64,000 bases of DNA. Origin: an uncultured Erysipelotrichaceae bacterium. GTDB taxonomy: Bacteria; Bacillota_I; Bacilli_A; RFN20; CAG-826. The position numbers were made by a program, and so were the translations under genes. Positions within the stretch are counted from its first letter, which is position 1. Each line of letters begins with the position of its first letter. Of the stretch, positions 1 to 64,000 are shown piece after piece. The notes below the pieces were generated by a model, which saw only the letters and a list, made by a program, of their open reading frames with translations, was not told the origin of the DNA and did not search any database. The stretch spans positions 1 through 64,000 of the forward strand of contig CACYCS010000093.1 of NCBI GenBank assembly GCA_902773005.1, given 5' to 3'.

Positions 1-1
1 C

Positions 2-2302
2 CTCCAGATCGACGACAATGAAAAGGATATGCTCCGCCTCGCTTGCGAGAAATCCACGAATGTCATCCTCGTCGTCAATTCGAACAATGCGATGGAGCTT
101 GGCTTCCTTGAGGAAGCGGAGTTCGCGAACATCAAATCCGTCCTCTGGGTTCCCGGCGTCGGACAAGAAGGCCTATATGCCCTTGGCGACATCTTGGTCG
201 GAAACGTCAATCCTTCCGGCAGGCTAGTGGATACCTGGGCCTATGATTCGACCTCGGCTCCTTCCTTTGCCAACATGGGCTCGTTCAAGACCGAAGGCGT
301 GAGCTTCCCATCCCAAAACTCCGAGTCCACCTACAACAAAGCCGGCACCTACCTCGTTTACGAGGAAGGGATATACGTGGGATACAAATACTATGAGACC
401 CGTTACGAGGACGCGATCCTTGGCAGGGCCAAAACCGGCACCTTCAATTATTACAAAGCCGTTCAGTATCCCTTCGGATATGGCCTCTCCTACACCTCCT
501 TCGAATGGAAGGACCTGAACGTCAAGGAGAATGCGAACGACTTCGAGATCACCGTGACCGTCGATAACGTCGGCAATACATCCGGAAAAGATGTGGTGGA
601 GATCTACATGCAATCCCCATACACCGATTACGATGTCGCGAACGGAATCGAAAAAGCGGCCGTCGAGCTCGTCGGCTATGCCAAAACCAAGGCGCTTAGC
701 CCGCAGAAAGGCATGACCAAGGAGTATTACGAGCAAACGGTTACCATCACCGTGAGCAAGGAAAACCTTGCCGCTTATGATGCCAAAGGCGCGAAGACCT
801 ACATCCGCGATGCTGGACAATATTACTTCACCGCCGCTCGCGATGCCCATGAAGCCGCCAAAAACATCCTCGCGAAAAAAGGCCAGTCCACCGGCGGAAG
901 CGCCGCGATGGTCAACGACTCCTATCATCCTGACACCCTCGACACCACGACCTTCGCGAAGTCGGCAGCAACTAACAAAGCGATCACCAATCAATTCGAT
1001 GATGCCGATCCTTCTTACTACGAGGAAGAAGCAGCAACTTATGTAAGCCGTTCCGACTGGGAAGGCACCTTCCCGACCTCGGCCTATAAGAACGGAACCT
1101 GGGCCGTCGGCGATAAACTCAACGACGCCCTCAACTGGAACCGTTCCGATGATGTCGTCAAAAACGATGTCGATATGCCAACCAATTCCTCTGGCACCAA
1201 ACTCACGATCCATGACGCGGTCGTCGATGGGGTTGCCAAAGACTACGACGACGAGATTTGGGATCAGCTCGTCAATCAGGTTTCCGAGAAGAAGATGCTC
1301 GAACTCGTCCGCATGGGCGGGTATGCGACCATCGCCCTCAAAACCATCGACCTTCCTGCCACTCAGGACAAAGATGGCCCCTCTGGGATCTCTGGAACCC
1401 TCGTTGGCGGCGTCTCCTGCATGGCGTGGCCGGTCGAGGTCATGATGGCCGCGACCTGGAATGACCAGCTCATCGAAGAGATGGGCGTCATCATCGGCGA
1501 CGACTCAATCCAAGCAGGCGTCGCTGGCTGGTATGCTCCTGGCGCCGACATCCATCGTTCTCCCTATTCTGGCCGTAACTTCGAATACTATTCTGAGGAC
1601 GGCTTCCTCTCCGGCAAGATCGGAGCCGCTGAGGTGAGAGGGGTCCGCGCCCGCGGCGTCATCGCCTACATGAAGCACTTCGCGCTTAACGACCAGGAAA
1701 CCGGGCGTTCTGGCGGAATCGTGATGGCGAACGAGCAGTCGCTGCGCGAAATCTACCTCAAGGGATTTGAGCTAATCGTCAGGGAAGCCAAATGCACTGC
1801 GGCGATGGCGGCCATGAACCGCGTCGGCGCGGCCTGGGCTGGCGCGCATAAAGGCCTAATGACCAACGTCCTCCGCGATGAGTGGGGATTCCATGGCATG
1901 GTCATCACCGACCAAGCATCCGTCCCCGCGATGTTCTATGAAGACATCATCTCCGGCCTCTATGCTGGAAACGACATGTGGCTCAACACCGGCTCGAACT
2001 ATTGGGATCTCAATTCCTTCTATGATGGCGCGACGAGCAATGGCCGCATCATGCAAAGCGTCCATAAGGCCGCCAAAAACATCATCTACGCCGTCGTCAC
2101 CTCGAACGCGAACCCCGATATGAAGTTCGCGATCGGCGATGAACTAGAAGGCGTCACCGTCAGCAACTCCATCAAGCCATGGAGGACCTGGATCACAATC
2201 GCCGACGTTGCGATCTGGACGCTGTCCGCCGCTGGCATCGGCATCGCCGTTGCGCTCCTTATCAGAAACAGGAAGCTTAAGGGCGAAGACGTCAAAGCCT
2301 AA
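2..2302 (+). CDS. GH3 beta-glycosidase, domain-inverted, membrane-anchored (5' truncated)
   Basis: The reading frame is open from the first bases of the window, so the true start lies upstream. It opens inside the GH3 C-terminal alpha/beta domain (GQEGLYALGDIL and NPSGRL are typical), then an FnIII-like domain. Only after these comes the TIM-barrel domain, with DGPSG, the KHFALNDQE segment and the nucleophile Asp in VITDQAS near base 1910. This order is the reverse of classical GH3 enzymes and is known in some rumen Firmicutes. A transmembrane helix and a charged tail (RNRKLKGEDVKA) end the protein, so the enzyme is probably tethered outside the cell. It should release glucose or another sugar from the non-reducing end of oligosaccharides; the substrate cannot be told. 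Two paralogs follow at 10.9 and 16.4 kb. Confidence 0.9.
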   Translation, partial: LQIDDNEKDMLRLACEKSTNVILVVNSNNAMELGFLEEAEFANIKSVLWVPGVGQEGLYALGDILVGNVNPSGRLVDTWAYDSTSAPSFANMGSFKTEGVSFPSQNSESTYNKAGTYLVYEEGIYVGYKYYETRYEDAILGRAKTGTFNYYKAVQYPFGYGLSYTSFEWKDLNVKENANDFEITVTVDNVGNTSGKDVVEIYMQSPYTDYDVANGIEKAAVELVGYAKTKALSPQKGMTKEYYEQTVTITVSKENLAAYDAKGAKTYIRDAGQYYFTAARDAHEAAKNILAKKGQSTGGSAAMVNDSYHPDTLDTTTFAKSAATNKAITNQFDDADPSYYEEEAATYVSRSDWEGTFPTSAYKNGTWAVGDKLNDALNWNRSDDVVKNDVDMPTNSSGTKLTIHDAVVDGVAKDYDDEIWDQLVNQVSEKKMLELVRMGGYATIALKTIDLPATQDKDGPSGISGTLVGGVSCMAWPVEVMMAATWNDQLIEEMGVIIGDDSIQAGVAGWYAPGADIHRSPYSGRNFEYYSEDGFLSGKIGAAEVRGVRARGVIAYMKHFALNDQETGRSGGIVMANEQSLREIYLKGFELIVREAKCTAAMAAMNRVGAAWAGAHKGLMTNVLRDEWGFHGMVITDQASVPAMFYEDIISGLYAGNDMWLNTGSNYWDLNSFYDGATSNGRIMQSVHKAAKNIIYAVVTSNANPDMKFAIGDELEGVTVSNSIKPWRTWITIADVAIWTLSAAGIGIAVALLIRNRKLKGEDVKA

Positions 2303-2316
2303 TTCATTCGGCCTTT

Positions 2317-2366
2317 CTCCTTTGGGCAAGCAAGCCAATTCGGTTTGCTTGCTCTCAGGAGTTTTT
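2317..2366 (+). terminator. Rho-independent terminator after the first GH3 gene
   Basis: A two-part hairpin: an outer CTCCT/AGGAG stem encloses GCAAGCAAGCC paired with GGTTTGCTTGC around AATTC. A run of five T follows at 2362-2366. Confidence 0.7.
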
Positions 2367-2388
2367 ATATACTTACACGGGTCAGATT

Positions 2389-3312
2389 ATGCTTATTTCC
2401 ATTGGAGAAATCCTTGTCGATATATTTGATGACGGGAAAAACAAAACCGTTCTTCCTGGCGGTGCGCCTTTCAACGTGGCGTGCAACGCTTTGCTCTATA
2501 CGGATAAGGTCACTTTCTATGGCTCGGTTGGGGATGATGAGCATGGGAAGCTATTGCTCGAGACAGTCAAATCCAAGGGGTTTACCAACCCGCGGATTGC
2601 CGTTATACAACATCGTTATACAACGAAAGCGTTGGTTACCCTCGTGAATGGGGAACGTTCCTTCCGATTCGAAAGAGACCAAGGAGCGGACTACGTTATG
2701 AATCTCAAGGACATTGATTTTTCCTCGATTCATGATGACGATATCATCCATATCGGCTCTTTGATGCTTTCTTATCCGGAAGGCAGAGAATTCTTTCATG
2801 GGCTCGTGAAGGAAATTCGGTTCAAGACAAAAGCCAAGATATCCTTTGATATCAATTATCGAGACGACATATTCGATTCTAGCGAGCAGGCCAAGGAAAT
2901 CTTCCTTGCAGCGCTTCTGGAAGCGGATATCCTGAAGTTCTCAGAAGAGGAAATCGCTTTGTTCTCAAGCAAAAAGGACATCGCGGACGCGCTTGGCGAA
3001 TTATTGCGCGACGATCAATGCGCCGTGGTCACTTTGGGCTCAAAGGGGTCGCTATATTATCATGGCGGCCATCTTGTGCCCGTAAAGACTTATCCTGTGG
3101 CTCCAGTGGATACAACGGGAGCAGGGGATGCATTCTATTCCTATTTCCTTGCATCTTTGATCAATCATCCCGATTTCATTGAGGACGATTCCAAGATAAA
3201 GCATTACCTAACTAGGGCTAATGTAGTAGGCGGATTAGCCACCTTGAAGAAAGGGGCAATCGGATCCGCGCCAAGCGAAAAAGAGATCGACGAATTCCTT
3301 GCGAAACAATGA
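2389..3312 (+). CDS. scrK: Fructokinase (PfkB family)
   Basis: A 307-residue PfkB/ribokinase-family sugar kinase. It has the N-terminal GE.L.D and PGGAPFNVA sugar-binding motifs and the C-terminal DTTGAGDAF signature, which holds the catalytic Asp and the anion hole. In a family of close relatives, the PGGAPFNVA form and the neighbouring GH32 gene favour fructose as substrate, giving fructose-6-phosphate in the cytoplasm. No ribosome binding site is visible. A TATACT -10 box at 2368-2373 would put the transcript start about 9 bases before the ATG. It probably works with the GH32 gene on the opposite strand at 4.9-6.2 kb, although the ATPase gene sits between them. Confidence 0.85.
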   Translation: MLISIGEILVDIFDDGKNKTVLPGGAPFNVACNALLYTDKVTFYGSVGDDEHGKLLLETVKSKGFTNPRIAVIQHRYTTKALVTLVNGERSFRFERDQGADYVMNLKDIDFSSIHDDDIIHIGSLMLSYPEGREFFHGLVKEIRFKTKAKISFDINYRDDIFDSSEQAKEIFLAALLEADILKFSEEEIALFSSKKDIADALGELLRDDQCAVVTLGSKGSLYYHGGHLVPVKTYPVAPVDTTGAGDAFYSYFLASLINHPDFIEDDSKIKHYLTRANVVGGLATLKKGAIGSAPSEKEIDEFLAKQ

Positions 3313-3328
3313 TTGGACCAACCTGGCT

Positions 3329-4708
3329 TTATTCTCTGAATAGATCCTCTAAGCTAACTAAGGTCAGAAAAGGGTATTTTTGCAATACCGAATCCTTAAC
3401 GGCGGATTTGGAGAAAACGTAATAGCGGATTTCTTTGGCGCTGATTTCTTTGGCATTTTCGACTAGTTCATCCGCATCGGCAATGCTGAATTCTTTGTTT
3501 GTGAATTTGCATTCCCCACACATAGCCGTTGTTTCGTCTCGGAAAAATACGTCGATATCAAACGTTGAGCCGTCTCTATGCTTCCCATAGTATTTGCCAT
3601 ATTCCGTTGGTATGAAGTCTAACTCTCCTAGATAAGACTTCCTAATAATGTATTGCTCACAGATGCTCTCAAATTTCAAACCAACAAAAGAGTAAAGATC
3701 GCTCTTTATGAAACGATCATAAAAGGCTTTCGGCGCAACAAGGATATTGAGGATGCCTCTTTTTTTATAGACGAACCGGAAGTAGAAGGAGAAGAAATTG
3801 TCTTGGATAAAATAGCGTACATCGTTTTTCTTTGAGCCAATCCGAACCTTTTCTACCATCCTTAAGTCAATAAGCTTCTCAAGGTATATGGAGACTTTGG
3901 CAGAAGACTGCCCGCTTTTATTGACGATATCACCAAAAGACGTATTTCCCATACTCATGATATACAGGAGTTCTTTGTAGAACCCTGTCTCGCGAAAATC
4001 GTCTTTCAGCAGTAAATCAATTTCATCAGCAAGCGGCCCGCCGGGGGTGAGAATTTGATCGATAATGTTTTCTTCAATCGATTTCGAAGGGTCGATGCAA
4101 GAGAGGTTTTTGCCTTTTCCACCGAATACGGAATAGGCGATGACTTTGTCCTCGTGGGAGTAATTCGGGTAGAATTCGGCCGCTTTGCGGTAATCGAATT
4201 CCTGCAGTTTGATGCTTAGGTTCCTCCTTCCGTATAGCGGTGAATTGTCTGCTAATATCTCTTCCTCTATGGTAGTGACGTTTGAGCCGCAGACAATCAG
4301 GAGGACATTCTTTTCCTTGAGTTGATTTTCTATGACGCTCTGCAGCAAGGAGGCAAAGGTCGGATCTTCTTTAAAGATATAATTGATCTCATCGATACAT
4401 ATGACGGCCTTATCATCGCCAAGTTGCCCAACAAAATATTGGAAGCATTTTTTCCATGTATCCAAATTGATATCGTACTCAGGGGGATAGACTTCAAATA
4501 ATGCGTCTCTAAAAGTTTCGATAGATAGACTGACGTCGTTTGCAATGGCTTGGAACGCGACGACCTTGGCGTCTAGATTTCGGAAGAAATGTTGCAAAAG
4601 ATAGGATTTGCCAACCCTTCTTTGGCCATAGACAACCACCATCTTGAATCCGTTGAAGCGGTAGCTCTCTTTGAGTATCGCTAACTCATTTTCTCTCCCG
4701 ATGAACAC
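3329..4708 (-). CDS. AAA-family ATPase with C-terminal nuclease-like domain (ATPase_2/DUF234 type)
   Basis: A 459-residue protein starting MFIGREN, the standard start of this family. The Walker A motif GQRRVGKS is at residues 28-35 and Walker B (ICIDEINYIF) is near residue 100. A winged-helix region follows, then a C-terminal domain with CGECKF near residue 395, which resembles the restriction-endonuclease-like fold of DUF234. The family is common in archaea and gut anaerobes, often in several copies per genome; its job is not settled and mobile-element or defence roles have been proposed. The start codon is GTG. It runs opposite to fructokinase, and the base composition is more AT-rich than its neighbours, suggesting it was acquired. 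A repeat array lies just upstream. Confidence 0.8.
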   Translation of the reverse strand: MFIGRENELAILKESYRFNGFKMVVVYGQRRVGKSYLLQHFFRNLDAKVVAFQAIANDVSLSIETFRDALFEVYPPEYDINLDTWKKCFQYFVGQLGDDKAVICIDEINYIFKEDPTFASLLQSVIENQLKEKNVLLIVCGSNVTTIEEEILADNSPLYGRRNLSIKLQEFDYRKAAEFYPNYSHEDKVIAYSVFGGKGKNLSCIDPSKSIEENIIDQILTPGGPLADEIDLLLKDDFRETGFYKELLYIMSMGNTSFGDIVNKSGQSSAKVSIYLEKLIDLRMVEKVRIGSKKNDVRYFIQDNFFSFYFRFVYKKRGILNILVAPKAFYDRFIKSDLYSFVGLKFESICEQYIIRKSYLGELDFIPTEYGKYYGKHRDGSTFDIDVFFRDETTAMCGECKFTNKEFSIADADELVENAKEISAKEIRYYVFSKSAVKDSVLQKYPFLTLVSLEDLFRE

Positions 4709-4732
4709 GTCTCCTACCCTTTACCCTTCCAT

Positions 4733-4773
4733 TTTACTAAATCACGATTTACTAAATCACGATTTACTAAATA
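4733..4773 (-). repeat. 2.7 tandem copies of a 15-bp palindromic unit at the ATPase promoter
   Basis: The unit TTTACTAAATCACGA occurs at 4733-4747 and 4748-4762, and partly at 4763-4773. Each unit carries the interrupted palindrome ATTTA-C-TAAAT. The array begins 25 bases upstream of the GTG start of the ATPase, where a promoter or repressor would sit, so it is probably an operator array. That role is inferred only. Confidence 0.55.
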
Positions 4774-4840
4774 TTACTGCGTTGTCCGAGAACAGTAAAT
4801 ACATAAATCCGCAAGAGTTTTGCCGTTCTAGCCGTCAAAG

Positions 4841-4867
4841 AAAAAACGGACAACATTGAGTCCGTTT
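4841..4867 (-). terminator. Terminator of the GH32 gene
   Basis: On the minus strand AAACGGAC pairs with GTCCGTTT around TCAATGTT, and a T-rich run follows. It sits 25 bases past the stop of the GH32 gene. Confidence 0.75.
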
Positions 4868-4891
4868 GTATACTGTTTCCTTTGCAAATAG

Positions 4892-6163
4892 TTACTGAAC
4901 AACGCATCCTGACGCAGCGATTTTAGCATCATGCCCTGCGTCTTTTTTGAAATTCAGGAGTGAGCAGAAGACCTCTCCGTCATTGAAAGAGAGTTCTACG
5001 CAGGAGTGGTCATAGGAATAATCGATTTTGATTTGCTGAACATCGCTTAGATAGAAGTGGCGTTCATCGACTACGTTGCCATCATCGTCGACGATTGCTT
5101 CGTCCATGTCTTTGCGGGTAAGCGTAATTTTATTGGATGGCTTATCGAAAATGAGCTCGATGTTATTGATTTTGAGTCTTGCTACATCTTCGACTAATTG
5201 AACATCCAAGTGCTTCTTATCTGTTCCGGGCAGGAAGTGCATGGTTAAGCGGTCTCCTTCGAAACGGACTTCCTTGATTAAAGACAGTTGTCCCGCGTAG
5301 CCTTCTTTGGCCATGGGGTGGTTATTGCCCCAACTCGCTTCCCAGTAAACGATGTAATGCTTGCCATTTTCGGAGATCGTTTGGGTGGCATAGCAGGAGA
5401 AGCCGTGGTCCAATTCATGCTCTTCGCCTTCCGGGACGAACCGACCGTTCTCTAGGTCTAGCTTTCCTATCTGATAAGCGACTGCGAACCGGTTCTGGAA
5501 CTTATCGCCTTCTTGCTTTGGGTTCTGCAGCGAATAGATCAATGCGCAGCGGTCTCCATCAAAAAGGATATCGGGGCATTCGATCATGCCGCGCTTCTCG
5601 CAGTTATGGAAATCCTTTAGCACGCTAACGAACTGATAGGAGAATAAGTCGAGACTAGAGAATAGAAGGATCGAGGAATGACCATCTTCGTGCCTTGAGG
5701 CGCACATCACGTAATAGGTTCCGTCTTTCAAGAACACTTTGGGGTCGCGGAAGTCGGCGATCATGTAACCGGATGGAAGCGTCTTCTCGTCGATAACTGG
5801 ATTCCCTTCGAATTTGGTGAAATGATGGCCATCTTCGCTTACGGCGATGCTTTGGGTTTGCCTTCCATCGATTGCTGAGGTGTAAATGATGTACATCCTC
5901 CCGTCTTTTTCGATGGCGGACCCAGAAAAGTCGCCTAGTTCTAGGTCGCAAGGCTGATCTGGCTTTAGGGCTATTCCTTTTTCTTCCCAGTGGATTAGGT
6001 CTTTGCTTTGGAAGTGCAACCAATGCATTGGGCCCCAGACGACGTCTTTGGGGTTGTGCTGGCAATAGAGGTGGTACTGTCCTTTGAAGTGGATGAACCC
6101 GTTCGGGTCATTGATCCAACCTTTAGCTGGAACGATGTGGTGTAGTGGTCGGTAGTCTGTCAT
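4892..6163 (-). CDS. scrB: GH32 sucrose / sucrose-6-phosphate hydrolase
   Basis: A 423-residue GH32 enzyme without a signal peptide, so cytoplasmic. The WINDPNG motif is at residues 16-22 with nucleophile Asp19. The RDP motif appears as DFRDPKVF, and the acid/base Glu as ECPDI. The C-terminal part is the usual beta-sandwich. It should cut sucrose, sucrose-6-phosphate or short fructans and yield fructose for the fructokinase at 2.4 kb. The start is secure because GH32 enzymes begin close to the WINDPNG motif. No ribosome binding site is visible; the bases before ATG are instead filled by a LacI-type operator (6166-6179) and a second palindrome. Confidence 0.9.
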   Translation of the reverse strand: MTDYRPLHHIVPAKGWINDPNGFIHFKGQYHLYCQHNPKDVVWGPMHWLHFQSKDLIHWEEKGIALKPDQPCDLELGDFSGSAIEKDGRMYIIYTSAIDGRQTQSIAVSEDGHHFTKFEGNPVIDEKTLPSGYMIADFRDPKVFLKDGTYYVMCASRHEDGHSSILLFSSLDLFSYQFVSVLKDFHNCEKRGMIECPDILFDGDRCALIYSLQNPKQEGDKFQNRFAVAYQIGKLDLENGRFVPEGEEHELDHGFSCYATQTISENGKHYIVYWEASWGNNHPMAKEGYAGQLSLIKEVRFEGDRLTMHFLPGTDKKHLDVQLVEDVARLKINNIELIFDKPSNKITLTRKDMDEAIVDDDGNVVDERHFYLSDVQQIKIDYSYDHSCVELSFNDGEVFCSLLNFKKDAGHDAKIAASGCVVQ

Positions 6164-6165
6164 AG

Positions 6166-6194
6166 TGGAAACGATTCCATAATCTAAAGATTAT
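6166..6194 (-). promoter_or_regulatory. Two abutting palindromes at the GH32 start: LacI/cre-like operator and ATAATCT palindrome
   Basis: TGGAAACGATTCCA at 6166-6179 is a palindrome with a central CG, like LacI-family or cre operators. It begins 2 bases before the start codon. ATAATCTAAAGATTAT at 6179-6194 has 7-bp arms around AA. A dedicated sugar-responsive LacI repressor is likely; none is encoded in the window. Confidence 0.6.
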
Positions 6195-6670
6195 GATACT
6201 ACTGAATGAGGTCGGGACAAAGGTTTTTTGGGAGAATTGGGCCAGGACGGGATAGCGGAAAATATAATCGCTCGATTAGCTTTGCAAGTTATCGGTGAAA
6301 CTAGGAACTGATATTCCATGATAAATGCCTTATTTGATTTACGATTACTCACGCCAAGACTCGGCGGAAGCATGGAACTTGACCAACTATTTTTGGTCAA
6401 GAACAGGCCGTGAGTTCGTAACAATAAGTTGTGTTTAAAATCTTTTAAATATAACTCCACCGAGAACCAAAAATGACGAATAATTGACCATTTAAACAGT
6501 GAAATCTATTGTCAGGTTAGAGCCTTTCAAAAGAGATTCTCATATTCCCCATCTATGTTTGTGACAATCCAAGCAATGGTAGCTGGCGCCGCTTTGCGCG
6601 ACGTTTGCAAAGAAACGGTCGAGCCAATGGCGCATCTGCATAGAGGAGAGGAGGGTGTTATTGGCGTTTT
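6195..6670. other. AT-rich intergenic stretch without a supported gene
   Basis: No gene with a credible start was found. A short hairpin, TTGACCAA/TTTGGTCAA at 6379-6400, is the only clear structure. With the next segment it forms the left part of the accessory island. Confidence 0.5.
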
Positions 6671-6809
6671 ACTAAGTCGCATGAGCTCCGCGTCCTAACC
6701 AAGGCAGAGGTTCGATTCCTTAGCAAGCGATCGATTCAGGAATTCAAGCTGCCTTTAACTAGTGGGGAAATCTTGCTTTGACGAATTAGACGGTGCTTAA
6801 AACCTCTTT
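6671..6809 (+). pseudogene. 3'-terminal remnant of a paralog of the HTH gene
   Basis: These 139 bases match 8360-8498 with 9 mismatches (about 94% identity). They cover the last 37 codons of the HTH gene, its TGA stop and 29 bases beyond. The fragment still reads in frame (RVLTKAEVRFLSKRSIQEFK) and most differences are synonymous or conservative. Nothing upstream of 6671 continues the gene. It is the stump of an earlier copy of the module, or one edge of a 1689-bp duplication. Confidence 0.85.
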
Positions 6810-6901
6810 CATACCGATAGCATAAGCGACGCCATTTAATATGAATAAATAATATTTAAATATAAAAAATAACTGAAAAATACAAGTATATTAATGAATT
6901 A

Positions 6902-6936
6902 TTGATATTTGAATATCAAGACTTTATGATTTTCTT
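6902..6936 (+). promoter_or_regulatory. Palindromic operator and -10 box of the DUF3990 gene
   Basis: TTGATATT-TG-AATATCAA at 6902-6919 is a perfect palindrome with 8-bp arms. It overlaps where a -35 element would sit. TATGAT at 6925-6930 is a good -10 box and ends 6 bases before the ATG, so transcription should start on the start codon itself. Confidence 0.6.
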
Positions 6937-7581
6937 ATGAAGCTCTACCACGGTTCAAAAGATAACTTCAAGTCGCCTATCTTCGGATGCGGCAACCCAA
7001 GCAATGACTACGGGCTTGGGTTTTATATGACGCCTGATAAAACCGCAGCAGAACTGTGGGCGAGCCAGTATAAAGAAGGCGGGCATGTTATTTGCTTCAA
7101 CGTGGATTTGAAGGGTTTGAATGTCCTGACACTTGACGGAAGTGCCGAATTGGATGTTCTCCGTTGGATCGCCATTTTGGCGAAGCATCGTTTTCCTTAT
7201 CAGGAACGCATTCAACATCAGGAGGCTCTTTCGTGGCTCGACCGCCATTTTGGAATCTCTTTAGATGGCTACGATATGGTTGCGGGCTATAGGGCTGACG
7301 ATTCGTATTTCTCCTATTCCCTGGGGTTCGTGTCTGGACAAATCTCCCTTGAAACGCTTTCGTCTACCATGAGGCTAGGGCGTCTTGGACTTCAATATGT
7401 CGCAATATCCAAGAAGGGATTTCAAAGTCTGAGATATCTAGGGTCTTATCCGGTAGAGCCTAGTAGCGGTTATGCTGATATGCGGAGTAAAACGCTTGGC
7501 GAATACCACGAATTGCTGGTCCGCGAGGATAGATTTCACAATACGTTTATCGGGGAGCTCATGAAAAAGTATGGCGAATAG
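6937..7581 (+). CDS. DUF3990 protein, ADP-ribosyltransferase-like (putative toxin)
   Basis: A 214-residue protein beginning KLYHGSK, followed by YGLGFYMT and an A.LWA segment. These are the diagnostic blocks of DUF3990, a family with an ADP-ribosyltransferase-like fold. Members usually sit in toxin-antitoxin-like clusters, so it may transfer ADP-ribose to a cell target; this has not been shown for this subgroup to my knowledge. There is no signal peptide, so it acts in the cytoplasm. The gene overlaps the HTH gene by 11 bases, so the two are co-translated. No ribosome binding site is visible and the promoter geometry suggests a leaderless mRNA. The base composition is AT-rich. Confidence 0.8.
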   Translation: MKLYHGSKDNFKSPIFGCGNPSNDYGLGFYMTPDKTAAELWASQYKEGGHVICFNVDLKGLNVLTLDGSAELDVLRWIAILAKHRFPYQERIQHQEALSWLDRHFGISLDGYDMVAGYRADDSYFSYSLGFVSGQISLETLSSTMRLGRLGLQYVAISKKGFQSLRYLGSYPVEPSSGYADMRSKTLGEYHELLVREDRFHNTFIGELMKKYGE

Positions 7582-8470
7582 CGTCTCTATGGTCCTGAAA
7601 GACAAGTTCGGGCGACTGTTGCATTATCTAGTTTCCTCAGGCTTCACCTATGAGTTGATCCAGGAGAAAATACTGAGAGACCCCTTCTTTCTATGCTTTG
7701 AGGAAAACAATGCTTCGCGCTTTCTTTCCAAGTCAATCGAAAGCGTGATTCAAAATGTTTTCGGCAAAGCGACGTATTTGGATTACTCGGCGAATATCTC
7801 TAGCGAACTATATTGGGCGGGACAAATGTACATAGGGCTGTTGCTTAATGAATCGGTCCCTTTGCAACGAAGCATCCTCATCGTTCCCATTGATAAGATG
7901 ATTGGCTATTTCCCTCTTTTTCATGAGATGAGCGAGGCGAATCTTTATCAGAAATACTTAGATGAGGAAAGGCAAACAAGCGTATTTCGACTTCTTTCCA
8001 AGGGCAAAGGAACAATCAAGAGCATTTCTTATTTAACTGGAATCAATAGCAACACCCTCAATAGCTATGTTGATAATTCCAAACTGTTTTCCTGCTCTAT
8101 GTCCAATGCGACTAAGCTTGCCTCCTTATTCGAGGTGCCGCTTGCGACGTTGAACAAGGAAACGAACTTTGTTCCCGATATCGCAGATTTGCTCGATGGG
8201 CCTGCATTTAAGCAGACTTTCATTGGAACTTTGGCGACTTATTTAAAATATGATCCCCATCTTGTCGAGGCTGTTTCCGATGAAAGGGAGTTTAAAGAAA
8301 AAATAGACGAAGGAAAATATGCGGCCATTTATGATAGGCGCGACCATTCTTTGTATTTCACTAAGTCTCATAAGTTCCGCGTCCTAACCAAGGCGGAGGT
8401 TCGATTCCTTAGCAAGCGATCGATCCAGGAATTCAAGCTGTCTTTGACTAGTGGGGAAATCTTGTTTTGA
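7571..8470 (+). CDS. HTH protein, putative antitoxin/autoregulator of the DUF3990-HipA module
   Basis: A 299-residue protein that I do not recognise as a whole. Residues about 147-195 look like a Cro/C1-type helix-turn-helix (GTIKSISYLTGINSNTLNSY, then a LASLFEVPLATL segment). The N-terminal 140 residues are mixed alpha/beta and the C-terminal 80 residues end in a conserved KRSIQEFKLSLTSGEI tail. It overlaps the DUF3990 gene by 11 bases and lies 112 bases before the HipA-like gene. The position fits a neutralising or repressor role, probably acting on the TGGTTAAAA array at 8497-8550. That role is inferred. A decayed copy of its 3' end lies at 6671. Confidence 0.7.
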   Translation: MANSVSMVLKDKFGRLLHYLVSSGFTYELIQEKILRDPFFLCFEENNASRFLSKSIESVIQNVFGKATYLDYSANISSELYWAGQMYIGLLLNESVPLQRSILIVPIDKMIGYFPLFHEMSEANLYQKYLDEERQTSVFRLLSKGKGTIKSISYLTGINSNTLNSYVDNSKLFSCSMSNATKLASLFEVPLATLNKETNFVPDIADLLDGPAFKQTFIGTLATYLKYDPHLVEAVSDEREFKEKIDEGKYAAIYDRRDHSLYFTKSHKFRVLTKAEVRFLSKRSIQEFKLSLTSGEILF

Positions 8471-8496
8471 CGAATTAGACGGTGCTTAAAGCCTCT

Positions 8497-8561
8497 TTTT
8501 AACCACGACTTAATTTGTAGTTAAAATGATGGTTAAAAATGTGGTTAAAACATTCTATAAT
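8497..8561 (+). promoter_or_regulatory. Operator array with 12-bp period and promoter of the HipA-like gene
   Basis: Three direct half-sites, TAGTTAAAA (8518), TGGTTAAAA (8530) and TGGTTAAAA (8542), are spaced exactly 12 bp apart. An inverted copy, TTTTAACCA, is at 8497-8505. A perfect TATAAT -10 box follows at 8556-8561. Transcription should start near 8568, which rules out an ATG at 8526 as the start of the next gene. The array probably lets the HTH protein or a HipB-like factor repress the kinase gene. Confidence 0.7.
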
Positions 8562-8582
8562 CTGTCCGAGGGATTATTCATT

Positions 8583-9998
8583 ATGGACAGTGAGACGGCT
8601 AAAAGAATTGCCGAATTGGCACTGAAGATTTCCGAACTTCCAAAAGGAAGCATCTCCCGCAAGGTTATCAACGGAAAAGCATATTTTTATCATCAATGGC
8701 GGGAAAACGGGAAACTCAACAGCGAATATCTTAACGGCGCTCAGATGATTGAACTCAATTCTCAGATCGAATTGCGCAAAAAACTCAAAGAGGAGATGAA
8801 TGATTTGAAGTGGCGGGGCTTCTCGCATGAATTGACTGAATTAGACTTGCCTTATTTGCTTATGCACCTTAATTCGCCAGTTGTTTCCTTATCCTTCGAA
8901 GAAAGAACTGGCGTGATTTCCGAGGTGGGCCGCGTTGAAAACGCATCTCTTCTTCCAATTGGGACGATGACTTCCTATGGTGCGGTTGACCCGAACAAAT
9001 TGAAGGACTGGTGGCTCAATCGAAGCATTCCCGCAAGTAGGTCTGGAATCCGAAATGTTTTGGAAGAATTGAATATTTCCTCCACGACTGCCCTGCTGAA
9101 AAAGAGCTATGGGCTAAGTCTTTCTGATGGCTATTGGGTCAAAGAGAAGGATAACGCGCTTTCCTGGGAGCAGGTAAATTTCTTTTCGAACCCATTCAGC
9201 GACGACCTAGGCCAATTGCTTTTCTCGGGAGTAAAAAAGACAGATATGCAATATTCTTCTCCCGATAGCTCCTCTGGTGGAAACCTGAAAAAGAGGTGGA
9301 AAATTATAAACGGCGAACGCGTTCTCATCAAAGGTGGTTCGGTTCCTTTTCGACAAGAGCCATTTAATGAGGCTATTGCGTCAGCGCTCTGCGACACTCT
9401 TGGCATACCGCACGTCGAGTATCAGCTTATCTTCATTAGCGGTCAGCCATATAGCGTTTGCCCGGATTTCGCAAGCGAAGCCGTGGAGTTCATCCCGGCC
9501 CACGATATTCTTCTGCAATACCCAAGAAGGAAGAACGAGTCCACGCTATCGCAGCTGCTTAGGGCCTGTGACGCGCTTGGGATCCCTAATGTCCGCCCTG
9601 CGATCTCTGAAATGATCATATTGGATTACCTGATTGCAAACGAAGACAGGCATACCAACAACTTTGGATTTCTGAGAAACAGCGAAACACTGGAATGGCT
9701 TGGCATGGCGCCTCTTTTTGACAACGGGTCTTCCTTCGGCTTCGACAAGCTCACCGCGGATATCGCTGCTTACAAAGACATTGCCTGCGAACCATTTAAA
9801 AATCGTCATCAAGAGCAACTTGAACTGGCTTTCCCGTGTCCGCAATTTAATGCTCAGGCGTTGGACAGTTTGCCTGCGCTAGCGGAGTCGTTCTTCAAAG
9901 AGAACGGCGGAAAGTTCGTCGATTCGGCGAGGGCGGAAGCGATTTCCTCTGCCCTTGCGATTCGAGTTCGGGACCTGAAAAGGCGATTACTGGGTTGA
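8583..9998 (+). CDS. HipA-like serine/threonine kinase (putative toxin)
   Basis: A 471-residue protein. The first 80 residues carry a KAYFYHQWRENGKLNSEYL block. The HipA-like kinase core follows: RVLIKGGS supplies the ATP-binding Lys, and EPFNEAIAS the partner Glu. NEDRHTNNFGFL holds the likely catalytic Asp355 and PLFDNGS the likely metal-binding Asp380. All key residues are present, so it is probably active. HipA kinases of known type phosphorylate aminoacyl-tRNA synthetases and cause growth arrest; the target here is unknown. The start at 8583 was chosen because TATAAT at 8556 and a GAGGG site at 8568 precede it. No HipB or HipS gene of the classical kind is adjacent; the DUF3990 and HTH genes take that place. 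Confidence 0.8.
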   Translation: MDSETAKRIAELALKISELPKGSISRKVINGKAYFYHQWRENGKLNSEYLNGAQMIELNSQIELRKKLKEEMNDLKWRGFSHELTELDLPYLLMHLNSPVVSLSFEERTGVISEVGRVENASLLPIGTMTSYGAVDPNKLKDWWLNRSIPASRSGIRNVLEELNISSTTALLKKSYGLSLSDGYWVKEKDNALSWEQVNFFSNPFSDDLGQLLFSGVKKTDMQYSSPDSSSGGNLKKRWKIINGERVLIKGGSVPFRQEPFNEAIASALCDTLGIPHVEYQLIFISGQPYSVCPDFASEAVEFIPAHDILLQYPRRKNESTLSQLLRACDALGIPNVRPAISEMIILDYLIANEDRHTNNFGFLRNSETLEWLGMAPLFDNGSSFGFDKLTADIAAYKDIACEPFKNRHQEQLELAFPCPQFNAQALDSLPALAESFFKENGGKFVDSARAEAISSALAIRVRDLKRRLLG

Positions 9999-10008
9999 GG
10001 CGTTCCCA

Positions 10009-10566
10009 CTAAAGGATCCATTTATCGGCAAGAGTGGGGCTAGGGTATCCCCAGTCTTCGCCCACTGCGTCCACGACAAGTACAAAACCGCATTTGGTCA
10101 ATACCTTTGCCGACGCTTTGTTCTCGATCATCGTGCTTGCCGTGATGATTTCGATATGGGTCTGTTCAAGCAAATACTTCATTAGCGTCTTGGCCGCTTC
10201 GGAAGCGATGCCTTGGCCCCAAAGCCTTTTGCATAGCCTATAGCCAACGCTGATCTTGTTGTATTCCTTGCGGTAGCCGTACAGTTCGATGATGCCAGCG
10301 AACTCATTGGTTGCTTTCAAGAAGATTCCTAGGTGCAGGGATTCCTCATTTTTGTAGATGGGGCCATCATACATTTCGCGAATGACTTGATGAATATCGT
10401 CAAGCTGCTTTTCGAATAGGAAAGTAGGCAAAAGTCGATACACGTCCTCATCGTTTCTTAATTCCTCTAAGCCTGATGCGTCCTTGTCGGTTATCCGGTC
10501 GAGGTATATCCGCGCCCCTTCTAGATGCGGGATTTCGGTGAAGAGCAATTTTTCTTTTTGCGCCAT
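10009..10566 (-). CDS. GNAT N-acetyltransferase, RimJ/RimL type
   Basis: A 185-residue GNAT-fold protein. It shows the RIYLDRITDKDASGLEEL start typical of the RimJ/RimL group, a YRLCKRLWGQGIASEA segment corresponding to the acetyl-CoA pyrophosphate loop, and an ENKASAKVLTKCGF motif. Such enzymes acetylate amino groups on ribosomal proteins or small molecules such as antibiotics; this one cannot be assigned further. It runs convergent to the HipA-like gene with 10 bases between the stops and probably marks the right edge of the island. Confidence 0.8.
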   Translation of the reverse strand: MAQKEKLLFTEIPHLEGARIYLDRITDKDASGLEELRNDEDVYRLLPTFLFEKQLDDIHQVIREMYDGPIYKNEESLHLGIFLKATNEFAGIIELYGYRKEYNKISVGYRLCKRLWGQGIASEAAKTLMKYLLEQTHIEIITASTMIENKASAKVLTKCGFVLVVDAVGEDWGYPSPTLADKWIL

Positions 10567-10615
10567 CGTTATAAGGTTATTTCCTCAAGAGAATAATGCA
10601 AACTCTTATTTTCCT

Positions 10616-10760
10616 TTGGCTCGCGTCGAACTTGGTGTGCAGCCGAAGCGCTTCCGGAACGCATTCGAGAAATGGGGCAGAGAAGAGAAACCAAGGTAAT
10701 AGGCAATGTCCTGCATCGGCTGCGTGCCATAGCGCCTATGGCTACGTGAAATCAAGTTGG
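10616..10760 (-). pseudogene. C-terminal stump of an AraC-family regulator
   Basis: Read on the minus strand it encodes HRRYGTQPMQDIAYYLGFSS followed by LPHFSNAFRKRFGCTP and a TAA stop. This is the second helix-turn-helix of AraC regulators. The rest of the gene is missing: upstream codons run straight into the opposing GH78 remnant and no start is available. Confidence 0.7.
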
Positions 10761-10895
10761 CGCATCCAAAGGGGCGAAGTGGAGTATAAGATCAGCGTTC
10801 CGAGCAATTGCATTGCGTCATTTGAAATCGCCGATGAGCGGAAAGAATATGGCGCAGGAACCCATGTAATCAAGGGGCCTGCGCCGCGAAAATAA
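10748..10895 (+). pseudogene. C-terminal stump of a GH78 alpha-L-rhamnosidase-like gene
   Basis: The frame reads SSWRIQRGEVEYKISVPSN, then IASFEI and EYGAGTHVIKG before TAA. This matches the closing beta-sandwich of GH78 rhamnosidases (G..EY.I.VP.N and a final G.GTY block). The catalytic part is absent. It faces the AraC stump tail to tail across a junction near 10750. Confidence 0.55.
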
Positions 10896-10908
10896 GACAG
10901 GGGTCGCG

Positions 10909-13884
10909 TTAATTGCTCTTCGCGGCCTTTTTCTTGGCTTTCACAAATCCGGGAATCAGGATCGCTGCATCGACCAGAGCAACAAGCGCCATTAGCCCGA
11001 TAACCGCCCATTGCCAAGTGTAGATATGGGGATGGACTTTGACGGAAGAGCCATCGGCAAACCTTTGGTTGTTGATCCTCGATGAGCAAGCTTCTGCGTA
11101 AAGGATGTGCTTGGCCGCTTTCTGCATGTAGTAGATCGCGGCGTCGCTCGTCTTATCATCAATTGGGAAGTTACGCTTCGGGTGGAGCCAAACGTCATTT
11201 CCGGCTCTAAGGCCCTGGTTCATGTTCATGTATTTGTAGCCAAAGGTTCCAGCGTAATCGGTGAGGGCGTTGCCCTTTAATCCCCATTCGTTACGAAGCA
11301 CTTCGGTCGTTAGACCATAATGGCCACCTGACCAGGTCGTGCCGATTCTATTGTAGGAAGTCATGACCCCATGGCCGTCGGCTTTTTCGATCGCGTACTG
11401 GAACACCTTGAGATAGATTTCGCGGATTGATTGCTCGTTAGCGTATGTGATGAGCCCGTTATAGGGGTCTTCATTCCTGAAGTTGCCGCGGTCGCCGCGG
11501 TTCGTGTCTTGATCGTTGACGGCGAAATGCTTCACCTGAACGAATACCCCATTCGCCTGAACGGCTTTCACGACGGAATAGACATAAAGCCCTGCAAGGT
11601 GTGGGTCTTCGGAATAGTATTCGTAATTCCTTCCGCCAAAGGGGTGGCGGTGGATGTTGCAGGTTGGCGAATACCAGCCGCGAATGTTATGCCATAACGC
11701 CTCTTCCGCGATCTGCTCGCCCATCCGCGTCGCAAGGCCTTTGTCGAAGGTTCCTGCTTGGATTGGGTAGCAGGGGAATAGGGTTCCAACGTGCAAGCCC
11801 ATCGGGGAATCCGAGGTTATCGTAAGCCTCTTGTTGATCGATAATAGAGCCTCGCTTCTGCCGCCTCCAAAGGAGAGGAATTCATAGAGTTCCTGCTCCG
11901 AAAGGCATTGGACGAGCTTGTCCCATTTTGGGTCAAAATAATCAAGGGGTTGGCCGTTTTTATCAACGAGGTCCATGAAATTGAGACCTTCGCCGCTTGA
12001 AGTGATCTTCTTTGGAATCTTGATTTCCTTGGTTTCGCCATCGTTCCAGTTATAGACGTAATCGTATTCGTCGTCATTGGGGCCGAGATGCGAATGGACG
12101 TCTTGGTTCAATATCTCTGTTTTGGTTTGGATGTCGAGAGTCATCCTCGCTTGGCCGGGGACGCCAGAGTCTCCATACATCTCGGGGAAGCTATCTTTCC
12201 AGGCGGAGCGAGTGAGCATCTTGAGCCCGCTTGTCAAAGACGAGTAGCGTTCCGTCTCGAATCGATTCTCAATCGGATAGTTCGTTTTTCTGGAACGGCT
12301 TATTTCGATTTCCTCGGCCTGCTCATGCTTGGCTGCCCAGCCTTCATGGGGGACGTCATGCCCTTTTTGACTAAGGATGGAATCAATCGCGTCGTGGGCG
12401 TTATGGGCGAGCGAGATGAAATAATTACCTTTCTCGATCAGGTAGTCCTCGTTTACATAGGTCGCATAGCTTGCGAGGTCGTCTTGGCTGAACGTGAGTT
12501 CGACCCTTTGGATTTCGCTAGGCTGGAGCGTTTTCGTTTTCTCGTAAGCAATGAGCTCGACGGCCGGCTTTTCAATATGGTGCTCGATGTCGAATTCGGT
12601 GTAGGGCTTTTGCAGATATACCTGCACGGTGTCTTTGCAGGCGAAGCTGCCGACGTTTTTAACATCCAGGTAGACGTGGAACGTCCCGTCCTGCAATTCG
12701 AATGACTCGTTGGACCATTCGAATTCCGAATAGGATAAGCCATACCCAAAGGGATAGGCGACCTCACTTTCGTAATCGAAATCCTCGGCCTGGAAGCGAT
12801 TTAGCACATGGTCTTCGTAAATCGTTTCGTAGTAGCGGTAGCCGATGTACATGTTCTCGTTATAGGAGACGTAGCAGGCGGTCGTGTCTTTGCCCTCTTC
12901 CGTAAAATGGTTGTCGCCATAGTTTTGCATCGAGGGGAGCGAAAGCATGTTCTTTGGCTGCGTGTCGGCGAGATGCCCTTCGATCGGCCGGTCACCCTTA
13001 AGCATCTCCGCCACGGCAATGAGGCCATATCTGCCGGGCCCGCCGATATGGATTGCGGCATCGATTCCAAAAGAGGGGTCTTCGATGAATCCGCACTCAA
13101 AAGGGTTCAAAGTGTTCAAAAGCAGGATCGTTTTGTGAAAACCCGCTTCCTTGACTTCTTGGAACAATTCGATTTCCTCATCGGTCAGTTCAAGGTAATG
13201 CTTGTCATCGCCTTCGTAGAACTCCTTCATCGAGGTCGGAAGATCTTGCCCCTCGCCGCCAGAGCGCGAAATCACGATGATCGCGGCATCGTTATAGTCT
13301 TCATAGGATTTGCGGACGTCTTTGTACGCGTCGCGCTCCACCTCGTTTATGGAATAGCCGTAATCGCGGTTTCCCTTGCTGCCGAAGTAGCCACCGTTCA
13401 TGTCTGTTCCGCTGCCGCGATGATAGCCTTGCTTGTATTTGTTTTCATAGAAGCGCTTTAGCTCGGGATTGCAATCGAATCCAGCGTCTTTAAAGGCGTC
13501 ATAAAGCGAAACCATCCCGCTGGTATTTCCGTCGCCAGATCCCGTACCGCCGTGAGCGATGTTGATTGAACCAGTCCCGAAGACGGAGATTTTTCTTTCA
13601 TTTTGGGCGAAAGGCAATACACGTCCCTCGTTCTTTAATAGCGTAGAGCCTTCTTGCTGGATGTCTAAAGCGAGCTTCTTAGATTCCTCGTAGGCCTTCT
13701 CCAAGGACTCGTAGCGGTGGTGGTAGTAATCGATTGTCCCTTGCTCTTTCTGCTCGGTTTCGAAGATCCAGTTTCTAGTGAACCAAGTGGCGCCTCCATT
13801 GAGGACGGGTACTGAAAAAGCGGTGATGCAAGTGGCATAGATGAGCCCAGTTACGATGGAGCAAGCGATAATTCGTTTCTTCAT
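10909..13884 (-). CDS. GH3 beta-glycosidase, domain-inverted, anchored at both ends
   Basis: About 991 residues. An N-terminal membrane helix (RIIACSIVTGLIYATCITAF) leads into the GH3 C-terminal-type domain with LLKNEGRVLPF, then an FnIII-like domain. The TIM barrel comes last, with DSPMG, KHFAVNDQD and the nucleophile Asp in NALTDYAG. A second membrane helix (VIGLMALVALVDAAILIPGF) and a KAKKKAAK tail close it, so the catalytic body should sit outside, tied down at both ends. I placed the start at MKKR (13884); an in-frame ATG at 13908 is possible. Neither has a ribosome binding site, and TAAAAT at 13898-13893 would give a very short leader. It is divergent from the LytTR regulator. Confidence 0.88.
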   Translation of the reverse strand: MKKRIIACSIVTGLIYATCITAFSVPVLNGGATWFTRNWIFETEQKEQGTIDYYHHRYESLEKAYEESKKLALDIQQEGSTLLKNEGRVLPFAQNERKISVFGTGSINIAHGGTGSGDGNTSGMVSLYDAFKDAGFDCNPELKRFYENKYKQGYHRGSGTDMNGGYFGSKGNRDYGYSINEVERDAYKDVRKSYEDYNDAAIIVISRSGGEGQDLPTSMKEFYEGDDKHYLELTDEEIELFQEVKEAGFHKTILLLNTLNPFECGFIEDPSFGIDAAIHIGGPGRYGLIAVAEMLKGDRPIEGHLADTQPKNMLSLPSMQNYGDNHFTEEGKDTTACYVSYNENMYIGYRYYETIYEDHVLNRFQAEDFDYESEVAYPFGYGLSYSEFEWSNESFELQDGTFHVYLDVKNVGSFACKDTVQVYLQKPYTEFDIEHHIEKPAVELIAYEKTKTLQPSEIQRVELTFSQDDLASYATYVNEDYLIEKGNYFISLAHNAHDAIDSILSQKGHDVPHEGWAAKHEQAEEIEISRSRKTNYPIENRFETERYSSLTSGLKMLTRSAWKDSFPEMYGDSGVPGQARMTLDIQTKTEILNQDVHSHLGPNDDEYDYVYNWNDGETKEIKIPKKITSSGEGLNFMDLVDKNGQPLDYFDPKWDKLVQCLSEQELYEFLSFGGGRSEALLSINKRLTITSDSPMGLHVGTLFPCYPIQAGTFDKGLATRMGEQIAEEALWHNIRGWYSPTCNIHRHPFGGRNYEYYSEDPHLAGLYVYSVVKAVQANGVFVQVKHFAVNDQDTNRGDRGNFRNEDPYNGLITYANEQSIREIYLKVFQYAIEKADGHGVMTSYNRIGTTWSGGHYGLTTEVLRNEWGLKGNALTDYAGTFGYKYMNMNQGLRAGNDVWLHPKRNFPIDDKTSDAAIYYMQKAAKHILYAEACSSRINNQRFADGSSVKVHPHIYTWQWAVIGLMALVALVDAAILIPGFVKAKKKAAKSN

Positions 13885-14005
13885 ATTTTTGAATTTTATG
13901 CATTGCATGGGTGCATAAGCAATAAGCGCTTTTACCCATTGTCGGATGATTTGCGTTTATTTTGGCGTAAAAACGGTGTTGCCGATGAAAAGAGCCATCC
14001 AATAT

Positions 14006-14013
14006 GCGCGCGC
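14006..14013. promoter_or_regulatory. GCGCGCGC tract between the divergent GH3 and LytTR genes
   Basis: Eight alternating G and C bases sit in an otherwise AT-rich intergenic stretch, about 83 bases before the LytTR gene. It is one of seven such CG-alternating tracts found upstream of gene starts in the window. Confidence 0.35.
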
Positions 14014-14095
14014 CTATACAAGCGTATTGAAATTGCATGGCTCCATAATCTATGATTATCTTCGTCGAGTAAAACATAAAAAGCATTTTATTTAC

Positions 14096-14806
14096 ATGAT
14101 CAAGGTCGCGATTGTCGAGGATTCCAAGAAATGGCGCCAAAACCTTAAGGAGTACCTTGAGCGTTATGGGGCCGAGAAGAACGTGGGTTTTCTCACTGAT
14201 TTTTTTGAGGATGGCTCCTCCTTCCTCAATAGCAACGTCGAGGAATTCGACTTGATTTTCATGGACATCGATCTTGCCGGTTCAAGCGGAATCGAGGCGA
14301 GCAGAGAACTCCGAAAAAGAAACGAGCGTGCTTCCCTTGTCTTCTTCACTGAGCTTTCGCAGTTTGCGATTCAGGGATATGAAGTGAGCGCGTTCGACTT
14401 CCTCGTCAAGCCGGTCGCCTATGAGCTATTTGCCGTGAAAATGAACCGCTTGGTGCGCTATCTTGGCGAGTCGATGGTCAAAACATTCATTGTTAAAGAT
14501 GCCAATGGAGTCCAACGGATCCGTTACGACAGCATCCTTTACCTCGAAAGCCAGAAGCACTATGTCTATTTCCATCTTTCCGACGGAAATGTCGTCAGGA
14601 TGAGGTCGGTATTGGATGATGTGCAGGACGAATTCCTAAGCAACGGGTTCGCCAAAATCAATCGCTCCATCATCGTTAGCCTTTCCAAGATCGAAGGATA
14701 TAGCCGCGATGATATTCGGATTGGCAAAGAGTCGCTTCCGCTTAGTCGAATCTACCGCGCATCTTTCGTTGCGAGCCTCAATAAGTTCCTAGGTCACGGA
14801 GGCTAG
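14096..14806 (+). CDS. LytTR-family response regulator (AgrA-like)
   Basis: A 236-residue two-domain regulator. The receiver domain starts IKVAIVEDS with the acidic pair, has the phospho-acceptor Asp in LIFMDIDLAG and the Lys in FLVKPV. The LytTR DNA-binding domain occupies the last 100 residues (DSILYLESQKHYVYFHLSDG, KINRSIIVSLSKIEGYS). I start it at the ATG before IKVAIVED; the longer open frame upstream has no family support. One base separates it from the kinase gene, so they form one operon. LytTR proteins bind pairs of short direct repeats 21-22 bp apart; such a pair lies at 16124-16156 before the next GH3 gene. Confidence 0.9.
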   Translation: MIKVAIVEDSKKWRQNLKEYLERYGAEKNVGFLTDFFEDGSSFLNSNVEEFDLIFMDIDLAGSSGIEASRELRKRNERASLVFFTELSQFAIQGYEVSAFDFLVKPVAYELFAVKMNRLVRYLGESMVKTFIVKDANGVQRIRYDSILYLESQKHYVYFHLSDGNVVRMRSVLDDVQDEFLSNGFAKINRSIIVSLSKIEGYSRDDIRIGKESLPLSRIYRASFVASLNKFLGHGG

Positions 14807-14807
14807 T

Positions 14808-16070
14808 ATGACCATCCAAGACGTATTTGCGATTCAATCTTATCATGGATACATGTTCCAGATCCTTCTCGCGGAGGCCCTTTTTCTTCCTTTGCTTCTG
14901 AGGCGGGATAAGTTCTGGCTAAGAGCTCTGATCGGAATTCCAGTCTATGCGGTAGTCTCCTGGATTTTGGCGAATCTTCTGCAGTTCGTTTTCCCACCCC
15001 TGACCTCATTCGCTATCTTCCTGCTGTCGTTTGCTTTAGGCGTTGTTTTATTCAAAAGCAGCATACGTACCCTCATCTTTTGCTACGCTGGGGCAATGCT
15101 TATCCAGAATCTCGCCCACAACATTGAGGGTGTCATCTACATTCCTCTCGCCGAACACTTCAATCTCGTTGGGCAGTTCTTCCTTTCCTTTGGGGTGATG
15201 GTACTCGTTTATGTTGCCGCGTATTTCATTATCATTAACAGAATGAGGGGCGACATCGAATCCATCGTTCCCACGACTGGGGCGTTATTCCTTTCGATTT
15301 TCTCTGCGGCGTTCTGCTATCTCGTTCAAACCCTCCTCAAGAACCTGATGCCCGACGCCCATTGGATCGTGACGCTTCCCCTTATCCTTTGCGATGCTGT
15401 CACGCTGCTATTCGCGTTCGTATTCGTGTCTTACCTCGCCAAGCAAAAGGAGAACTGGGAGCTTGAGAGGCTCGTCGCGCAATCCGATAGCTATTACGCC
15501 GCCGTCGGGGCGAACATCGAGGCCATCAACATGAAGGTGCATGATCTGAAGCACTTCGTTGATGGCGCGAGCATAGAGCAAGATGGCTTAGCCGAGCTCA
15601 AGAAAGTGGTGGACGATTACGAATCCACCGCCAAGACTGGCAACAAAGCCTTGGACAACGTCCTCACGAACTACATCCTTCTTTGCCGCAGGAAGAACAT
15701 ACCTTTCACATTCTCAGTGGACTCCGAATCCCTTTCCTTCATGAAGCCGGGAGACCTCGCCTCAACTTTCGGCAACCTTCTCTCGAACGCGCTTGAGGCC
15801 GAGGAGAAGCTAGAGGACAAAGGCAAGGCCTATATCGCCTTCAAAGTCGTAAGGAAAGGCGAAATGGTGTCGGCCCACATCGAGAATTACTGGCCTGAAT
15901 CCATCAATTTCGTGAGGGGCCTTCCCTTATCGACAAAAGGCGATGCCTTGAATCACGGCTACGGCACCAAAAGCGTTTCCTACGTCGTGAAAAAGTACGG
16001 CGGCACCATATCTTTTTCCCACGAAAACGCGGTTTTTGAAGCAAACGCATTGTTCCCGAAACAAGACTGA
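14808..16070 (+). CDS. Sensor histidine kinase, AgrC-like GHKL type
   Basis: A 420-residue membrane kinase. About six hydrophobic helices fill residues 1-205, followed by a coiled linker. The phospho-acceptor His lies in KVHDLKHFV, the N box is NLLSNALEAEE and the glycine box is HGYGTKSV. This is the layout of AgrC-type kinases that sense peptides or cell-envelope ligands. It is translated right after the LytTR regulator. No signal-peptide precursor was found nearby, so the ligand may be a carbohydrate or envelope signal. The gene is flanked on both sides by anchored GH3 enzymes, which suggests these are its regulon. Confidence 0.88.
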   Translation: MTIQDVFAIQSYHGYMFQILLAEALFLPLLLRRDKFWLRALIGIPVYAVVSWILANLLQFVFPPLTSFAIFLLSFALGVVLFKSSIRTLIFCYAGAMLIQNLAHNIEGVIYIPLAEHFNLVGQFFLSFGVMVLVYVAAYFIIINRMRGDIESIVPTTGALFLSIFSAAFCYLVQTLLKNLMPDAHWIVTLPLILCDAVTLLFAFVFVSYLAKQKENWELERLVAQSDSYYAAVGANIEAINMKVHDLKHFVDGASIEQDGLAELKKVVDDYESTAKTGNKALDNVLTNYILLCRRKNIPFTFSVDSESLSFMKPGDLASTFGNLLSNALEAEEKLEDKGKAYIAFKVVRKGEMVSAHIENYWPESINFVRGLPLSTKGDALNHGYGTKSVSYVVKKYGGTISFSHENAVFEANALFPKQD

Positions 16071-16123
16071 AATGCCTTATAGCAAAGTGTGAAGGCGCGA
16101 AATGTAAGGGCTTTCAATTTGTA

Positions 16124-16190
16124 CACTTTTTGCCACATCCGTATCACTTTTTGCCAAAGAATGGGAATTGGCTTTCGCCCCTTTTATGCT
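16124..16190 (+). promoter_or_regulatory. LytTR-type operator (two 12-bp direct repeats, 21-bp period) and promoter of the GH3 gene
   Basis: CACTTTTTGCCA occurs at 16124-16135 and again at 16145-16156, without mismatch. The 21-bp period is the spacing known for LytTR response regulators. TATGCT at 16185-16190 is a candidate -10 box; the matching -35 position lacks a consensus, as expected for an activated promoter. The second repeat would then lie at about -52 to -41. Confidence 0.7.
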
Positions 16191-16196
16191 TGAGCC

Positions 16197-16384
16197 GAAT
16201 AGGGGCATATAGGAGGTGCCTCAGATAGCCTCATCCGATTTTCGTTGGATGCCAGTCCGCGAGAATCATATCGGCACAGATACCTGCGCCGAAATAGGAT
16301 GGCGCTCCTTCCTAGGCAGAGGAGAATTCGATTGAATCACTTAGCTAAACGGGGGCGAAACGAAAGGAGAAAAGAAATTTTCTA
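16197..16384 (+). promoter_or_regulatory. Long structured 5' leader of the GH3 gene
   Basis: About 190 bases separate the predicted transcript start from the ATG. Visible hairpins include CATCC/GGATG around GATTTTCGTT and GCGCC/GGCGC around GAAATAGGAT. A GAAAGGAGA ribosome binding site lies 13 bases before the ATG. I do not recognise a known riboswitch class. Confidence 0.4.
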
Positions 16385-19300
16385 ATGAGCAGAAAAGTAC
16401 TCAAACAGGTTGCGGTTGGCTTAGGTGCCATCGCCGCTGGTATCGCCGCCTTTGCAGCGAATTCCTCCGGCTTGATCAACGCGAACCGCAACAAAATCGA
16501 TGAATTCCTGGGCACGGTTAGCTCGAAGTATGTCAACGATAACGTCGCGCCCGGAACGGACCTTTACAACTATAGGCCCGAGAAGGCGATCAAAGTCGAT
16601 GGCGAGACCTTTGATTGCACTACCGCGCAGGGAATCTACGACTATTCCGTCAACGTCTCCGAACGTTTGGCGGCAGAAGGCCAGGCCCTTCTGAAGAACA
16701 AAGCAGGCGTTTTGCCGCTTGCCAAAAACAGCCCCGTCACGATGCTTGGCTTCCGCTCCTACAAGAGCATCTTCGGTGGCGACATGGGCTCTGTCCCCGT
16801 TTATTCCGAAGCCACGAACTTCTCCAAAGCGATGAAGGAGGAGGGCTTCAGCGTCAACGCCGACGTCGAGAACAAATACAAGGCCCGTTGGGAAGCCGTT
16901 GGCTATAACGCGGTCGAAAGCAAAGGCAAGATCACTGAGCATAGCTGGGATGAGGCCCAAGGCGGCGGAGACTTCGCCACCGTTGGCTCCGGCTTCGGCG
17001 CCGTGACCGGCGATAAACTCGGCGGATTCGCCTATTTCGAGCCTAGCTCCACTGATCTCGCATTGGTTGCCCAAGCCAAATCCGGAGTCGCCATCGTCAC
17101 CGTTGGCCGCCCCGCCCGTGAAGCCGGCTATTATCTCCCTGGTGAGCAAGGCAAAGCCGCTGCTGACGAAAAGCACAACTCCACCTGGACCGGCGACGCC
17201 GACATCCTCGGCCTCTGCGATCAAGAGCGCGACATCATCAAATATGCCAAGGACAACTTTGAGAAAGTCATCGTTGTCGTCAACACCTCTTCCGCCATGG
17301 ACATCCCCGAGCTCTTCGAGAAGGATGGCGAACTCGAGGCCGATGCCGTCTTGTGGGCTGGCCTTCCTGGCGCCTATGGCTTCAAGCAGACCGCCAAGAT
17401 CCTCGATGGCACCATCAATCCTTCCGGCGGACTTTCCGACATCTATGAGGCAAAATCCTCCGCGACCGCGACTGGCGTGAACGTTGGCTATTTCGAATTC
17501 GCCGACGACGACGTCCTAAGTGACCTAAGGAAAGGGCAAGAAAAATCCTCTTGGTACGAAGCTGAGACCGAGGGCATCTATTCTGGCTACAAGTACGATG
17601 AAACCCGTTACTTCGACACCATCAAGAATCCTTCCTTCAACGCCGATAAGGTTCACACCGACACCCAGCGCGACACCGCTGATCCCGCCGCGACTTCCTG
17701 GAAATACGAAGACAACGTCGTCCGCTCCTTCGGATATGGCCTCTCCTATACCACCTTCGAGGAGAAGTTGACCAAGGTCGACGTCAACGATGCCGCTGGC
17801 CTATTCACCGCGACCGTCGAAGTCGAGAACAAGGGCACCGTCGCCGGAAAAGACAACGTCCAGCTCTATGTCTCGCTTCCCTATACCACTGGCAACGTCC
17901 AGAAATCCGCCATCCAGCTCGCTGGCTTCGGCAAGACCAAACTCCTCGCAGCCGGCGACAAAGAAACCGTCACCATCACTGTTCGCTATCAGGATATCGC
18001 GAGCTGGGATGCGAATCTCGAGCACAATGGCGTCAAAGGTGCGTACATCCTCGATCAGGGCGATTATTACTTCGCAGTCGGTAACGGTGCCCATAGCGCC
18101 GTGAACAACGTCCTCGCGAAGATGGGCGCGGACACCGCTAAGCTCGTCACCGAAGACGGCGTCGCCGACGCCGAGATCAAGGAGTCGATGGTTTCTGTCG
18201 TCAACTTTGGTAGCAGACGCGAAATCACTAAGTCCCTTAATGGAACCACCCTCCAGAACCAGCTTCAGGATATGGATCCTTCCAAAGCCTGGAACCTCCA
18301 GATGCTCGATCGTTCCCATTGGGATACCACCTTCCCGCAGAAGAACGTCGGACTCAAATCCACCGAGGCGATGGAAGCCGGCCTCCGCTGCAACGTCTAC
18401 ACCCTCAAGGAATCCACTAACGGCGGCAAATCCGTCGTTTGGGGCAAGCAGACCGACGTCACCTGGCTTAGCGCCAAACCGGCTAAGGGCGAATTTATCG
18501 ATTACGATTCTGAGGCCATTACCGAGCTCGTCCAGGCCATGTCCCTTAAGGACGCCCTCTTCGTTGCTCAAAGCGCAGGCGGCAGGGGAATCGATCAAAT
18601 CGAATCGCTCAATGCGCCTGAGTATGTTTGCAACGACGGCCCTGCAGGCTTTGACGGCAACGCTGGCCGCAACCTCCTATCCGACGAAGCGAACCCCACC
18701 AACACCGACTACACCATCTCGGCGGAAGAGCCCCTCGGGCAGATCCCGATGCGTCCTCTCCCGAACGAAGTCCTCATCGGCGGCACCTTCAACCACGAAC
18801 TCGTTAAGGAAGCCGGCGAGATGATGGGCATGGTCGCGATCTGGGTCGGCGTCAGCGGCATCTATGGCCCTGGCTCCAACATCCACCGCACGCCATACAA
18901 CACCCGCAACCACGAATACTATTCCGAAGACCCGATCGTCCTTGGCCAGTTCACCGATGACTACTGCGTCGGCGGCCTCAAGTACGGTCTCAATATGTAT
19001 CCGAAGCACTATGCCTTCAACGACTATGATCTGAACCGCTCCGGCATCGCGCCATTCCTTGGCGAGCAAGATGCCCGTGAGAACGCCCTCCGCGGATTCC
19101 AATTCGCCTTCGAGAGCAACCATGCCCGCGGCGCCATGGGCGCATTCGGACGTGCCGGTGCCACCTTCTGCAACGCCAACATCGGACTTCAGACCGGCAT
19201 CGCCCGCGAAGAGTGGGGCTGGACCGGCTACATGGTCACCGACATGGTGAACCCCGCCTACTACATGAACTTCACCGACACCCTCTGGGGTGGCGCGGAT

Positions 19301-19624
19301 GGCATGCTTACCACCGCTAACGACGGTACCTACAACACGAACCCCGGCCACTGGTTGAACCCTGAGGATACCTCGATCATCGAACTCGTCAAGAAGGATC
19401 AGGACTTCCAGGCCAAGCTCCAGACCTCCATGCGTCGTCTGCTCTGGGCCGAGCTCAACTCCAACCTCATGAATGGTAAAGCTGGCGCTGGCCACACCGA
19501 GTACTACACCACTTGGTATGATGCCTTGCTCACCGGACTTACTGTTGGTGGCTTCGTCATCGCTGGCATTGCTGCCGTTGGCTTCTTGGCTCTGACCTTC
19601 GTTCCGGGCAAGAAAGAAATCTAA
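16385..19624 (+). CDS. GH3 beta-glycosidase, domain-inverted, anchored at both ends (1079 residues)
   Basis: An N-terminal helix (VLKQVAVGLGAIAAGIAAFA) is followed by the GH3 C-terminal-type domain (ALLKNKAGVLPLA, GLPGAYGFKQTAKIL, NPSGGLSDIY) and FnIII-like repeats. The TIM barrel comes after, with CNDGPAGF, PKHYAFNDYD and the probable nucleophile Asp in MVTDMVNP near base 19240. A C-terminal helix (LTGLTVGGFVIAGIAAVGFL) ends the protein. The codons are strongly C-ended, a sign of high expression. It has a clear ribosome binding site, a LytTR-type operator about 230 bases upstream and a structured leader. It is followed by a small membrane gene 12 bases later. It should be a surface exo-glycosidase; the substrate is unknown. 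Confidence 0.9.
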   Translation: MSRKVLKQVAVGLGAIAAGIAAFAANSSGLINANRNKIDEFLGTVSSKYVNDNVAPGTDLYNYRPEKAIKVDGETFDCTTAQGIYDYSVNVSERLAAEGQALLKNKAGVLPLAKNSPVTMLGFRSYKSIFGGDMGSVPVYSEATNFSKAMKEEGFSVNADVENKYKARWEAVGYNAVESKGKITEHSWDEAQGGGDFATVGSGFGAVTGDKLGGFAYFEPSSTDLALVAQAKSGVAIVTVGRPAREAGYYLPGEQGKAAADEKHNSTWTGDADILGLCDQERDIIKYAKDNFEKVIVVVNTSSAMDIPELFEKDGELEADAVLWAGLPGAYGFKQTAKILDGTINPSGGLSDIYEAKSSATATGVNVGYFEFADDDVLSDLRKGQEKSSWYEAETEGIYSGYKYDETRYFDTIKNPSFNADKVHTDTQRDTADPAATSWKYEDNVVRSFGYGLSYTTFEEKLTKVDVNDAAGLFTATVEVENKGTVAGKDNVQLYVSLPYTTGNVQKSAIQLAGFGKTKLLAAGDKETVTITVRYQDIASWDANLEHNGVKGAYILDQGDYYFAVGNGAHSAVNNVLAKMGADTAKLVTEDGVADAEIKESMVSVVNFGSRREITKSLNGTTLQNQLQDMDPSKAWNLQMLDRSHWDTTFPQKNVGLKSTEAMEAGLRCNVYTLKESTNGGKSVVWGKQTDVTWLSAKPAKGEFIDYDSEAITELVQAMSLKDALFVAQSAGGRGIDQIESLNAPEYVCNDGPAGFDGNAGRNLLSDEANPTNTDYTISAEEPLGQIPMRPLPNEVLIGGTFNHELVKEAGEMMGMVAIWVGVSGIYGPGSNIHRTPYNTRNHEYYSEDPIVLGQFTDDYCVGGLKYGLNMYPKHYAFNDYDLNRSGIAPFLGEQDARENALRGFQFAFESNHARGAMGAFGRAGATFCNANIGLQTGIAREEWGWTGYMVTDMVNPAYYMNFTDTLWGGADGMLTTANDGTYNTNPGHWLNPEDTSIIELVKKDQDFQAKLQTSMRRLLWAELNSNLMNGKAGAGHTEYYTTWYDALLTGLTVGGFVIAGIAAVGFLALTFVPGKKEI

Positions 19625-19636
19625 GGAGGCTTGACA

Positions 19637-20122
19637 ATGAAGTTGCTTAAAAAACTTGGCATCGGCTCCTACGTGCTTCTCGTCAGCGCGATAGTCGCCT
19701 TGATCGCCGGCATCATCTATGCCGCCAACAGCGGTGCCCCCGAGTTCGCCGAACAGAACCCGAACGCCGCTGTCCTCGTCCCCCTCTTCAACATCCTCGC
19801 CGCGGTGTTCTTCATCCTGGCGGTCGTGCTCTCGGTCGTTCCCGCTAAGGGAGCGCTCCAGAAGCTCGCACCTGTGTGCACGATGATCCTCATCATCGTC
19901 GGCGGCTTGTTCCTTGGCCTTGCCATGATCAACGCTCTCAACGCCTTCATGTACGATTGGGCGATCTTCCTCTTCTCCGATCTGCACGCTGGTGACACTG
20001 CTCTCTATGCAAACATCCAGGGCGCTCTGGCTTCCATGATCATGAGCGGTGTCGTCCTTGTCATCGCCGGCATCGGCTCGATGATTGGACTATCCCGTGG
20101 CGACGAAGCTGCCGCAGCCTAA
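19637..20122 (+). CDS. Small four-helix membrane protein, partner of the upstream GH3
   Basis: A 161-residue protein with about four membrane helices (SYVLLVSAIVALIAGIIYAA; LVPLFNILAAVFFILAVVLS; a third near CTMILIIVGGLFLGLAMI; and SMIMSGVVLVIAGIGSMIG). I do not recognise the family. The start at 19637 is fixed by AAGGAGG at 19623-19629; a TTG two codons earlier is unlikely. It shares the operon and C-rich codon use of the GH3 gene, so it may help anchor or place that enzyme. A terminator follows. Confidence 0.75.
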   Translation: MKLLKKLGIGSYVLLVSAIVALIAGIIYAANSGAPEFAEQNPNAAVLVPLFNILAAVFFILAVVLSVVPAKGALQKLAPVCTMILIIVGGLFLGLAMINALNAFMYDWAIFLFSDLHAGDTALYANIQGALASMIMSGVVLVIAGIGSMIGLSRGDEAAAA

Positions 20123-20148
20123 TCGCTTCTATCCACATCCAACTATCT

Positions 20149-20176
20149 GAGCAGTCCATTACGGGCTGCTCTTTTC
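20149..20176 (+). terminator. Terminator of the GH3 operon
   Basis: GAGCAGTCC pairs with GGGCTGCTC around ATTAC, followed by TTTTCGTT. Confidence 0.75.
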
Positions 20177-20179
20177 GTT

Positions 20180-20217
20180 GCGCACATGTGCGCGCGCGAG
20201 AATAAATATGCTATAAT
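20180..20217 (+). promoter_or_regulatory. CG-alternating palindrome and -10 box before the SGNH-LRR gene
   Basis: GCGCACATGTGCGC at 20180-20193 is a perfect palindrome continued by GCGCG. TATAAT is at 20212-20217. There is no TTGACA-like -35; the CG tract sits in its place. The first ATG (20223) is 6 bases after the -10 box. Confidence 0.55.
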
Positions 20218-20222
20218 CTCAA

Positions 20223-21707
20223 ATGTCAATGAACGGGTTGGCTCTTTTGCCGCCTTCCGATGCAACCAAGATGAAAAAGCAAACCAAAATCACCATCGCG
20301 TCGATCTCAATTGTCGTGGCTTTGTTGATTTCGCTTCCTGTTTCGCTTTTCGTTGCAGATGCGGTTACGGGGGACGTGTATTCGAAAAGCTACTATGCCG
20401 AATGGAGCAAAATGTATTCGAGATTGAAGAGCACGAAAGGAAGGAAGATCGTTTTCCTTGGCAACTCGGCAGTGGCTTTCGGAATCAACTCCAAACTCAT
20501 TCAGGATGAATTGGCTGCTGACGGCCTTGAATACGAGACGGTTAATTTCGGGCTATATGGCGCGCTTGGGACTAAATTCATGCTCGATTTCTCGCTGAAT
20601 CATATTGGCAAGGGCGACATTGTGATCGTCATGCCAGAAGAATACCCGCAATCAATGTCCCTCTACGAAAATCCGACTGAGAATTGGAAGGCTTTCGAAG
20701 GGGATCGCAGCGCATTTGGCGAGGTACCCTATGCAAATAAGGGTTCTTATATTGGAGCCTATATCGATTATGTTGTCGGGAAAAGGGCGATCGCAGGAAA
20801 GGATAATGTGACGGGAGTGTACGCGCTTTCCTCATTTGGCGAGAGATGCGACATGACATTCGAAAGGAAGGAAAATGAAATGCTTCCTTATTATCGGGCT
20901 CTCGGTGACGATATCGTTTTCGATGATTCCCTATTCGATCCCGCTTTTGTTTCGTATCTGAACGCCTATGGCGATAAAGTAAAACAACAGGGTGGGTCTT
21001 CCTACTTTTTGCTTGCCCCGATGAACGAGAAGGGAATCGGGGCTAGTCAAAGCGTCGCCTCCTATTACGCTAGGCTATCAGAGACGCTCAAGTTCCCGAT
21101 ATTAGGGAATCCTGAGGATTCGGTCATGGAGGCCAATTGGTTTTATAACACGAATTTTCACCTGAATAGCGCAGGCATGGATGAGTTTTCGCTTCGCGTG
21201 GTGAGCGCGCTCAAGAACGAATTCTCCATCTCTTCACCCTTGATCACCCCGCATCCTGCGATGCCTGAACTTCCCATAGCGGCGGATTACGTTCAGGGCG
21301 ACGATAGTGACGAAGCGCTATTCGAATACGAAGAAGCGGAAGGCGTGGGATATAACGCGATTTCCCTTTTGGAGGAAGGCAAAAGCAGGAAAAGCGTCGT
21401 TTTGCCTTCGATGCATGAGGGAAAGCCGGTCGTCGGGTTTGCCGCGGATGTCTTTGCTGGGAATGGAACGATTGAAGAGATTACCATTCAGGAGAACGTC
21501 AGAATGATTCTCGACGGCTCTTTCAAAGGATGCATGAACCTTCGCAAAGTCATTCTAAAGAACACGCAGCCAAGCCTTCTTCTTGTGGGCTTCCATGTGC
21601 TGGAAGGCGCGGAACAATTGAGATTCTATGTCCCGAAAGATGCGCTCAGCACCTATATCTTGGATTATCTATGGGGTCGTTATGCCGAATACCTTGAAGC
21701 TTATTAA
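20223..21707 (+). CDS. SGNH-hydrolase-like membrane protein with C-terminal LRR_5 repeats (O-acylation partner)
   Basis: A 494-residue protein with one N-terminal membrane helix (ITIASISIVVALLISLPVSL). The outer domain resembles the SGNH-like partners of MBOAT acyltransferases: KIVFLGNSAVAFG is block I with the candidate Ser, and NTNFHLNSAG near residue 305 is the block V region, where the usual catalytic Asp is replaced by Asn. The last 110 residues are BspA-type leucine-rich repeats (VVLPSMHEGKPVVGFAADVF, TIEEITI). It probably takes part in transfer of acyl groups to a surface polymer. The start may be 20223, 20229 or 20271; none has a ribosome binding site. The end overlaps the next gene by 26 bases. 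Confidence 0.7.
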   Translation: MSMNGLALLPPSDATKMKKQTKITIASISIVVALLISLPVSLFVADAVTGDVYSKSYYAEWSKMYSRLKSTKGRKIVFLGNSAVAFGINSKLIQDELAADGLEYETVNFGLYGALGTKFMLDFSLNHIGKGDIVIVMPEEYPQSMSLYENPTENWKAFEGDRSAFGEVPYANKGSYIGAYIDYVVGKRAIAGKDNVTGVYALSSFGERCDMTFERKENEMLPYYRALGDDIVFDDSLFDPAFVSYLNAYGDKVKQQGGSSYFLLAPMNEKGIGASQSVASYYARLSETLKFPILGNPEDSVMEANWFYNTNFHLNSAGMDEFSLRVVSALKNEFSISSPLITPHPAMPELPIAADYVQGDDSDEALFEYEEAEGVGYNAISLLEEGKSRKSVVLPSMHEGKPVVGFAADVFAGNGTIEEITIQENVRMILDGSFKGCMNLRKVILKNTQPSLLLVGFHVLEGAEQLRFYVPKDALSTYILDYLWGRYAEYLEAY

Positions 21708-23496
21708 AATATGCGCGTTCCTTTTAACGCCCTTTTTGGCAGGGTGTTCTGGCGAAGCCGCCTCGTCTATTTTTTCCTCTTCGGAGACGCTATATAACGT
21801 CACGATCGTGGATGGGGAAGGATTCAGCGTCGATGCTAGTTCCAAACGTGTCGCCAAGGGAAAGGATGCATATTTCACCTTGAATTTCGATGAGGGGTTC
21901 GATTTTTCTTCCTGCTCCTATGCAGGGGCTCGCTATATTTCGCCTCTTGGCAAAACAGGGACGTTGGTTTTGCCTTGCGTCACCTATCCTCTTCGCGTGG
22001 AAATCAGCGTGACTGAGGTCGCTTTTTCCATCACCTATCACGCAAACGGAGGCGAGATCGGATATAGCGATTCGGACAGCTACACGTTCTCTTATAACCC
22101 GAAGAACCATCTGCGTTCGAATGTCGATATCGGTACCGCTTACCTGTCGCGCGAAGGATATATCCTTACTGGGTGGAACTCCTCTCCCGACGGGGACGAG
22201 GAAAGAACTGGCCTTGGCTCAAGGATCAGCTTTGAAAAAGGCGAGAAGAAGGACCTTTATGCCGTCTGGGCGAAACAGCTGAGCGAAAAGGATTTCAATG
22301 TTTGGCAAAACGAGGAAGGCAAATGGGCGATTAGAGGTTATGTTGGCGATAAGAACGTCGGCGCCCTTGTAATCCCCTCCAAGGTTTCTGGCATCCCTAT
22401 CGATACGATCGAGACAGGCGCATTTTCCGGACTCTCCGTTGGTGCGGTTGTTTTGCCTAGTTCGCTGAAGTCAGTGGAAGATGAGGCTTTCTCTAACTGC
22501 GAACCTTTTGACCTTTATCTTTACGATTCTCTCGGATCGTTTGGCGAAAATCCGTTTGGAGGCTGCGCCAAAACGCTTTACCTGAATGCAATTCTCCCGC
22601 CGAGCTTCCTTGATCTTACTTACGAGCCTTCCGTTGCCGACCGGGTGGATGCCTTGCTTCTAAGCAAAGGCAAAAAGCGTTTGATTCTTTTCTCTGGTTG
22701 CTCCTTGGCCTATGCCGTCGATAGTGCGCGGATCGAGCAAGAGCTGAACGGTGAATACATGGTCCTCGATTGGAGCGTTACCGGCGACACGGGTGGCCTA
22801 TTCCAATTCCAAATGCTTGAGGCGCTCGTAGGGGAAAACGATACGGTGGTTCATTTCCCTGAGCCCGGATCCCCATTCCAATTGCTTGCCGACAACTCCG
22901 TAGACAATCGCGCCTTCATGGCGGTTGAGGGGAACTGGGATATCCTCCAATATGTGAACGTGAATGAGCTTCCGGGATTTTTCCCGCATCTAGCGACATT
23001 CAATTCGATGAAAGCCGAGAAGAGAATCACGAGTTGCGCCTATGATGACGATTGCCATGTTTTCAATGAGTACGGCGACTTCGTTGGAGACCCGCGCGAC
23101 AAGGCAGTCGAAGATGCGGTTTATAACGGAAATCAATACACCTATGGCATGGATTGGGCGAACGAGGACACATGCGCCGCTCTTGCAAACGAATACACAA
23201 AACTGAAAGAGTCGGGGGTGGAGGATGTCTATTTCTCTTACTCGCCTGTCAACTATTCTGGCCTTCCTCAGGAAGATAAGGAGAACCGGGTTTGGGAACG
23301 CTTCGCAGAAGTTTATGAAAACGAATACACGGGCATGCCCAAATACGGATTCAGTGTCTTGGGCGACGCTACAGACGCGCTCATGAATGGCAAATACTTC
23401 TTCGATGCCGATTATCATCCAAACATCTATGGCAGGGACCTTTTTACCGATAGGCTATTGCCGCATCTTAAGTCGGCGCTCGGAGGAAAGCGATAA
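21682..23496 (+). CDS. Lipoprotein with InlB_B, LRR_5 and SGNH-like domains (O-acylation partner)
   Basis: A 604-residue lipoprotein: the signal peptide ends in PFLAGC, with Cys as the lipid site. After a Ser-rich spacer comes an InlB_B (Listeria-Bacteroides) repeat (ITYHANGGEIGY to GYILTGWNSSPDG). One or two LRR_5 repeats follow (VVLPSSLKSVEDEAF), then an SGNH-like domain with LFSGCSLAYAVDS as block I and DADYHPN as block V. Unlike its upstream partner it keeps the Asp-x-x-His pair. The same modules are in a different order in the upstream gene. I start it at ATG 21682, the first that gives a normal lipoprotein signal peptide. It should sit on the outer face and work with the MBOAT protein. 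Confidence 0.7.
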   Translation: MPNTLKLIKICAFLLTPFLAGCSGEAASSIFSSSETLYNVTIVDGEGFSVDASSKRVAKGKDAYFTLNFDEGFDFSSCSYAGARYISPLGKTGTLVLPCVTYPLRVEISVTEVAFSITYHANGGEIGYSDSDSYTFSYNPKNHLRSNVDIGTAYLSREGYILTGWNSSPDGDEERTGLGSRISFEKGEKKDLYAVWAKQLSEKDFNVWQNEEGKWAIRGYVGDKNVGALVIPSKVSGIPIDTIETGAFSGLSVGAVVLPSSLKSVEDEAFSNCEPFDLYLYDSLGSFGENPFGGCAKTLYLNAILPPSFLDLTYEPSVADRVDALLLSKGKKRLILFSGCSLAYAVDSARIEQELNGEYMVLDWSVTGDTGGLFQFQMLEALVGENDTVVHFPEPGSPFQLLADNSVDNRAFMAVEGNWDILQYVNVNELPGFFPHLATFNSMKAEKRITSCAYDDDCHVFNEYGDFVGDPRDKAVEDAVYNGNQYTYGMDWANEDTCAALANEYTKLKESGVEDVYFSYSPVNYSGLPQEDKENRVWERFAEVYENEYTGMPKYGFSVLGDATDALMNGKYFFDADYHPNIYGRDLFTDRLLPHLKSALGGKR

Positions 23497-23499
23497 GTC

Positions 23500-23742
23500 A
23501 TGGAACTCACCTTGCTTCAGCATCCTTTGGCTATCGCCCTTTACGCGGTTGCTTTGGCATTGGTCATTTTTGAGCTCATCACGAAATTCACGGGGTACGT
23601 GCTTCCGCTAATTGCTTTGGCTGTTTTTGTTGGGACTTCGATCTACGCGGTTCTATCCGGAGTGACCCTATTTGAAATCGCTTGCCTTGCCACCGTTTTC
23701 TTGGTGGCGAATTTGTTTGGCTGCGGGAGGAAGAAGGGATGA
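23500..23742 (+). CDS. Small two- to three-helix membrane protein of the MBOAT operon
   Basis: An 80-residue, almost wholly hydrophobic protein with helices around LAIALYAVALALVIFELI, YVLPLIALAVFVGTSIYAVL and FEIACLATVFLVANLF, and a basic end (GRKKG). It starts 3 bases after the lipoprotein stop, and its TGA overlaps the ATG of the MBOAT gene (ATGA). The family is not recognised. Small membrane subunits next to dltB-like genes are known (for example DltX), so a role in the acyltransferase complex is a fair guess. Confidence 0.7.
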   Translation: MELTLLQHPLAIALYAVALALVIFELITKFTGYVLPLIALAVFVGTSIYAVLSGVTLFEIACLATVFLVANLFGCGRKKG

Positions 23743-25238
23743 ATTTCAATTCGCTTGCCTTCCTCATATTCCTGCCGGTAGTGCTTTTGCTCTATTGGAT
23801 TTTGCCGCATAAGGCGCGGTGGGTGCTGCTACTTGCCGCGAGCTACTATTTCTACATGAGCTGGAACCCTTGGCTCATCTTCTTGATTCTAGCGACCACA
23901 TTGGTGTCTTATCTTGCTGGCGTCTTCATCAATAAGACGGAAAAGAAGGGGTGGAAGCGATTTTGGCTGATCGCCACGATCGTGATTTGCATCGGTTCCC
24001 TCATATTCTTCAAGTATTTCAATTTCCTCGTCCAAAGCGCGATCGATTTCCTGAATCTATTCTCGCTGCATATCAATAGCTTCTCGCTCGACATCATCCT
24101 GCCGATCGGCGTCTCATTCTATACGTTCCAAACCCTTTCCTATGTCATCGATGTCTACCGTGGGAAGTTCGAAGCTGAACGTCATATCGGGTATTACGCT
24201 TTATTCGTATGCTATTTCCCGCAGCTTGTCGCCGGCCCGATTGAACGGCCCAAGGATTTGTTGCCCCAATTAAAAGCCGAACATAAGCTGAATGGCGACG
24301 ACATGTCCGCTGGACTTAGGATTCTATTGGTTGGCTTCTTCTACAAATGCGCGGTTGCCGATGTGTTTGGGATATACGTGAATCAGGCATTCGCGAATAT
24401 CTCTTCCGGAAATACCGTATCGGTGTTCTTGACCGGATTCCTTTTCATGATCCAAATGTATTGCGACTTCGCCGGATATAGCGAAATCGCGACAGGGGCT
24501 GCGCGGATGATGGGCGTGAAGCTATCCAGAAACTTCAACCGTCCCTATATGCCCACTAGCTATAGCGATTTCTTCCGCAGGTGGCATATGACCCTAACGA
24601 GGTGGTTTACGACTTACATCTACATTCCTTTAGGCGGGAATCGCAAAGGCGTGCCTAGGCAAATCGTCAACACCTTCATCGTTTTCTTGCTTTGTGGCTT
24701 ATGGCATGGAGCCAACTGGACTTATGTGGTGTGGGGGCTTTATGCGGCGTTCTTCATGTCGCTAGAGATTTTACTGGCGAAGCCCGTGGGTGCGTTATTC
24801 GCCAAGATGCAAATCGAAGTGGAATCGAAATGGATGAAGGCGATCAGAGTGGTGCTCATGTATCTGATCCTTGTGCCCGCGGCGCTTATCTTCCGCTCCT
24901 CTAGCCTGGCTGAGGCTAGCCAAATGCTAGCGAACCTATTCACCCGTTGGGGCTTTGGCGCGGATTATTTCACGGCAGTCGCGAATCACCTTGGACTAAC
25001 CCTCGGAAGCGTATTCCAAATCCTTGCCTGCATCTTCGCGGAAGTCTGGATTTGGCATTATGGTGAGATTGGGCGCGATGAGCCGGAAGATTTGTCCTTG
25101 CTAGGTGGCAAGAAAGCCCGTTCTCTTAGGGCGCACCGCGTCGTCACCGCAGCATATATCGTCCTCGCGATTGGGCTTAGTTGGATTGCTTTGTTAGGGA
25201 GCGGAGCGTCAAGCGCGTTCCAGTATTTCCAGTTCTAG
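23739..25238 (+). CDS. MBOAT-family membrane O-acyltransferase (AlgI/DltB-like)
   Basis: A 499-residue protein with about ten or more membrane helices. Family hallmarks are NFNSLAFLIFLPVVLLLYW, the LPIGVSFYTFQTLSYVIDVY segment, RRWHMTLTRWFTTYIYIPLGG and the catalytic His in LLCGLWHGANWTYVVWG. These proteins move an acyl group, usually acetyl, across the membrane onto a polymer through an SGNH-like partner. Two such partners precede it in the same operon. The start at 23739 forms an ATGA overlap with the small membrane gene. The target polymer is unknown; a cell-wall or capsular polysaccharide is likely. Confidence 0.92.
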   Translation: MNFNSLAFLIFLPVVLLLYWILPHKARWVLLLAASYYFYMSWNPWLIFLILATTLVSYLAGVFINKTEKKGWKRFWLIATIVICIGSLIFFKYFNFLVQSAIDFLNLFSLHINSFSLDIILPIGVSFYTFQTLSYVIDVYRGKFEAERHIGYYALFVCYFPQLVAGPIERPKDLLPQLKAEHKLNGDDMSAGLRILLVGFFYKCAVADVFGIYVNQAFANISSGNTVSVFLTGFLFMIQMYCDFAGYSEIATGAARMMGVKLSRNFNRPYMPTSYSDFFRRWHMTLTRWFTTYIYIPLGGNRKGVPRQIVNTFIVFLLCGLWHGANWTYVVWGLYAAFFMSLEILLAKPVGALFAKMQIEVESKWMKAIRVVLMYLILVPAALIFRSSSLAEASQMLANLFTRWGFGADYFTAVANHLGLTLGSVFQILACIFAEVWIWHYGEIGRDEPEDLSLLGGKKARSLRAHRVVTAAYIVLAIGLSWIALLGSGASSAFQYFQF

Positions 25239-25270
25239 CAGCAGAATTTGATACTCAGGCCGTAATTCGT

Positions 25271-25309
25271 GCACGCGCGTGCGAGTATTACTTTGCAAGG
25301 TGATACTAT
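25271..25309 (+). promoter_or_regulatory. CG-alternating palindrome and extended -10 box before the GH2 gene
   Basis: GCACGCGCGTGC at 25271-25282 is a perfect palindrome. TGATACTAT at 25301-25309 fits an extended -10 element. Confidence 0.4.
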
Positions 25310-25374
25310 TTTGTGCGAAAATAATTAGTGCAAAAAGAACAAAGCCCTATCGAAAAAATCTTTTCGTTAGGTGA

Positions 25375-28341
<2,967 letters not shown>

Positions 28342-28367
28342 AGACACGGGTCAAACCAAATAAACGA

Positions 28368-28404
28368 AAGAGGGCCTCGGGCGATTGCCTAAGACCCTCT
28401 TTTT
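28368..28404 (+). terminator. Terminator after the GH2 gene
   Basis: AAGAGGG pairs with CCCTCTT, with further pairing inside (GGGC/GCC), followed by TTTT. The symmetrical sequence may also serve the convergent acyl-CoA ligase gene. Confidence 0.75.
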
Positions 28405-28440
28405 CGGCGGTGGGGGCGGTTAAGGTCAGGTTGCGGACCA

Positions 28441-29901
28441 TTAAGCGAGGAGCTTTTTGATTTGGACGCGGTCGACTTTGCCACTAGGGAGCAAGGGGAG
28501 GGAACTAACGAATTCGATCCGCTCCGGCCACATGATCTTAGGAAGCTTCTTCTCGATTTCAGCTTGGACGTCAGTTTGATTTTCCTTGTCCTTGAGGACG
28601 ATCATGGCGGCAGGGGCTTCGCCTGAGGTTTCGCTTGCCCTTCCGACGACGCAGCAACTCAAGATGCCTTCCACTTCCAATAGTCTTTTCTCGATTTCGG
28701 CGATGGAGAGGTTATTGCCATTGCGGATGATGATCTGCTTTTTCCTGCCGGTGATATGGAGATCGTTGTTTTCATCGAGATAGCCAATGTCGCCTGTCGC
28801 GAAATAGCCTTCTTCATCGATGCCGGTGTCTTTGCCTAAATAGCCTAACATCAAGGATGGTGAGCGGACGACGATTTCGCCAGGCTCTCCTTTGTCTACT
28901 TCGTTGCCGTTTTCATCTACTAGCCGCATCTCAGTGTCGGGGATGATTTGGCCAACGGTGGTCCTTCTTCTTTCTTGCGAGCCTTCTTGGCCTAAGGCGG
29001 CGATCGTGATGATCTCGCTTGCTCCATAGACTGGAAGCAATTTCATGCCGAGCGTCTCTTCGATTTCCTTGAATCTAGTCGCTTCGATTGGGGCGCCTCC
29101 GATGAGTCCGTTGCGAAGGCTTGGAATCTTGATGTTCCTCTCCTTCACGCGCTTGGCCAAAAGGTAATGGAAGGATGGGACGGTGTCGAAATAGGTGATT
29201 CTTTTGCGGATGGCGTAGTCGATGATGTCATCCAACTCCAAAGATGACGGGAAGCAGATCGCGAAACCGACGACGATCGGGATGTAGATGAGCGCGAGGC
29301 CGAATACGTGATAGAGGGGGATCATGACGATGCCGCGGTCGGTTTCGTCGCAAGAGCTTGGACCGGCGTAGCGCCTACAATGGGAGAAGAGGGTCTCCTG
29401 CGAGTGGCGGACGACTTTGAATTGGCCTTCGCTTCCCGAGGTGAATACCCATACGGCGTCGCTACTAGGGATTCTTTCGACCCCTGGGAAATCGCTTTGT
29501 TCTGCATCGAGATCCGGGACTTTGATGAGGGTGGATTCTTCGTTTCGTTCAATGGTCCATTCTGTGATGGCGTTTGCTTCGTCTTTTTGATAGGCGAGGC
29601 TATTGATGCGCGGGTCGAGGCTAGATAAGGCTTTGGCGTCTTGCCTAGAATCCGCGAGCACGGTGATGACGCCTAGGAACTGGAAGGCGTAGAACAATAT
29701 GGTGGTGGATGCGCTTCTAGTGGCTTTGATGATGACGGCTTCCCCTGGGCGATAGCCGAATTCATAGAGCCGCTTGGCGAGGCTAGATACCAAATGGTAT
29801 GTCTCTTCGATCGTGAAGTCGCCGATGCGGTCGTCCTCGAGCAAAGCGTTTTTTGATTGGTGCTCAACCCTTTCTAGAAAGGTCTTCTGGAATAGTGTCA
29901 T
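28441..29901 (-). CDS. AMP-binding acyl-CoA synthetase/ligase-like protein
   Basis: A 486-residue adenylate-forming enzyme. The phosphate-binding loop is TSGSEGQFK near residue 155. The core motifs are LPVYGASEI and YFATGDIGYLDENNDLHITG, followed by RKKQIIIRNG at the hinge. The conserved Lys lies in LPSGKVDR close to the C-terminus. It should activate a carboxylic acid as acyl-AMP and load it onto CoA or a carrier. The acid is unknown; no carrier or lipid operon is adjacent. TATAAT and an AAGAGAGA site precede the ATG. It is divergent from the membrane esterase. Confidence 0.85.
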   Translation of the reverse strand: MTLFQKTFLERVEHQSKNALLEDDRIGDFTIEETYHLVSSLAKRLYEFGYRPGEAVIIKATRSASTTILFYAFQFLGVITVLADSRQDAKALSSLDPRINSLAYQKDEANAITEWTIERNEESTLIKVPDLDAEQSDFPGVERIPSSDAVWVFTSGSEGQFKVVRHSQETLFSHCRRYAGPSSCDETDRGIVMIPLYHVFGLALIYIPIVVGFAICFPSSLELDDIIDYAIRKRITYFDTVPSFHYLLAKRVKERNIKIPSLRNGLIGGAPIEATRFKEIEETLGMKLLPVYGASEIITIAALGQEGSQERRRTTVGQIIPDTEMRLVDENGNEVDKGEPGEIVVRSPSLMLGYLGKDTGIDEEGYFATGDIGYLDENNDLHITGRKKQIIIRNGNNLSIAEIEKRLLEVEGILSCCVVGRASETSGEAPAAMIVLKDKENQTDVQAEIEKKLPKIMWPERIEFVSSLPLLPSGKVDRVQIKKLLA

Positions 29902-29972
29902 TTACGGTCTCTCTTCTTTGGTGCAAATTATAAACCAACCGAACTGATTTATGGGCGGGAATAGATTCTTTT

Positions 29973-30047
29973 CGCGCATGATGCGTGCACATGTGTATGC
30001 GTATTTGCGTGCGCGCTATTAAAAAACGCATGCCAATCTTCTATAAT
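29973..30047 (+). promoter_or_regulatory. CG-alternating tracts and -10 box before the membrane esterase
   Basis: CGCGCATGATGCGTGCACAT and GCGTGCGCGC (30007-30016) precede TATAAT at 30042-30047. A GAGGGA ribosome binding site follows at about 30060. Confidence 0.5.
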
Positions 30048-30071
30048 GATTCCGAAATCGAGGGAACGCGT

Positions 30072-31340
30072 ATGTCTCAGAAACTCTATTCCAGAATCCA
30101 TATTGTCTTCTTTGCCGTCCATATCGCCATGCTTCTGGCGGCTTTCATTTCCTATTTGGCTGTCGGGGAACTTTGGCTAAGCCTATCGATGCTAGCGGTG
30201 TTTGGATGCGTTGCGACATTCTCTTTGGCAACCTTCTTCCTGAACCTTCCGCCTCTATATCTTCTTCCTGCGGCGGGGCTCCTTATTATGGACACGAGCT
30301 TCTTGAATTTCACGACCGTCGGCTATAACCACCTGTACTTGATCGATGCGATTATCTTGATTGCTGGAGCGGTGGGCTTATCGGTTCTGCTTTTCCTCTC
30401 GAAGTCGAAGATCAAGAAGTCTGGCGTTCCTTTTCTAGCTGGATTCTTGGTTGCGGTGCTCGTGTCGGGATTAGGATTTGGCATTCCTAGCGGCATGGAA
30501 CGGAACGCGAAGGAAGTTGGCTTTGCTAGGTTCCAAGTCCCTTCGTTTGTGGACTCGGTCGAGGCTAGCGAGGCCGATAAAGGAAAAGTCGAGGACGTCT
30601 ATTATGACACCAAACATTATGCGACGAACGAAGCGCCAATTCAAAAAAGGGCGCAGGTCTATCTCCCACCTCATTACGATTCCTCGAAACCCTATAACAT
30701 CCTCTACCTTCTCCATGGCACGGGCGACGATGAGATCTATTGGCTCACCACGAACCATCAAAACAAGGTGATGCTTGATAACCTCATCAACATGAAGGCC
30801 ATCAATCCCTTGATCGTCGTCACTCCGACTTGGTACGTCGGCGATGATTGCGCGGATGATCTGGATCAGCTTACGTGGTCATTCAAGAAGGAACTGAGAA
30901 ATGACTTGATGCCCGCGATCGAAAGCAAATACTCCACTTTCACCGAAGGGGCGGTGGATCCTAATGCCTTTGCGTCCACTAGAGATCACCGCGCGTTCGC
31001 CGGGCTTTCTAGAGGCGCGGTCACAACCTATCATTCCGTCTTCATGGAGTCGCTTGACTATTTCTCCTATATCGGAACTTTCTCGGGATCAAGGACCACT
31101 GCAGCGCAGCTAAAGGAAGCACTGGAAAGGAATTCCTTCCTGGACCTTCCGATTCATTATTACTATGCTGCGGCAGGGACGTTCGATTTTGCTGAGCCGC
31201 TTCTATATAGCCAATATAACGACTATCTGAAGCTTGGACTTAGGATTGAGAATACGAGATTTGACGCAGTGCCATTCCGCTACCACAGCATGGAAAATTG
31301 GCATGTGAACCTATACAACTACCTCCAGCTGATATTCTAA
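30072..31340 (+). CDS. Membrane-anchored esterase, CE1/esterase-D-like
   Basis: A 422-residue protein. About four membrane helices occupy the first 135 residues. An alpha/beta-hydrolase domain of the putative-esterase family (as in feruloyl and acetylxylan esterases) follows. YLPPHYDSSKPYNILYLLHG marks its start, AFAGLSRGAV holds the nucleophile Ser, an Asp follows in AGTFDFAE and the His is in YHSMENWHVN. It should remove acyl groups from plant polysaccharides or another ester outside the cell. The start at 30072 was chosen for its GAGGGA site; the open frame upstream is intergenic. Confidence 0.8.
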   Translation: MSQKLYSRIHIVFFAVHIAMLLAAFISYLAVGELWLSLSMLAVFGCVATFSLATFFLNLPPLYLLPAAGLLIMDTSFLNFTTVGYNHLYLIDAIILIAGAVGLSVLLFLSKSKIKKSGVPFLAGFLVAVLVSGLGFGIPSGMERNAKEVGFARFQVPSFVDSVEASEADKGKVEDVYYDTKHYATNEAPIQKRAQVYLPPHYDSSKPYNILYLLHGTGDDEIYWLTTNHQNKVMLDNLINMKAINPLIVVTPTWYVGDDCADDLDQLTWSFKKELRNDLMPAIESKYSTFTEGAVDPNAFASTRDHRAFAGLSRGAVTTYHSVFMESLDYFSYIGTFSGSRTTAAQLKEALERNSFLDLPIHYYYAAAGTFDFAEPLLYSQYNDYLKLGLRIENTRFDAVPFRYHSMENWHVNLYNYLQLIF

Positions 31341-31358
31341 AGTCGGACAATCATTAGG

Positions 31359-31392
31359 GCCGCTTGGCTGTGTGAGGCGAGGCGGCTTTTTT
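31359..31392 (+). terminator. Terminator of the membrane esterase gene
   Basis: GCCGC pairs with GCGGC, with GCT/AGGC pairing inside, followed by six T. Confidence 0.65.
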
Positions 31393-31605
31393 CGTGTTTC
31401 TGAAAAAGTTTTCCATCTTTGTCAACGTAAAAAATGAAAAACAAAGAAAAATAAATTTTTTTAAAACCTCAAAATAGACACAAAAAAATTCGATGAAATC
31501 GAAACAAATATTACAAAGCGATATTGCAAAAAATGTCAACCGATAAAAAATTTAGGTCACAATTTCGATTTTTTCAGCAATTAGTAAGTAGGAGGATGAT
31601 CAGAA
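31393..31605 (+). other. Very AT-rich leader/promoter region of the small-ORF and RNA locus
   Basis: A run of A- and T-tracts (31430-31580) stands out from the 50% GC surroundings and resembles a strong promoter with upstream A/T elements. TTGCAA near 31524 and AT-rich boxes downstream could form the promoter. It ends with AGGAGG at 31590-31595. Confidence 0.4.
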
Positions 31606-31704
31606 ATGATTATCACTTCCAAGGGGCTGCAGCCGCGCATTCTGAAGGACTTGCTTGCATTCGACACCCGGAGCAAGCATGGTCATGAGGAAGAAGTTCC
31701 GTAA
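31606..31704 (+). CDS. Small ORF of 32 residues with strong ribosome binding site
   Basis: ATG at 31606 follows AGGAGG (31590-31595) by 10 bases. The peptide begins MIITSKGLQPRILKDLLAFD and ends in HEEEVP. It is not recognised. It overlaps the next small ORF by 20 bases in another frame and may be a leader peptide that couples translation. Confidence 0.45.
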   Translation: MIITSKGLQPRILKDLLAFDTRSKHGHEEEVP

Positions 31705-31759
31705 GGTTGTGACGCTCCTAATCGTCGTCGCATTGCTCTTGGCGCTCCTCGGAGCCTAG
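31685..31759 (+). CDS. 24-residue hydrophobic peptide (type I toxin-like)
   Basis: The peptide is basic at its start (MRKKFRK) and continues as one hydrophobic helix (VVTLLIVVALLLALLGA). A GGAG site lies 11 bases before the ATG. Size and layout resemble membrane peptides of type I toxin-antitoxin systems such as Fst or Ldr, but sequence identity to these is not evident. It ends 10 bases before the first structured RNA copy. Confidence 0.45.
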   Translation: MRKKFRKVVTLLIVVALLLALLGA

Positions 31760-31769
31760 AGCAAAGAGA

Positions 31770-31982
31770 AGCCCCGTCTTGGCTGAGATGGGGCTTCGAG
31801 CGACGTCCGTTAGGACGCCAAGGGTGCTCGTCAAATGGCGAGTGCCCAAACCTACGAGATTATTATGCGCCGGGGGTTTCTCCGGGTAAACCCCTGGCTG
31901 CAGCCTCATCGAGGAGTAAGGCCGCGAATTGCTTCGGCAAGGCGCGGCTTTTATCAGTTTTCGGCAGGACAAAACATGTCCG
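31770..31982 (+). ncRNA. Structured RNA element, copy 1
   Basis: Five hairpins can be drawn in order: CCCCGTCT/AGATGGGG with loop TGGCTG; CGTCC/GGACG with loop GTTA; GGGTGCTCG/CGAGTGCCC; GCCGGGGGTTT/AAACCCCTGGC; and GCCGCG/CGCGGC enclosing TTGC-TTCG-GCAA. The last is followed by TTTTAT and looks like a terminator on the plus strand. A short GGACA/TGTCC hairpin closes the unit. The family is not recognised. A second copy follows 246 bases later with substitutions that keep the stems. Confidence 0.6.
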
Positions 31983-32015
31983 CTTGAAAAAGGGCGAGGC
32001 GCCGCGGAACAAGAA

Positions 32016-32230
32016 AACCCCGTCTCAGCCAAGACGGGGCTTCCAGCGGCGTCCGTTAGGACGTCACGAGGGCTCGTCGAATGGCGAGTGCCCTAACATA
32101 CGCACTTATATTATGCGCCGGGGGTCTCTCATGGTAAACCTTTGGCTGCAGCTCTGCTGAGGAGCAAAGCCGCGAATTGCTTTGGCAAGGCGCGGCTTTT
32201 ATCTGTTTTCGGCAGGACAAAACATGTCCG
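32016..32230 (+). ncRNA. Structured RNA element, copy 2
   Basis: The same five hairpins as copy 1. In the fourth, three C on the 3' arm have become T, keeping G-T pairs. In the first, the outer stem is kept (CCCCGTCT/AGACGGGG) but the loop is CAGCCA, the exact reverse complement of the copy 1 loop. The terminator-like hairpin ends at 32196 and is followed by TTTTAT. The segment lies past the end of the minus-strand esterase gene, so read-through from either side is possible. Confidence 0.6.
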
Positions 32231-32255
32231 GTAAGGCTTGCTTATACCGGTCAGC

Positions 32256-33302
32256 TTATCTCCCATAGAACGATTTTAGGAACTCTCTTACGGGTTCTAG
32301 ACTTTCGTGAGTGTAGAATCTGTCGTCGGCGTGCTTCCATCCCTTTTCTAAGCGGAACGTGACATTTTCCTCGCCAATCTTTTGGACGAATGCATCCCTT
32401 AGCCTTTCGGATTGGCGGTATGGGACGGTGATATCGATATCTCCATGAGAGATATACGCCTTGAAGTCAGGCCGATTCCAAGTTTCATCCAGATGGCGCG
32501 ACGCGCTTATTTCTCTGAGTTTATCTTCGTTGAAATCATATACGTTTGCGTTGAGGAACCTGTGCGTCATGTTGCTCTCTTCGCTCGCGTCGTTTGAGCC
32601 AACCATATTGAGCAGCCATCTAGGGTATCCTAGATCCTTGAAATCAGGCGTGTATTTGTCGAAATCGATGATGCCATAGAAGTCCACGAGCGCGCCGACT
32701 TCCGCGGTGACTGGATTCGATTCGCTTTCTCCGATGTAAGGCAATGAAGAGAATTCGTCGTTGGCTGTGGTTGCCATCATCGCGGCAAGATACCCTCCGG
32801 CCGATTCGCCCCAAACTGCGATCTTGCTGCAGTCATAACCATATTCGTCTGCGTGCGCTTTGAGGAATTTGATCGCGGCTTTGCAGTCTTCGATGCAGGC
32901 GGGGTATGTTGCCTCGTCCGACAGCCGGTAGTTGATGGATGCGCATGCATACCCTGCCGCGCGCATGTCTTGATACATGAGCTTGGCTTGACGGGATTGG
33001 GATGTGCCTTCGAGGAACCCGCCGCCGTGGATCATGACGTAAAGCGGCGGCTTTTCGCCATCTTCACGCTCCGGAACGTAGATATCGAGGTAGTCGTTTT
33101 CCGATACTCTGCTATAGGGAATTTTTTCGTAAGTTTTTCCCTGCCATTCCGGGATAGGTATGTCCCTATCGAATGCGGTGGCGTTCCTTAGCATAAGGTT
33201 GAGAGTCCCTTTGTTTAGACCGAGTTCGACCGCGACCGTGATTCCTAGTCCAATGACGGCTGCGCCGATGATTGATAAAGCGATGACGAGACCTTTTTTC
33301 AT
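32256..33302 (-). CDS. Alpha/beta-hydrolase esterase/lipase (HSL/BD-FAE-like), membrane-anchored
   Basis: A 348-residue protein with an N-terminal membrane helix (GLVIALSIIGAAVIGLGITV). The oxyanion motif is MIHGGGFLEG, the nucleophile Ser lies in VWGESAGGYLA, the Asp is probably in HGDIDITVPY and the His in GWKHADDRF. Such enzymes remove acetyl or feruloyl groups from short substrates. The start at 33302 follows a GAGGAAA site. It is a single gene on the minus strand, divergent from the membrane gene at 33.4 kb. Confidence 0.82.
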   Translation of the reverse strand: MKKGLVIALSIIGAAVIGLGITVAVELGLNKGTLNLMLRNATAFDRDIPIPEWQGKTYEKIPYSRVSENDYLDIYVPEREDGEKPPLYVMIHGGGFLEGTSQSRQAKLMYQDMRAAGYACASINYRLSDEATYPACIEDCKAAIKFLKAHADEYGYDCSKIAVWGESAGGYLAAMMATTANDEFSSLPYIGESESNPVTAEVGALVDFYGIIDFDKYTPDFKDLGYPRWLLNMVGSNDASEESNMTHRFLNANVYDFNEDKLREISASRHLDETWNRPDFKAYISHGDIDITVPYRQSERLRDAFVQKIGEENVTFRLEKGWKHADDRFYTHESLEPVREFLKSFYGR

Positions 33303-33347
33303 ATGCGGTTTCCTCTTTTGAAACATGATAGCGCAACTTCATCTCAA

Positions 33348-33393
33348 GCGCACGCGCGAACGTAATGCGCGCGAAGGCCCTATTTGCTACAAT
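33348..33393 (+). promoter_or_regulatory. CG-alternating tract and -10 box giving a leaderless start
   Basis: GCGCACGCGCG (33348-33358) and TGCGCGCG (33366-33373) precede TACAAT at 33388-33393. Seven bases after the last base of the -10 box is the A of the ATG. Confidence 0.55.
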
Positions 33394-33399
33394 AAGCAC

Positions 33400-34047
33400 A
33401 TGAGCCTTTATTGGATTCCAATCCTAGTGAGCGCTGCCATCTTATTAGTTGGCCTGCTCATTAACAACGCGTTCGCATCAAAAGCGGTTATAGGCGGGGC
33501 GATGCTCGCGCTGCTGATTCCTCTCGTTCAGGGCAATGCGTTTTCATTTTCTTATACTTCGATATTCACGCTTTGCTATGCGGCGCTGCTTATTTTGACG
33601 CACTTCTTAAGCATGATTCCCATCAAAAACAAATACATGGGGTCCCTATGTCGATATCTTCCGACGACGCTTGGCATTGTACTTTCCATTCCCGCGATCT
33701 TTATTTACGGTGCGCAGGGAGATCATTATCAGACCTATGTTTACGTTGCGATTGGCATTGGAGTGGGACTAGGGATATCGGCCCCATTTCTCATTATTAG
33801 GAATTTCTGGAAATGCGACATTCTGTCCAAGGTGCTTGCATGGCTTTTCTACATGATTGGGTTTGCTGCTTTCTCCTATTGCTTCCTTAGCGCAATCCAA
33901 TCGCGCTACCTAGTCCTATATTGCGCGAGTCTATTCGCTGCGCTTGTTGGAGTCGCTGCCCATGACTTCGATAAGACGAGCTCGGCGCTTCGCTACGCTG
34001 CGACGATTGGCGTTGCGATCTTCGCTGTGGCTCCACTAGTATTCTAA
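33400..34047 (+). CDS. Integral membrane protein of unknown function
   Basis: A 215-residue protein with about seven or eight hydrophobic helices and few charged residues; I do not recognise the family with confidence. The size and layout are somewhat like YhhN/TMEM86 lysoplasmalogenases, but I could not confirm the motifs. Its TAA stop overlaps the ATG of the GH43 lipoprotein gene (TAATG), so they are co-translated. It appears to be translated from a leaderless mRNA. Confidence 0.65.
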   Translation: MSLYWIPILVSAAILLVGLLINNAFASKAVIGGAMLALLIPLVQGNAFSFSYTSIFTLCYAALLILTHFLSMIPIKNKYMGSLCRYLPTTLGIVLSIPAIFIYGAQGDHYQTYVYVAIGIGVGLGISAPFLIIRNFWKCDILSKVLAWLFYMIGFAAFSYCFLSAIQSRYLVLYCASLFAALVGVAAHDFDKTSSALRYAATIGVAIFAVAPLVF

Positions 34048-35231
34048 TGATGAAAAGAGCGAACCCCTTATTCATATTTCCTCTAGTCGCGATGAGCTTA
34101 GCCTCGTGCGCCCCGAGCTTGATCTATGACAACAAAGATGTCGATATGCGAGGGACAATCACCTCCTTTAAGCCCGGGAGCGTGTGGCGCGATGTGGATG
34201 GCAATGTCATTCAAGCCCATGGCGGGCAGATTCAGATGATGCCGATTCCGAATGAGCACGGCGTTAAAGAGAACAAATACGTTTGGGTAGGCGAGAACAA
34301 GACGAATGGATCGCGCGGTGACCCAGTCTCGCTTTATTGGAGCGATGACCTATACAATTGGCATTGCGGGGGCGAGGTGATGCGAACCGTCGAGAAGCGC
34401 GAAGACCTCGATGAGGATCCTTATTTCTCCTCTTTGTATTCTTCTTATACGGCGGCGCAAAAGGACAATGTCTACACGATTCTCAATAAGTCCGCGGTGG
34501 TGGAACGGCCCAAGATGCTATATAACGCCAAAAACGACAATTACGTCATCTGGTTTCATAGCGACGGCCCAACCCCTGCCCATGACTTTGCTTATGACGC
34601 CGGATGCAGTGGGGTGGCCGTAAGCGATTCGCCTTTCGGCCCATTCCGATTGATTGATCGCTATCGGCTGAATGAATGCCCTGATGATCAATTCGATTGC
34701 TTCCCGCTTAGCAAAGGGGAAGCGCGCGACATGAATTTGTTCCAAGACGATGACGGCAAAGCCTATATCGTCTACACGAGTGAAAACAACAAAACCATAT
34801 ACCTGTCCCGCTTGAATGAGGATTACACCTATTTGGACGTCGACCCAAAGGAAGCGGTGCACAAAAGGGATTTCATAAGGCTTTTCCCTTCGTCGATGAG
34901 GGAGGCGCCAGCCTTAGCGAAGATCGAGGGGCGTTATTACCTCATGACTTCTTCGACCACGGGCTGGGCTTCCAATGTGGCGACATGCTGGAGCAGCGAC
35001 TCGCTTTTTGGGGAATGGAGGAGCGACGGCAATCCCTGCGTTGGCGAAGGAAGCATGTTCGCTTTCGACACCCAATCGACTTGCATCTTCCAAGCGAGCA
35101 ACGGGGCTTGGATCTATTATGGCGACCGCTGGAACGCAAAGAAAATCGCCGACTCCAGATATGTCTGGCTGCCGGCGAAGCTGAACGATGGGAAGCTCAA
35201 TATCGAATGGAAGTCGAACTGGACTTATTGA
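34047..35231 (+). CDS. GH43-family lipoprotein (arabinanase/galactanase-like)
   Basis: A 394-residue lipoprotein with signal peptide ending SLASC. The five-bladed propeller begins with QAHGGQI, in place of the usual HDP block. Further blocks include ERPKMLYN, EARDMNLFQDDDGKAYIVY and REAPALAKIEGRYYLMTSS, which supplies the probable acid Glu. The pattern is like the GH43 subgroup that holds exo-beta-1,3-galactanases, but the substrate is not certain. It should trim arabinose, xylose or galactose units at the outer membrane face. It starts within the stop of the membrane gene before it, and its end overlaps the convergent PAP2 gene by 7 bases. Confidence 0.78.
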   Translation: MMKRANPLFIFPLVAMSLASCAPSLIYDNKDVDMRGTITSFKPGSVWRDVDGNVIQAHGGQIQMMPIPNEHGVKENKYVWVGENKTNGSRGDPVSLYWSDDLYNWHCGGEVMRTVEKREDLDEDPYFSSLYSSYTAAQKDNVYTILNKSAVVERPKMLYNAKNDNYVIWFHSDGPTPAHDFAYDAGCSGVAVSDSPFGPFRLIDRYRLNECPDDQFDCFPLSKGEARDMNLFQDDDGKAYIVYTSENNKTIYLSRLNEDYTYLDVDPKEAVHKRDFIRLFPSSMREAPALAKIEGRYYLMTSSTTGWASNVATCWSSDSLFGEWRSDGNPCVGEGSMFAFDTQSTCIFQASNGAWIYYGDRWNAKKIADSRYVWLPAKLNDGKLNIEWKSNWTY

Positions 35232-36190
35232 TTCGAGTCGGGCTTAGCCAAATTGACCTCAGGGAATTTCTTAACGACTTTATCAGCGATTAGGGCGACT
35301 AAGAAAGCACATAAAGTGGCAAGGATCGCGCCGAAGGAGACGTCGCTTAGGAAGTGGGCACCATTGACGATGCGGGCAAATGCCGTCGTGATGGTAAGAG
35401 CGAGAACGACGAAGATCGAGATGTGCTTGACGAGCTCTTTATCGCTCGTTCCTTTGACGGCGGAGAGGATGAGCGGGACGACGATGAAGGCCGCGATTCC
35501 ACCGGTATGTCCGGATGGGAAGGACTTAAGGGCGTCGCTATTTCCACCATTATCGAGCTTATGACCGATAGAGAACTGCCACCAGGCACGGAAGTCATCG
35601 GTCGAGTAAGCGTTATCAGCCCATGCGAGGAAGCGGTAGCGGGGGCGTCCAGCAAGGATCTTGAAGACGTTGAGCGCGCCTTGGAAGATTCCGAAGGTCA
35701 AGACGACGGCAAGGCCAAGAACAGCAAGGCGGTATGGGGAGATGTTATCGTCATCGGCAAGAACGAAGCCCAGGAAATAGAGCCAGACGTTGATCGCAAT
35801 CGCAAGGACGGCTGCCATCACGTTAGAAACGGTATAGCCATATCCATTTGTCACGTCGCTTCCCTTGAGGTCCTTGTAATTGAAATAGAAGACCGCTCCG
35901 ACGACCACGACTCCGACAAGGATCCCTAGGGCGATCAGCCAAGGCCTATTGCCTTTGCGGATCAAACCCTTTCCGGCGATTCCTGCGCCGATCGGCCCAA
36001 CGAAGGTGACAATGACAGAACCCCATGACTCAAAGAACATGCCAAATGGCGTCCCTTGGGTCGCGATGGAGGTCGAAAGCTTCAAATCGAATATGCTTCC
36101 GAGGATAAGCCCGATGAGGGCAATGACCCAAAACAATAGGAAATACCAGAGTTTCAAACCAAGAAATGATTTGTTGAGTACGTTTTTCAT
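35225..36190 (-). CDS. PAP2-family membrane phosphatase
   Basis: A 321-residue protein with about eight membrane helices. The three PAP2 signature blocks are present: ILAGRPRYRF, FPSGHTGGIAA and RIVNGAHFLSDVSFGAI. It should dephosphorylate a lipid phosphate such as phosphatidate or undecaprenyl pyrophosphate on the outer face. The start at 36190 is fixed by GAGGAG 7 bases upstream. A CATAAT box lies a further 20 bases up. The last codons overlap the end of the GH43 gene on the other strand. Confidence 0.85.
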   Translation of the reverse strand: MKNVLNKSFLGLKLWYFLLFWVIALIGLILGSIFDLKLSTSIATQGTPFGMFFESWGSVIVTFVGPIGAGIAGKGLIRKGNRPWLIALGILVGVVVVGAVFYFNYKDLKGSDVTNGYGYTVSNVMAAVLAIAINVWLYFLGFVLADDDNISPYRLAVLGLAVVLTFGIFQGALNVFKILAGRPRYRFLAWADNAYSTDDFRAWWQFSIGHKLDNGGNSDALKSFPSGHTGGIAAFIVVPLILSAVKGTSDKELVKHISIFVVLALTITTAFARIVNGAHFLSDVSFGAILATLCAFLVALIADKVVKKFPEVNLAKPDSNQ

Positions 36191-36226
36191 GCTTTGCTCC
36201 TCATTACGGGCTAGATTATGCCACAA

Positions 36227-36563
36227 TTGCGGGAAAGTCGCATCATGAAGCCGAGTTGACGCGATGATGGTTCGTGTTTTTCAATGCCGTACATCTCGAT
36301 GATTGGGCAATGCTTTTTCGCGACCAGAATAGACCCGCGCATTGTATTCTGCTTCGCATTTCCCCATAGATATCTCCTTTAGGGAATACGTTTTCAGGGA
36401 ATACGTCTTCCCTATAAATTGCATCTTGTAATGAATCAGGATTCAACGCCAAAGGGTCGCTTGTCGATTTGGAGCTAAATCAACATTTTTTGCGTTATGT
36501 GTTGTTCGACTCGAAGGGCACGGAAAGTAAATTATTGGTGTCAGCGAAAGGAGAATCGAAACA
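36227..36563. other. Intergenic stretch with a tandem 15-bp repeat
   Basis: No gene is supported. AGGGAATACGTTTTC (36381-36395) is followed directly by AGGGAATACGTCTTC (36396-36410). A GAAAGGAGAA ribosome binding site at the right end belongs to the next gene. Confidence 0.5.
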
Positions 36564-36917
36564 ATGAACACTGATAAAGCATTTGCAGAAAAAATCGCTG
36601 CGGATTACGCACCCAAGAAAACAAGCAAGGTGGTCGCGCTTAGAAAACTTGACCAGAAGGCAAAACTTACGCCCACGGTATTCGCGTATTCGTTCGGAGT
36701 CGTGTCGGCGCTACTTCTTGGAGTTGGGATGTGTCTGTCACTCAAAGTCATCGGGGATGGCTCCCTGTGGCAAAATATCGTTGGATATGTCGTCGGGAGC
36801 CTTGGCATCCTTGGCGTTGCCATCAACTATCCGATTTTCAAAAGGTTCTTGGCTCGGCAGAAGCAAAAATACGCAAGTGACATCATCGCGCTGGCGAATG
36901 AGATCGCAAAGGAATAG
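36564..36917 (+). CDS. Small two-helix membrane protein
   Basis: A 117-residue protein. The N-terminal third is hydrophilic (APKKTSKVVALRKLDQKAKL), followed by two membrane helices (FAYSFGVVSALLLGVGMCLS and IVGYVVGSLGILGVAINYPI) and a basic end. Proteins like this are frequent in Firmicutes, often beside TetR regulators. I recall some being labelled dihydropteridine reductase, which two membrane helices and this size do not support. It is 10 bases ahead of the TetR gene. Confidence 0.7.
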   Translation: MNTDKAFAEKIAADYAPKKTSKVVALRKLDQKAKLTPTVFAYSFGVVSALLLGVGMCLSLKVIGDGSLWQNIVGYVVGSLGILGVAINYPIFKRFLARQKQKYASDIIALANEIAKE

Positions 36918-36927
36918 AGTTTTCTAG

Positions 36928-37497
36928 ATGAACGGGAACGAATCGAAATACTTCAATACCGCCCGCTTGATGGACGAAGCCCTCCTTCGACTGCTGGAGA
37001 AGAAGGACTTCGACTTCATCACGGTCAAGGAGATCTGCAAGACCGCCGGGGTCAACCGATCGACGTTCTACCTCCATTACGAAACGATCGATGACTTGCT
37101 TAAAGAAACGGTCGAGATGGTTTCGCGCGGATTTGCTTCGCGGTTCGAAGAGGTCAAGGAACAAGCTGACCCAAATAAGGTTCTCACAACCGAGTCGTTC
37201 CTCCGCCTATATCTCGCTTATATTAGGGACAACAAGAAGATCTATGGGCTGATGCATGAAAAGCCTGACTTATTTGCCATCGAAGAGAAATGGAATCGCA
37301 TCTACAAGGATTATTTCGTTAAGGCACTGGATCATTTCCGTGTCCCAGACACAGAGAAGCCTTACGTTTTATCCTTTTACATCGAAGGGGTGCTAGGCAT
37401 TGTCCGCGCTTGGATTCGAGGCGGATGCGAAGACGACATCGATCTCATTATCTCCGTCATTGAAAGAAACACATTCGCGGATGAAAAGAATCGTTAA
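36928..37497 (+). CDS. TetR-family transcriptional regulator
   Basis: A 189-residue regulator. The N-terminal helix-turn-helix is clear (FDFITVKEICKTAGVNRSTF, then YLHYETIDDLL). The C-terminal ligand domain resembles the TetR_C group common next to membrane proteins in Firmicutes. It lies between two small membrane-protein genes and overlaps the second by 17 bases. It probably represses its own operon in response to a small molecule. Confidence 0.85.
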   Translation: MNGNESKYFNTARLMDEALLRLLEKKDFDFITVKEICKTAGVNRSTFYLHYETIDDLLKETVEMVSRGFASRFEEVKEQADPNKVLTTESFLRLYLAYIRDNKKIYGLMHEKPDLFAIEEKWNRIYKDYFVKALDHFRVPDTEKPYVLSFYIEGVLGIVRAWIRGGCEDDIDLIISVIERNTFADEKNR

Positions 37498-38107
37498 TCG
37501 AATCAAAGAAATCTATTCCATGGGGGACGTGTCTTTCTTTTGCTCCCTGATTGGGCCTTTGACGATGGGCACGATCCACCTTGTGGCGACGATTTTGCAT
37601 TTCGATTGGATCGTGGTGAACTATTGTGTTTTCTCCTATCTCATGGCCCTTGCGAAAACCTGGCAATGGGCGATAACAAAGTTCCGCCTACAGCCGAATC
37701 ACTATGTTGCGGGAGCCATTTCAGTTGCTGCTTTAATCGCGCCTATGATGGCGTCGATTGTTTTGACAATCCGCTACCAAGATGCGCCGCATTATATTTT
37801 TGACTGGCTCGTATATGCTTACGCGCTTTATGGGACGATCAAGATGGTTCTTGCCATCATGCATCTAGCGAAAAAGGAAAAGGACGATAGGCAATTCGTC
37901 CTAGCGTTCCTCGGAATGATCGCGGCCCTATACACGATTCAGATGATGGAATTCAAACTCATCATGTTCGCATCTAACGGGGAAGTTGGAACGGACATGT
38001 ATTTGATGCAGTTATTCACTCAGGGCGCGGTATTCCTTTTCGCGGCCTTCGTGATTGGCTTCTTTATATATAAGGTGTGCAAAAACGGGGCAAGGCGGCA
38101 AAATTAG
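37481..38107 (+). CDS. Membrane protein of unknown function, TetR operon
   Basis: A 208-residue protein with about six membrane helices; the family is not recognised. The start at ATG 37481 (MKRIVNRIKEI) overlaps the end of the TetR gene, and a second possible start is 37520. The helices are amphipathic at the borders and the C-terminus is basic (NGARRQN). Co-expression with TetR suggests a transporter or stress role, without further proof. Confidence 0.65.
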   Translation: MKRIVNRIKEIYSMGDVSFFCSLIGPLTMGTIHLVATILHFDWIVVNYCVFSYLMALAKTWQWAITKFRLQPNHYVAGAISVAALIAPMMASIVLTIRYQDAPHYIFDWLVYAYALYGTIKMVLAIMHLAKKEKDDRQFVLAFLGMIAALYTIQMMEFKLIMFASNGEVGTDMYLMQLFTQGAVFLFAAFVIGFFIYKVCKNGARRQN

Positions 38108-38120
38108 CCTAGCGAATCTC

Positions 38121-38435
38121 TCAGCAACCTTTCCTATCGAGCGAACACGCCGCATGAGTTTCGCCTGGGATCACGTCGAATCCGAGGCTGCGTACAACGG
38201 ATTCCCAATTGATGGTTACGGTTCCGTCTTCCAGGATCAATGCGGGCAAGCCGATGTCATTGATTTCTTTGCAATGGTCAAAGACGGGGGAGGAATCACG
38301 AAGCATCAGGAAATCCCTTAGACTTTCCAGACTTTCGTTGATGTCGATGAAATCGTATTCGATGCCATGTGCGTCGAAGTTCATTTTGCAGTCCCTGCAA
38401 TCAGGGCACATTTTGCTTCCGTATATTGTGATCAT
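38121..38435 (-). CDS. Glutaredoxin/thioredoxin-like protein
   Basis: A 104-residue protein starting MITIYGSK with the redox motif CPDCRDC at residues 10-16, followed by a typical thioredoxin-fold pattern (YDFIDINESLESLRDFL, DIGLPALILEDGT). It is probably a small cytoplasmic disulfide reductase. The start is fixed by GAGGAG just upstream. It is divergent from the flavodoxin gene and probably shares its control region, which links it to the redox group. Confidence 0.8.
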   Translation of the reverse strand: MITIYGSKMCPDCRDCKMNFDAHGIEYDFIDINESLESLRDFLMLRDSSPVFDHCKEINDIGLPALILEDGTVTINWESVVRSLGFDVIPGETHAACSLDRKGC

Positions 38436-38556
38436 ATGAGCTCCTCTATCTATATTATCTATTGTATTGGCATAGCAAACCGGCTGCCATATGTTTGGAA
38501 TGATCCTGCTGATTAGGCGTTCTTTTTGCACAGAATTCAAGTCTATCGTAATTATG

Positions 38557-38585
38557 TTGACACAATATGTCGCGTGCGATATATT
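38557..38585 (+). promoter_or_regulatory. Consensus promoter of the flavodoxin-OhrR operon with overlapping inverted repeat
   Basis: TTGACA (38557-38562), a 17-bp spacer and TATATT (38580-38585). GACA-CAATA-TGTC overlaps the -35 box and is a candidate site for the OhrR-like repressor encoded two genes on. Confidence 0.65.
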
Positions 38586-38610
38586 TTTGTCGGAACAAGG
38601 AGGATCCAAT

Positions 38611-39021
38611 ATGGAAATCGCGATCAGATACTTCACCAAAAGCAAGAAGGGCAATACTGAGAAGATTGCCAAATTCATCTCGGAGAAACTTGGAATCGAG
38701 GCGCTAGACGTCACCCATCCCCTAGAAGAGGAAGTGGGGCAATTGATTCTTGTGAACGCGATGTATGCGGCCGACGTCGATAAGGAGATCAAGAACTTCT
38801 TGAAGGACAATGCAGCCAAGATCAAATCCATCGTGAACGTCAATAGCGCTGCTTCGGGATCAAGCACCTTCAAGGCTGTAAAGAAAGTCGCCGACAAATA
38901 CGGCATAGCCATGAGCGAAAAAGAGTTCCATACCGCAGCGAGCTGGATCTTCATCAACAAAGGCCGCCCGAACGAAGAGGACTTCAAGCGCTTGGCGGAA
39001 TTCCTTGAGACCCTGAAGTAA
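38611..39021 (+). CDS. Short-chain flavodoxin-like protein
   Basis: A 136-residue flavodoxin. The phosphate loop is IRYFTKSKKGNTEKIAK, in place of the usual T.TGNT, and the rest follows the flavodoxin fold. It should carry FMN and pass electrons. AAGGAGG precedes the ATG. It is the first gene of a unit with the OhrR-like regulator 4 bases later and the disulfide oxidoreductase after it. Confidence 0.8.
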   Translation: MEIAIRYFTKSKKGNTEKIAKFISEKLGIEALDVTHPLEEEVGQLILVNAMYAADVDKEIKNFLKDNAAKIKSIVNVNSAASGSSTFKAVKKVADKYGIAMSEKEFHTAASWIFINKGRPNEEDFKRLAEFLETLK

Positions 39022-39025
39022 GAAA

Positions 39026-39469
39026 ATGGATAAGTACGAAGGGCTGAAGCTCAAGAATCAGTTATGCTTCCCTCTTTACTCCGTTTCGAATCTCATCACT
39101 AGACGCTACAAGCCGATGCTCGATGAGCTTGGATTAACCTACACCCAGTACATCGCGATGATGGTCATCTGGGAGAAGAAACGGGTGAATGAGAAAGAAC
39201 TAGGGGAGGCGTTGTTCCTGAAATCGAATACCCTGACGCCGATGCTTCAGAAGCTAAAGGCAAAAGGGTATCTCTCCATCGAGAAAGACAAAGTAGACGC
39301 GAGGAACCTAGTGATAACGTTGACCGAGGAAGGGGAAGCGCTGAAAGACAAAGCCGTATGCGTCCCCGAATCGATCGCGAAGACGCTCGATCTAACCCCG
39401 GAAGAGGCGGGATTTCTCTATCGGATCCTATATAAGATATTGGAGGCAGACAGCAATGAAGAACTATGA
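39026..39469 (+). CDS. ohrR: MarR-family redox regulator, OhrR-like
   Basis: A 147-residue winged-helix regulator. The N-terminal KNQLCFPLYSVSNLITRRYK carries Cys14 in the exact context of the peroxide-sensing Cys of OhrR. Tyr residues follow as in the family, and LKSNTLTPMLQKLKAKGYLS is the DNA-recognition region. When Cys is oxidised by organic peroxides or hypochlorous acid the protein leaves DNA. No ohr gene is present; the flavodoxin, disulfide oxidoreductase and glutaredoxin-like genes take its place. Confidence 0.85.
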   Translation: MDKYEGLKLKNQLCFPLYSVSNLITRRYKPMLDELGLTYTQYIAMMVIWEKKRVNEKELGEALFLKSNTLTPMLQKLKAKGYLSIEKDKVDARNLVITLTEEGEALKDKAVCVPESIAKTLDLTPEEAGFLYRILYKILEADSNEEL

Positions 39470-40811
39470 TGTTATCTACATTGGCAGCGGCCACGCTTGC
39501 TGGCATGGGGCATTAATCTTAAAGACCCTCGGAAAGTCGGTTGCGTTGGTTGAAAAAGACCTTTTGGGCGGGACGTGCACCAATTATGGCTGCGATGCCA
39601 AGATATTGCTCGATTCCCCGTTCGAACTCAAAGAGGGGCTTGACCGCTATAAAGGCATTGGGTTAGGGCAAGAAGCCAAACTCGATTGGAAATCCCTCAT
39701 GGCCTACAAGAAGCAGGTCATCGGATATATGCAGCCGGCGATGAGCGGCCTATTCGACCGCTTCGGATTCGATTTGATCCGCGGCGAGGCCAAGTTCATC
39801 GACGCCCACACGATTGAGGTTGCGGGTGAGAAGTACTCGGCCAAAAACTTCGTTATCGGCACGGGGCAGACCTATGTCCCGCTCGATATACCGGGAAAGG
39901 AATACTTCCACGACTCCAGGGAGTTCCTCTCCTTAGACGAAATCCCTGACCACGCGACCTTCGTCGGCGCTGGCATCATCTCGATGGAATTCGCCTCGCT
40001 TTGCCTAAGCCTTGGCAAGAAGGTGGACGTCGTGAATGTGACGGGCGCCGCCTTGGAGATGTATCCGCAGGAATACGGCCAGCAAATCGTCGAGAAGATG
40101 AAGGGCCAAGGCGCGAACTTCGTGTTCAACGCCCACGTCAAATCGATTGAGAAAAAAGGCGAAAACGAATACACGCTCCGCACGGATGAAGGCGACGAGA
40201 TCAAAACCAACTACATCTTGGTCGCCGTCGGACACAAGGCGAACGTCGAAGGGATGAACCTCGAGGGCATCGGGGTGAAGGCTTCTAGCCGCGGGATTGA
40301 GGTTGACTCCCATCTCAGAACCGCGGTCAAGAACATCTACGCCTCCGGAGATGTAATCGACAAGAAGATTCCCAAATTGACTTCTACCGCGGAATTCGAA
40401 TCGAATTACATCGCCCTCGATATCCTGAATCCGCTTAACGGGAAAATCGAATATCCCGTTATTCCGAACCTCGTCTTCACCTTGCCGCGCATTGGCCAGG
40501 TTGGCGTAAGCGTCAAAGACGCTGAAGCCCATCCTGAACTCTATCGCGTAGAGAAGGTGGAGCTTGGCAAAACCATGTCCTGGTGCAATAAGAACCAGCC
40601 CTATGAGCATCTGACGTTCGTGATCGACAAGAAGAACCACTTAGTCGGTGCCGCGATCTTATCCGATGATGCCGGAAGCTATCTCGATGTGTTGACTTTG
40701 ATCATCAACCTTAAGGTCACGGCGAGGCAATTATCGAAGATGGTCTTCTCCTTCCCGACCCAGACCTATGGCCTTATCTCCTCGCTTATCCCGCTGCTAC
40801 TACAAAAATAA
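39456..40811 (+). CDS. Class I pyridine nucleotide-disulfide oxidoreductase
   Basis: A 451-residue flavoprotein. The FAD motif is IGSGHAC at residues 9-15; the redox disulfide is Cys41/Cys46 in GGTCTNYGCDAK; the NAD(P) motif FVGAGIISMEFAS is near residue 170; and IYASGDV marks the second FAD block. The C-terminal dimer domain is present, but the His-Glu dyad of lipoamide dehydrogenase is replaced by a FSFPTQTYG segment. It is therefore not lipoamide dehydrogenase; a thiol or reactive-oxidant reductase is more likely. It overlaps the OhrR-like gene by 14 bases, so it is probably induced by oxidants. Confidence 0.85.
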   Translation: MKNYDVIYIGSGHACWHGALILKTLGKSVALVEKDLLGGTCTNYGCDAKILLDSPFELKEGLDRYKGIGLGQEAKLDWKSLMAYKKQVIGYMQPAMSGLFDRFGFDLIRGEAKFIDAHTIEVAGEKYSAKNFVIGTGQTYVPLDIPGKEYFHDSREFLSLDEIPDHATFVGAGIISMEFASLCLSLGKKVDVVNVTGAALEMYPQEYGQQIVEKMKGQGANFVFNAHVKSIEKKGENEYTLRTDEGDEIKTNYILVAVGHKANVEGMNLEGIGVKASSRGIEVDSHLRTAVKNIYASGDVIDKKIPKLTSTAEFESNYIALDILNPLNGKIEYPVIPNLVFTLPRIGQVGVSVKDAEAHPELYRVEKVELGKTMSWCNKNQPYEHLTFVIDKKNHLVGAAILSDDAGSYLDVLTLIINLKVTARQLSKMVFSFPTQTYGLISSLIPLLLQK

Positions 40812-40827
40812 GCGGCAATCTAACGTG

Positions 40828-40856
40828 AAGGGCGCCCTCGATTGAGAACGCCCTTT
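40828..40856 (+). terminator. Terminator of the redox operon
   Basis: AAGGGCG pairs with CGCCCTT around CCCTCGATTGAGAA and is followed by TTCG. Confidence 0.7.
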
Positions 40857-40961
40857 TCGCATTTGCTATGCAAAAACTCACTTCCGCGAAAGATTTTTCA
40901 TACCATTAGAGTCAAAATGTGTCACAATAACATCAACAACTTCAATAATAAGGAGAAAATA

Positions 40962-42419
40962 ATGCCTACTAACGATCGCGTTTGCATCATCGGCGGCGGT
41001 CCCGCCGGTCTTTCCTGCGCAATGTACCTCGAGAAGAAGGGGTACGAAAACTACGTCATCTTTGAAAAACAGAACAGGGTTGGCGGCAAGTGCTTCTCAC
41101 CGAAGATCAAGGTGAAACACAACGGCGTCGAAGAGGAGAAGTCCTTCGAAACCGGCGCCATCATGGGTGCCATCACCTATCATGCCGTTTCTGAAATGGA
41201 AGAGTTCGGCGGATATTATCACTGCGGACCCGACTGGAAGCCCGGCGAGCCCAACATGCGCCGCGAATTCCGCAAACTCGACGGCACCGTCGATCATCCA
41301 TTCGAACCCAAGGTCAACTTCTCGATCAAGAAGACCGCTGGCCTGCTCAAGCTCAAGAAGCAGATGAAGAAGCTCAACAAGCTCATGCAGACCAAGTACA
41401 AAGGCTATGACTGCTATGGCCACCTTGGCGTTGCCAAAGGCGAATACTATGGCATCTCCAAGGGAGTCGACGGCTATTGCGGCGCAACCAAAGAGGATTC
41501 CTTCCCGAACTACATCAAGGGCACCAACCCGAACCTCAAGGACCTCGCCCTTCCGTTCTCTGAATTCTGCAAACTGAATGGCGTCGAGGAAGTCCAGCGC
41601 ATCTGGATCGCACCGTTCACCTCCTTCGGCTACGGCTTCTTCGATGAGATCCCGACCGCCCTCGTCATGAAGTATCTTGACGTTACGACCGCCCTCGAAT
41701 TCGTCGGCATGAAGCTCTGGACTTGGCCAGAAGGAACCGAGCAGATCTACGTCCACGTGAACGAAAAGCTCAAACACCCCGCCCTCTTGAACTCCGAGGT
41801 CGTCAAGGTCGAGCGCCCTGAAGGCGGCAAGATCAAAGTCACCGTTCTCCGCGATGGCAAGGAGACCGTCGAGGAATTCGATAAGCTCATCGTCACGACC
41901 CCGCTTGATTACTTCGCGAACTACGCCGATGCCACCGCGGAAGAGAAAGAGCTCTTCGGCAAGATCATCCACGAGAAGTATTGCGACTACATCGCGACCT
42001 TCGAGCCTGGCAAGTCCCCGAACATCTCCGGCTACATGGTTGACAACATGGTTCCCGAGAGACTCGGCCACGCGATGGTTTATTACAACAGATGGGAATA
42101 TCTCGATCGCGATTGCCCCGCGACCGTCTATGCTCTCCGCAACCACCTCGGCAGCGAAGACGTCTCCTACGAATACACCATGAAGACCATGGATGAGGAT
42201 ATGGAGAAGGTCGGCTTCCCGGTCAAAGAGAAGCTCTACGCTCAGGAAGTCTATTACTGCCCGCACGTTTCTCCGAAGGATTATGCGGACGGCTGGTATG
42301 ACAAGCTCGAAGCACTCCAGGGCACCAAGAACACCTTCTACGCCGGCGAGATCATCTCCTTCGGCGACATGGAAGACACCTGCGCCGCGTCGAAAGACAT
42401 CATCGGCAGATTCTTCTAA
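40962..42419 (+). CDS. FAD-dependent oxidoreductase (amine-oxidase-like fold)
   Basis: A 485-residue protein with the dinucleotide motif VCIIGGGPAGLSCAMYLEKK and the RVGGKC glycine pair. The body resembles NAD(P)-binding Rossmann and flavin amine-oxidase families. The substrate is not known; no neighbouring pathway gene helps. The codons are strongly C-ended, like the GH3 and transporter genes, suggesting high expression. AAGGAGAAAATA precedes the ATG, which fixes the start; the open frame further upstream is intergenic. A perfect terminator follows. Confidence 0.8.
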   Translation: MPTNDRVCIIGGGPAGLSCAMYLEKKGYENYVIFEKQNRVGGKCFSPKIKVKHNGVEEEKSFETGAIMGAITYHAVSEMEEFGGYYHCGPDWKPGEPNMRREFRKLDGTVDHPFEPKVNFSIKKTAGLLKLKKQMKKLNKLMQTKYKGYDCYGHLGVAKGEYYGISKGVDGYCGATKEDSFPNYIKGTNPNLKDLALPFSEFCKLNGVEEVQRIWIAPFTSFGYGFFDEIPTALVMKYLDVTTALEFVGMKLWTWPEGTEQIYVHVNEKLKHPALLNSEVVKVERPEGGKIKVTVLRDGKETVEEFDKLIVTTPLDYFANYADATAEEKELFGKIIHEKYCDYIATFEPGKSPNISGYMVDNMVPERLGHAMVYYNRWEYLDRDCPATVYALRNHLGSEDVSYEYTMKTMDEDMEKVGFPVKEKLYAQEVYYCPHVSPKDYADGWYDKLEALQGTKNTFYAGEIISFGDMEDTCAASKDIIGRFF

Positions 42420-42444
42420 TTGCTAGTCGACAAAACATAATCAT

Positions 42445-42476
42445 AAAGGCCGCGGAAGTTCATCTCCGCGGCCTTT
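42445..42476 (+). terminator. Strong terminator, perfect 12-bp stem
   Basis: AAAGGCCGCGGA pairs with TCCGCGGCCTTT around AGTTCATC. It can act on both strands but the neighbouring aldolase gene ends just beyond, so it serves both. Confidence 0.8.
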
Positions 42477-42512
42477 AGTATTCATCGAAAACAAATACAC
42501 GCCTCGCCTATG

Positions 42513-43373
42513 TTAGTCCAAATTGGCAAACATCTTCATTGCCTGAACGATGTTATCTTTCATGACGGAACGCGCAAGCATGGACATTGAACTGAAGAAG
42601 ATGGGGTTCGGATTCTCGTTCTTGAGGTAATCCGCGACCGCATTGCCGCCTGCTTTGTCCATATAGGTGAAGAAATTGATTTTCCTAACGCCTGCCTCGA
42701 TTGACTTTTTGTAGTCCTCGCGGCTCACGCCTGATCCACCATGCATAACGACTGGAATGCCACTAGTCTTTTGGCGCACAGCCTTGATTACTTCGAAGTC
42801 GAGCTTTGGCTTTTTAAGATAGATGCCGTGAGTGGTGCCGAAAGAGCACGCAAGCGCATCGATTCCCGTTTTCTCCACGAAATCTTTGGCGAGGTCGGGA
42901 TCGGTGTAGATTTTGGTTTCATCCTCTTTTGAGGCATCGCCATCCCCATATTCGCGTTTCCCCATGCTGCCAAGTTCCGCTTCGACGTTCGCGGAATATC
43001 GCTTTGCGAGCTTTACTGCCTCAATCGAGTTCTTCAGGTTCTCTTCGTAAGGCAAAGTTGATCCATCGTACATGACGGAGGTAAAACCCAATTCGAGTGC
43101 ACGTCTCACGTAAGTTAAGTCTTCGCCATGGTCGAGATGGACGCAGACGGGGACTTTCGCGCGCTTCGCCTCCTGAATCATGACGGGTCCAATCACGTCG
43201 ATCGAAACCCATTCCTCATGGCACTGGGCAAATTGCATGATGACGGGGAGATTGAGTTCCTCCGCGGCCATTATGATGGCCTGAAGGCTTTCGAGATTTG
43301 CGGCGTTGAACGCGCCGATCGCAATTTTTCTTTCCTCGGCTGTGGCGAGGACTTCGTTCAGAGTTGCAAGCAT
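42513..43373 (-). CDS. fba: Class II fructose-bisphosphate (or tagatose-bisphosphate) aldolase
   Basis: A 286-residue zinc-dependent aldolase. HLDHGED holds the catalytic Asp and a zinc His, VEAELGSMG the conserved Glu, CSFGTTHGIY and MHGGSGV further zinc and phosphate ligands. It splits fructose-1,6-bisphosphate into triose phosphates. Class II enzymes that act on tagatose-bisphosphate look nearly the same, so the sugar is not certain. It lies 3 bases downstream of a lipoprotein gene, an odd partner. Confidence 0.88.
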   Translation of the reverse strand: MLATLNEVLATAEERKIAIGAFNAANLESLQAIIMAAEELNLPVIMQFAQCHEEWVSIDVIGPVMIQEAKRAKVPVCVHLDHGEDLTYVRRALELGFTSVMYDGSTLPYEENLKNSIEAVKLAKRYSANVEAELGSMGKREYGDGDASKEDETKIYTDPDLAKDFVEKTGIDALACSFGTTHGIYLKKPKLDFEVIKAVRQKTSGIPVVMHGGSGVSREDYKKSIEAGVRKINFFTYMDKAGGNAVADYLKNENPNPIFFSSMSMLARSVMKDNIVQAMKMFANLD

Positions 43374-43376
43374 ATC

Positions 43377-45491
43377 TTATCCTCGGAAATAGAGGTCATT
43401 GACGATCTTGTCCTGACCTTCGGGGTGGATCGCGATGAGCATGACGCGATAATAGCTCTTGTTGTTCCAATTGCAGGGGACGAGCTCTATCTCGATATCG
43501 GTGTTGAGATAGGGGTCGAGCCAAGAGTATTGGCTGCCGCTTGATGCGTATAGGAATAACTCATAGGTTCCATCGGTCACGTAGTAGTTCGTGGAGTAGG
43601 CAGAGGATTTCTTAATGAGCTGGGCGGTCAGCGTGTATGCCTCAGCCGTATGGTCTTCGCTAGCGACGAAGCCATAGATGTCTTCGACCGTTGTGCTGCC
43701 GAAGGAAGCGGTGGAGTAATCGTGGTTGCCATATAGATCAGCGACGACGGTAGCGTCATTGATGCAGGTCTGACCGACGATGTTTGTGGCGGGCTTATAA
43801 TGGGTCCTTGTGCCTTTGACGATGACTTCATCTCCTAATGAGAGGGCGGCCAAATCGGATTGGTCCGCCATCCTGACGGCGATGATTCCGCTTTCGTCAA
43901 TCAGGATGAACCCACTTTGGACGACAAGCGAAGAAGCGATGATACCGCGGACGGTGACTTCTGTTTCGTCTATAGCGGCGATGGCTTCTGCGACCGTGAG
44001 GCTTTCAGGAAGCTCAGGCTCAGTCACGGTGATGCTCAATTCCTCAGAATAGGTGACGCCTTGATAGATTGAGGAAACGGTGACTTTCGCGCTCCCTGGG
44101 GTTCTAACATGGAATACGGTTCCGTCTTCTGTTTGCTCAAAGTAGACCGCGTCCGTATTGTCGGAAGCATAGGACAGAGGAACATCCTCAATTCCCAATA
44201 GCTCGCTTGAAACCGAATCGACGAGCAGCGTGGCCGGATCGGCGCTGTAGCTTTCGATGAACTGGCCAACGCCATAGTATTTGACCGCGAATTCCGCAGC
44301 TTTGCTTACATCGAACTCGTAACCCTCGTCGATGACTTCTATCGGAATGAGGCGGTAATTGGTTCCGGTTCCGCTTGCCTTGGCATTAAGGATGGAGAGG
44401 TAAGCGGTCACGATCTTACCATCGAATTCGTCTAGATAAGAGAAGTCGCTGCCGTTGCAAAGGGTATATACGTAGGAGCCGGTTTTTTGATCGAGATCGA
44501 AGAAGTAATAGTTCACAAATCCAGATCCAGGCCGCCTCTCTAGATAGGCGTTTACCTTATAGATATTGGTGGTTTGATTGTCGGATAAAGGAAGTTCCAT
44601 CATCTCCTTGACGGTGGATTCCTGAATCCATGATTTGTCGAATTCGTGCGACCCCTGATCGTTTTCAACGAGTTTGGCGTCTTGAATCTGGCAAGATCCC
44701 TGATACCCGAACTTGGCTGCGTTCTCCTTCTCGGAATCGAGAATGTAGTAGGTCTTGGTGCCTTGGATCGTGACTTCGTTGCCTTCGGCCACATCAAGGG
44801 CGACGCCAGGCGAATAGACGTAGATGGAACCCGAGGAATCGACGAGATAGAAGCCGTTAGGAACTTTGCCGTTAGCGAAGGTGATTTTGGCGACGACGCC
44901 TTTGAGTTCCAATAGAGAATCCGCTGCAGCTGCACGGGCTTGAGCAATCGTTTTCTTTTCGAACACGCGGTCGTCGATCGCATGGATGACCTTAAGTAGC
45001 CTTCCGTTTTTGACCTGTGGGGTGCCTTTGTAGGTATTGAGGATGCAGTTGATATAGATGTAGTCGCCGACTTCTGGGCGGTCCTCAAGCTGATCGAAGA
45101 AAAGTGAGCCGTCTTCGGAATAGACGCCATAGACGTAGATCTCGCCGGTTTCGTCGGCAATCGTCATTTCGCCAAAGGCGTATTTCGTGATGCTTTGGAT
45201 GGTACCGCCTATGATGTAGCGCTCTGTGGTGCCATTTTCTCCAGCAGCTGTTGCGAGCTCGATTGCTTTTGCGATTGTGATCGCATCGACGGAGGGATCA
45301 TATTCTTCGCTGGACGCAGGAACTTCAGGCACTTCTGAGATGGGCTGCGTTGAATCCGGATTCTCTGAAGCGGGAGTTTCGGATGAGACGATGGATAAGT
45401 CGATGGATGAGGCGATGGATGAGGAGCCGCCTCCGCAGGAAGCCAAAAGCATCGCAGAGGCCATTAAGGCAAAAATAGGTGACTTTTTCAT
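43377..45491 (-). CDS. Lipoprotein with repeated OB-fold domains
   Basis: A 704-residue lipoprotein: the signal peptide ends MLLASC. A Ser/Glu/Pro-rich spacer leads to at least three repeats of an OB-fold-like unit (examples GGTIQSITKYAFGEMTIADE; LKGVVAKITF...YLVDSSGSIYVY; VRGIIASSLVVQSGFILIDE). A Big-type domain sits between the second and third (GTVFHVRTPGSAKVTVSS). OB-fold lipoproteins of this type occur with extracellular nucleases, but no nuclease domain is seen here. The start at ATG 45491 follows GGAGG by 7 bases. It is upstream of the aldolase and has a cre-like site before it, so sugar supply may control both. Confidence 0.75.
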   Translation of the reverse strand: MKKSPIFALMASAMLLASCGGGSSSIASSIDLSIVSSETPASENPDSTQPISEVPEVPASSEEYDPSVDAITIAKAIELATAAGENGTTERYIIGGTIQSITKYAFGEMTIADETGEIYVYGVYSEDGSLFFDQLEDRPEVGDYIYINCILNTYKGTPQVKNGRLLKVIHAIDDRVFEKKTIAQARAAAADSLLELKGVVAKITFANGKVPNGFYLVDSSGSIYVYSPGVALDVAEGNEVTIQGTKTYYILDSEKENAAKFGYQGSCQIQDAKLVENDQGSHEFDKSWIQESTVKEMMELPLSDNQTTNIYKVNAYLERRPGSGFVNYYFFDLDQKTGSYVYTLCNGSDFSYLDEFDGKIVTAYLSILNAKASGTGTNYRLIPIEVIDEGYEFDVSKAAEFAVKYYGVGQFIESYSADPATLLVDSVSSELLGIEDVPLSYASDNTDAVYFEQTEDGTVFHVRTPGSAKVTVSSIYQGVTYSEELSITVTEPELPESLTVAEAIAAIDETEVTVRGIIASSLVVQSGFILIDESGIIAVRMADQSDLAALSLGDEVIVKGTRTHYKPATNIVGQTCINDATVVADLYGNHDYSTASFGSTTVEDIYGFVASEDHTAEAYTLTAQLIKKSSAYSTNYYVTDGTYELFLYASSGSQYSWLDPYLNTDIEIELVPCNWNNKSYYRVMLIAIHPEGQDKIVNDLYFRG

Positions 45492-45542
45492 CAACGTTCC
45501 TCCAAGAGATTAGCTTATTAAACTATGATAAGTCTCGTCATG

Positions 45543-45579
45543 CCCTTTCTTCAAGAAAGGGTTAAGTAAAGCGCTTACA
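45543..45579 (-). promoter_or_regulatory. 9-bp-arm palindrome and cre-like site before the lipoprotein-aldolase unit
   Basis: CCCTTTCTT-C-AAGAAAGGG (45543-45561) is followed 4 bases on by GTAAAGCGCTTACA (45566-45579), close to the CcpA cre consensus. Both lie 50-90 bases before the start of the minus-strand gene. Confidence 0.6.
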
Positions 45580-45695
45580 TTGTCAATGATACGAATTTTC
45601 GCATCATAAGTTAGAAAAATCTATGCAAGTGACATCTCGATAAAAATTCGCCTGTCGCTATAATGTAACGGTCCAATAGAAGGAGATGCATATAC

Positions 45696-46526
45696 ATGTC
45701 ATACGCTGATAAGGTTTTTGTCGACAACATCAACGACATCCTGCAGAACGGCGTAAGCGATGAGGCTTACAACGTTCGCCCGCACTGGGAAGATGGAACC
45801 CCCGCCCATACAATCAAGAAATTCGGAATCGTAAACCGCTACGACCTCCAGAAGGAGCTCCCAATCATCACGATCCGTCGCTCGGCTTTCAAGAATTGCC
45901 TCGATGAGATTCTTTGGATTTACCAAAAGAAGTCCAATAACGTCCATGACCTCCATTCCCACATCTGGGATGCTTGGGCAGACGAGAACGGCAGCATCGG
46001 CAAAGCCTATGGCTACCAGCTTGGCGTCAAGCACATCTATCCCGAAGGCGAATTCGACCAGGTGGATCGTGTCCTCTATGATCTGAAGCACAATCCGACG
46101 AGCCGTAGGATCATGACGAATCTCTATAACTTCAACGACCTTCATGAGATGGCTCTTTACCCCTGCGCTTACTCGCTTACTTTGAACGTGAGTGGCGATA
46201 CCCTAAACGGCATCTTGAACCAAAGGTCCAACGACATGCTGACCGCGAATAACTGGAACGTCCTGCAGTATTCCTTGCTGCTTATGATGTTTGCCCAGGT
46301 GAGCGGATTTAAGCCCGGCACTTTGCTCCACGTCATCGCCGATGCTCATCTTTACGATCGGCATATCGAACTTGCCAAAAAGGTGATCGCGAAGCCGCAG
46401 CACCCTGCGCCGATCCTTCACATGAACAAGGACATCAAGAATTTCTATGACTTCAAAGTCGAGGATTTCGAGCTTGAAGGCTACGAATACGAGAAGCTCG
46501 ACGAGAAGATTCCGGTTGCGATATGA
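45696..46526 (+). CDS. thyA: Thymidylate synthase
   Basis: A 276-residue ThyA. The catalytic Cys157 lies in ALYPCAYSLTL. SRRIMTNLYN binds the phosphate and the QRSNDMLTANNWNVLQYSLL block is close to the B. subtilis type. It makes dTMP from dUMP with methylene-tetrahydrofolate and leaves dihydrofolate. AAGGAGAT precedes the start. Its TGA overlaps the ATG of the dihydrofolate reductase fusion gene, the enzyme that recycles its folate product. Confidence 0.95.
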   Translation: MSYADKVFVDNINDILQNGVSDEAYNVRPHWEDGTPAHTIKKFGIVNRYDLQKELPIITIRRSAFKNCLDEILWIYQKKSNNVHDLHSHIWDAWADENGSIGKAYGYQLGVKHIYPEGEFDQVDRVLYDLKHNPTSRRIMTNLYNFNDLHEMALYPCAYSLTLNVSGDTLNGILNQRSNDMLTANNWNVLQYSLLLMMFAQVSGFKPGTLLHVIADAHLYDRHIELAKKVIAKPQHPAPILHMNKDIKNFYDFKVEDFELEGYEYEKLDEKIPVAI

Positions 46527-47398
46527 GCAAGCGACACGACATCATCGAAATCCTTAGCGTCGACTCCGAGTTTGGAATCGGAAAGAAAAACGGATTGCTT
46601 TTCCATCTCCCAAAAGACATGGCGTTTTTCCGTGCGACCACGCTGAATCACGTCGTGGCGATGGGGGAGAACACCTTGCTTTCTTTCCCGGGGAGCAAGC
46701 CTCTTAAGTCGAGGACCAACATCGTTTTATCGCAGGATAAGACCCATAATTATAAGAACGTCCTCAACGTTCATACCCTCGATCAGTTCTTCCGCCTTAT
46801 TGATAGCATTCTTCAAAAAGAGGATGTCTTCATCATCGGCGGTGCATCCATTTACCGTCAATTGCTTCCTTATTCCAATAAGGTATTGCTGACCAAAGTG
46901 CACGCCAATGGCGGTGCGGAGGTTTTCTTCCCCAATATCGATGAAAACCCTAATTTCCGTTGCATCAGCAAACAACCCCCGATTATGGATGAGGGATCTA
47001 TCGAGATTGAGTTCACAACCTATGCAAATGACGGTGCAGTCCCTCTTCGATATGAAAAGGCGCGCGGAAAAACCGTCGAGATGAATCTTTGCGATGGCCC
47101 GTTCCAAGCCATCAAGGAAGGATTCAAAGACATCGAGATGCGCCTATTCGATGAGAAAAGAGCAGATCTCGAAGTGGGGGATGTAATCATTTTCACAAAC
47201 CTTGCAACCGGGGAGAAACTAAGCCGCACGGTTATTGCCCTAGCTCCGTTTGATTCCTTTGAAACGCTATACGCCGCGTTCCCAAAATCCAGGTTAGGGT
47301 ATCGCGATGACGAAGTCGCCTCTCCAAAGGACATGGAACAGTATTATCCGGCTGAGAAAATCGCAAAATACGGCCCACTCGCCATTTTCCTCGAATAG
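46523..47398 (+). CDS. Dihydrofolate reductase fused to an ASCH domain
   Basis: A 291-residue protein in two parts. Residues 1-165 are dihydrofolate reductase: FGIGKKNGLLFHLPKDM carries the active-site Asp (the usual Trp before it is Phe), and VFIIGGASIYRQLLP is the second signature. Residues about 185-291 match the ASCH fold: PFQAIKEGFKDIEMRLFDEK, VGDVIIF and a MEQYYPAEKIAKYG end. ASCH proteins bind RNA or nucleosides; YqfB of E. coli removes acetyl from N4-acetylcytidine. The first part recycles folate for ThyA. The fusion is unusual and may link thymidylate synthesis to nucleoside or RNA sensing. It overlaps thyA by 4 bases (ATGA). Confidence 0.85.
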   Translation: MSKRHDIIEILSVDSEFGIGKKNGLLFHLPKDMAFFRATTLNHVVAMGENTLLSFPGSKPLKSRTNIVLSQDKTHNYKNVLNVHTLDQFFRLIDSILQKEDVFIIGGASIYRQLLPYSNKVLLTKVHANGGAEVFFPNIDENPNFRCISKQPPIMDEGSIEIEFTTYANDGAVPLRYEKARGKTVEMNLCDGPFQAIKEGFKDIEMRLFDEKRADLEVGDVIIFTNLATGEKLSRTVIALAPFDSFETLYAAFPKSRLGYRDDEVASPKDMEQYYPAEKIAKYGPLAIFLE

Positions 47399-47716
47399 TT
47401 GGAGATTGGGTAAAGCGCGCCGTTTGATTATGCCCCAAATCCGTCTAGTACGCTTTGACGCAATTTCGACTTAGGCCTTTCGCATGGCTTCTTCAATGAG
47501 AAAGAAACCGCATCCTTCTTTATCACGGGCGCGTAGAGGAACAAGAGAAGAGAAATCTGATTTCCTTGTTTTGTTGGTCCCGAGTTCGGGCGCGGGCAAT
47601 GGGTTAATTTGATTCAGCCTTCCTTTCAGCCTTCGCCATCAGCCCAATGCCCGAATTGGTCGTTTTGATTTTATCCTTATTGGAAAAGGCAAACCACCCG
47701 TGGTCAGCAATATTGC
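47399..47716 (-). other. Intergenic stretch with a start-less open frame on the minus strand
   Basis: On the minus strand 47638-47471 is open for about 55 codons and ends ARDKEGCGFFLIEEAMRKA before TAA. It has no ATG, GTG or TTG with a ribosome binding site in a sensible place, so it may be a gene remnant or chance. No terminator or RNA gene was seen. Confidence 0.3.
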
Positions 47717-48871
47717 TTAACCCTTCTGCGTCGTCGCCCTAAGTGCTTCGATCCGACTTTCCATCGTTGCAGTTCGCGGGGACCGCTTTTCGATTTCTGC
47801 TAGCTTGGAAAGGAATTCTTCGGAGCATCCCGCCTTTCTGGAAAGCTGCGCAATCGCCCGGCAATATCCCCAAAGCGATTCCGTTATGTGCCCATCGAAA
47901 TCCGGAAGGAAGAACTCATTGTTAATCAGAAGCTCTTTCAGTCTTTTGGAAGAGCTTGTGCGCTCGTCCTGGCGGATGGCCTCGAGGACGCGCCTCGCCT
48001 CGGCGTATGTACTCTGCCTTACGGCTTTCCTATACGCGGCTGGTAGGGGAGCTAGCGCGATTTGAATTGCCGCCTCCTCCGCGGGCCTTTCCCAACCGAG
48101 GAAGCCATTCTTTTCTCCGTATGTCTTGCGCAAGCACTCAAGTCTCCAAAGGAAATCCTTCGCCGGGTCGTCCGAGCCTTCGCTATGCCAACGCTTTAGG
48201 AAACGAAGCGCGACCTCCTCCTTCTCCTTATCGCTGAATGAGAGGCCCGCATATGCGATCAGTTCCCCCATCAGGCCGAAATCGTCTTTCGAAAGTCTGT
48301 CGTTCGAGCGGAGCAGCTTCTTTCTTAGGCGATCCGTCTCGGACGCCTTCTCCTCTTCCGAAAGGAAGAAGACGGACTGGAAGGAGCCCTTCTTCTGTCT
48401 GCCCGTCTTCATCTTTGCCCTCTCAGGGAGGTTACTGCTGGCGACGGCGCATTTAAAGGATAGGAACAGGAAACGACCGAATTCGCCTTTCTCGAATGAT
48501 GCGAATGCCGCGTGCCTCCCAGAGGAATCTGCGCTGTTCAAGCGCTTCATTTCTTCGTAGATCCGCCTCGAGATCGCTTCCTCCGCCGTAGACCCGCAAA
48601 GGAGGTTTTCTTTGAACGCGGCCTCTAGTTCATTGTCGGAATCGATGATGACCCTCTTTACCCTTTTGGTTATGTCGTATTCGTGTGAGGCGAGCCTACT
48701 GACGCTCGACTTGTCGATCTCGTAATCCCGCATGTCCCCCGTCAGAAAAACGCTCAAGACGGAGTTGAAATGATCTGCTTTCGTGACGGTTAAGTTCAAG
48801 AAAGGGTAAACACATGCGAGATATTTTCCGGTGTTGAAATTATTTGTTTCCACTTTTTTCTTCATTTTCAC
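47717..48871 (-). CDS. Protein of unknown function, 384 residues
   Basis: I do not recognise this protein. It is rich in Lys, Arg and Glu, without signal peptide or membrane helix, and looks largely helical. Possible regions are a beta-rich N-terminus (LACVYPFLNLTVTKADHFNS, VLSVFLTGD) and a helical C-terminal half (SKRLKELLINNEFFLPDFDG). The gene is divergent from the toxin-like gene at 48.95 kb and shares a short AT-rich promoter region holding direct repeats of ACTTCAATTT. This suggests it belongs to the same accessory unit. No ribosome binding site is visible before its ATG. Confidence 0.6.
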   Translation of the reverse strand: MKMKKKVETNNFNTGKYLACVYPFLNLTVTKADHFNSVLSVFLTGDMRDYEIDKSSVSRLASHEYDITKRVKRVIIDSDNELEAAFKENLLCGSTAEEAISRRIYEEMKRLNSADSSGRHAAFASFEKGEFGRFLFLSFKCAVASSNLPERAKMKTGRQKKGSFQSVFFLSEEEKASETDRLRKKLLRSNDRLSKDDFGLMGELIAYAGLSFSDKEKEEVALRFLKRWHSEGSDDPAKDFLWRLECLRKTYGEKNGFLGWERPAEEAAIQIALAPLPAAYRKAVRQSTYAEARRVLEAIRQDERTSSSKRLKELLINNEFFLPDFDGHITESLWGYCRAIAQLSRKAGCSEEFLSKLAEIEKRSPRTATMESRIEALRATTQKG

Positions 48872-48953
48872 TTCAATTTTACTTCAATTTCTCAAGTATT
48901 TTCAACAACTGCTTGGCGGCGCAAAATTGGGCAGACGAAAGGAGGCAGATGCT

Positions 48954-49469
48954 ATGCCAATTAAAATCGGAGGGGGCGGGAAACCCCAAGAATACGATCC
49001 ATCGAACGGAAGGTATGGGTGCGGCGCGGCCGGCTACACGAAAAGCTACTGCATGGCTTCACAAATACTATCGGTCTTTGACTCGATAGAGGGAGATAAA
49101 AAGACCAGCAAACTGATGCCAAACTACAAGAAAGTCAGAACGCTTGACGATAAGTTTCTCAAATACTCCCTTGACAAAGAACATCCTGTCGGGAAACATA
49201 AAGCGATCATCTACGAGGCCGTATTGGGATACACGAAAGATAATTACGATTCGCTTAAGACGCAGATACATTCATCGATCATAGAAGGGCGAGCCGTTCT
49301 TTCGTCAATCTCACAAAACCAAGTTGGGACGATTCTGTTTAAATACGAAATCCCGGTGAGAGGCCCTAATGGAAACTCCGCTAACATAATAGCGGTTTAC
49401 GGATTAAATAGTCATGATGGGAAACCTGTATTGATAACGAACTATGCAAAGCGAAATGGAAGGAAATAA
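48954..49469 (+). CDS. DUF6883-type toxin domain, free-standing
   Basis: A 171-residue protein. It opens with GKPQEYDPSNGRYG, the linker motif seen just before the C-terminal toxin of many polymorphic and phage-borne toxins. The body (TLDDKFLKYSLDKEHPVGKH, then KAIIYEAVLGYTKDNYDSLK and VLITNYA at the end) matches DUF6883. The large N-terminal delivery part is missing, and AAAGGAGG lies 8 bases before the ATG, so the domain is made on its own. The biochemical activity of the family is not known to me. The next gene encodes its usual partner DUF4926. Confidence 0.7.
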   Translation: MPIKIGGGGKPQEYDPSNGRYGCGAAGYTKSYCMASQILSVFDSIEGDKKTSKLMPNYKKVRTLDDKFLKYSLDKEHPVGKHKAIIYEAVLGYTKDNYDSLKTQIHSSIIEGRAVLSSISQNQVGTILFKYEIPVRGPNGNSANIIAVYGLNSHDGKPVLITNYAKRNGRK

Positions 49470-49473
49470 CGGC

Positions 49474-49689
49474 ATGGAAATCAAATTGTTTGATGTTGTA
49501 AAAACATTAATTGAACTGCCTGAGGCAAAGAAAGGCACAGTGGGCACCATCGTGCAGATTTGGAAGCCGAATGAACTATACGAAGTCGAATTGGTCGATG
49601 AACACGGGGATACAATCGACTGCGTGTCTTTAAGCCCGTCTGATTTCGTAAAGCTTACAAAGAGCGAGACTGATAATCTAGACTTTTGA
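49474..49689 (+). CDS. DUF4926 protein, putative immunity/antitoxin partner
   Basis: A 71-residue protein with IKLFDVVKTLIELPEAKKGT, GTVGTIVQIW and YEVELVDEHGDTI. This is the small beta-barrel pattern of DUF4926. Members are found next to DUF6883 proteins, which points to an immunity or antitoxin role. The gene starts 4 bases after the toxin stop, with GGAAGGA inside the upstream gene end as ribosome binding site; an in-frame ATG at 49456 is a weaker option. A terminator follows. Confidence 0.75.
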   Translation: MEIKLFDVVKTLIELPEAKKGTVGTIVQIWKPNELYEVELVDEHGDTIDCVSLSPSDFVKLTKSETDNLDF

Positions 49690-49730
49690 AGCCGTATTCC
49701 TCGAAGCATACACATCGCTATAAATCGCTT

Positions 49731-49756
49731 AGCCGCAGATGACCTCCGCGGCTTTT
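49731..49756 (+). terminator. Terminator of the DUF6883-DUF4926 pair
   Basis: AGCCGC pairs with GCGGCT around AGATGACCTCC, followed by TTT. Confidence 0.65.
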
Positions 49757-49805
49757 GCATATGCACGTGCCTTAAGCGTGAAAAATTTCAAATCCGATGA
49801 ACCCC

Positions 49806-50480
49806 TTATTCGTTTTTGCGCCGGCTGAGGGATTTTTGAATGCCGACTCTAGCGAAGTGGCATCCGATTGCGATTAGCGCGGTCCCGATGAGAATCAAGA
49901 AGAAGGAGACAACTGCCATTACGGGCCCTGCTGATCCAAATCCATACCAATCGTATTCGACTTGCCCAAAACCATCGTGGACGAACACGTTGATCATGTA
50001 GACGATTCCGTAGAGGGCCATCGTGCTGATTCCAATTAGCGATTCCTTTGCCTTCATTGGATTGGTGCTCCTGCCGAAAAACAGGAAGCGGCATAACCCA
50101 AGCAGTGGCGTCACCAAATGCAAGAAGAGATTCGCGCCTGCATACATCGCCCCATACCCAATGGTTGGCCCAAGGAAGGCAACGACCGTCAAAAACGTGA
50201 GGGTCGTGGCGGTATTTCCAACATGCAACAAGACCAGGAATTCCTTCTCGACATGGTCTCTTTTGCCAAGCGCGACCATGAGGTCTAGAGGGAAGCAAAC
50301 TAGGGCAATCAAAGCAAGCAAGGCGTTTGATTCCGTCGTGTAGTATTTGAATAAGGCGATGCCTTGCGAAGCTAAAGCCTCGTTAGGGCCAAAATACATC
50401 ATGAGGATCGACATCAAGACGATTCCAAAAATCGCGATATCGAGTATCGATGTCAATATGGCATCCCCCTTTTTGCTCAT
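49806..50480 (-). CDS. Pr6Pr-like integral membrane protein
   Basis: A 224-residue protein with six or seven helices. The FKYYTTESNALLALIAL block, a HLVTPLLGLCRFLFF block and an FVHDGFGQVEYDWYGFGSAG region resemble the Pr6Pr (FAR-17a/AIG1-like) family of membrane proteins, whose role in bacteria is unknown. I put the start at ATG 50480 (MSKKGDA); AATAAT at 50492-50487 would then give a leaderless mRNA. An upstream in-frame start at 50504 lies ahead of that -10 box. Confidence 0.65.
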   Translation of the reverse strand: MSKKGDAILTSILDIAIFGIVLMSILMMYFGPNEALASQGIALFKYYTTESNALLALIALVCFPLDLMVALGKRDHVEKEFLVLLHVGNTATTLTFLTVVAFLGPTIGYGAMYAGANLFLHLVTPLLGLCRFLFFGRSTNPMKAKESLIGISTMALYGIVYMINVFVHDGFGQVEYDWYGFGSAGPVMAVVSFFLILIGTALIAIGCHFARVGIQKSLSRRKNE

Positions 50481-50553
50481 AATCGAATTATTGCGGATTA
50501 GCAAAAAAATTATAAATGGGAACTAAACCATATTTATAGATACAATATTCCCC

Positions 50554-51009
50554 ATGAAAAGAATCGTGTTTGTTTGCCATGGCAACATCTGCCGCTCCGT
50601 CGCCGCAGAATACATCTGCAAGGATTTCCTCCGAGGCAAGGGATTGCTCGAAGGGTTTGATATCGTTTCGCGCGCCACTTCCCGCGAAGAGATTGGAAAT
50701 GACATTTACCCTCCGATGAAGAGGGAATTGCTAAGTCGCGGGATTCCGCTAGAGAAGCATCGCGCTGCCCAAATCACGCAGCAGGATTATGAGTCAGCCG
50801 ACGCAATCCTATATATGGATGAGGAGAACCGCTATTACCTTGACCGCATGTTAAACGATCATAAGCGGATTATTCGCCCGATATCCTATCTTTCGCCCGA
50901 AATCGATGAGATAGAAGACCCTTGGTACAGCGGTAGATTCGGCAAAGTCGTGAATGAAATCACCGTTTGCCTAAACGATATATTCGACAAGGGGAGCCTC
51001 TTCAAATAG
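50554..51009 (+). CDS. Low-molecular-weight protein tyrosine phosphatase
   Basis: A 151-residue enzyme. The phosphate loop CHGNICRS at residues 8-15 holds the nucleophile Cys8 and Arg14. The acid Asp lies in EDPWYSGRFG near residue 123. Such enzymes act on protein phosphotyrosine or arginine, often to control capsule or wall synthesis. TACAAT at 50541-50546 lies 7 bases before the ATG and there is no ribosome binding site, so the mRNA is probably leaderless. It sits next to envelope-glycan genes on the other strand. Confidence 0.9.
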   Translation: MKRIVFVCHGNICRSVAAEYICKDFLRGKGLLEGFDIVSRATSREEIGNDIYPPMKRELLSRGIPLEKHRAAQITQQDYESADAILYMDEENRYYLDRMLNDHKRIIRPISYLSPEIDEIEDPWYSGRFGKVVNEITVCLNDIFDKGSLFK

Positions 51010-51039
51010 AGGGGACATGCATGCGAATTCAAAGGAAAA

Positions 51040-51069
51040 GGGATGCTTGGTTGCATCCCGATTTCTTTA
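51040..51069. terminator. Bidirectional terminator
   Basis: GGGATGC pairs with GCATCCC around TTGGTT. T-rich sequence lies on the 3' side on both strands, so it ends the phosphatase gene and the minus-strand oxidoreductase gene. Confidence 0.7.
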
Positions 51070-52638
51070 TACGCCTTCTTCTTTTTTGGCTTCGTGGTAG
51101 TCGGTCTCGGTGTTGACCTTCCAGATGTCGGCCCTATTGAAGGAAGAGGGGTCGATGATGCTTTTTACGGCATCGATCGCGGTGAGCATGGAGTGGTCCA
51201 TGTTGTTGTAGCGGTGCTGGCCGTTCCTGCCGACGCAATAGAGGTTCTCGATGCCAATCAGGTGTTCTTGAACGACATTGATCTCCTTATAGGCGTCGAA
51301 GTAAGCGGGGTAGGCTTTCTTGATCTTGATCTGAGTGGAATCGAGGACATCCTCTTTCTCGATGACGTTGATCGAGGCGAGCTCGTCGATGGCCATCTCG
51401 ATGAATTTATCTTTGTCCATCTCCCAGAGCTCATCGCCTTCGTTCGCGAAGTATTCCATGCCGATCCAGACCGTGTTCTCGAGGTCTTTAACCATATAGG
51501 GGGACCAGTTGTTGAAGATCTGCAGCCTTCCTAATTTCACTTCCCTTTCCTGAACGTAGATCCAGGTGTCTGGGACGATGTTGGAGACGGTCTTGGTCTT
51601 GGTCTTGTTCTCAATCTTGAGCTTCTTGAGCAATAGGCCCACGGTGATGAAATCGCGGTAGACGAGGTGAGTGGCCACCTCATACGGCTTTTCGGGGACG
51701 GAATCCTTGCCAAAAGCCTCATAGAGGTCTTTTAGGGGCATCGAGGAGACGAAGTAATCGGCGGCGAGTTCCTCTTTGTTATTGACGGTGAGGGATTCGA
51801 CGCGGTTACCGTCAAGCTTGATGCCGGTGACTTTGCTATGGAAGCGGATCTCTCCGCCTTTCTCCACGATGAGCCTTGCCATCTCTTCGTAGAGCTGGCC
51901 AGGTCCTTTCTTCGGATAGTAGAAGGATTCGATGAGCGAGGTCTCGGTCTTCTTGGAGTTCTTGCGGAAGGGCTTAGTGACGAAGGAGGTGAAGGCTTTC
52001 CATAAGGAGAGGCCTTTGACGCGTTGCGCGCCCCAATCGGGGGAGATCTCAGAGGGGTTCCTGCCCCAGACCTTCTCGGTGTAGTCCTCGAAGAACATCT
52101 CATATAGCGGCTTGCCGAAGCGGTTGATGTAGAAGTCTGCGAGGGAGTCTTCTTTCCTTTTGTGGATCGCGCTTCCGATATAGCCCCAGCCGGCTTTCCA
52201 GGTGCGGGCGAAACCCATGTTCTTGAAGGTCGCGGGCTTGATGGAGATCGGATAGTCGAAGAACTTGTGGAGATAGAGGATGCGGGAGACCCTGTTGCGG
52301 TTAAGCATCACGGTGTCTTCCTTCTCTGGATCAGGTCCGTTCTCGGCGAGGGGGACGGTCCTTTCGAGGATGATGTCGTCTTTCGCGGGCGCGCCTTGAA
52401 GAGGCATGATCTCCTTCCAGAGGTTCATGACCTCATCCGACTTCGAGAAGAAGCGGTGGCCGCCGATGTCGATGCGGTTGCCATGGTATTCGACGGTTTT
52501 GGAAATGCCGCCGATCATGTCCGATTCCTCGAGGATGATCGGATGAATATTGGCCTCGGGGTGCTTTAGCAGTTCATAGGCTGCGGTAAGTCCCGCAGGC
52601 CCAGCCCCGATGATGAGGCAAGTCTTTTTTTCAGGCAT
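51067..52638 (-). CDS. FAD-dependent oxidoreductase, UDP-galactopyranose-mutase/protoporphyrinogen-oxidase-like
   Basis: A 523-residue flavoprotein with [20 protein letters not shown] and [12 protein letters not shown], then [14 protein letters not shown], a block typical of the UDP-galactopyranose mutase-like group. The C-terminal FAD block is [20 protein letters not shown]. Members of this group often sit with GtrA and membrane glycosyltransferases and probably act on an activated or lipid-linked sugar. It overlaps the upstream GtrA gene by 8 bases. Confidence 0.82.
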
Positions 52639-53191
52639 TGGTTTCTTCTCCTTCCTTTGGAGCGATGAAGATCCATTTCTTTCTGCTCCAATAGTTCCAG
52701 ACGAGGACGATGAGGGTGCCTAGTGCAAAGATTAGGAACCACATCCAGAAGTCGAGCGATCCGAAGAAGGCCCAAGTCCCGTCTTTGATGGTCAGCAATA
52801 CGCTCGATTGGCCATCGGTAAGCGATATCCCGCCGAGCTTGAATAGCGCTCCCGCGCCGTAATTCAAAGCCTCGTGGAACAAAAGCCCAATGAAGCCAAG
52901 CAAGACGAAGAGCCAGAATTTGGATTGGCTCTTGGCGGCGTTTTTGTCCTTCACGTCCTGGAAGACCCAGATGATCGAGAAGACGTAATTCACGATGACC
53001 CCGACGATGAATCCGGCGATGACGGAGACGCCGGTGACTAGGAATTCGTTGAGGTTGCGCATGAAATAGGATACGAGCAGACGCGTCCCGGCGTCAGCAA
53101 TCGTCGCGACAATCCCGATCACGAGGAAGCGGACGATTTCCATGAGCTGTCCCTTTTTCAGGGGCTTTTTGTTAGTGGTGGTAGTAGGCAT
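52631..53191 (-). CDS. GtrA-family membrane protein
   Basis: A 186-residue protein with four main membrane helices. [20 protein letters not shown] and [17 protein letters not shown] are the GtrA signature. The family is thought to flip or present polyprenyl-linked sugars for wall glycosylation. Compared with typical members (about 130 residues) it has a longer loop between helices 3 and 4 ([17 protein letters not shown]). It heads a two-gene unit with the mutase-like protein. TATAAT at 53203-53198 is 7 bases before the ATG, without a ribosome binding site. Confidence 0.85.
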
Positions 53192-53197
53192 GCGGAT

Positions 53198-53247
53198 ATT
53201 ATATTCCCTTTCGACAAAGATACAATTCAGGCGAGCGCGTGGGTGCG
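53198..53247 (-). promoter_or_regulatory. CG-rich tract and -10 box, leaderless start of the GtrA gene
   Basis: GCGAGCGCGTGGGTGCG (53231-53247 region) lies about 30 bases ahead of TATAAT (53203-53198, minus strand). The ATG begins 7 bases after the -10 box. Confidence 0.5.
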
Positions 53248-54987
53248 TTAACGCTTATGCGCGATTTCCTTGACGCGGTCTATGATCGCATTCACGAAAT
53301 CGACGAAGCCCGAGGCCAAGGTGACTTGGATCGGGATGAATAGCAATAGGGCGTACCTCGCGTTCGAGGAGCAGCCGACAGGATACTTCACGCAGAAGTA
53401 GGCATAGGAGAAACCGGTCGAGAGGGCGATAATGAGCATCAGGAAGAAGAGGAACCTGTTGCTATCCTTCTTGAAGAAGGCGCGCCCGGCGTAGACTAGG
53501 CCCATGAATAGGAACAAGCAGCCGAGGACGATGTAAGAATGATAAGCAATCGTTGCGAAGACGAGGGTGGCGCCAGAAAGATTGAGCGTCGTTTCGGTCC
53601 AAAGGCTCGTCTTGAGGAAAGCGGTCCAGACGTTGAAATCCTGCTCGCCCCATTTTGAGACGTACCAAACGGTGCCATCGGACAAGATCGTCTTCTCTTT
53701 GCATTGCCTGAGGTTGAACATCGAGTAATAGAGGTCCGATTGCGGGAAGGTGAAGAAGCGCGCTAGCGGAGAATACACTTTGTCATCGAGATGCATCCAG
53801 TTTTGACGGAAACTGCCGGTATGCCATTCGAGGTCATAGACATATCCAATCGGCTCGCCGAAGACGATTTTGTTGTATAGATGGGTGCCCAGCCCTAACG
53901 GGAAAACCACAATCGCAAACGCAAGGATTTGGAAGGCGAACGCGGTGACTTCGGGCGTCCAGAACTTGGATCCTTTGGGTTTTGCCTTGAGGACCTTGAC
54001 GAGTTCCAATATGAAGATGAAGGCGACGGGGAAGGCGACCATGGCAGAAGACAATTTGCACATCATGCCCGCGCCGATTCCGATGGCAGAGAGAACGATG
54101 TTCACATAGGAATGCCTCTTGCGGAATTCGAGGGCGAACAATAGGCCCATGAGGGCAAAGGCGAAGGACAATGAGTCGTTATTGCCATAGAAGGGCACAT
54201 ACCAAAGGACTGGGGTGGTGGCGATGAAGAAGCTTGCCACGGCGAGCTTCGCCCCTTTCTCGAATAGCCGCACGAAGATGCGGAACAAGAAATAGAGGGT
54301 GAGGACGCCGTAGAAATTGATCATGATGCGGCAGGACTCAAGGAGCGCGTATTCGTGGTAGGTGTAAAGCGGGAAAACCTTGCCAGGAACATCCAGAACA
54401 GGATTTTCAGCGGGGGCGTGTATGAATATTTTGCTTAGATTCATCCACACGGCCATCAAGGAATGCCACATCTTGGGCTGATAGTATTGGCCTTTGTCGA
54501 GGTCGGGATTAGGGATCCTGCCGTTATTGAAGATGTCATAGATGATGCCGAAGTGGCCATTGGGATCATTGTAGTTAGAGGCGTAATAGCTTAGACCCCA
54601 ATCGTGCTTGAAGCCTGCGTAATTCATGTAACGGTAGAAAGAGAAAACAATAAGGATTCCCGCCGATACGAGCATGAACGCAAACCCAAGGTGCCTCGCG
54701 GTGAGGCGCTTCGCTAGCCCGAGGAAGACGAGGCGAAGGGCGACGAAGAGATAGAAAATCGCGAACAGGACGAAGAATACGGTTTTGGCCCCTGCGCTTT
54801 TCCAGCCTTCGCTACCGCCATAAGGAGTGGCTGAATATGCGAATAGGTAATGGATCAAGGTCAATCCGAGCAAAAGTAGCGGCAGGTAAAGCGCGAATCT
54901 CCAGCGGCTGTGCAAGAAGCGCTGAATCTTCGGGAATTTCGCCTTGAGGGCGTCAATCTTGTCTGCAAGTCCAATAAAGAAAGTCAT
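53248..54987 (-). CDS. Multispanning membrane glycosyltransferase-like protein (GT39-like)
   Basis: A 579-residue protein with about a dozen helices. After the first helices comes an outer loop with HDWGLSYYASNYNDPNGHFG and QYYQPKMWHSLMAVWMNLSK, similar to the DE/DP-type loop of GT-C glycosyltransferases that use polyprenyl-phosphate sugars. The C-terminus returns to the cytoplasm (DRVKEIAHKR). It likely adds sugars to a wall polymer or protein. It lies 6 bases after the next large membrane gene, in one operon. Confidence 0.75.
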   Translation of the reverse strand: MTFFIGLADKIDALKAKFPKIQRFLHSRWRFALYLPLLLLGLTLIHYLFAYSATPYGGSEGWKSAGAKTVFFVLFAIFYLFVALRLVFLGLAKRLTARHLGFAFMLVSAGILIVFSFYRYMNYAGFKHDWGLSYYASNYNDPNGHFGIIYDIFNNGRIPNPDLDKGQYYQPKMWHSLMAVWMNLSKIFIHAPAENPVLDVPGKVFPLYTYHEYALLESCRIMINFYGVLTLYFLFRIFVRLFEKGAKLAVASFFIATTPVLWYVPFYGNNDSLSFAFALMGLLFALEFRKRHSYVNIVLSAIGIGAGMMCKLSSAMVAFPVAFIFILELVKVLKAKPKGSKFWTPEVTAFAFQILAFAIVVFPLGLGTHLYNKIVFGEPIGYVYDLEWHTGSFRQNWMHLDDKVYSPLARFFTFPQSDLYYSMFNLRQCKEKTILSDGTVWYVSKWGEQDFNVWTAFLKTSLWTETTLNLSGATLVFATIAYHSYIVLGCLFLFMGLVYAGRAFFKKDSNRFLFFLMLIIALSTGFSYAYFCVKYPVGCSSNARYALLLFIPIQVTLASGFVDFVNAIIDRVKEIAHKR

Positions 54988-54993
54988 AGGCCT

Positions 54994-57390
54994 TTATTTT
55001 ACTATTCCATTGAACATTTGTTCAATCCAAACTCGGAAACCGAATAGGTCGCCGGATTTTAGCGGCGCAAAGCTATTGGCCATCAACGCGATATTCACGA
55101 CGCCTCCGAATAATCCAGCCACAAGGACATAGCTCCAGAAGATCTTGGAAGGAACCTTGCCTTCGCTCCATCTCGATGCGACTAGGATAAGTCCAGGTGC
55201 CGCGATCATGCCGGCCGCGCCAAGGATTTCGCTCGCGTAACGGAAACAGAACCCCGCATAGGCGGAGCAAACGACCGCGAGGATATATGGCACGAATATT
55301 CCAGCGATATAGAAGGCTTTCTTTTCCCAGCCGTCCTTCTTCACTAGGAACGCCGGGGCCAATAAGGATGCCCATAGGATCGGGGAGCTAAGCACGCCCA
55401 CACTGCCGACGTTATAGGGATGGATGCCACCAAGCTTAAACGGGGCGACGCCCACGTCGATATTGGGAAAACTCTGGCTGAAGGTTGGGAATGGCAGGTA
55501 GTAGAAAAGGAATCCCGCCGCGAAGGCCTCTTTGTTCAAATGGAACTGCCTGCAATCGGCGATCGTGAGTTGGTAGCCGGACCCGAAATCGGTGATCTTG
55601 CCAAACCTAACATAGTTATAGGCGCAGATCACGATCGCCCCGACAAGGAGGATTCCCACCATCGGAAGGAAATCAAGGAGCCTCCTCGGCAGGGTCTTTT
55701 CGCCTTTGTGGATGAGCATCTTGAGGTAGAGCGGGATGCACGGAAGCAATATGGCCGCCATCGTGGCCCTGGAGGCAACAATCAACACGAAGAATAGCCC
55801 ACTAGCGGCAAGGTTAAGGATTCGTTTCTTCTCGGAAGCATAGGCAAAAAGGGTGAACGCCACGAAGTAGGCGGCGCTGCCAAGAGCGTAGATATAGGGG
55901 ATATGATACTTCCAGTCCGTCGTGCGCCAGGAGACCAAATCCAGGAATAGCGATCCTAGCAAAACCATGATCGCGATGGTGGTTAAATGGCGGATTTGCA
56001 GGTTTTTTCCAAAAGCTTTGTTGGCCGCTGCGACCAAAAGCGCGAACCCATAGGCGTAAAGAATGCAACCGAAAAGCTGAATGAAAACCCCATTAGGCAC
56101 GAGATGGGTGAGCCAATAGAATGGGAACATCACTAGAACGACTGGGCTTGCTCCGAAGTAGACGTAATACTTGCCCGCATAATAGACGGTATCCCAAAGA
56201 TAAGTGACTCCTGCGGCTCTACGTTCTGCAGGAGAGTAGGGGTTAATGGTCGCTAGAAGCGGATCCGCTTCGACGTCAAGGTGCACCTGACCCTTCATGA
56301 ATGCATCGAAGAGGTTGTAATAGATGAATGGGTTCGTCGAGCCTGCTGTCGTAAGGTTTGTGCCTAGCTCCTCACTTGTAAATGGGTAGGTGGTGAAGAA
56401 ATAGTCCTTCATGGCAAACGCCAAAATCAGGAAAGCCGCCATAGCCATGCCAGCAAAGATGCTGACCCGAATCACAAACTTCTTGGTGACGCTTTCTTTT
56501 GTTTCCGGCTCGACGCTATCGGGTTTCCTATGGAATAGGATGATCGCGAATCCTTCGGTCAATACGACCATCGCCATGAAACGAAGAAGCGAGAAGCTAA
56601 ATAGGTTTCCAACGTTTGTCCTTACGGCACGCAGCCTGATCGAAGTTGGGTATCCCGCCCTATTATTCGGGAAGAACAACACGATGCGGAGGATTCCTTC
56701 TTCAACGCCCGATGGGGCTTTGAAGGCGATGGAGCGATCGTATTCGTAGGCGGGGTTTACCGTCTTGGATGCGATCGTGGTGTAGTCGCTCCCATTTTTG
56801 TAACCAATCGAAACGGTCATCTCGCAGTTTTGGTAATCGGTATCGATGTAGATGTTTTCGATATCGGAGAAGCTCATGGAAGGCAAAATGACGTAGCGCC
56901 CGCTTCCGATATCGATGGTTCCGTCCTCGCGTTCGCTGCCGATGTGACGCGAATACGTGGCGGACGTGTATTCGTTTTTGGCTCCTTTCGGCCCACCATA
57001 GTTCGCGGCGTTGCATATGAGCGTCTCACTTAGAAGGCATACAAATAGAAGACCGATTTGAACCAAAAGTGGTTTGTGCTTTTTAATCGCGCCGCTTTCT
57101 TTATGGAGCAACGAAAGCACGAGGCGGTGGGGGCGAAGCGCAAAGACCACTAGTGCGGATGCGATTAACCCTAGAGCGACGTTCCAATCGCTATGGCGTT
57201 CGAATAGGCCATAGACGAAAGAAAGAATAATCAAGGAAAGCAAATAAGCGACCCCTGCATCGATTCCGAGGTTCAGGAGGTTTGCTTTCACGTCGAGCGG
57301 CTTCTTTTTTAGCAGGCGAAAAACTAGTCCCCAGCCAAGGATTACCGCGCCGCAGCCAATAGAAATTAATAGCGACCAAACGAAAAGCAT
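54994..57390 (-). CDS. Large multispanning membrane protein, glycan-related
   Basis: A 798-residue protein with about fourteen helices. A beta-rich domain of about 180 residues lies outside after the first four helices (ITIGSGRYVILPS-like stretch, VSIGYKNGSDYTTIASKTV). The rest has the YLWDTVYYAGKYYVYFGASP loop seen in putative membrane glycosyltransferases of Firmicutes. The biochemical role is unknown. The start is put at ATG 57390; the ATG at 57399 lies inside the GATAAT -10 box (57403-57398). It is the first gene of the unit with the GT39-like protein. Confidence 0.7.
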   Translation of the reverse strand: MLFVWSLLISIGCGAVILGWGLVFRLLKKKPLDVKANLLNLGIDAGVAYLLSLIILSFVYGLFERHSDWNVALGLIASALVVFALRPHRLVLSLLHKESGAIKKHKPLLVQIGLLFVCLLSETLICNAANYGGPKGAKNEYTSATYSRHIGSEREDGTIDIGSGRYVILPSMSFSDIENIYIDTDYQNCEMTVSIGYKNGSDYTTIASKTVNPAYEYDRSIAFKAPSGVEEGILRIVLFFPNNRAGYPTSIRLRAVRTNVGNLFSFSLLRFMAMVVLTEGFAIILFHRKPDSVEPETKESVTKKFVIRVSIFAGMAMAAFLILAFAMKDYFFTTYPFTSEELGTNLTTAGSTNPFIYYNLFDAFMKGQVHLDVEADPLLATINPYSPAERRAAGVTYLWDTVYYAGKYYVYFGASPVVLVMFPFYWLTHLVPNGVFIQLFGCILYAYGFALLVAAANKAFGKNLQIRHLTTIAIMVLLGSLFLDLVSWRTTDWKYHIPYIYALGSAAYFVAFTLFAYASEKKRILNLAASGLFFVLIVASRATMAAILLPCIPLYLKMLIHKGEKTLPRRLLDFLPMVGILLVGAIVICAYNYVRFGKITDFGSGYQLTIADCRQFHLNKEAFAAGFLFYYLPFPTFSQSFPNIDVGVAPFKLGGIHPYNVGSVGVLSSPILWASLLAPAFLVKKDGWEKKAFYIAGIFVPYILAVVCSAYAGFCFRYASEILGAAGMIAAPGLILVASRWSEGKVPSKIFWSYVLVAGLFGGVVNIALMANSFAPLKSGDLFGFRVWIEQMFNGIVK

Positions 57391-57397
57391 GGCTCCC

Positions 57398-57441
57398 ATT
57401 ATCCCACGTTTGCCTTTTTTATCAATCGCGCGTAAGTGCGC
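57398..57441 (-). promoter_or_regulatory. CG-alternating tract and -10 box, leaderless start of the 798-residue membrane protein
   Basis: TGCGCACTTACGCGCG (minus strand, 57427-57441 region) precedes GATAAT at 57403-57398. The ATG at 57390 begins 8 bases after the -10 box. Confidence 0.5.
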
Positions 57442-57525
57442 AATAATCTAGTCGGAAATAATGTTGGTGTTTGTTTTCTAAACGAGTTGGGGGTAGGATT
57501 AAGGCACATTTGGAGATATCAACTT

Positions 57526-58977
57526 ATGGAACAGAACAATCCCATGCCTTTGAAGTTGAACATGAAGCGCACCTTTATTATCGGTTTCGCCTTTTTTGGA
57601 ATTCTTCTTCTTTGGCAAGTCTACGATTTGTGGTGCCCGCCTCTATTGACCGAGATGTTCAAAAACGTCTTGTCCGCTAGGCGTGGCGGCGCGGTTGTCG
57701 ACGACACCGAGGTCCAATACCTCGTCGGCGTCATGATGGCCCTCGATAACCTCGCGGCCCTCATTCTCATGCCGATATTCGGCCGTCTATCGGATAAGAC
57801 GCACACAAAACTCGGAAAGAGGATGCCCTATATTCTCGTCGGAACGCTTGTCTGCGCGATCGCTTTCCCCTTCATCCCCGTCTTCTACCATTTCAACAAT
57901 ATCGTGGGCTTCGTCATCATGATGGCCGTAGTCCTCGTGTTCGCGATGATGTACCGCAACCCCGCCGTTGCTCTTATGCCTGACCTTACCCCGAAGCCGC
58001 TCCGCTCGAAAGCAAACGGCATCATCAACATCATGGGCTACATCGGCGGCGCGTTTGCGACCGTCGTCGGACTCGTCTTTGTCTTGACCGATTACCTTGG
58101 CGACGGAAATGACACCTGGGCAACCGGAAACATCTGGGCGATCATCGGACCGTTCTTGGTCGCCTCCGTCCTCATGGTCATCTCTGCGGTGGTCTTGATC
58201 TTCACCGTCCGCGAGAACGAACTCGCCGAGAAGCTCGCCCCCGAACTTGCTGAGGGCGAAAAATATGCCGCTATCGCCGATAGCGTTGAAAACGATGACG
58301 AACAGCCGATGTCCAAGGCGAACTTCATCATGCTCATTCTTATTCTTGTCGCCGAATTCTTCTGGTTCATGTCCGATAACGGCGTCGCGACCTTCATGAT
58401 CAACTACTCTCGTGGCTTCTTGGGCGCCAAGAGCTCCGGCAACATGATCATGACCCTCGTTGGCGGCGTTGGCTCGGTTGTGGGCTTTGCCGTTGGCGGA
58501 TTCATCGCTGACAAGATCGGCCGCAAATGGACGATTGTCTCGGGCCTTGCCCTAGCAATCCTTGGCTATATCGGTTGGACCATCTTCCAGTTCGCGATTG
58601 GCAAAGGCAAATTCGACGATGTCTCTGGCTACTATGGCTTCCCGTTCTACCTATACATCGTATGGGGCCTCAAGGGATTTGGCATGTCGCTTGTCCACCT
58701 CAATTCCTTCCCGATGGTCGTCGAGCTTTGCTCCAAGAAGAAAGTCGGACAGTTCACTGGCTACTACTACATGGCTTCGATGGCGGCTCAGACCATCACC
58801 CCAATCCTTCTTGGCTTGCTTCTAAGAATCGATGCATTTGACTGGTCGATCCTTCCGATCTATGCCCTCATCTGCTCTGGCATCTCGATCGCCGTGTTCC
58901 TCTTCGTCAAGAACATCAAAGCCCATAAGGTGGCCAATGCCAAAGGGCTTGAAGGCCTTGGCGCGGGAGATGACTGA
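57526..58977 (+). CDS. MFS sugar transporter, SLC45/GPH-like
   Basis: A 483-residue carrier with about twelve helices. FGRLSDKTHTKLGKRMPYIL is the loop between helices 2 and 3 and matches sugar:cation symporters of the SLC45 (sucrose) type; SKANFIMLILILVAEFFWFM begins the second half. Codons are strongly C-ended, suggesting high expression. The start at 57526 follows TGGAGAT. It could import the disaccharides used by GH32, GH2 or GH3 enzymes in the window. The next gene starts 3 bases later. Confidence 0.85.
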   Translation: MEQNNPMPLKLNMKRTFIIGFAFFGILLLWQVYDLWCPPLLTEMFKNVLSARRGGAVVDDTEVQYLVGVMMALDNLAALILMPIFGRLSDKTHTKLGKRMPYILVGTLVCAIAFPFIPVFYHFNNIVGFVIMMAVVLVFAMMYRNPAVALMPDLTPKPLRSKANGIINIMGYIGGAFATVVGLVFVLTDYLGDGNDTWATGNIWAIIGPFLVASVLMVISAVVLIFTVRENELAEKLAPELAEGEKYAAIADSVENDDEQPMSKANFIMLILILVAEFFWFMSDNGVATFMINYSRGFLGAKSSGNMIMTLVGGVGSVVGFAVGGFIADKIGRKWTIVSGLALAILGYIGWTIFQFAIGKGKFDDVSGYYGFPFYLYIVWGLKGFGMSLVHLNSFPMVVELCSKKKVGQFTGYYYMASMAAQTITPILLGLLLRIDAFDWSILPIYALICSGISIAVFLFVKNIKAHKVANAKGLEGLGAGDD

Positions 58978-58980
58978 TCC

Positions 58981-59940
58981 ATGCCTGCGATTCTAACCCA
59001 TTACACCTTCGCCTTATCCGCCTTACCCGAGGAGGATAAGGCGTTTCAGCGTATCGTGAATCTCGGTTCCCAGGGGCCAGACACCTTCATGGCGTACGGA
59101 ACGATTCCTTGGATCAAGAGGAACGATAAGAAGAAGGTGCAGGAATTCGGCCACGCGATGCATCGAATCGATGTGGCGGATACCTATTACAAAATGGCGG
59201 AGTACGCCAAAAAGAGCGAACACGCGGATCTGCTTTTCGCGTTTTTGGATGGCTTGCTCATGCATTATTGCGTGGACCGGATCATGCATGCCTACATCTT
59301 CTACCGCTCGGGAGTCGACGAAAACGGAAAGCTGACCGGATATTATGGCTGGTCGCATGGGTTCTTCGAAGCGATCCTCGACAAGGTGTTCGCCAAAGAA
59401 AGAGGCACCTACCAAAAGCTATCCAAATGCATCCTAAACGATGACGAGCAGGTCAAGGAATGTTCCAAGATGTGGGCGGCATGCGCACCCACCCCGCTAG
59501 GAGAAGATGATTATTACCTAAGCTATGTCGATTTCGTCTCGGCGGAGAACATGCTTTGGAACCCGCGCGGCACCAAAAGGCCCCTGTTCCACTTGCTTGG
59601 GAAATATAGCACCCCATATTCGCAAGCCCATCCCGCAAGCGTCAAGAAGTTCGCTCCGCTCGATATCACAAACAAAAACCATGCCGAGTGGAAAAACCCC
59701 GCCACGGGAGAAGCCCATAATTGGTCGATCGATGAGATGTTCGATATGGCGCTTGACGATTTCAAGGCTGTTCATGAATTGATCGTCCGCTTCCGAAATG
59801 GGGAAGATATCAAACAGGCTATGCGCGATTTCACCTCTAACCGCGACCACGAAGGCGGCCCGGTTGGGGTAAAGAAGCACATATATGATCTCTGCTGGAA
59901 TGTGCTTGGCGAAAAGAAATATCTGCCCTCGGACGAATAA
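58981..59940 (+). CDS. Zinc-dependent phospholipase C-like protein
   Basis: A 319-residue protein starting MPAILTHYTFALSAL. NLGSQGPDTF, FGHAMHR and LDGLLMHYCVDRIMHAYIFY carry the His and Asp residues that bind zinc in the Zn_dep_PLPC family. No signal peptide is seen, so unlike clostridial alpha-toxin this member is probably cytoplasmic. It follows the MFS gene by 3 bases, so the two are co-expressed. The substrate is unknown. Confidence 0.82.
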   Translation: MPAILTHYTFALSALPEEDKAFQRIVNLGSQGPDTFMAYGTIPWIKRNDKKKVQEFGHAMHRIDVADTYYKMAEYAKKSEHADLLFAFLDGLLMHYCVDRIMHAYIFYRSGVDENGKLTGYYGWSHGFFEAILDKVFAKERGTYQKLSKCILNDDEQVKECSKMWAACAPTPLGEDDYYLSYVDFVSAENMLWNPRGTKRPLFHLLGKYSTPYSQAHPASVKKFAPLDITNKNHAEWKNPATGEAHNWSIDEMFDMALDDFKAVHELIVRFRNGEDIKQAMRDFTSNRDHEGGPVGVKKHIYDLCWNVLGEKKYLPSDE

Positions 59941-59947
59941 AATGATT

Positions 59948-59978
59948 GGCTGGACGCGAAATTGCGTCCAGCCTTTTG
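59948..59978 (+). terminator. Terminator of the MFS-phospholipase operon
   Basis: GGCTGGACGC pairs perfectly with GCGTCCAGCC around GAAATT, followed by TTTTGC. Confidence 0.85.
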
Positions 59979-60023
59979 CAAAAGGCGTACAATCATACCG
60001 AACATTTAGGAGGCTATACGAAA

Positions 60024-60509
60024 ATGGCTGATGAAGAAAAAGTCGTTGAAGGAGAAGTCGTCAACGAAGAACCCAAAGAAGAGAAGAAGGAAGAAAAGAA
60101 GGAGTCGGGCTGGAAGAAGTTCTGGGCAGGTGCGAAGAAGAGTATCGATGATTCGTTGCTCGAATCCCGTTTGCAGAGCGCCTATAACGACAAGAAAGCC
60201 GCGTTCACCGTCTATAGCGAGAACGGCGGGCTACTTGGCGGAAAGACCCTGCGCGGCGTCCTTGAAGGCAACGAGCTCGTCTATTACATCCATAACGATG
60301 AGAAAGGCGTCCAGCCGGACACCGTCCTCGTTCAGGATTCCGACAAGAAGGCGTTCTACGTCGTCAAATGCGAAAAGAAGACCGTCATCATCAATTACGA
60401 TGGCCAAGACTATGAGCGTGAGGGATATCGCCTTGAGCTCAATCCCGACGTCAAGGAAGTCCGCGTCATCAAAGCGGGCGACAAATATTACCTGAAGCCT
60501 GGCGAATAA
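60024..60509 (+). CDS. Small charged protein of unknown function
   Basis: A 161-residue protein. The first 40 residues are a run of Glu and Lys (KEEKKEEKKE), probably disordered or coiled. The remainder is a beta-rich domain (KAAFTVYSENGGLLGGKTLR, YYIHNDEKGVQPDTVLVQDS). The family is not recognised. AGGAGG precedes the ATG. It has its own terminators on both sides, so it is a single unit; no signal peptide, so cytoplasmic. Confidence 0.7.
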   Translation: MADEEKVVEGEVVNEEPKEEKKEEKKESGWKKFWAGAKKSIDDSLLESRLQSAYNDKKAAFTVYSENGGLLGGKTLRGVLEGNELVYYIHNDEKGVQPDTVLVQDSDKKAFYVVKCEKKTVIINYDGQDYEREGYRLELNPDVKEVRVIKAGDKYYLKPGE

Positions 60510-60519
60510 GCATCGATTA

Positions 60520-60560
60520 GCAAGCGAAAACGAATACACGTCCCGCTTGCTTTTCTTTTT
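60520..60560 (+). terminator. Terminator of the charged-protein gene
   Basis: GCAAGCG pairs with CGCTTGC around a 17-base loop and is followed by TTTTCTTTTT. Confidence 0.7.
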
Positions 60561-60562
60561 GC

Positions 60563-60637
60563 TTGACCCTATATCGGCATTAGAGTTTAATTACCGCTGT
60601 CGAGAAGATGTTCCTTGCCTAACCATCTTCGAAATAA
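60563..60637 (+). promoter_or_regulatory. Promoter and leader hairpin of the VUT-SDR operon
   Basis: TTGACC (60563-60568), 17 bp and TTTAAT (60586-60591). A GAAGATG/CATCTTC hairpin follows in the leader (60604-60630), then AAGGAGA before the ATG. Confidence 0.6.
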
Positions 60638-60655
60638 AAAACAAGGAGACAACAA

Positions 60656-61426
60656 ATGAAGGTTATTCTTCGTAAGGCGAAAGCCTTGCTGGAGGAATTG
60701 AAGATTCTATTCCACAGCGTACCTGGGGTATTGCTTGCCCTTTTCGTCATTTCCATCGTCGGGATGAACCTATTGGCGAACAAAAGCATCGATACGGGAC
60801 TTGATTGGTTTGCCCTCGATTGCGGCATAATCCTATCGTGGCTCTCGTTTCTAACCATGGACATCTTGACCAAGCGATTCGGGCCAAGGGCATCTATTCT
60901 CATCTCGATCGTCGCGCTTGCCATCAATTGGCTGGTGTGTCTGATCTTCTTCCTAGCGAGCCTGATCCCTGGCTTCTGGGGCGAAAGCTTCGTCGAGACC
61001 GGAGGCGAGGCGATCAACACCGCGCTCAATAGGACCTTTGCGGGCGACTGGTTCGTCGTATTCGGCAGCTCGGTTGCGTTTATTGCCTCGGCGGTTGCGA
61101 ACGCGCTTCTTAATTGGACGATCGGCAAGGCGTTCAAGAAGCACCCTGATGGATTCCTCGCGTTCAGCATGCGCGCCTATGGCTCAACCGTGGCCGCTCA
61201 GTTTTTGGACAATTTGCTCTTCGCGCTCATCGTCAGCTTGAATCTATTCGGCTGGAACTTGGCCCAGTGCTTCACCTGCGCTGCAACGGGAGCCGTCGCC
61301 GAGCTACTCATGGAAGTGGTGTTCTCCCCATTTGGCTATTGGGTGCTCCGCCACTACGAAAAGGATAAAGTAGGGCAGGCGTATATCGATTATCGCGCTA
61401 TGAAGCTAACGGAGGCACAGGCATGA
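60656..61426 (+). CDS. VUT-family membrane transporter (queuosine-precursor-transporter-like)
   Basis: A 256-residue protein with about six helices. LSFLTMDILTKRFGPRASIL is the conserved VUT block, and DNLLFALIVSLNLFGWNLAQ a second. YhhQ/YpdP relatives import queuine or preQ precursors. Relative to the family it has extra length between helices 3 and 4. It overlaps the SDR gene by 4 bases (ATGA). The cargo cannot be told from sequence. Confidence 0.8.
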   Translation: MKVILRKAKALLEELKILFHSVPGVLLALFVISIVGMNLLANKSIDTGLDWFALDCGIILSWLSFLTMDILTKRFGPRASILISIVALAINWLVCLIFFLASLIPGFWGESFVETGGEAINTALNRTFAGDWFVVFGSSVAFIASAVANALLNWTIGKAFKKHPDGFLAFSMRAYGSTVAAQFLDNLLFALIVSLNLFGWNLAQCFTCAATGAVAELLMEVVFSPFGYWVLRHYEKDKVGQAYIDYRAMKLTEAQA

Positions 61427-62067
61427 TTATTTTGGTTACCGGCACCTCTTCCGGCATTGGCAGGGCCAGTGCAGAGAAGTATCTAAGCCTCGGCCACGAG
61501 GTGTATGGCATCGACATGAAACCATCCGTTATCGACCACCCTTCCTATCATCATTTCCAGCAGGATATCCGTGACCCGCTTCCTGAACTTCCTGATGTGG
61601 AGATCGCAGTGCTTGCAGCCGGGACCGGAAACGACCTCGACGCGATCAGCGTCAACCTCAAGGGGACGATTGCGATGGCCGAGAAATTGTCCGAATCCCC
61701 AGCGCTTAAATCGATGCTATTCATCGCAAGCGCTTCGGCGCGAAACGGTGCAGAATTCCCGCTGTATTCCGCTTCAAAAGGCGGCATCGTCGCCTATATG
61801 AAGAACCTCACCTCGCGCCTTGCCAAAAAAGGTGCGACCTGCAATAGCCTTTCTCCCGGTGGCGTCATCACCCCGATGAACGAGCATATCCTAAATGACG
61901 AAAGGCTATATCAAGCCGTGCTTGATGAAACATTGCTCCATAAGTGGGCAAGCGCAGAGGAAATCGCGGAATGGGTTTACTTCCTGACAGTCATCAACAA
62001 ATCGATGACGGGCGAAGACCTCCTCATCGATAATGGCGAGCAGCTGAAGTCGAACTTCATTTGGTAG
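61423..62067 (+). CDS. Short-chain dehydrogenase/reductase
   Basis: A 214-residue SDR. The cofactor motif is TGTSSGIG at residues 6-13, the NAG-like block LAAGTGND, the catalytic Ser in IASASARNG and the YxxxK pair in YSASKGG. It is short for the family (about 250) because the early Rossmann strands are compressed. The substrate is unknown. It is translated with the VUT transporter, and its end overlaps the convergent patatin gene by 11 bases. Confidence 0.85.
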   Translation: MIILVTGTSSGIGRASAEKYLSLGHEVYGIDMKPSVIDHPSYHHFQQDIRDPLPELPDVEIAVLAAGTGNDLDAISVNLKGTIAMAEKLSESPALKSMLFIASASARNGAEFPLYSASKGGIVAYMKNLTSRLAKKGATCNSLSPGGVITPMNEHILNDERLYQAVLDETLLHKWASAEEIAEWVYFLTVINKSMTGEDLLIDNGEQLKSNFIW

Positions 62068-62923
62068 ATTTGTATTGACCCACAAAGGCCTTGACCTGTT
62101 TCAAATAGGCGAGGCCTATTTTTCTTCCGTGGTCATAGGCTGCCTGAAGCTTTTTGGGATCATGCTCCATGTGGCTTACGGGCAATTTCTCCTCTGGGGC
62201 GATCAATAAGCATGCGCCCTCATCGCGCCTAGCGAGAACATATTCCTTCTCGGCGTTATACATCTCGTGGCGCACAGCCAGTCTCTTCTGAATATTCGGG
62301 TATTGGTTTGCTGCTTTTAGATGCAGCAAGAAACCGCTCATCTTCTTTTTCTTGTAGCCGAGGGACTGAGTCAAGATCACGACGTTATGGTCGAATCCCA
62401 TCTCCTCGAATGCCTTGAGGGGAATCGAATCCGAAATGCCCCCATCGAGGTATTTCTTGCCATCGATCTCCACTGGGGTAGACACGATCGGCATAGACGC
62501 ACCAGCCTGGAACCAATCCATTGCCTTGTCATCCAAATGATCGATTTTCGTATACACGGGTCGCCCGGATTCGACTTCCGTGGCCACGAGATAGAACTCC
62601 ATGGGGCTCGATTCATAGGTCGCAAAATCCATGGGATCGAGTTTATAGGGCAAGTCGCGGTAGCAGAATTGCTTCTCGTAGACATCGCCATATTTGCGCA
62701 GCGACTTGAAGGTGCCGTAGCGCGGATCCTTGCAGTAATTCAGGTTATACCTCAAAGGCCTGCCGATCTGATGGGATTTGTAGTTGCAGCCGAAAGTCGC
62801 GCCGGCGGACACTCCGATCGCCCCATCGAATTCGATTCCGTTTTCCATGAAGACGTCGATGACCCCGCAGGTGAACATCCCGCGCATCGCGCCGCCTTCC
62901 ATCACTAAGCCGACTTTGCTCAT
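62057..62923 (-). CDS. Patatin-like phospholipase
   Basis: A 288-residue protein. The oxyanion loop is MEGGAMRGMFTCG, the nucleophile Ser39 is in GVSAG and the Asp is in DGGISDSIP. No signal peptide. It belongs to the bacterial patatin group close to YjjU/RssA and should cut acyl chains from lipids. Its ATG overlaps the stop of the upstream GH2 gene by 4 bases, so the two are co-translated. Confidence 0.88.
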   Translation of the reverse strand: MSKVGLVMEGGAMRGMFTCGVIDVFMENGIEFDGAIGVSAGATFGCNYKSHQIGRPLRYNLNYCKDPRYGTFKSLRKYGDVYEKQFCYRDLPYKLDPMDFATYESSPMEFYLVATEVESGRPVYTKIDHLDDKAMDWFQAGASMPIVSTPVEIDGKKYLDGGISDSIPLKAFEEMGFDHNVVILTQSLGYKKKKMSGFLLHLKAANQYPNIQKRLAVRHEMYNAEKEYVLARRDEGACLLIAPEEKLPVSHMEHDPKKLQAAYDHGRKIGLAYLKQVKAFVGQYKSTK

Positions 62924-64000
62924 TCGAATTCTAGCTCCGCATCTCCGATTGGGCTGTGCGCCTTGAATTGGATCTTGTTTCCGCTGCCGTCAGGTTCGAT
63001 GACCGCAAGGGCGCAACCATAATAAGTGGATGTCCAATCGTTTTTGTATCCGTCCTTGTTGAAGGGGCAAGCATGGCCAAGGGCGATGAGCTTCCCTCCT
63101 TCGACTCGGACTTCGATCTTTTCGCGTAGCATCGGCTTGCGATTGCCTTCTTTGTCGCCCAAAGTCAAATGGACGTAACGAAGGTCGTTGAAGTCAGGAT
63201 GGACTTCATCGAGCCGGGCCATGAGCGCGTTTTCCTTGCCTGCGGTCGATAGTGAATATGTTCCTAGTTCTTTTCCGTTATCGTCCAAAGCCCGGGCGGT
63301 TAAAGTGCCGGAAGCGTATCGAATGCGGAATTTCGTCATGCCCGATTTATGGGATTTCCCTTTGGCGACGACTTTGTCATTTAGCACTAGCTCGATGCGC
63401 GGAGCGGTACAATAGACTTCGACATCGGCTGGCTTGCCTTCTTGGCCTTCGTAGGACCAAGAGGGGATGGCGTTAGACATCTTCCAGGCGGAAGGGGAAT
63501 GCTTTTCGCCAGTATGGTGGACGGGAACGACGGCCATCGCGATGACTTCCTGCTCGAAGGCGACCCTGGTGTATAGCGCTTCGCCTAGCTCGTCTCCGAT
63601 TAAGTCGACTCGCCCAGCGCCTGCGCCAAGCCAACCTGGGGCTTTGGCAAACGTCTCGGCGTATTCTTTGTATTCCCATGCGCCGATGCCGATTTCGCCT
63701 AGATAGTCGAGGCCGGTCCAAACGAAATCGCCGATGATATTCGGATATTTCTTTGCGAGGGACATGAATTCGACGGTGTCTTTGCAGAAGGTCTCGCTTC
63801 CGACGATCATGCGGTCTTTGTATTTATTCGAATCGTGCTTATAGCGCCTGATGCCATAGTTATATCCCGCGACGTCAAGAGTAGCGAACACGCCTTTGGT
63901 CTTGCGGTCGACGATAGGCCATGTGGCACCCCATTTCATGAACGAATCGCCAAGTAACCCCTGCATGTTGTTGAAGAATTCGCTTCCGACCGCTTGCTTT
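62920..64000 (-). CDS. GH2 beta-glycosidase, C-terminal part (continues past the window)
   Basis: The frame is open to the last base of the window (preceding codons read KQAVGSEFFNN), so the N-terminal part is missing. About 360 residues are visible. They cover the end of the GH2 TIM barrel, with the nucleophile Glu in IVGSETF and the IIGDFVWTGLDYLGE block, then the DUF4982-type domain and a closing beta-sandwich (VEVYCTAPRIELVLNDKVVA). The layout fits beta-galactosidases or beta-glucuronidases of gut bacteria. It precedes the patatin gene in one unit. Confidence 0.85.
   Translation of the reverse strand, partial: KQAVGSEFFNNMQGLLGDSFMKWGATWPIVDRKTKGVFATLDVAGYNYGIRRYKHDSNKYKDRMIVGSETFCKDTVEFMSLAKKYPNIIGDFVWTGLDYLGEIGIGAWEYKEYAETFAKAPGWLGAGAGRVDLIGDELGEALYTRVAFEQEVIAMAVVPVHHTGEKHSPSAWKMSNAIPSWSYEGQEGKPADVEVYCTAPRIELVLNDKVVAKGKSHKSGMTKFRIRYASGTLTARALDDNGKELGTYSLSTAGKENALMARLDEVHPDFNDLRYVHLTLGDKEGNRKPMLREKIEVRVEGGKLIALGHACPFNKDGYKNDWTSTYYGCALAVIEPDGSGNKIQFKAHSPIGDAELEFE

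Follow-up and report, generated by a model that had tools for sequence, protein, structure and literature searches.

What kind of element fills the 0.9-kb region between two convergent genes in the window, the 64,000-nucleotide stretch of DNA from an uncultured Erysipelotrichaceae bacterium analysed here? The region contains, in order, an AT-rich stretch, a small open reading frame (ORF1), a second small frame that overlaps it (ORF2) and two ~219-nt repeats, termed units 1 and 2 (Table 1). The initial annotation had placed a tandem pair of structured RNAs at 31606-32230 and likened the locus to a type I toxin-antitoxin (TA) or peptide-RNA locus. The start of that interval is the start of ORF1 and not of an RNA, while both frames described there, a 32-codon ORF with AGGAGG and a small membrane ORF (24 codons from ATG 31685, 26 from ATG 31679), are present.

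Table 1. Coordinates of the window locus, the second locus on contig C78 and further sites referred to in the text
Feature	Position	Strand	Description
Left flanking gene	29985-31340	+	alpha/beta-hydrolase type, Pfam Esterase
AT-rich stretch	31400-31600		presumed promoter region, upstream of ORF1
ORF1 ribosome-binding site	31590-31595	+	AGGAGG
ORF1	31606-31704	+	32 aa, MIITSKGLQPRILKDLLAFDTRSKHGHEEEVP
ORF2	31679-31759	+	26 aa, MVMRKKFRKVVTLLIVVALLLALLGA; 24 aa if the start is ATG 31685
RNA unit 1	31766-31984	+	~219 nt
Unit 1, H1 to H3	31768-31797, 31802-31819, 31822-31847		hairpins, followed by linker
Unit 1, H4 to H6	31867-31901, 31903-31917, 31918-31951		hairpins; H6 is the terminator
Unit 1, H7	31967-31981		palindrome GGACAAAACATGTCC; probable DNA operator
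Predicted promoter, unit 1	31862-31890	-	TTTACC-17-CATAAT; -10 in invariant block TATTATGCGC (31861-31870)
Predicted antisense RNA, unit 1	31751-31856	-	from promoter site and H1 minus-strand T tail
RNA unit 2	32012-32232	+	no peptide gene in front
Unit 2, H1 to H3	32014-32043, 32048-32065, 32068-32093		hairpins
Unit 2, H4 to H6	32115-32149, 32151-32165, 32166-32199		hairpins; H6 is the terminator
Unit 2, H7	32215-32229		second copy of palindrome GGACAAAACATGTCC
Predicted promoter, unit 2	32110-32138	-	TTTACC-17-CATAAT
Predicted antisense RNA, unit 2	31997-32104	-	from promoter site and H1 T tail (3.55)
Right flanking gene	32256-33326	-	alpha/beta-hydrolase type, BD-FAE
C78 module (L009)		-	ORF1, overlapping ORF2, single RNA unit; tRNA-Leu(gag) on one side, ABC-F gene on the other
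C78 ORF1		-	33 aa, MDFNFKGAQ..., MDFNFKGAQAYRPIAFAIDSGDGAEKDESEKTS; 38% identical to window ORF1, stop at equivalent place relative to ORF2
C78 ORF2		-	25 aa, MSRKRRRKVIALLIIAALLLALLGS
GGWCA-N5-TGWCC sites	C25:24699; C50:22397/85284/85594/85683; C78:181; C93:31967/32215		C93 sites are H7 of units 1 and 2
GGWCA-N5-TGWCC sites, continued	C94:542/1527; C110:3986; C118:10404; C175:2684; others		
ROOL RNA, contig C118	L113 911-1456	-	131.6 bits
Structured RNA candidate	L102 about 1570-1800 = C50 about 85354-85584	+	z of -5.2

Units 1 and 2 are direct repeats with a start-to-start spacing of 246-248 nt, 88% identical over the last 122 nt and 76% over the first 114 nt. Both display the order H1-H2-H3-linker-H4-H5-H6, in which H5 is weak, and end in a 15-nt palindrome, H7. 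They fold much more stably than dinucleotide shuffles (z of -7.24 for unit 1 and -5.48 for unit 2, with 0 of 200 shuffles as good), and H6 presents a terminator-like plus-strand T tail, with scores of 3.7-4.2, in the two window units as well as in the C78 unit described below. That the differences between the repeats tend to keep pairing, as had been noticed by eye, is borne out by the counts: 60 of 67 pairs are kept despite 37 substitutions, while random changes equal to these in number and kind keep 52.8 ± 2.6, only 0.3% of them doing as well as observed, and 0.7% of random mutants reach the folding energy of unit 2. The C-to-T change opposite G singled out in the fourth stem is likewise found, H4 of unit 2 having two extra G-U pairs. 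A coding role for the units was rejected: the frame opened by TATTATGCGC (ATGCGC...) runs for 40 codons in unit 1 and 15 in unit 2, stops after 2 in C78 and is not conserved. H1 was also discarded as a plus-strand terminator, having no T tail on that strand (score 1.7).

Within the collections searched, the units constitute a new RNA family. None of the 4227 Rfam families matched a unit at its gathering threshold in a scan of the window, and at the locus, with E up to 10, four weak chance matches were the only ones returned, none near its family threshold. A relation to raiA (ModT) RNA, which had been left open, was not supported: raiA is also near 210 nt, structured and from Bacillota, but its covariance model (RF03072; gathering threshold 101.3 bits) gave no match at the locus with E up to 10. 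A search of the whole genome gave no raiA match either, although the control genomes likewise gave none.

A second locus was identified on contig C78 of the same genome. A search of the genus with the ORF2 peptide yielded a match only in the window's own genome, at C78:405-476 (E of 1.4e-4, 67-68% identity), and a covariance model derived solely from units 1 and 2 matched C78:208-340 (28.7 bits, E of 2.2e-6 per genome), on the same strand as the C78 peptide and directly behind it. These are two independent searches that converge within 300 bases. The tandem arrangement of the RNAs thus describes the window but does not define the module, since the C78 locus has a single unit; folded alone, this RNA forms the matching hairpin series (z of -5.74). 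ORF1 and ORF2 overlap at both loci, and the stop codon of ORF1 lies in an identical CGTAAGG context. Between the two copies of ORF2, dN is about 0.20 and dS 1.0-1.4 (dN/dS of about 0.14-0.21), with differences distributed 7/3/11 over codon positions 1, 2 and 3, indicating that ORF2 is a real protein gene under purifying selection.

The third unit also allowed the stems to be assessed for covariation, with H3 left out of the count because its register is shifted in C78. Over the three units 92.4% of pair cells are standard and six pairs are changed on both sides, whereas controls with the partner slid by 1-3 columns reach at most 43% pairing and at most one double-sided change. C78 retains 29 of 35 pairs where 17.3 ± 2.8 would be expected, and none of 5000 random variants did as well. 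Two blocks, TATTATGCGC and AAAACATGTCC, do not vary among the three units, and the distance from the first to the second is constant at 110-111 nt. A second locus with equal gene order, purifying selection on ORF2 and covarying stems together give good support to a peptide-RNA locus, which we regard as a real module, restricted to its lineage. In this respect the initial annotation was right, and is better founded than the sequence alone could show; the other resemblance it named, to a type I TA locus, stays the best working model, with a predicted antisense RNA and a presumed toxin.

Beyond the second locus in the same genome, searches of relatives revealed no further copy. The module was found neither in the remaining 30 genus genomes (searched by DNA and by peptide), nor in genomes of the order (DNA search; covariance model over 279 genomes), nor in 395 genomes of the class (covariance model), nor in viral contigs, phages or plasmids. 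The single 33-nt DNA match in relatives is a plain terminator, and the weak model matches in the order and class comprise a T-box-like leader before an apparent tRNA synthetase gene, a terminator and ribosome-binding sites. An exact-motif scan of GTDB species genomes returned five matches, none scored by the RNA model; the one read closely lies inside coding sequence. The module is accordingly known from a single draft genome (82% complete, 5.4% contamination), which has three units. The window's neighbouring esterase was not found in the other 30 genomes of the genus either. The ABC-F gene beside the C78 module is present in 30 of 30 other genus genomes, and in several of them the tRNA lies roughly 70-200 bp away with the module absent. 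In the closest relative (L025, about 940-1480) a different small lipoprotein-like gene fills the tRNA-Leu/ABC-F interval, which looks like a variable spot. From this distribution the module looks to have been gained by one lineage, although a single draft genome carries it. On C78 itself a promoter-like TCGAAA-18-TATAAT (L009 558-587, plus strand) lies over the ORF1 start and is directed at the ABC-F gene; module and ABC-F gene may interfere with each other's expression.

Judged by sequence, ORF2 comprises one hydrophobic helix preceded by a basic N-terminus. Scans of Pfam, NCBIfam and PADLOC matched it to no known toxin family, Pfam and PADLOC giving nothing and NCBIfam only a sub-threshold match to Prli42 (NF033880; 19.0 and 21.8 bits, both under the curated cut-off of 27.5). 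The better of these, obtained with C78 ORF2 (E of 1.2e-4), speaks for a reading in which ORF2 is an ordinary gene for a small membrane protein, such as a distant relative of the Prli42 mini-protein, followed by terminators whose tandem copy is a neutral duplication; such terminator-region duplications are known to happen. This appears distinctly improbable. Prli42 is indeed a tiny membrane protein with a basic N-terminus, but the match covers only that N-terminus and the helix, without the C-terminal part of the profile, and no RNA module is known to accompany Prli42. Prli42 is widely conserved across Firmicutes, whereas the ORF2 peptide was not found in other members of the genus. In addition, a conserved stem series of 190 nt far exceeds what a terminator requires, and drift predicts poorer pairing than was observed in unit 2 and in C78.

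The arrangement upstream of ORF2 suggests coupled translation. In the window copy the ribosome-binding site of ORF2 (SD2) is buried in a strong hairpin, as expected if ORF2 is coupled to ORF1, which is possibly a translational leader. Promoter scans of the window copy recognised no clear plus-strand sigma-70 site in the AT-rich stretch, parts of which are kept in C78 (TGTCAA, CAGCAATTA). The same stretch carries a strong minus-strand promoter-like sequence, TTGACA-18-TGTAAT, that runs leftwards from 31539, directed away from ORF1; C78 retains its -35, which reads TGTCAA on the plus strand, but not its -10.

Signals on the opposite strand of the units are of particular relevance for the TA comparison. 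A minus-strand promoter-like site lies between H3 and H4; its CATAAT block is identical in the three units (the C78 version is TTGCTC-17-CATAAT) and among promoter-like sites it ranks first in both window units and second at C78. CATAAT and TATTAT stand at 5/6 each. Its scores (8.0-8.6) are ordinary against a background, best per 220 nt, with a median of 6.6 and a 90th percentile of 9.6, and compare with 9.7 for tmRNA and 9.0 for ROOL in the same genome. H1 presents a minus-strand T tail that scores 2.88 in unit 1 (attained by about 3% or less of the background), 3.55 in unit 2 and 3.0 in C78, while scores of at least 2.5 occur in 3.2% of the background. The promoter site and this tail predict, for each window unit, an antisense RNA some 105 nt long that would start in the linker and cross H3 and H2 before stopping at H1. 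In unit 1 the predicted RNA is complementary to the 3' region of the ORF2 mRNA and its end adjoins the ORF2 stop codon. The G-U pairs assign H3-H6 to the plus strand (15 G-U versus 3 A-C) and are neutral for H1-H2 (3 versus 4). Taken together, the H6 and H1 tails, the minus-strand site and this strand bias suggest that both strands may be transcribed.

The same bias is also accommodated by a locus with no antisense RNA, in which a single plus-strand transcript would serve both as peptide mRNA and as structured regulatory RNA, or as a membrane-protein mRNA with a protective 3' structure, unit 2 acting in trans. In such a locus the stronger folding of units 1 and 2 as plus strand, the termination of that strand by H6 and the pairing kept in unit 2 despite the missing peptide would all find a place; left unexplained are the minus-strand T tails of H1, present in 3 of 3 units, and the invariant TATTATGCGC block, which lies outside the stems, and a weak scan recognised no plus-strand promoter before unit 2. 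We consider this reading somewhat unlikely.

The reading tentatively preferred, at rather less than even confidence, is that this small peptide-RNA module, mobile or specific to its lineage, most likely works in a type I TA-like manner, of the sort with 3' overlap. The plus strand would yield a short mRNA containing leader ORF1, the coupled ORF2 as presumed toxin and a structured 3' part closed by terminator H6. The minus-strand promoter in the H3-H4 linker, with CATAAT supplied by the invariant block, would give rise to the antisense RNA, which would traverse H3, H2 and H1, stop at H1 immediately past the ORF2 stop codon and pair with the 3' region of the mRNA, leading to mRNA decay. Unit 2, a putative duplicate of the RNA part without the peptide gene, would supply a second RNA, 83% identical, and H7 would be the operator for a regulator. 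This model is supported by the second locus, the selection on ORF2, the conserved stems, the H1 minus-strand tails, the CATAAT site, the ORF1/ORF2 overlap with its putative coupling, the ~105-nt length and the 3' overlap, and ORF2 (26 and 25 aa) agrees with the small (<60 aa) hydrophobic peptides with one transmembrane helix that characterise type I TA systems. It is weakened by the ordinary promoter scores, the plus-strand G-U bias in H3-H6, the small number of known units (three, from one draft genome), the lack of a toxin-family match and the position of the charged residues. These are usually C-terminal in Gram-positive type I toxins (PMC6563280), a trait that is usual rather than universal; ORF2 carries them at the N-terminus, and its peptides end in ...ALLLALLGA and ...GS. 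Elsewhere in the window (6937-9998, plus strand), three successive genes, one with DUF3990, one small and unknown and one with a HipA_C domain, possibly form another TA-like locus.

The closest resemblance is to txpA/RatA, bsrG/SR4 and yonT/SR6 of B. subtilis, where the antisense RNA binds the 3' end of the toxin mRNA and RNase III initiates decay (PMC6562991, PMC5848175). These loci likewise display a tiny hydrophobic peptide gene with convergent 3' overlap, and their ~100-nt antisense RNA with a terminator hairpin has its predicted counterpart here, length and overlap matching SR6 and RatA (PMC5848175, PMC6562991). The present locus, where the antisense RNA is predicted, differs from them in that no sequence similarity was found, its peptide has a basic N-terminus instead of a charged C-terminus, a leader ORF1 overlaps the peptide gene and the RNA part is duplicated. 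In hok/Sok and ldrD/RdlD a leader ORF also overlaps the small membrane peptide, and coupling is probable here, but there the antisense RNA targets the 5' region, whereas the candidate here would pair with the 3' region; no homology was found. Duplicated, tandem arrangement is also a feature of the ldr loci.

The C-terminus of ORF2 recalls a peptide signal. In a locus like the inhibitor genes of enterococcal pheromone plasmids, ORF2 would release a C-terminal octapeptide (LLLALLGA or LLLALLGS), and the hairpins would act as antisense-controlled tandem attenuators. The end of ORF2 corresponds to the point where a lipoprotein signal peptide meets its cysteine, as in iAD1 (...PLITLFVVTLVG) and iPD1 (...ALLFALILTLVS), and pheromone plasmids also have terminators (T1/T2 or IRS1) after the peptide gene and antisense control by Anti-Q/mD (PMC7117660). 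The pAD1 iad and pCF10 prgQ loci share with this one a precursor-like peptide of 22-26 aa, followed by tandem terminators and an opposite-strand RNA, the latter predicted here. Here, in contrast, the window and C78 loci both run into convergent genes, leaving no regulated gene downstream, no conjugation gene or PrgX/TraA-type regulator was seen among the window neighbours examined, and the peptide family is unrelated by search. A signalling role seems highly improbable.

In the TA-like model H7 stands apart from the other hairpins, and it is probably a DNA operator rather than an RNA hairpin, because the palindrome recurs in promoter regions. The genome has one further copy of the 15-mer GGACAAAACATGTCC, which precedes a metallophosphatase-like gene, and the degenerate form GGWCA-N5-TGWCC occurs at 17 genome sites against 1 for a reversed control. 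Several of these immediately precede promoter-like sequences that belong to tmRNA, ROOL RNA and two AAA-ATPase-like genes; in the units themselves H7 has no obvious -35 adjoining. The recurrence in promoter regions weakens a purely RNA hairpin role, and a ribosome-binding site with start codon (AGGACAAAACATG) was rejected, there being no conserved open frame behind it. The ROOL RNA lies 45 nt downstream of a GGACA palindrome. On C50, a structured RNA candidate with no Rfam match has a promoter-like TTGACC-17-CATAAT and a terminator-like end, and is flanked by three palindrome sites.

In its widest form, the module would be an undescribed structured RNA family tied to a bicistronic micro-peptide gene, duplicable without it, transcribed from both strands and under a genome-wide regulator shared with tmRNA and ROOL; as a whole, this combination must be considered rather unlikely. 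The palindrome is itself a handle on a regulator that seems to be placed at promoters of stable non-coding RNAs. Should the functional part be the RNA itself, it would represent a new class of structured RNA that comes with its own peptide partner. If the antisense model is true, the module would be a new type I TA family whose antitoxin region is duplicated, from a lineage known here through drafts alone, and would offer an example of the RNA part multiplying without its toxin.
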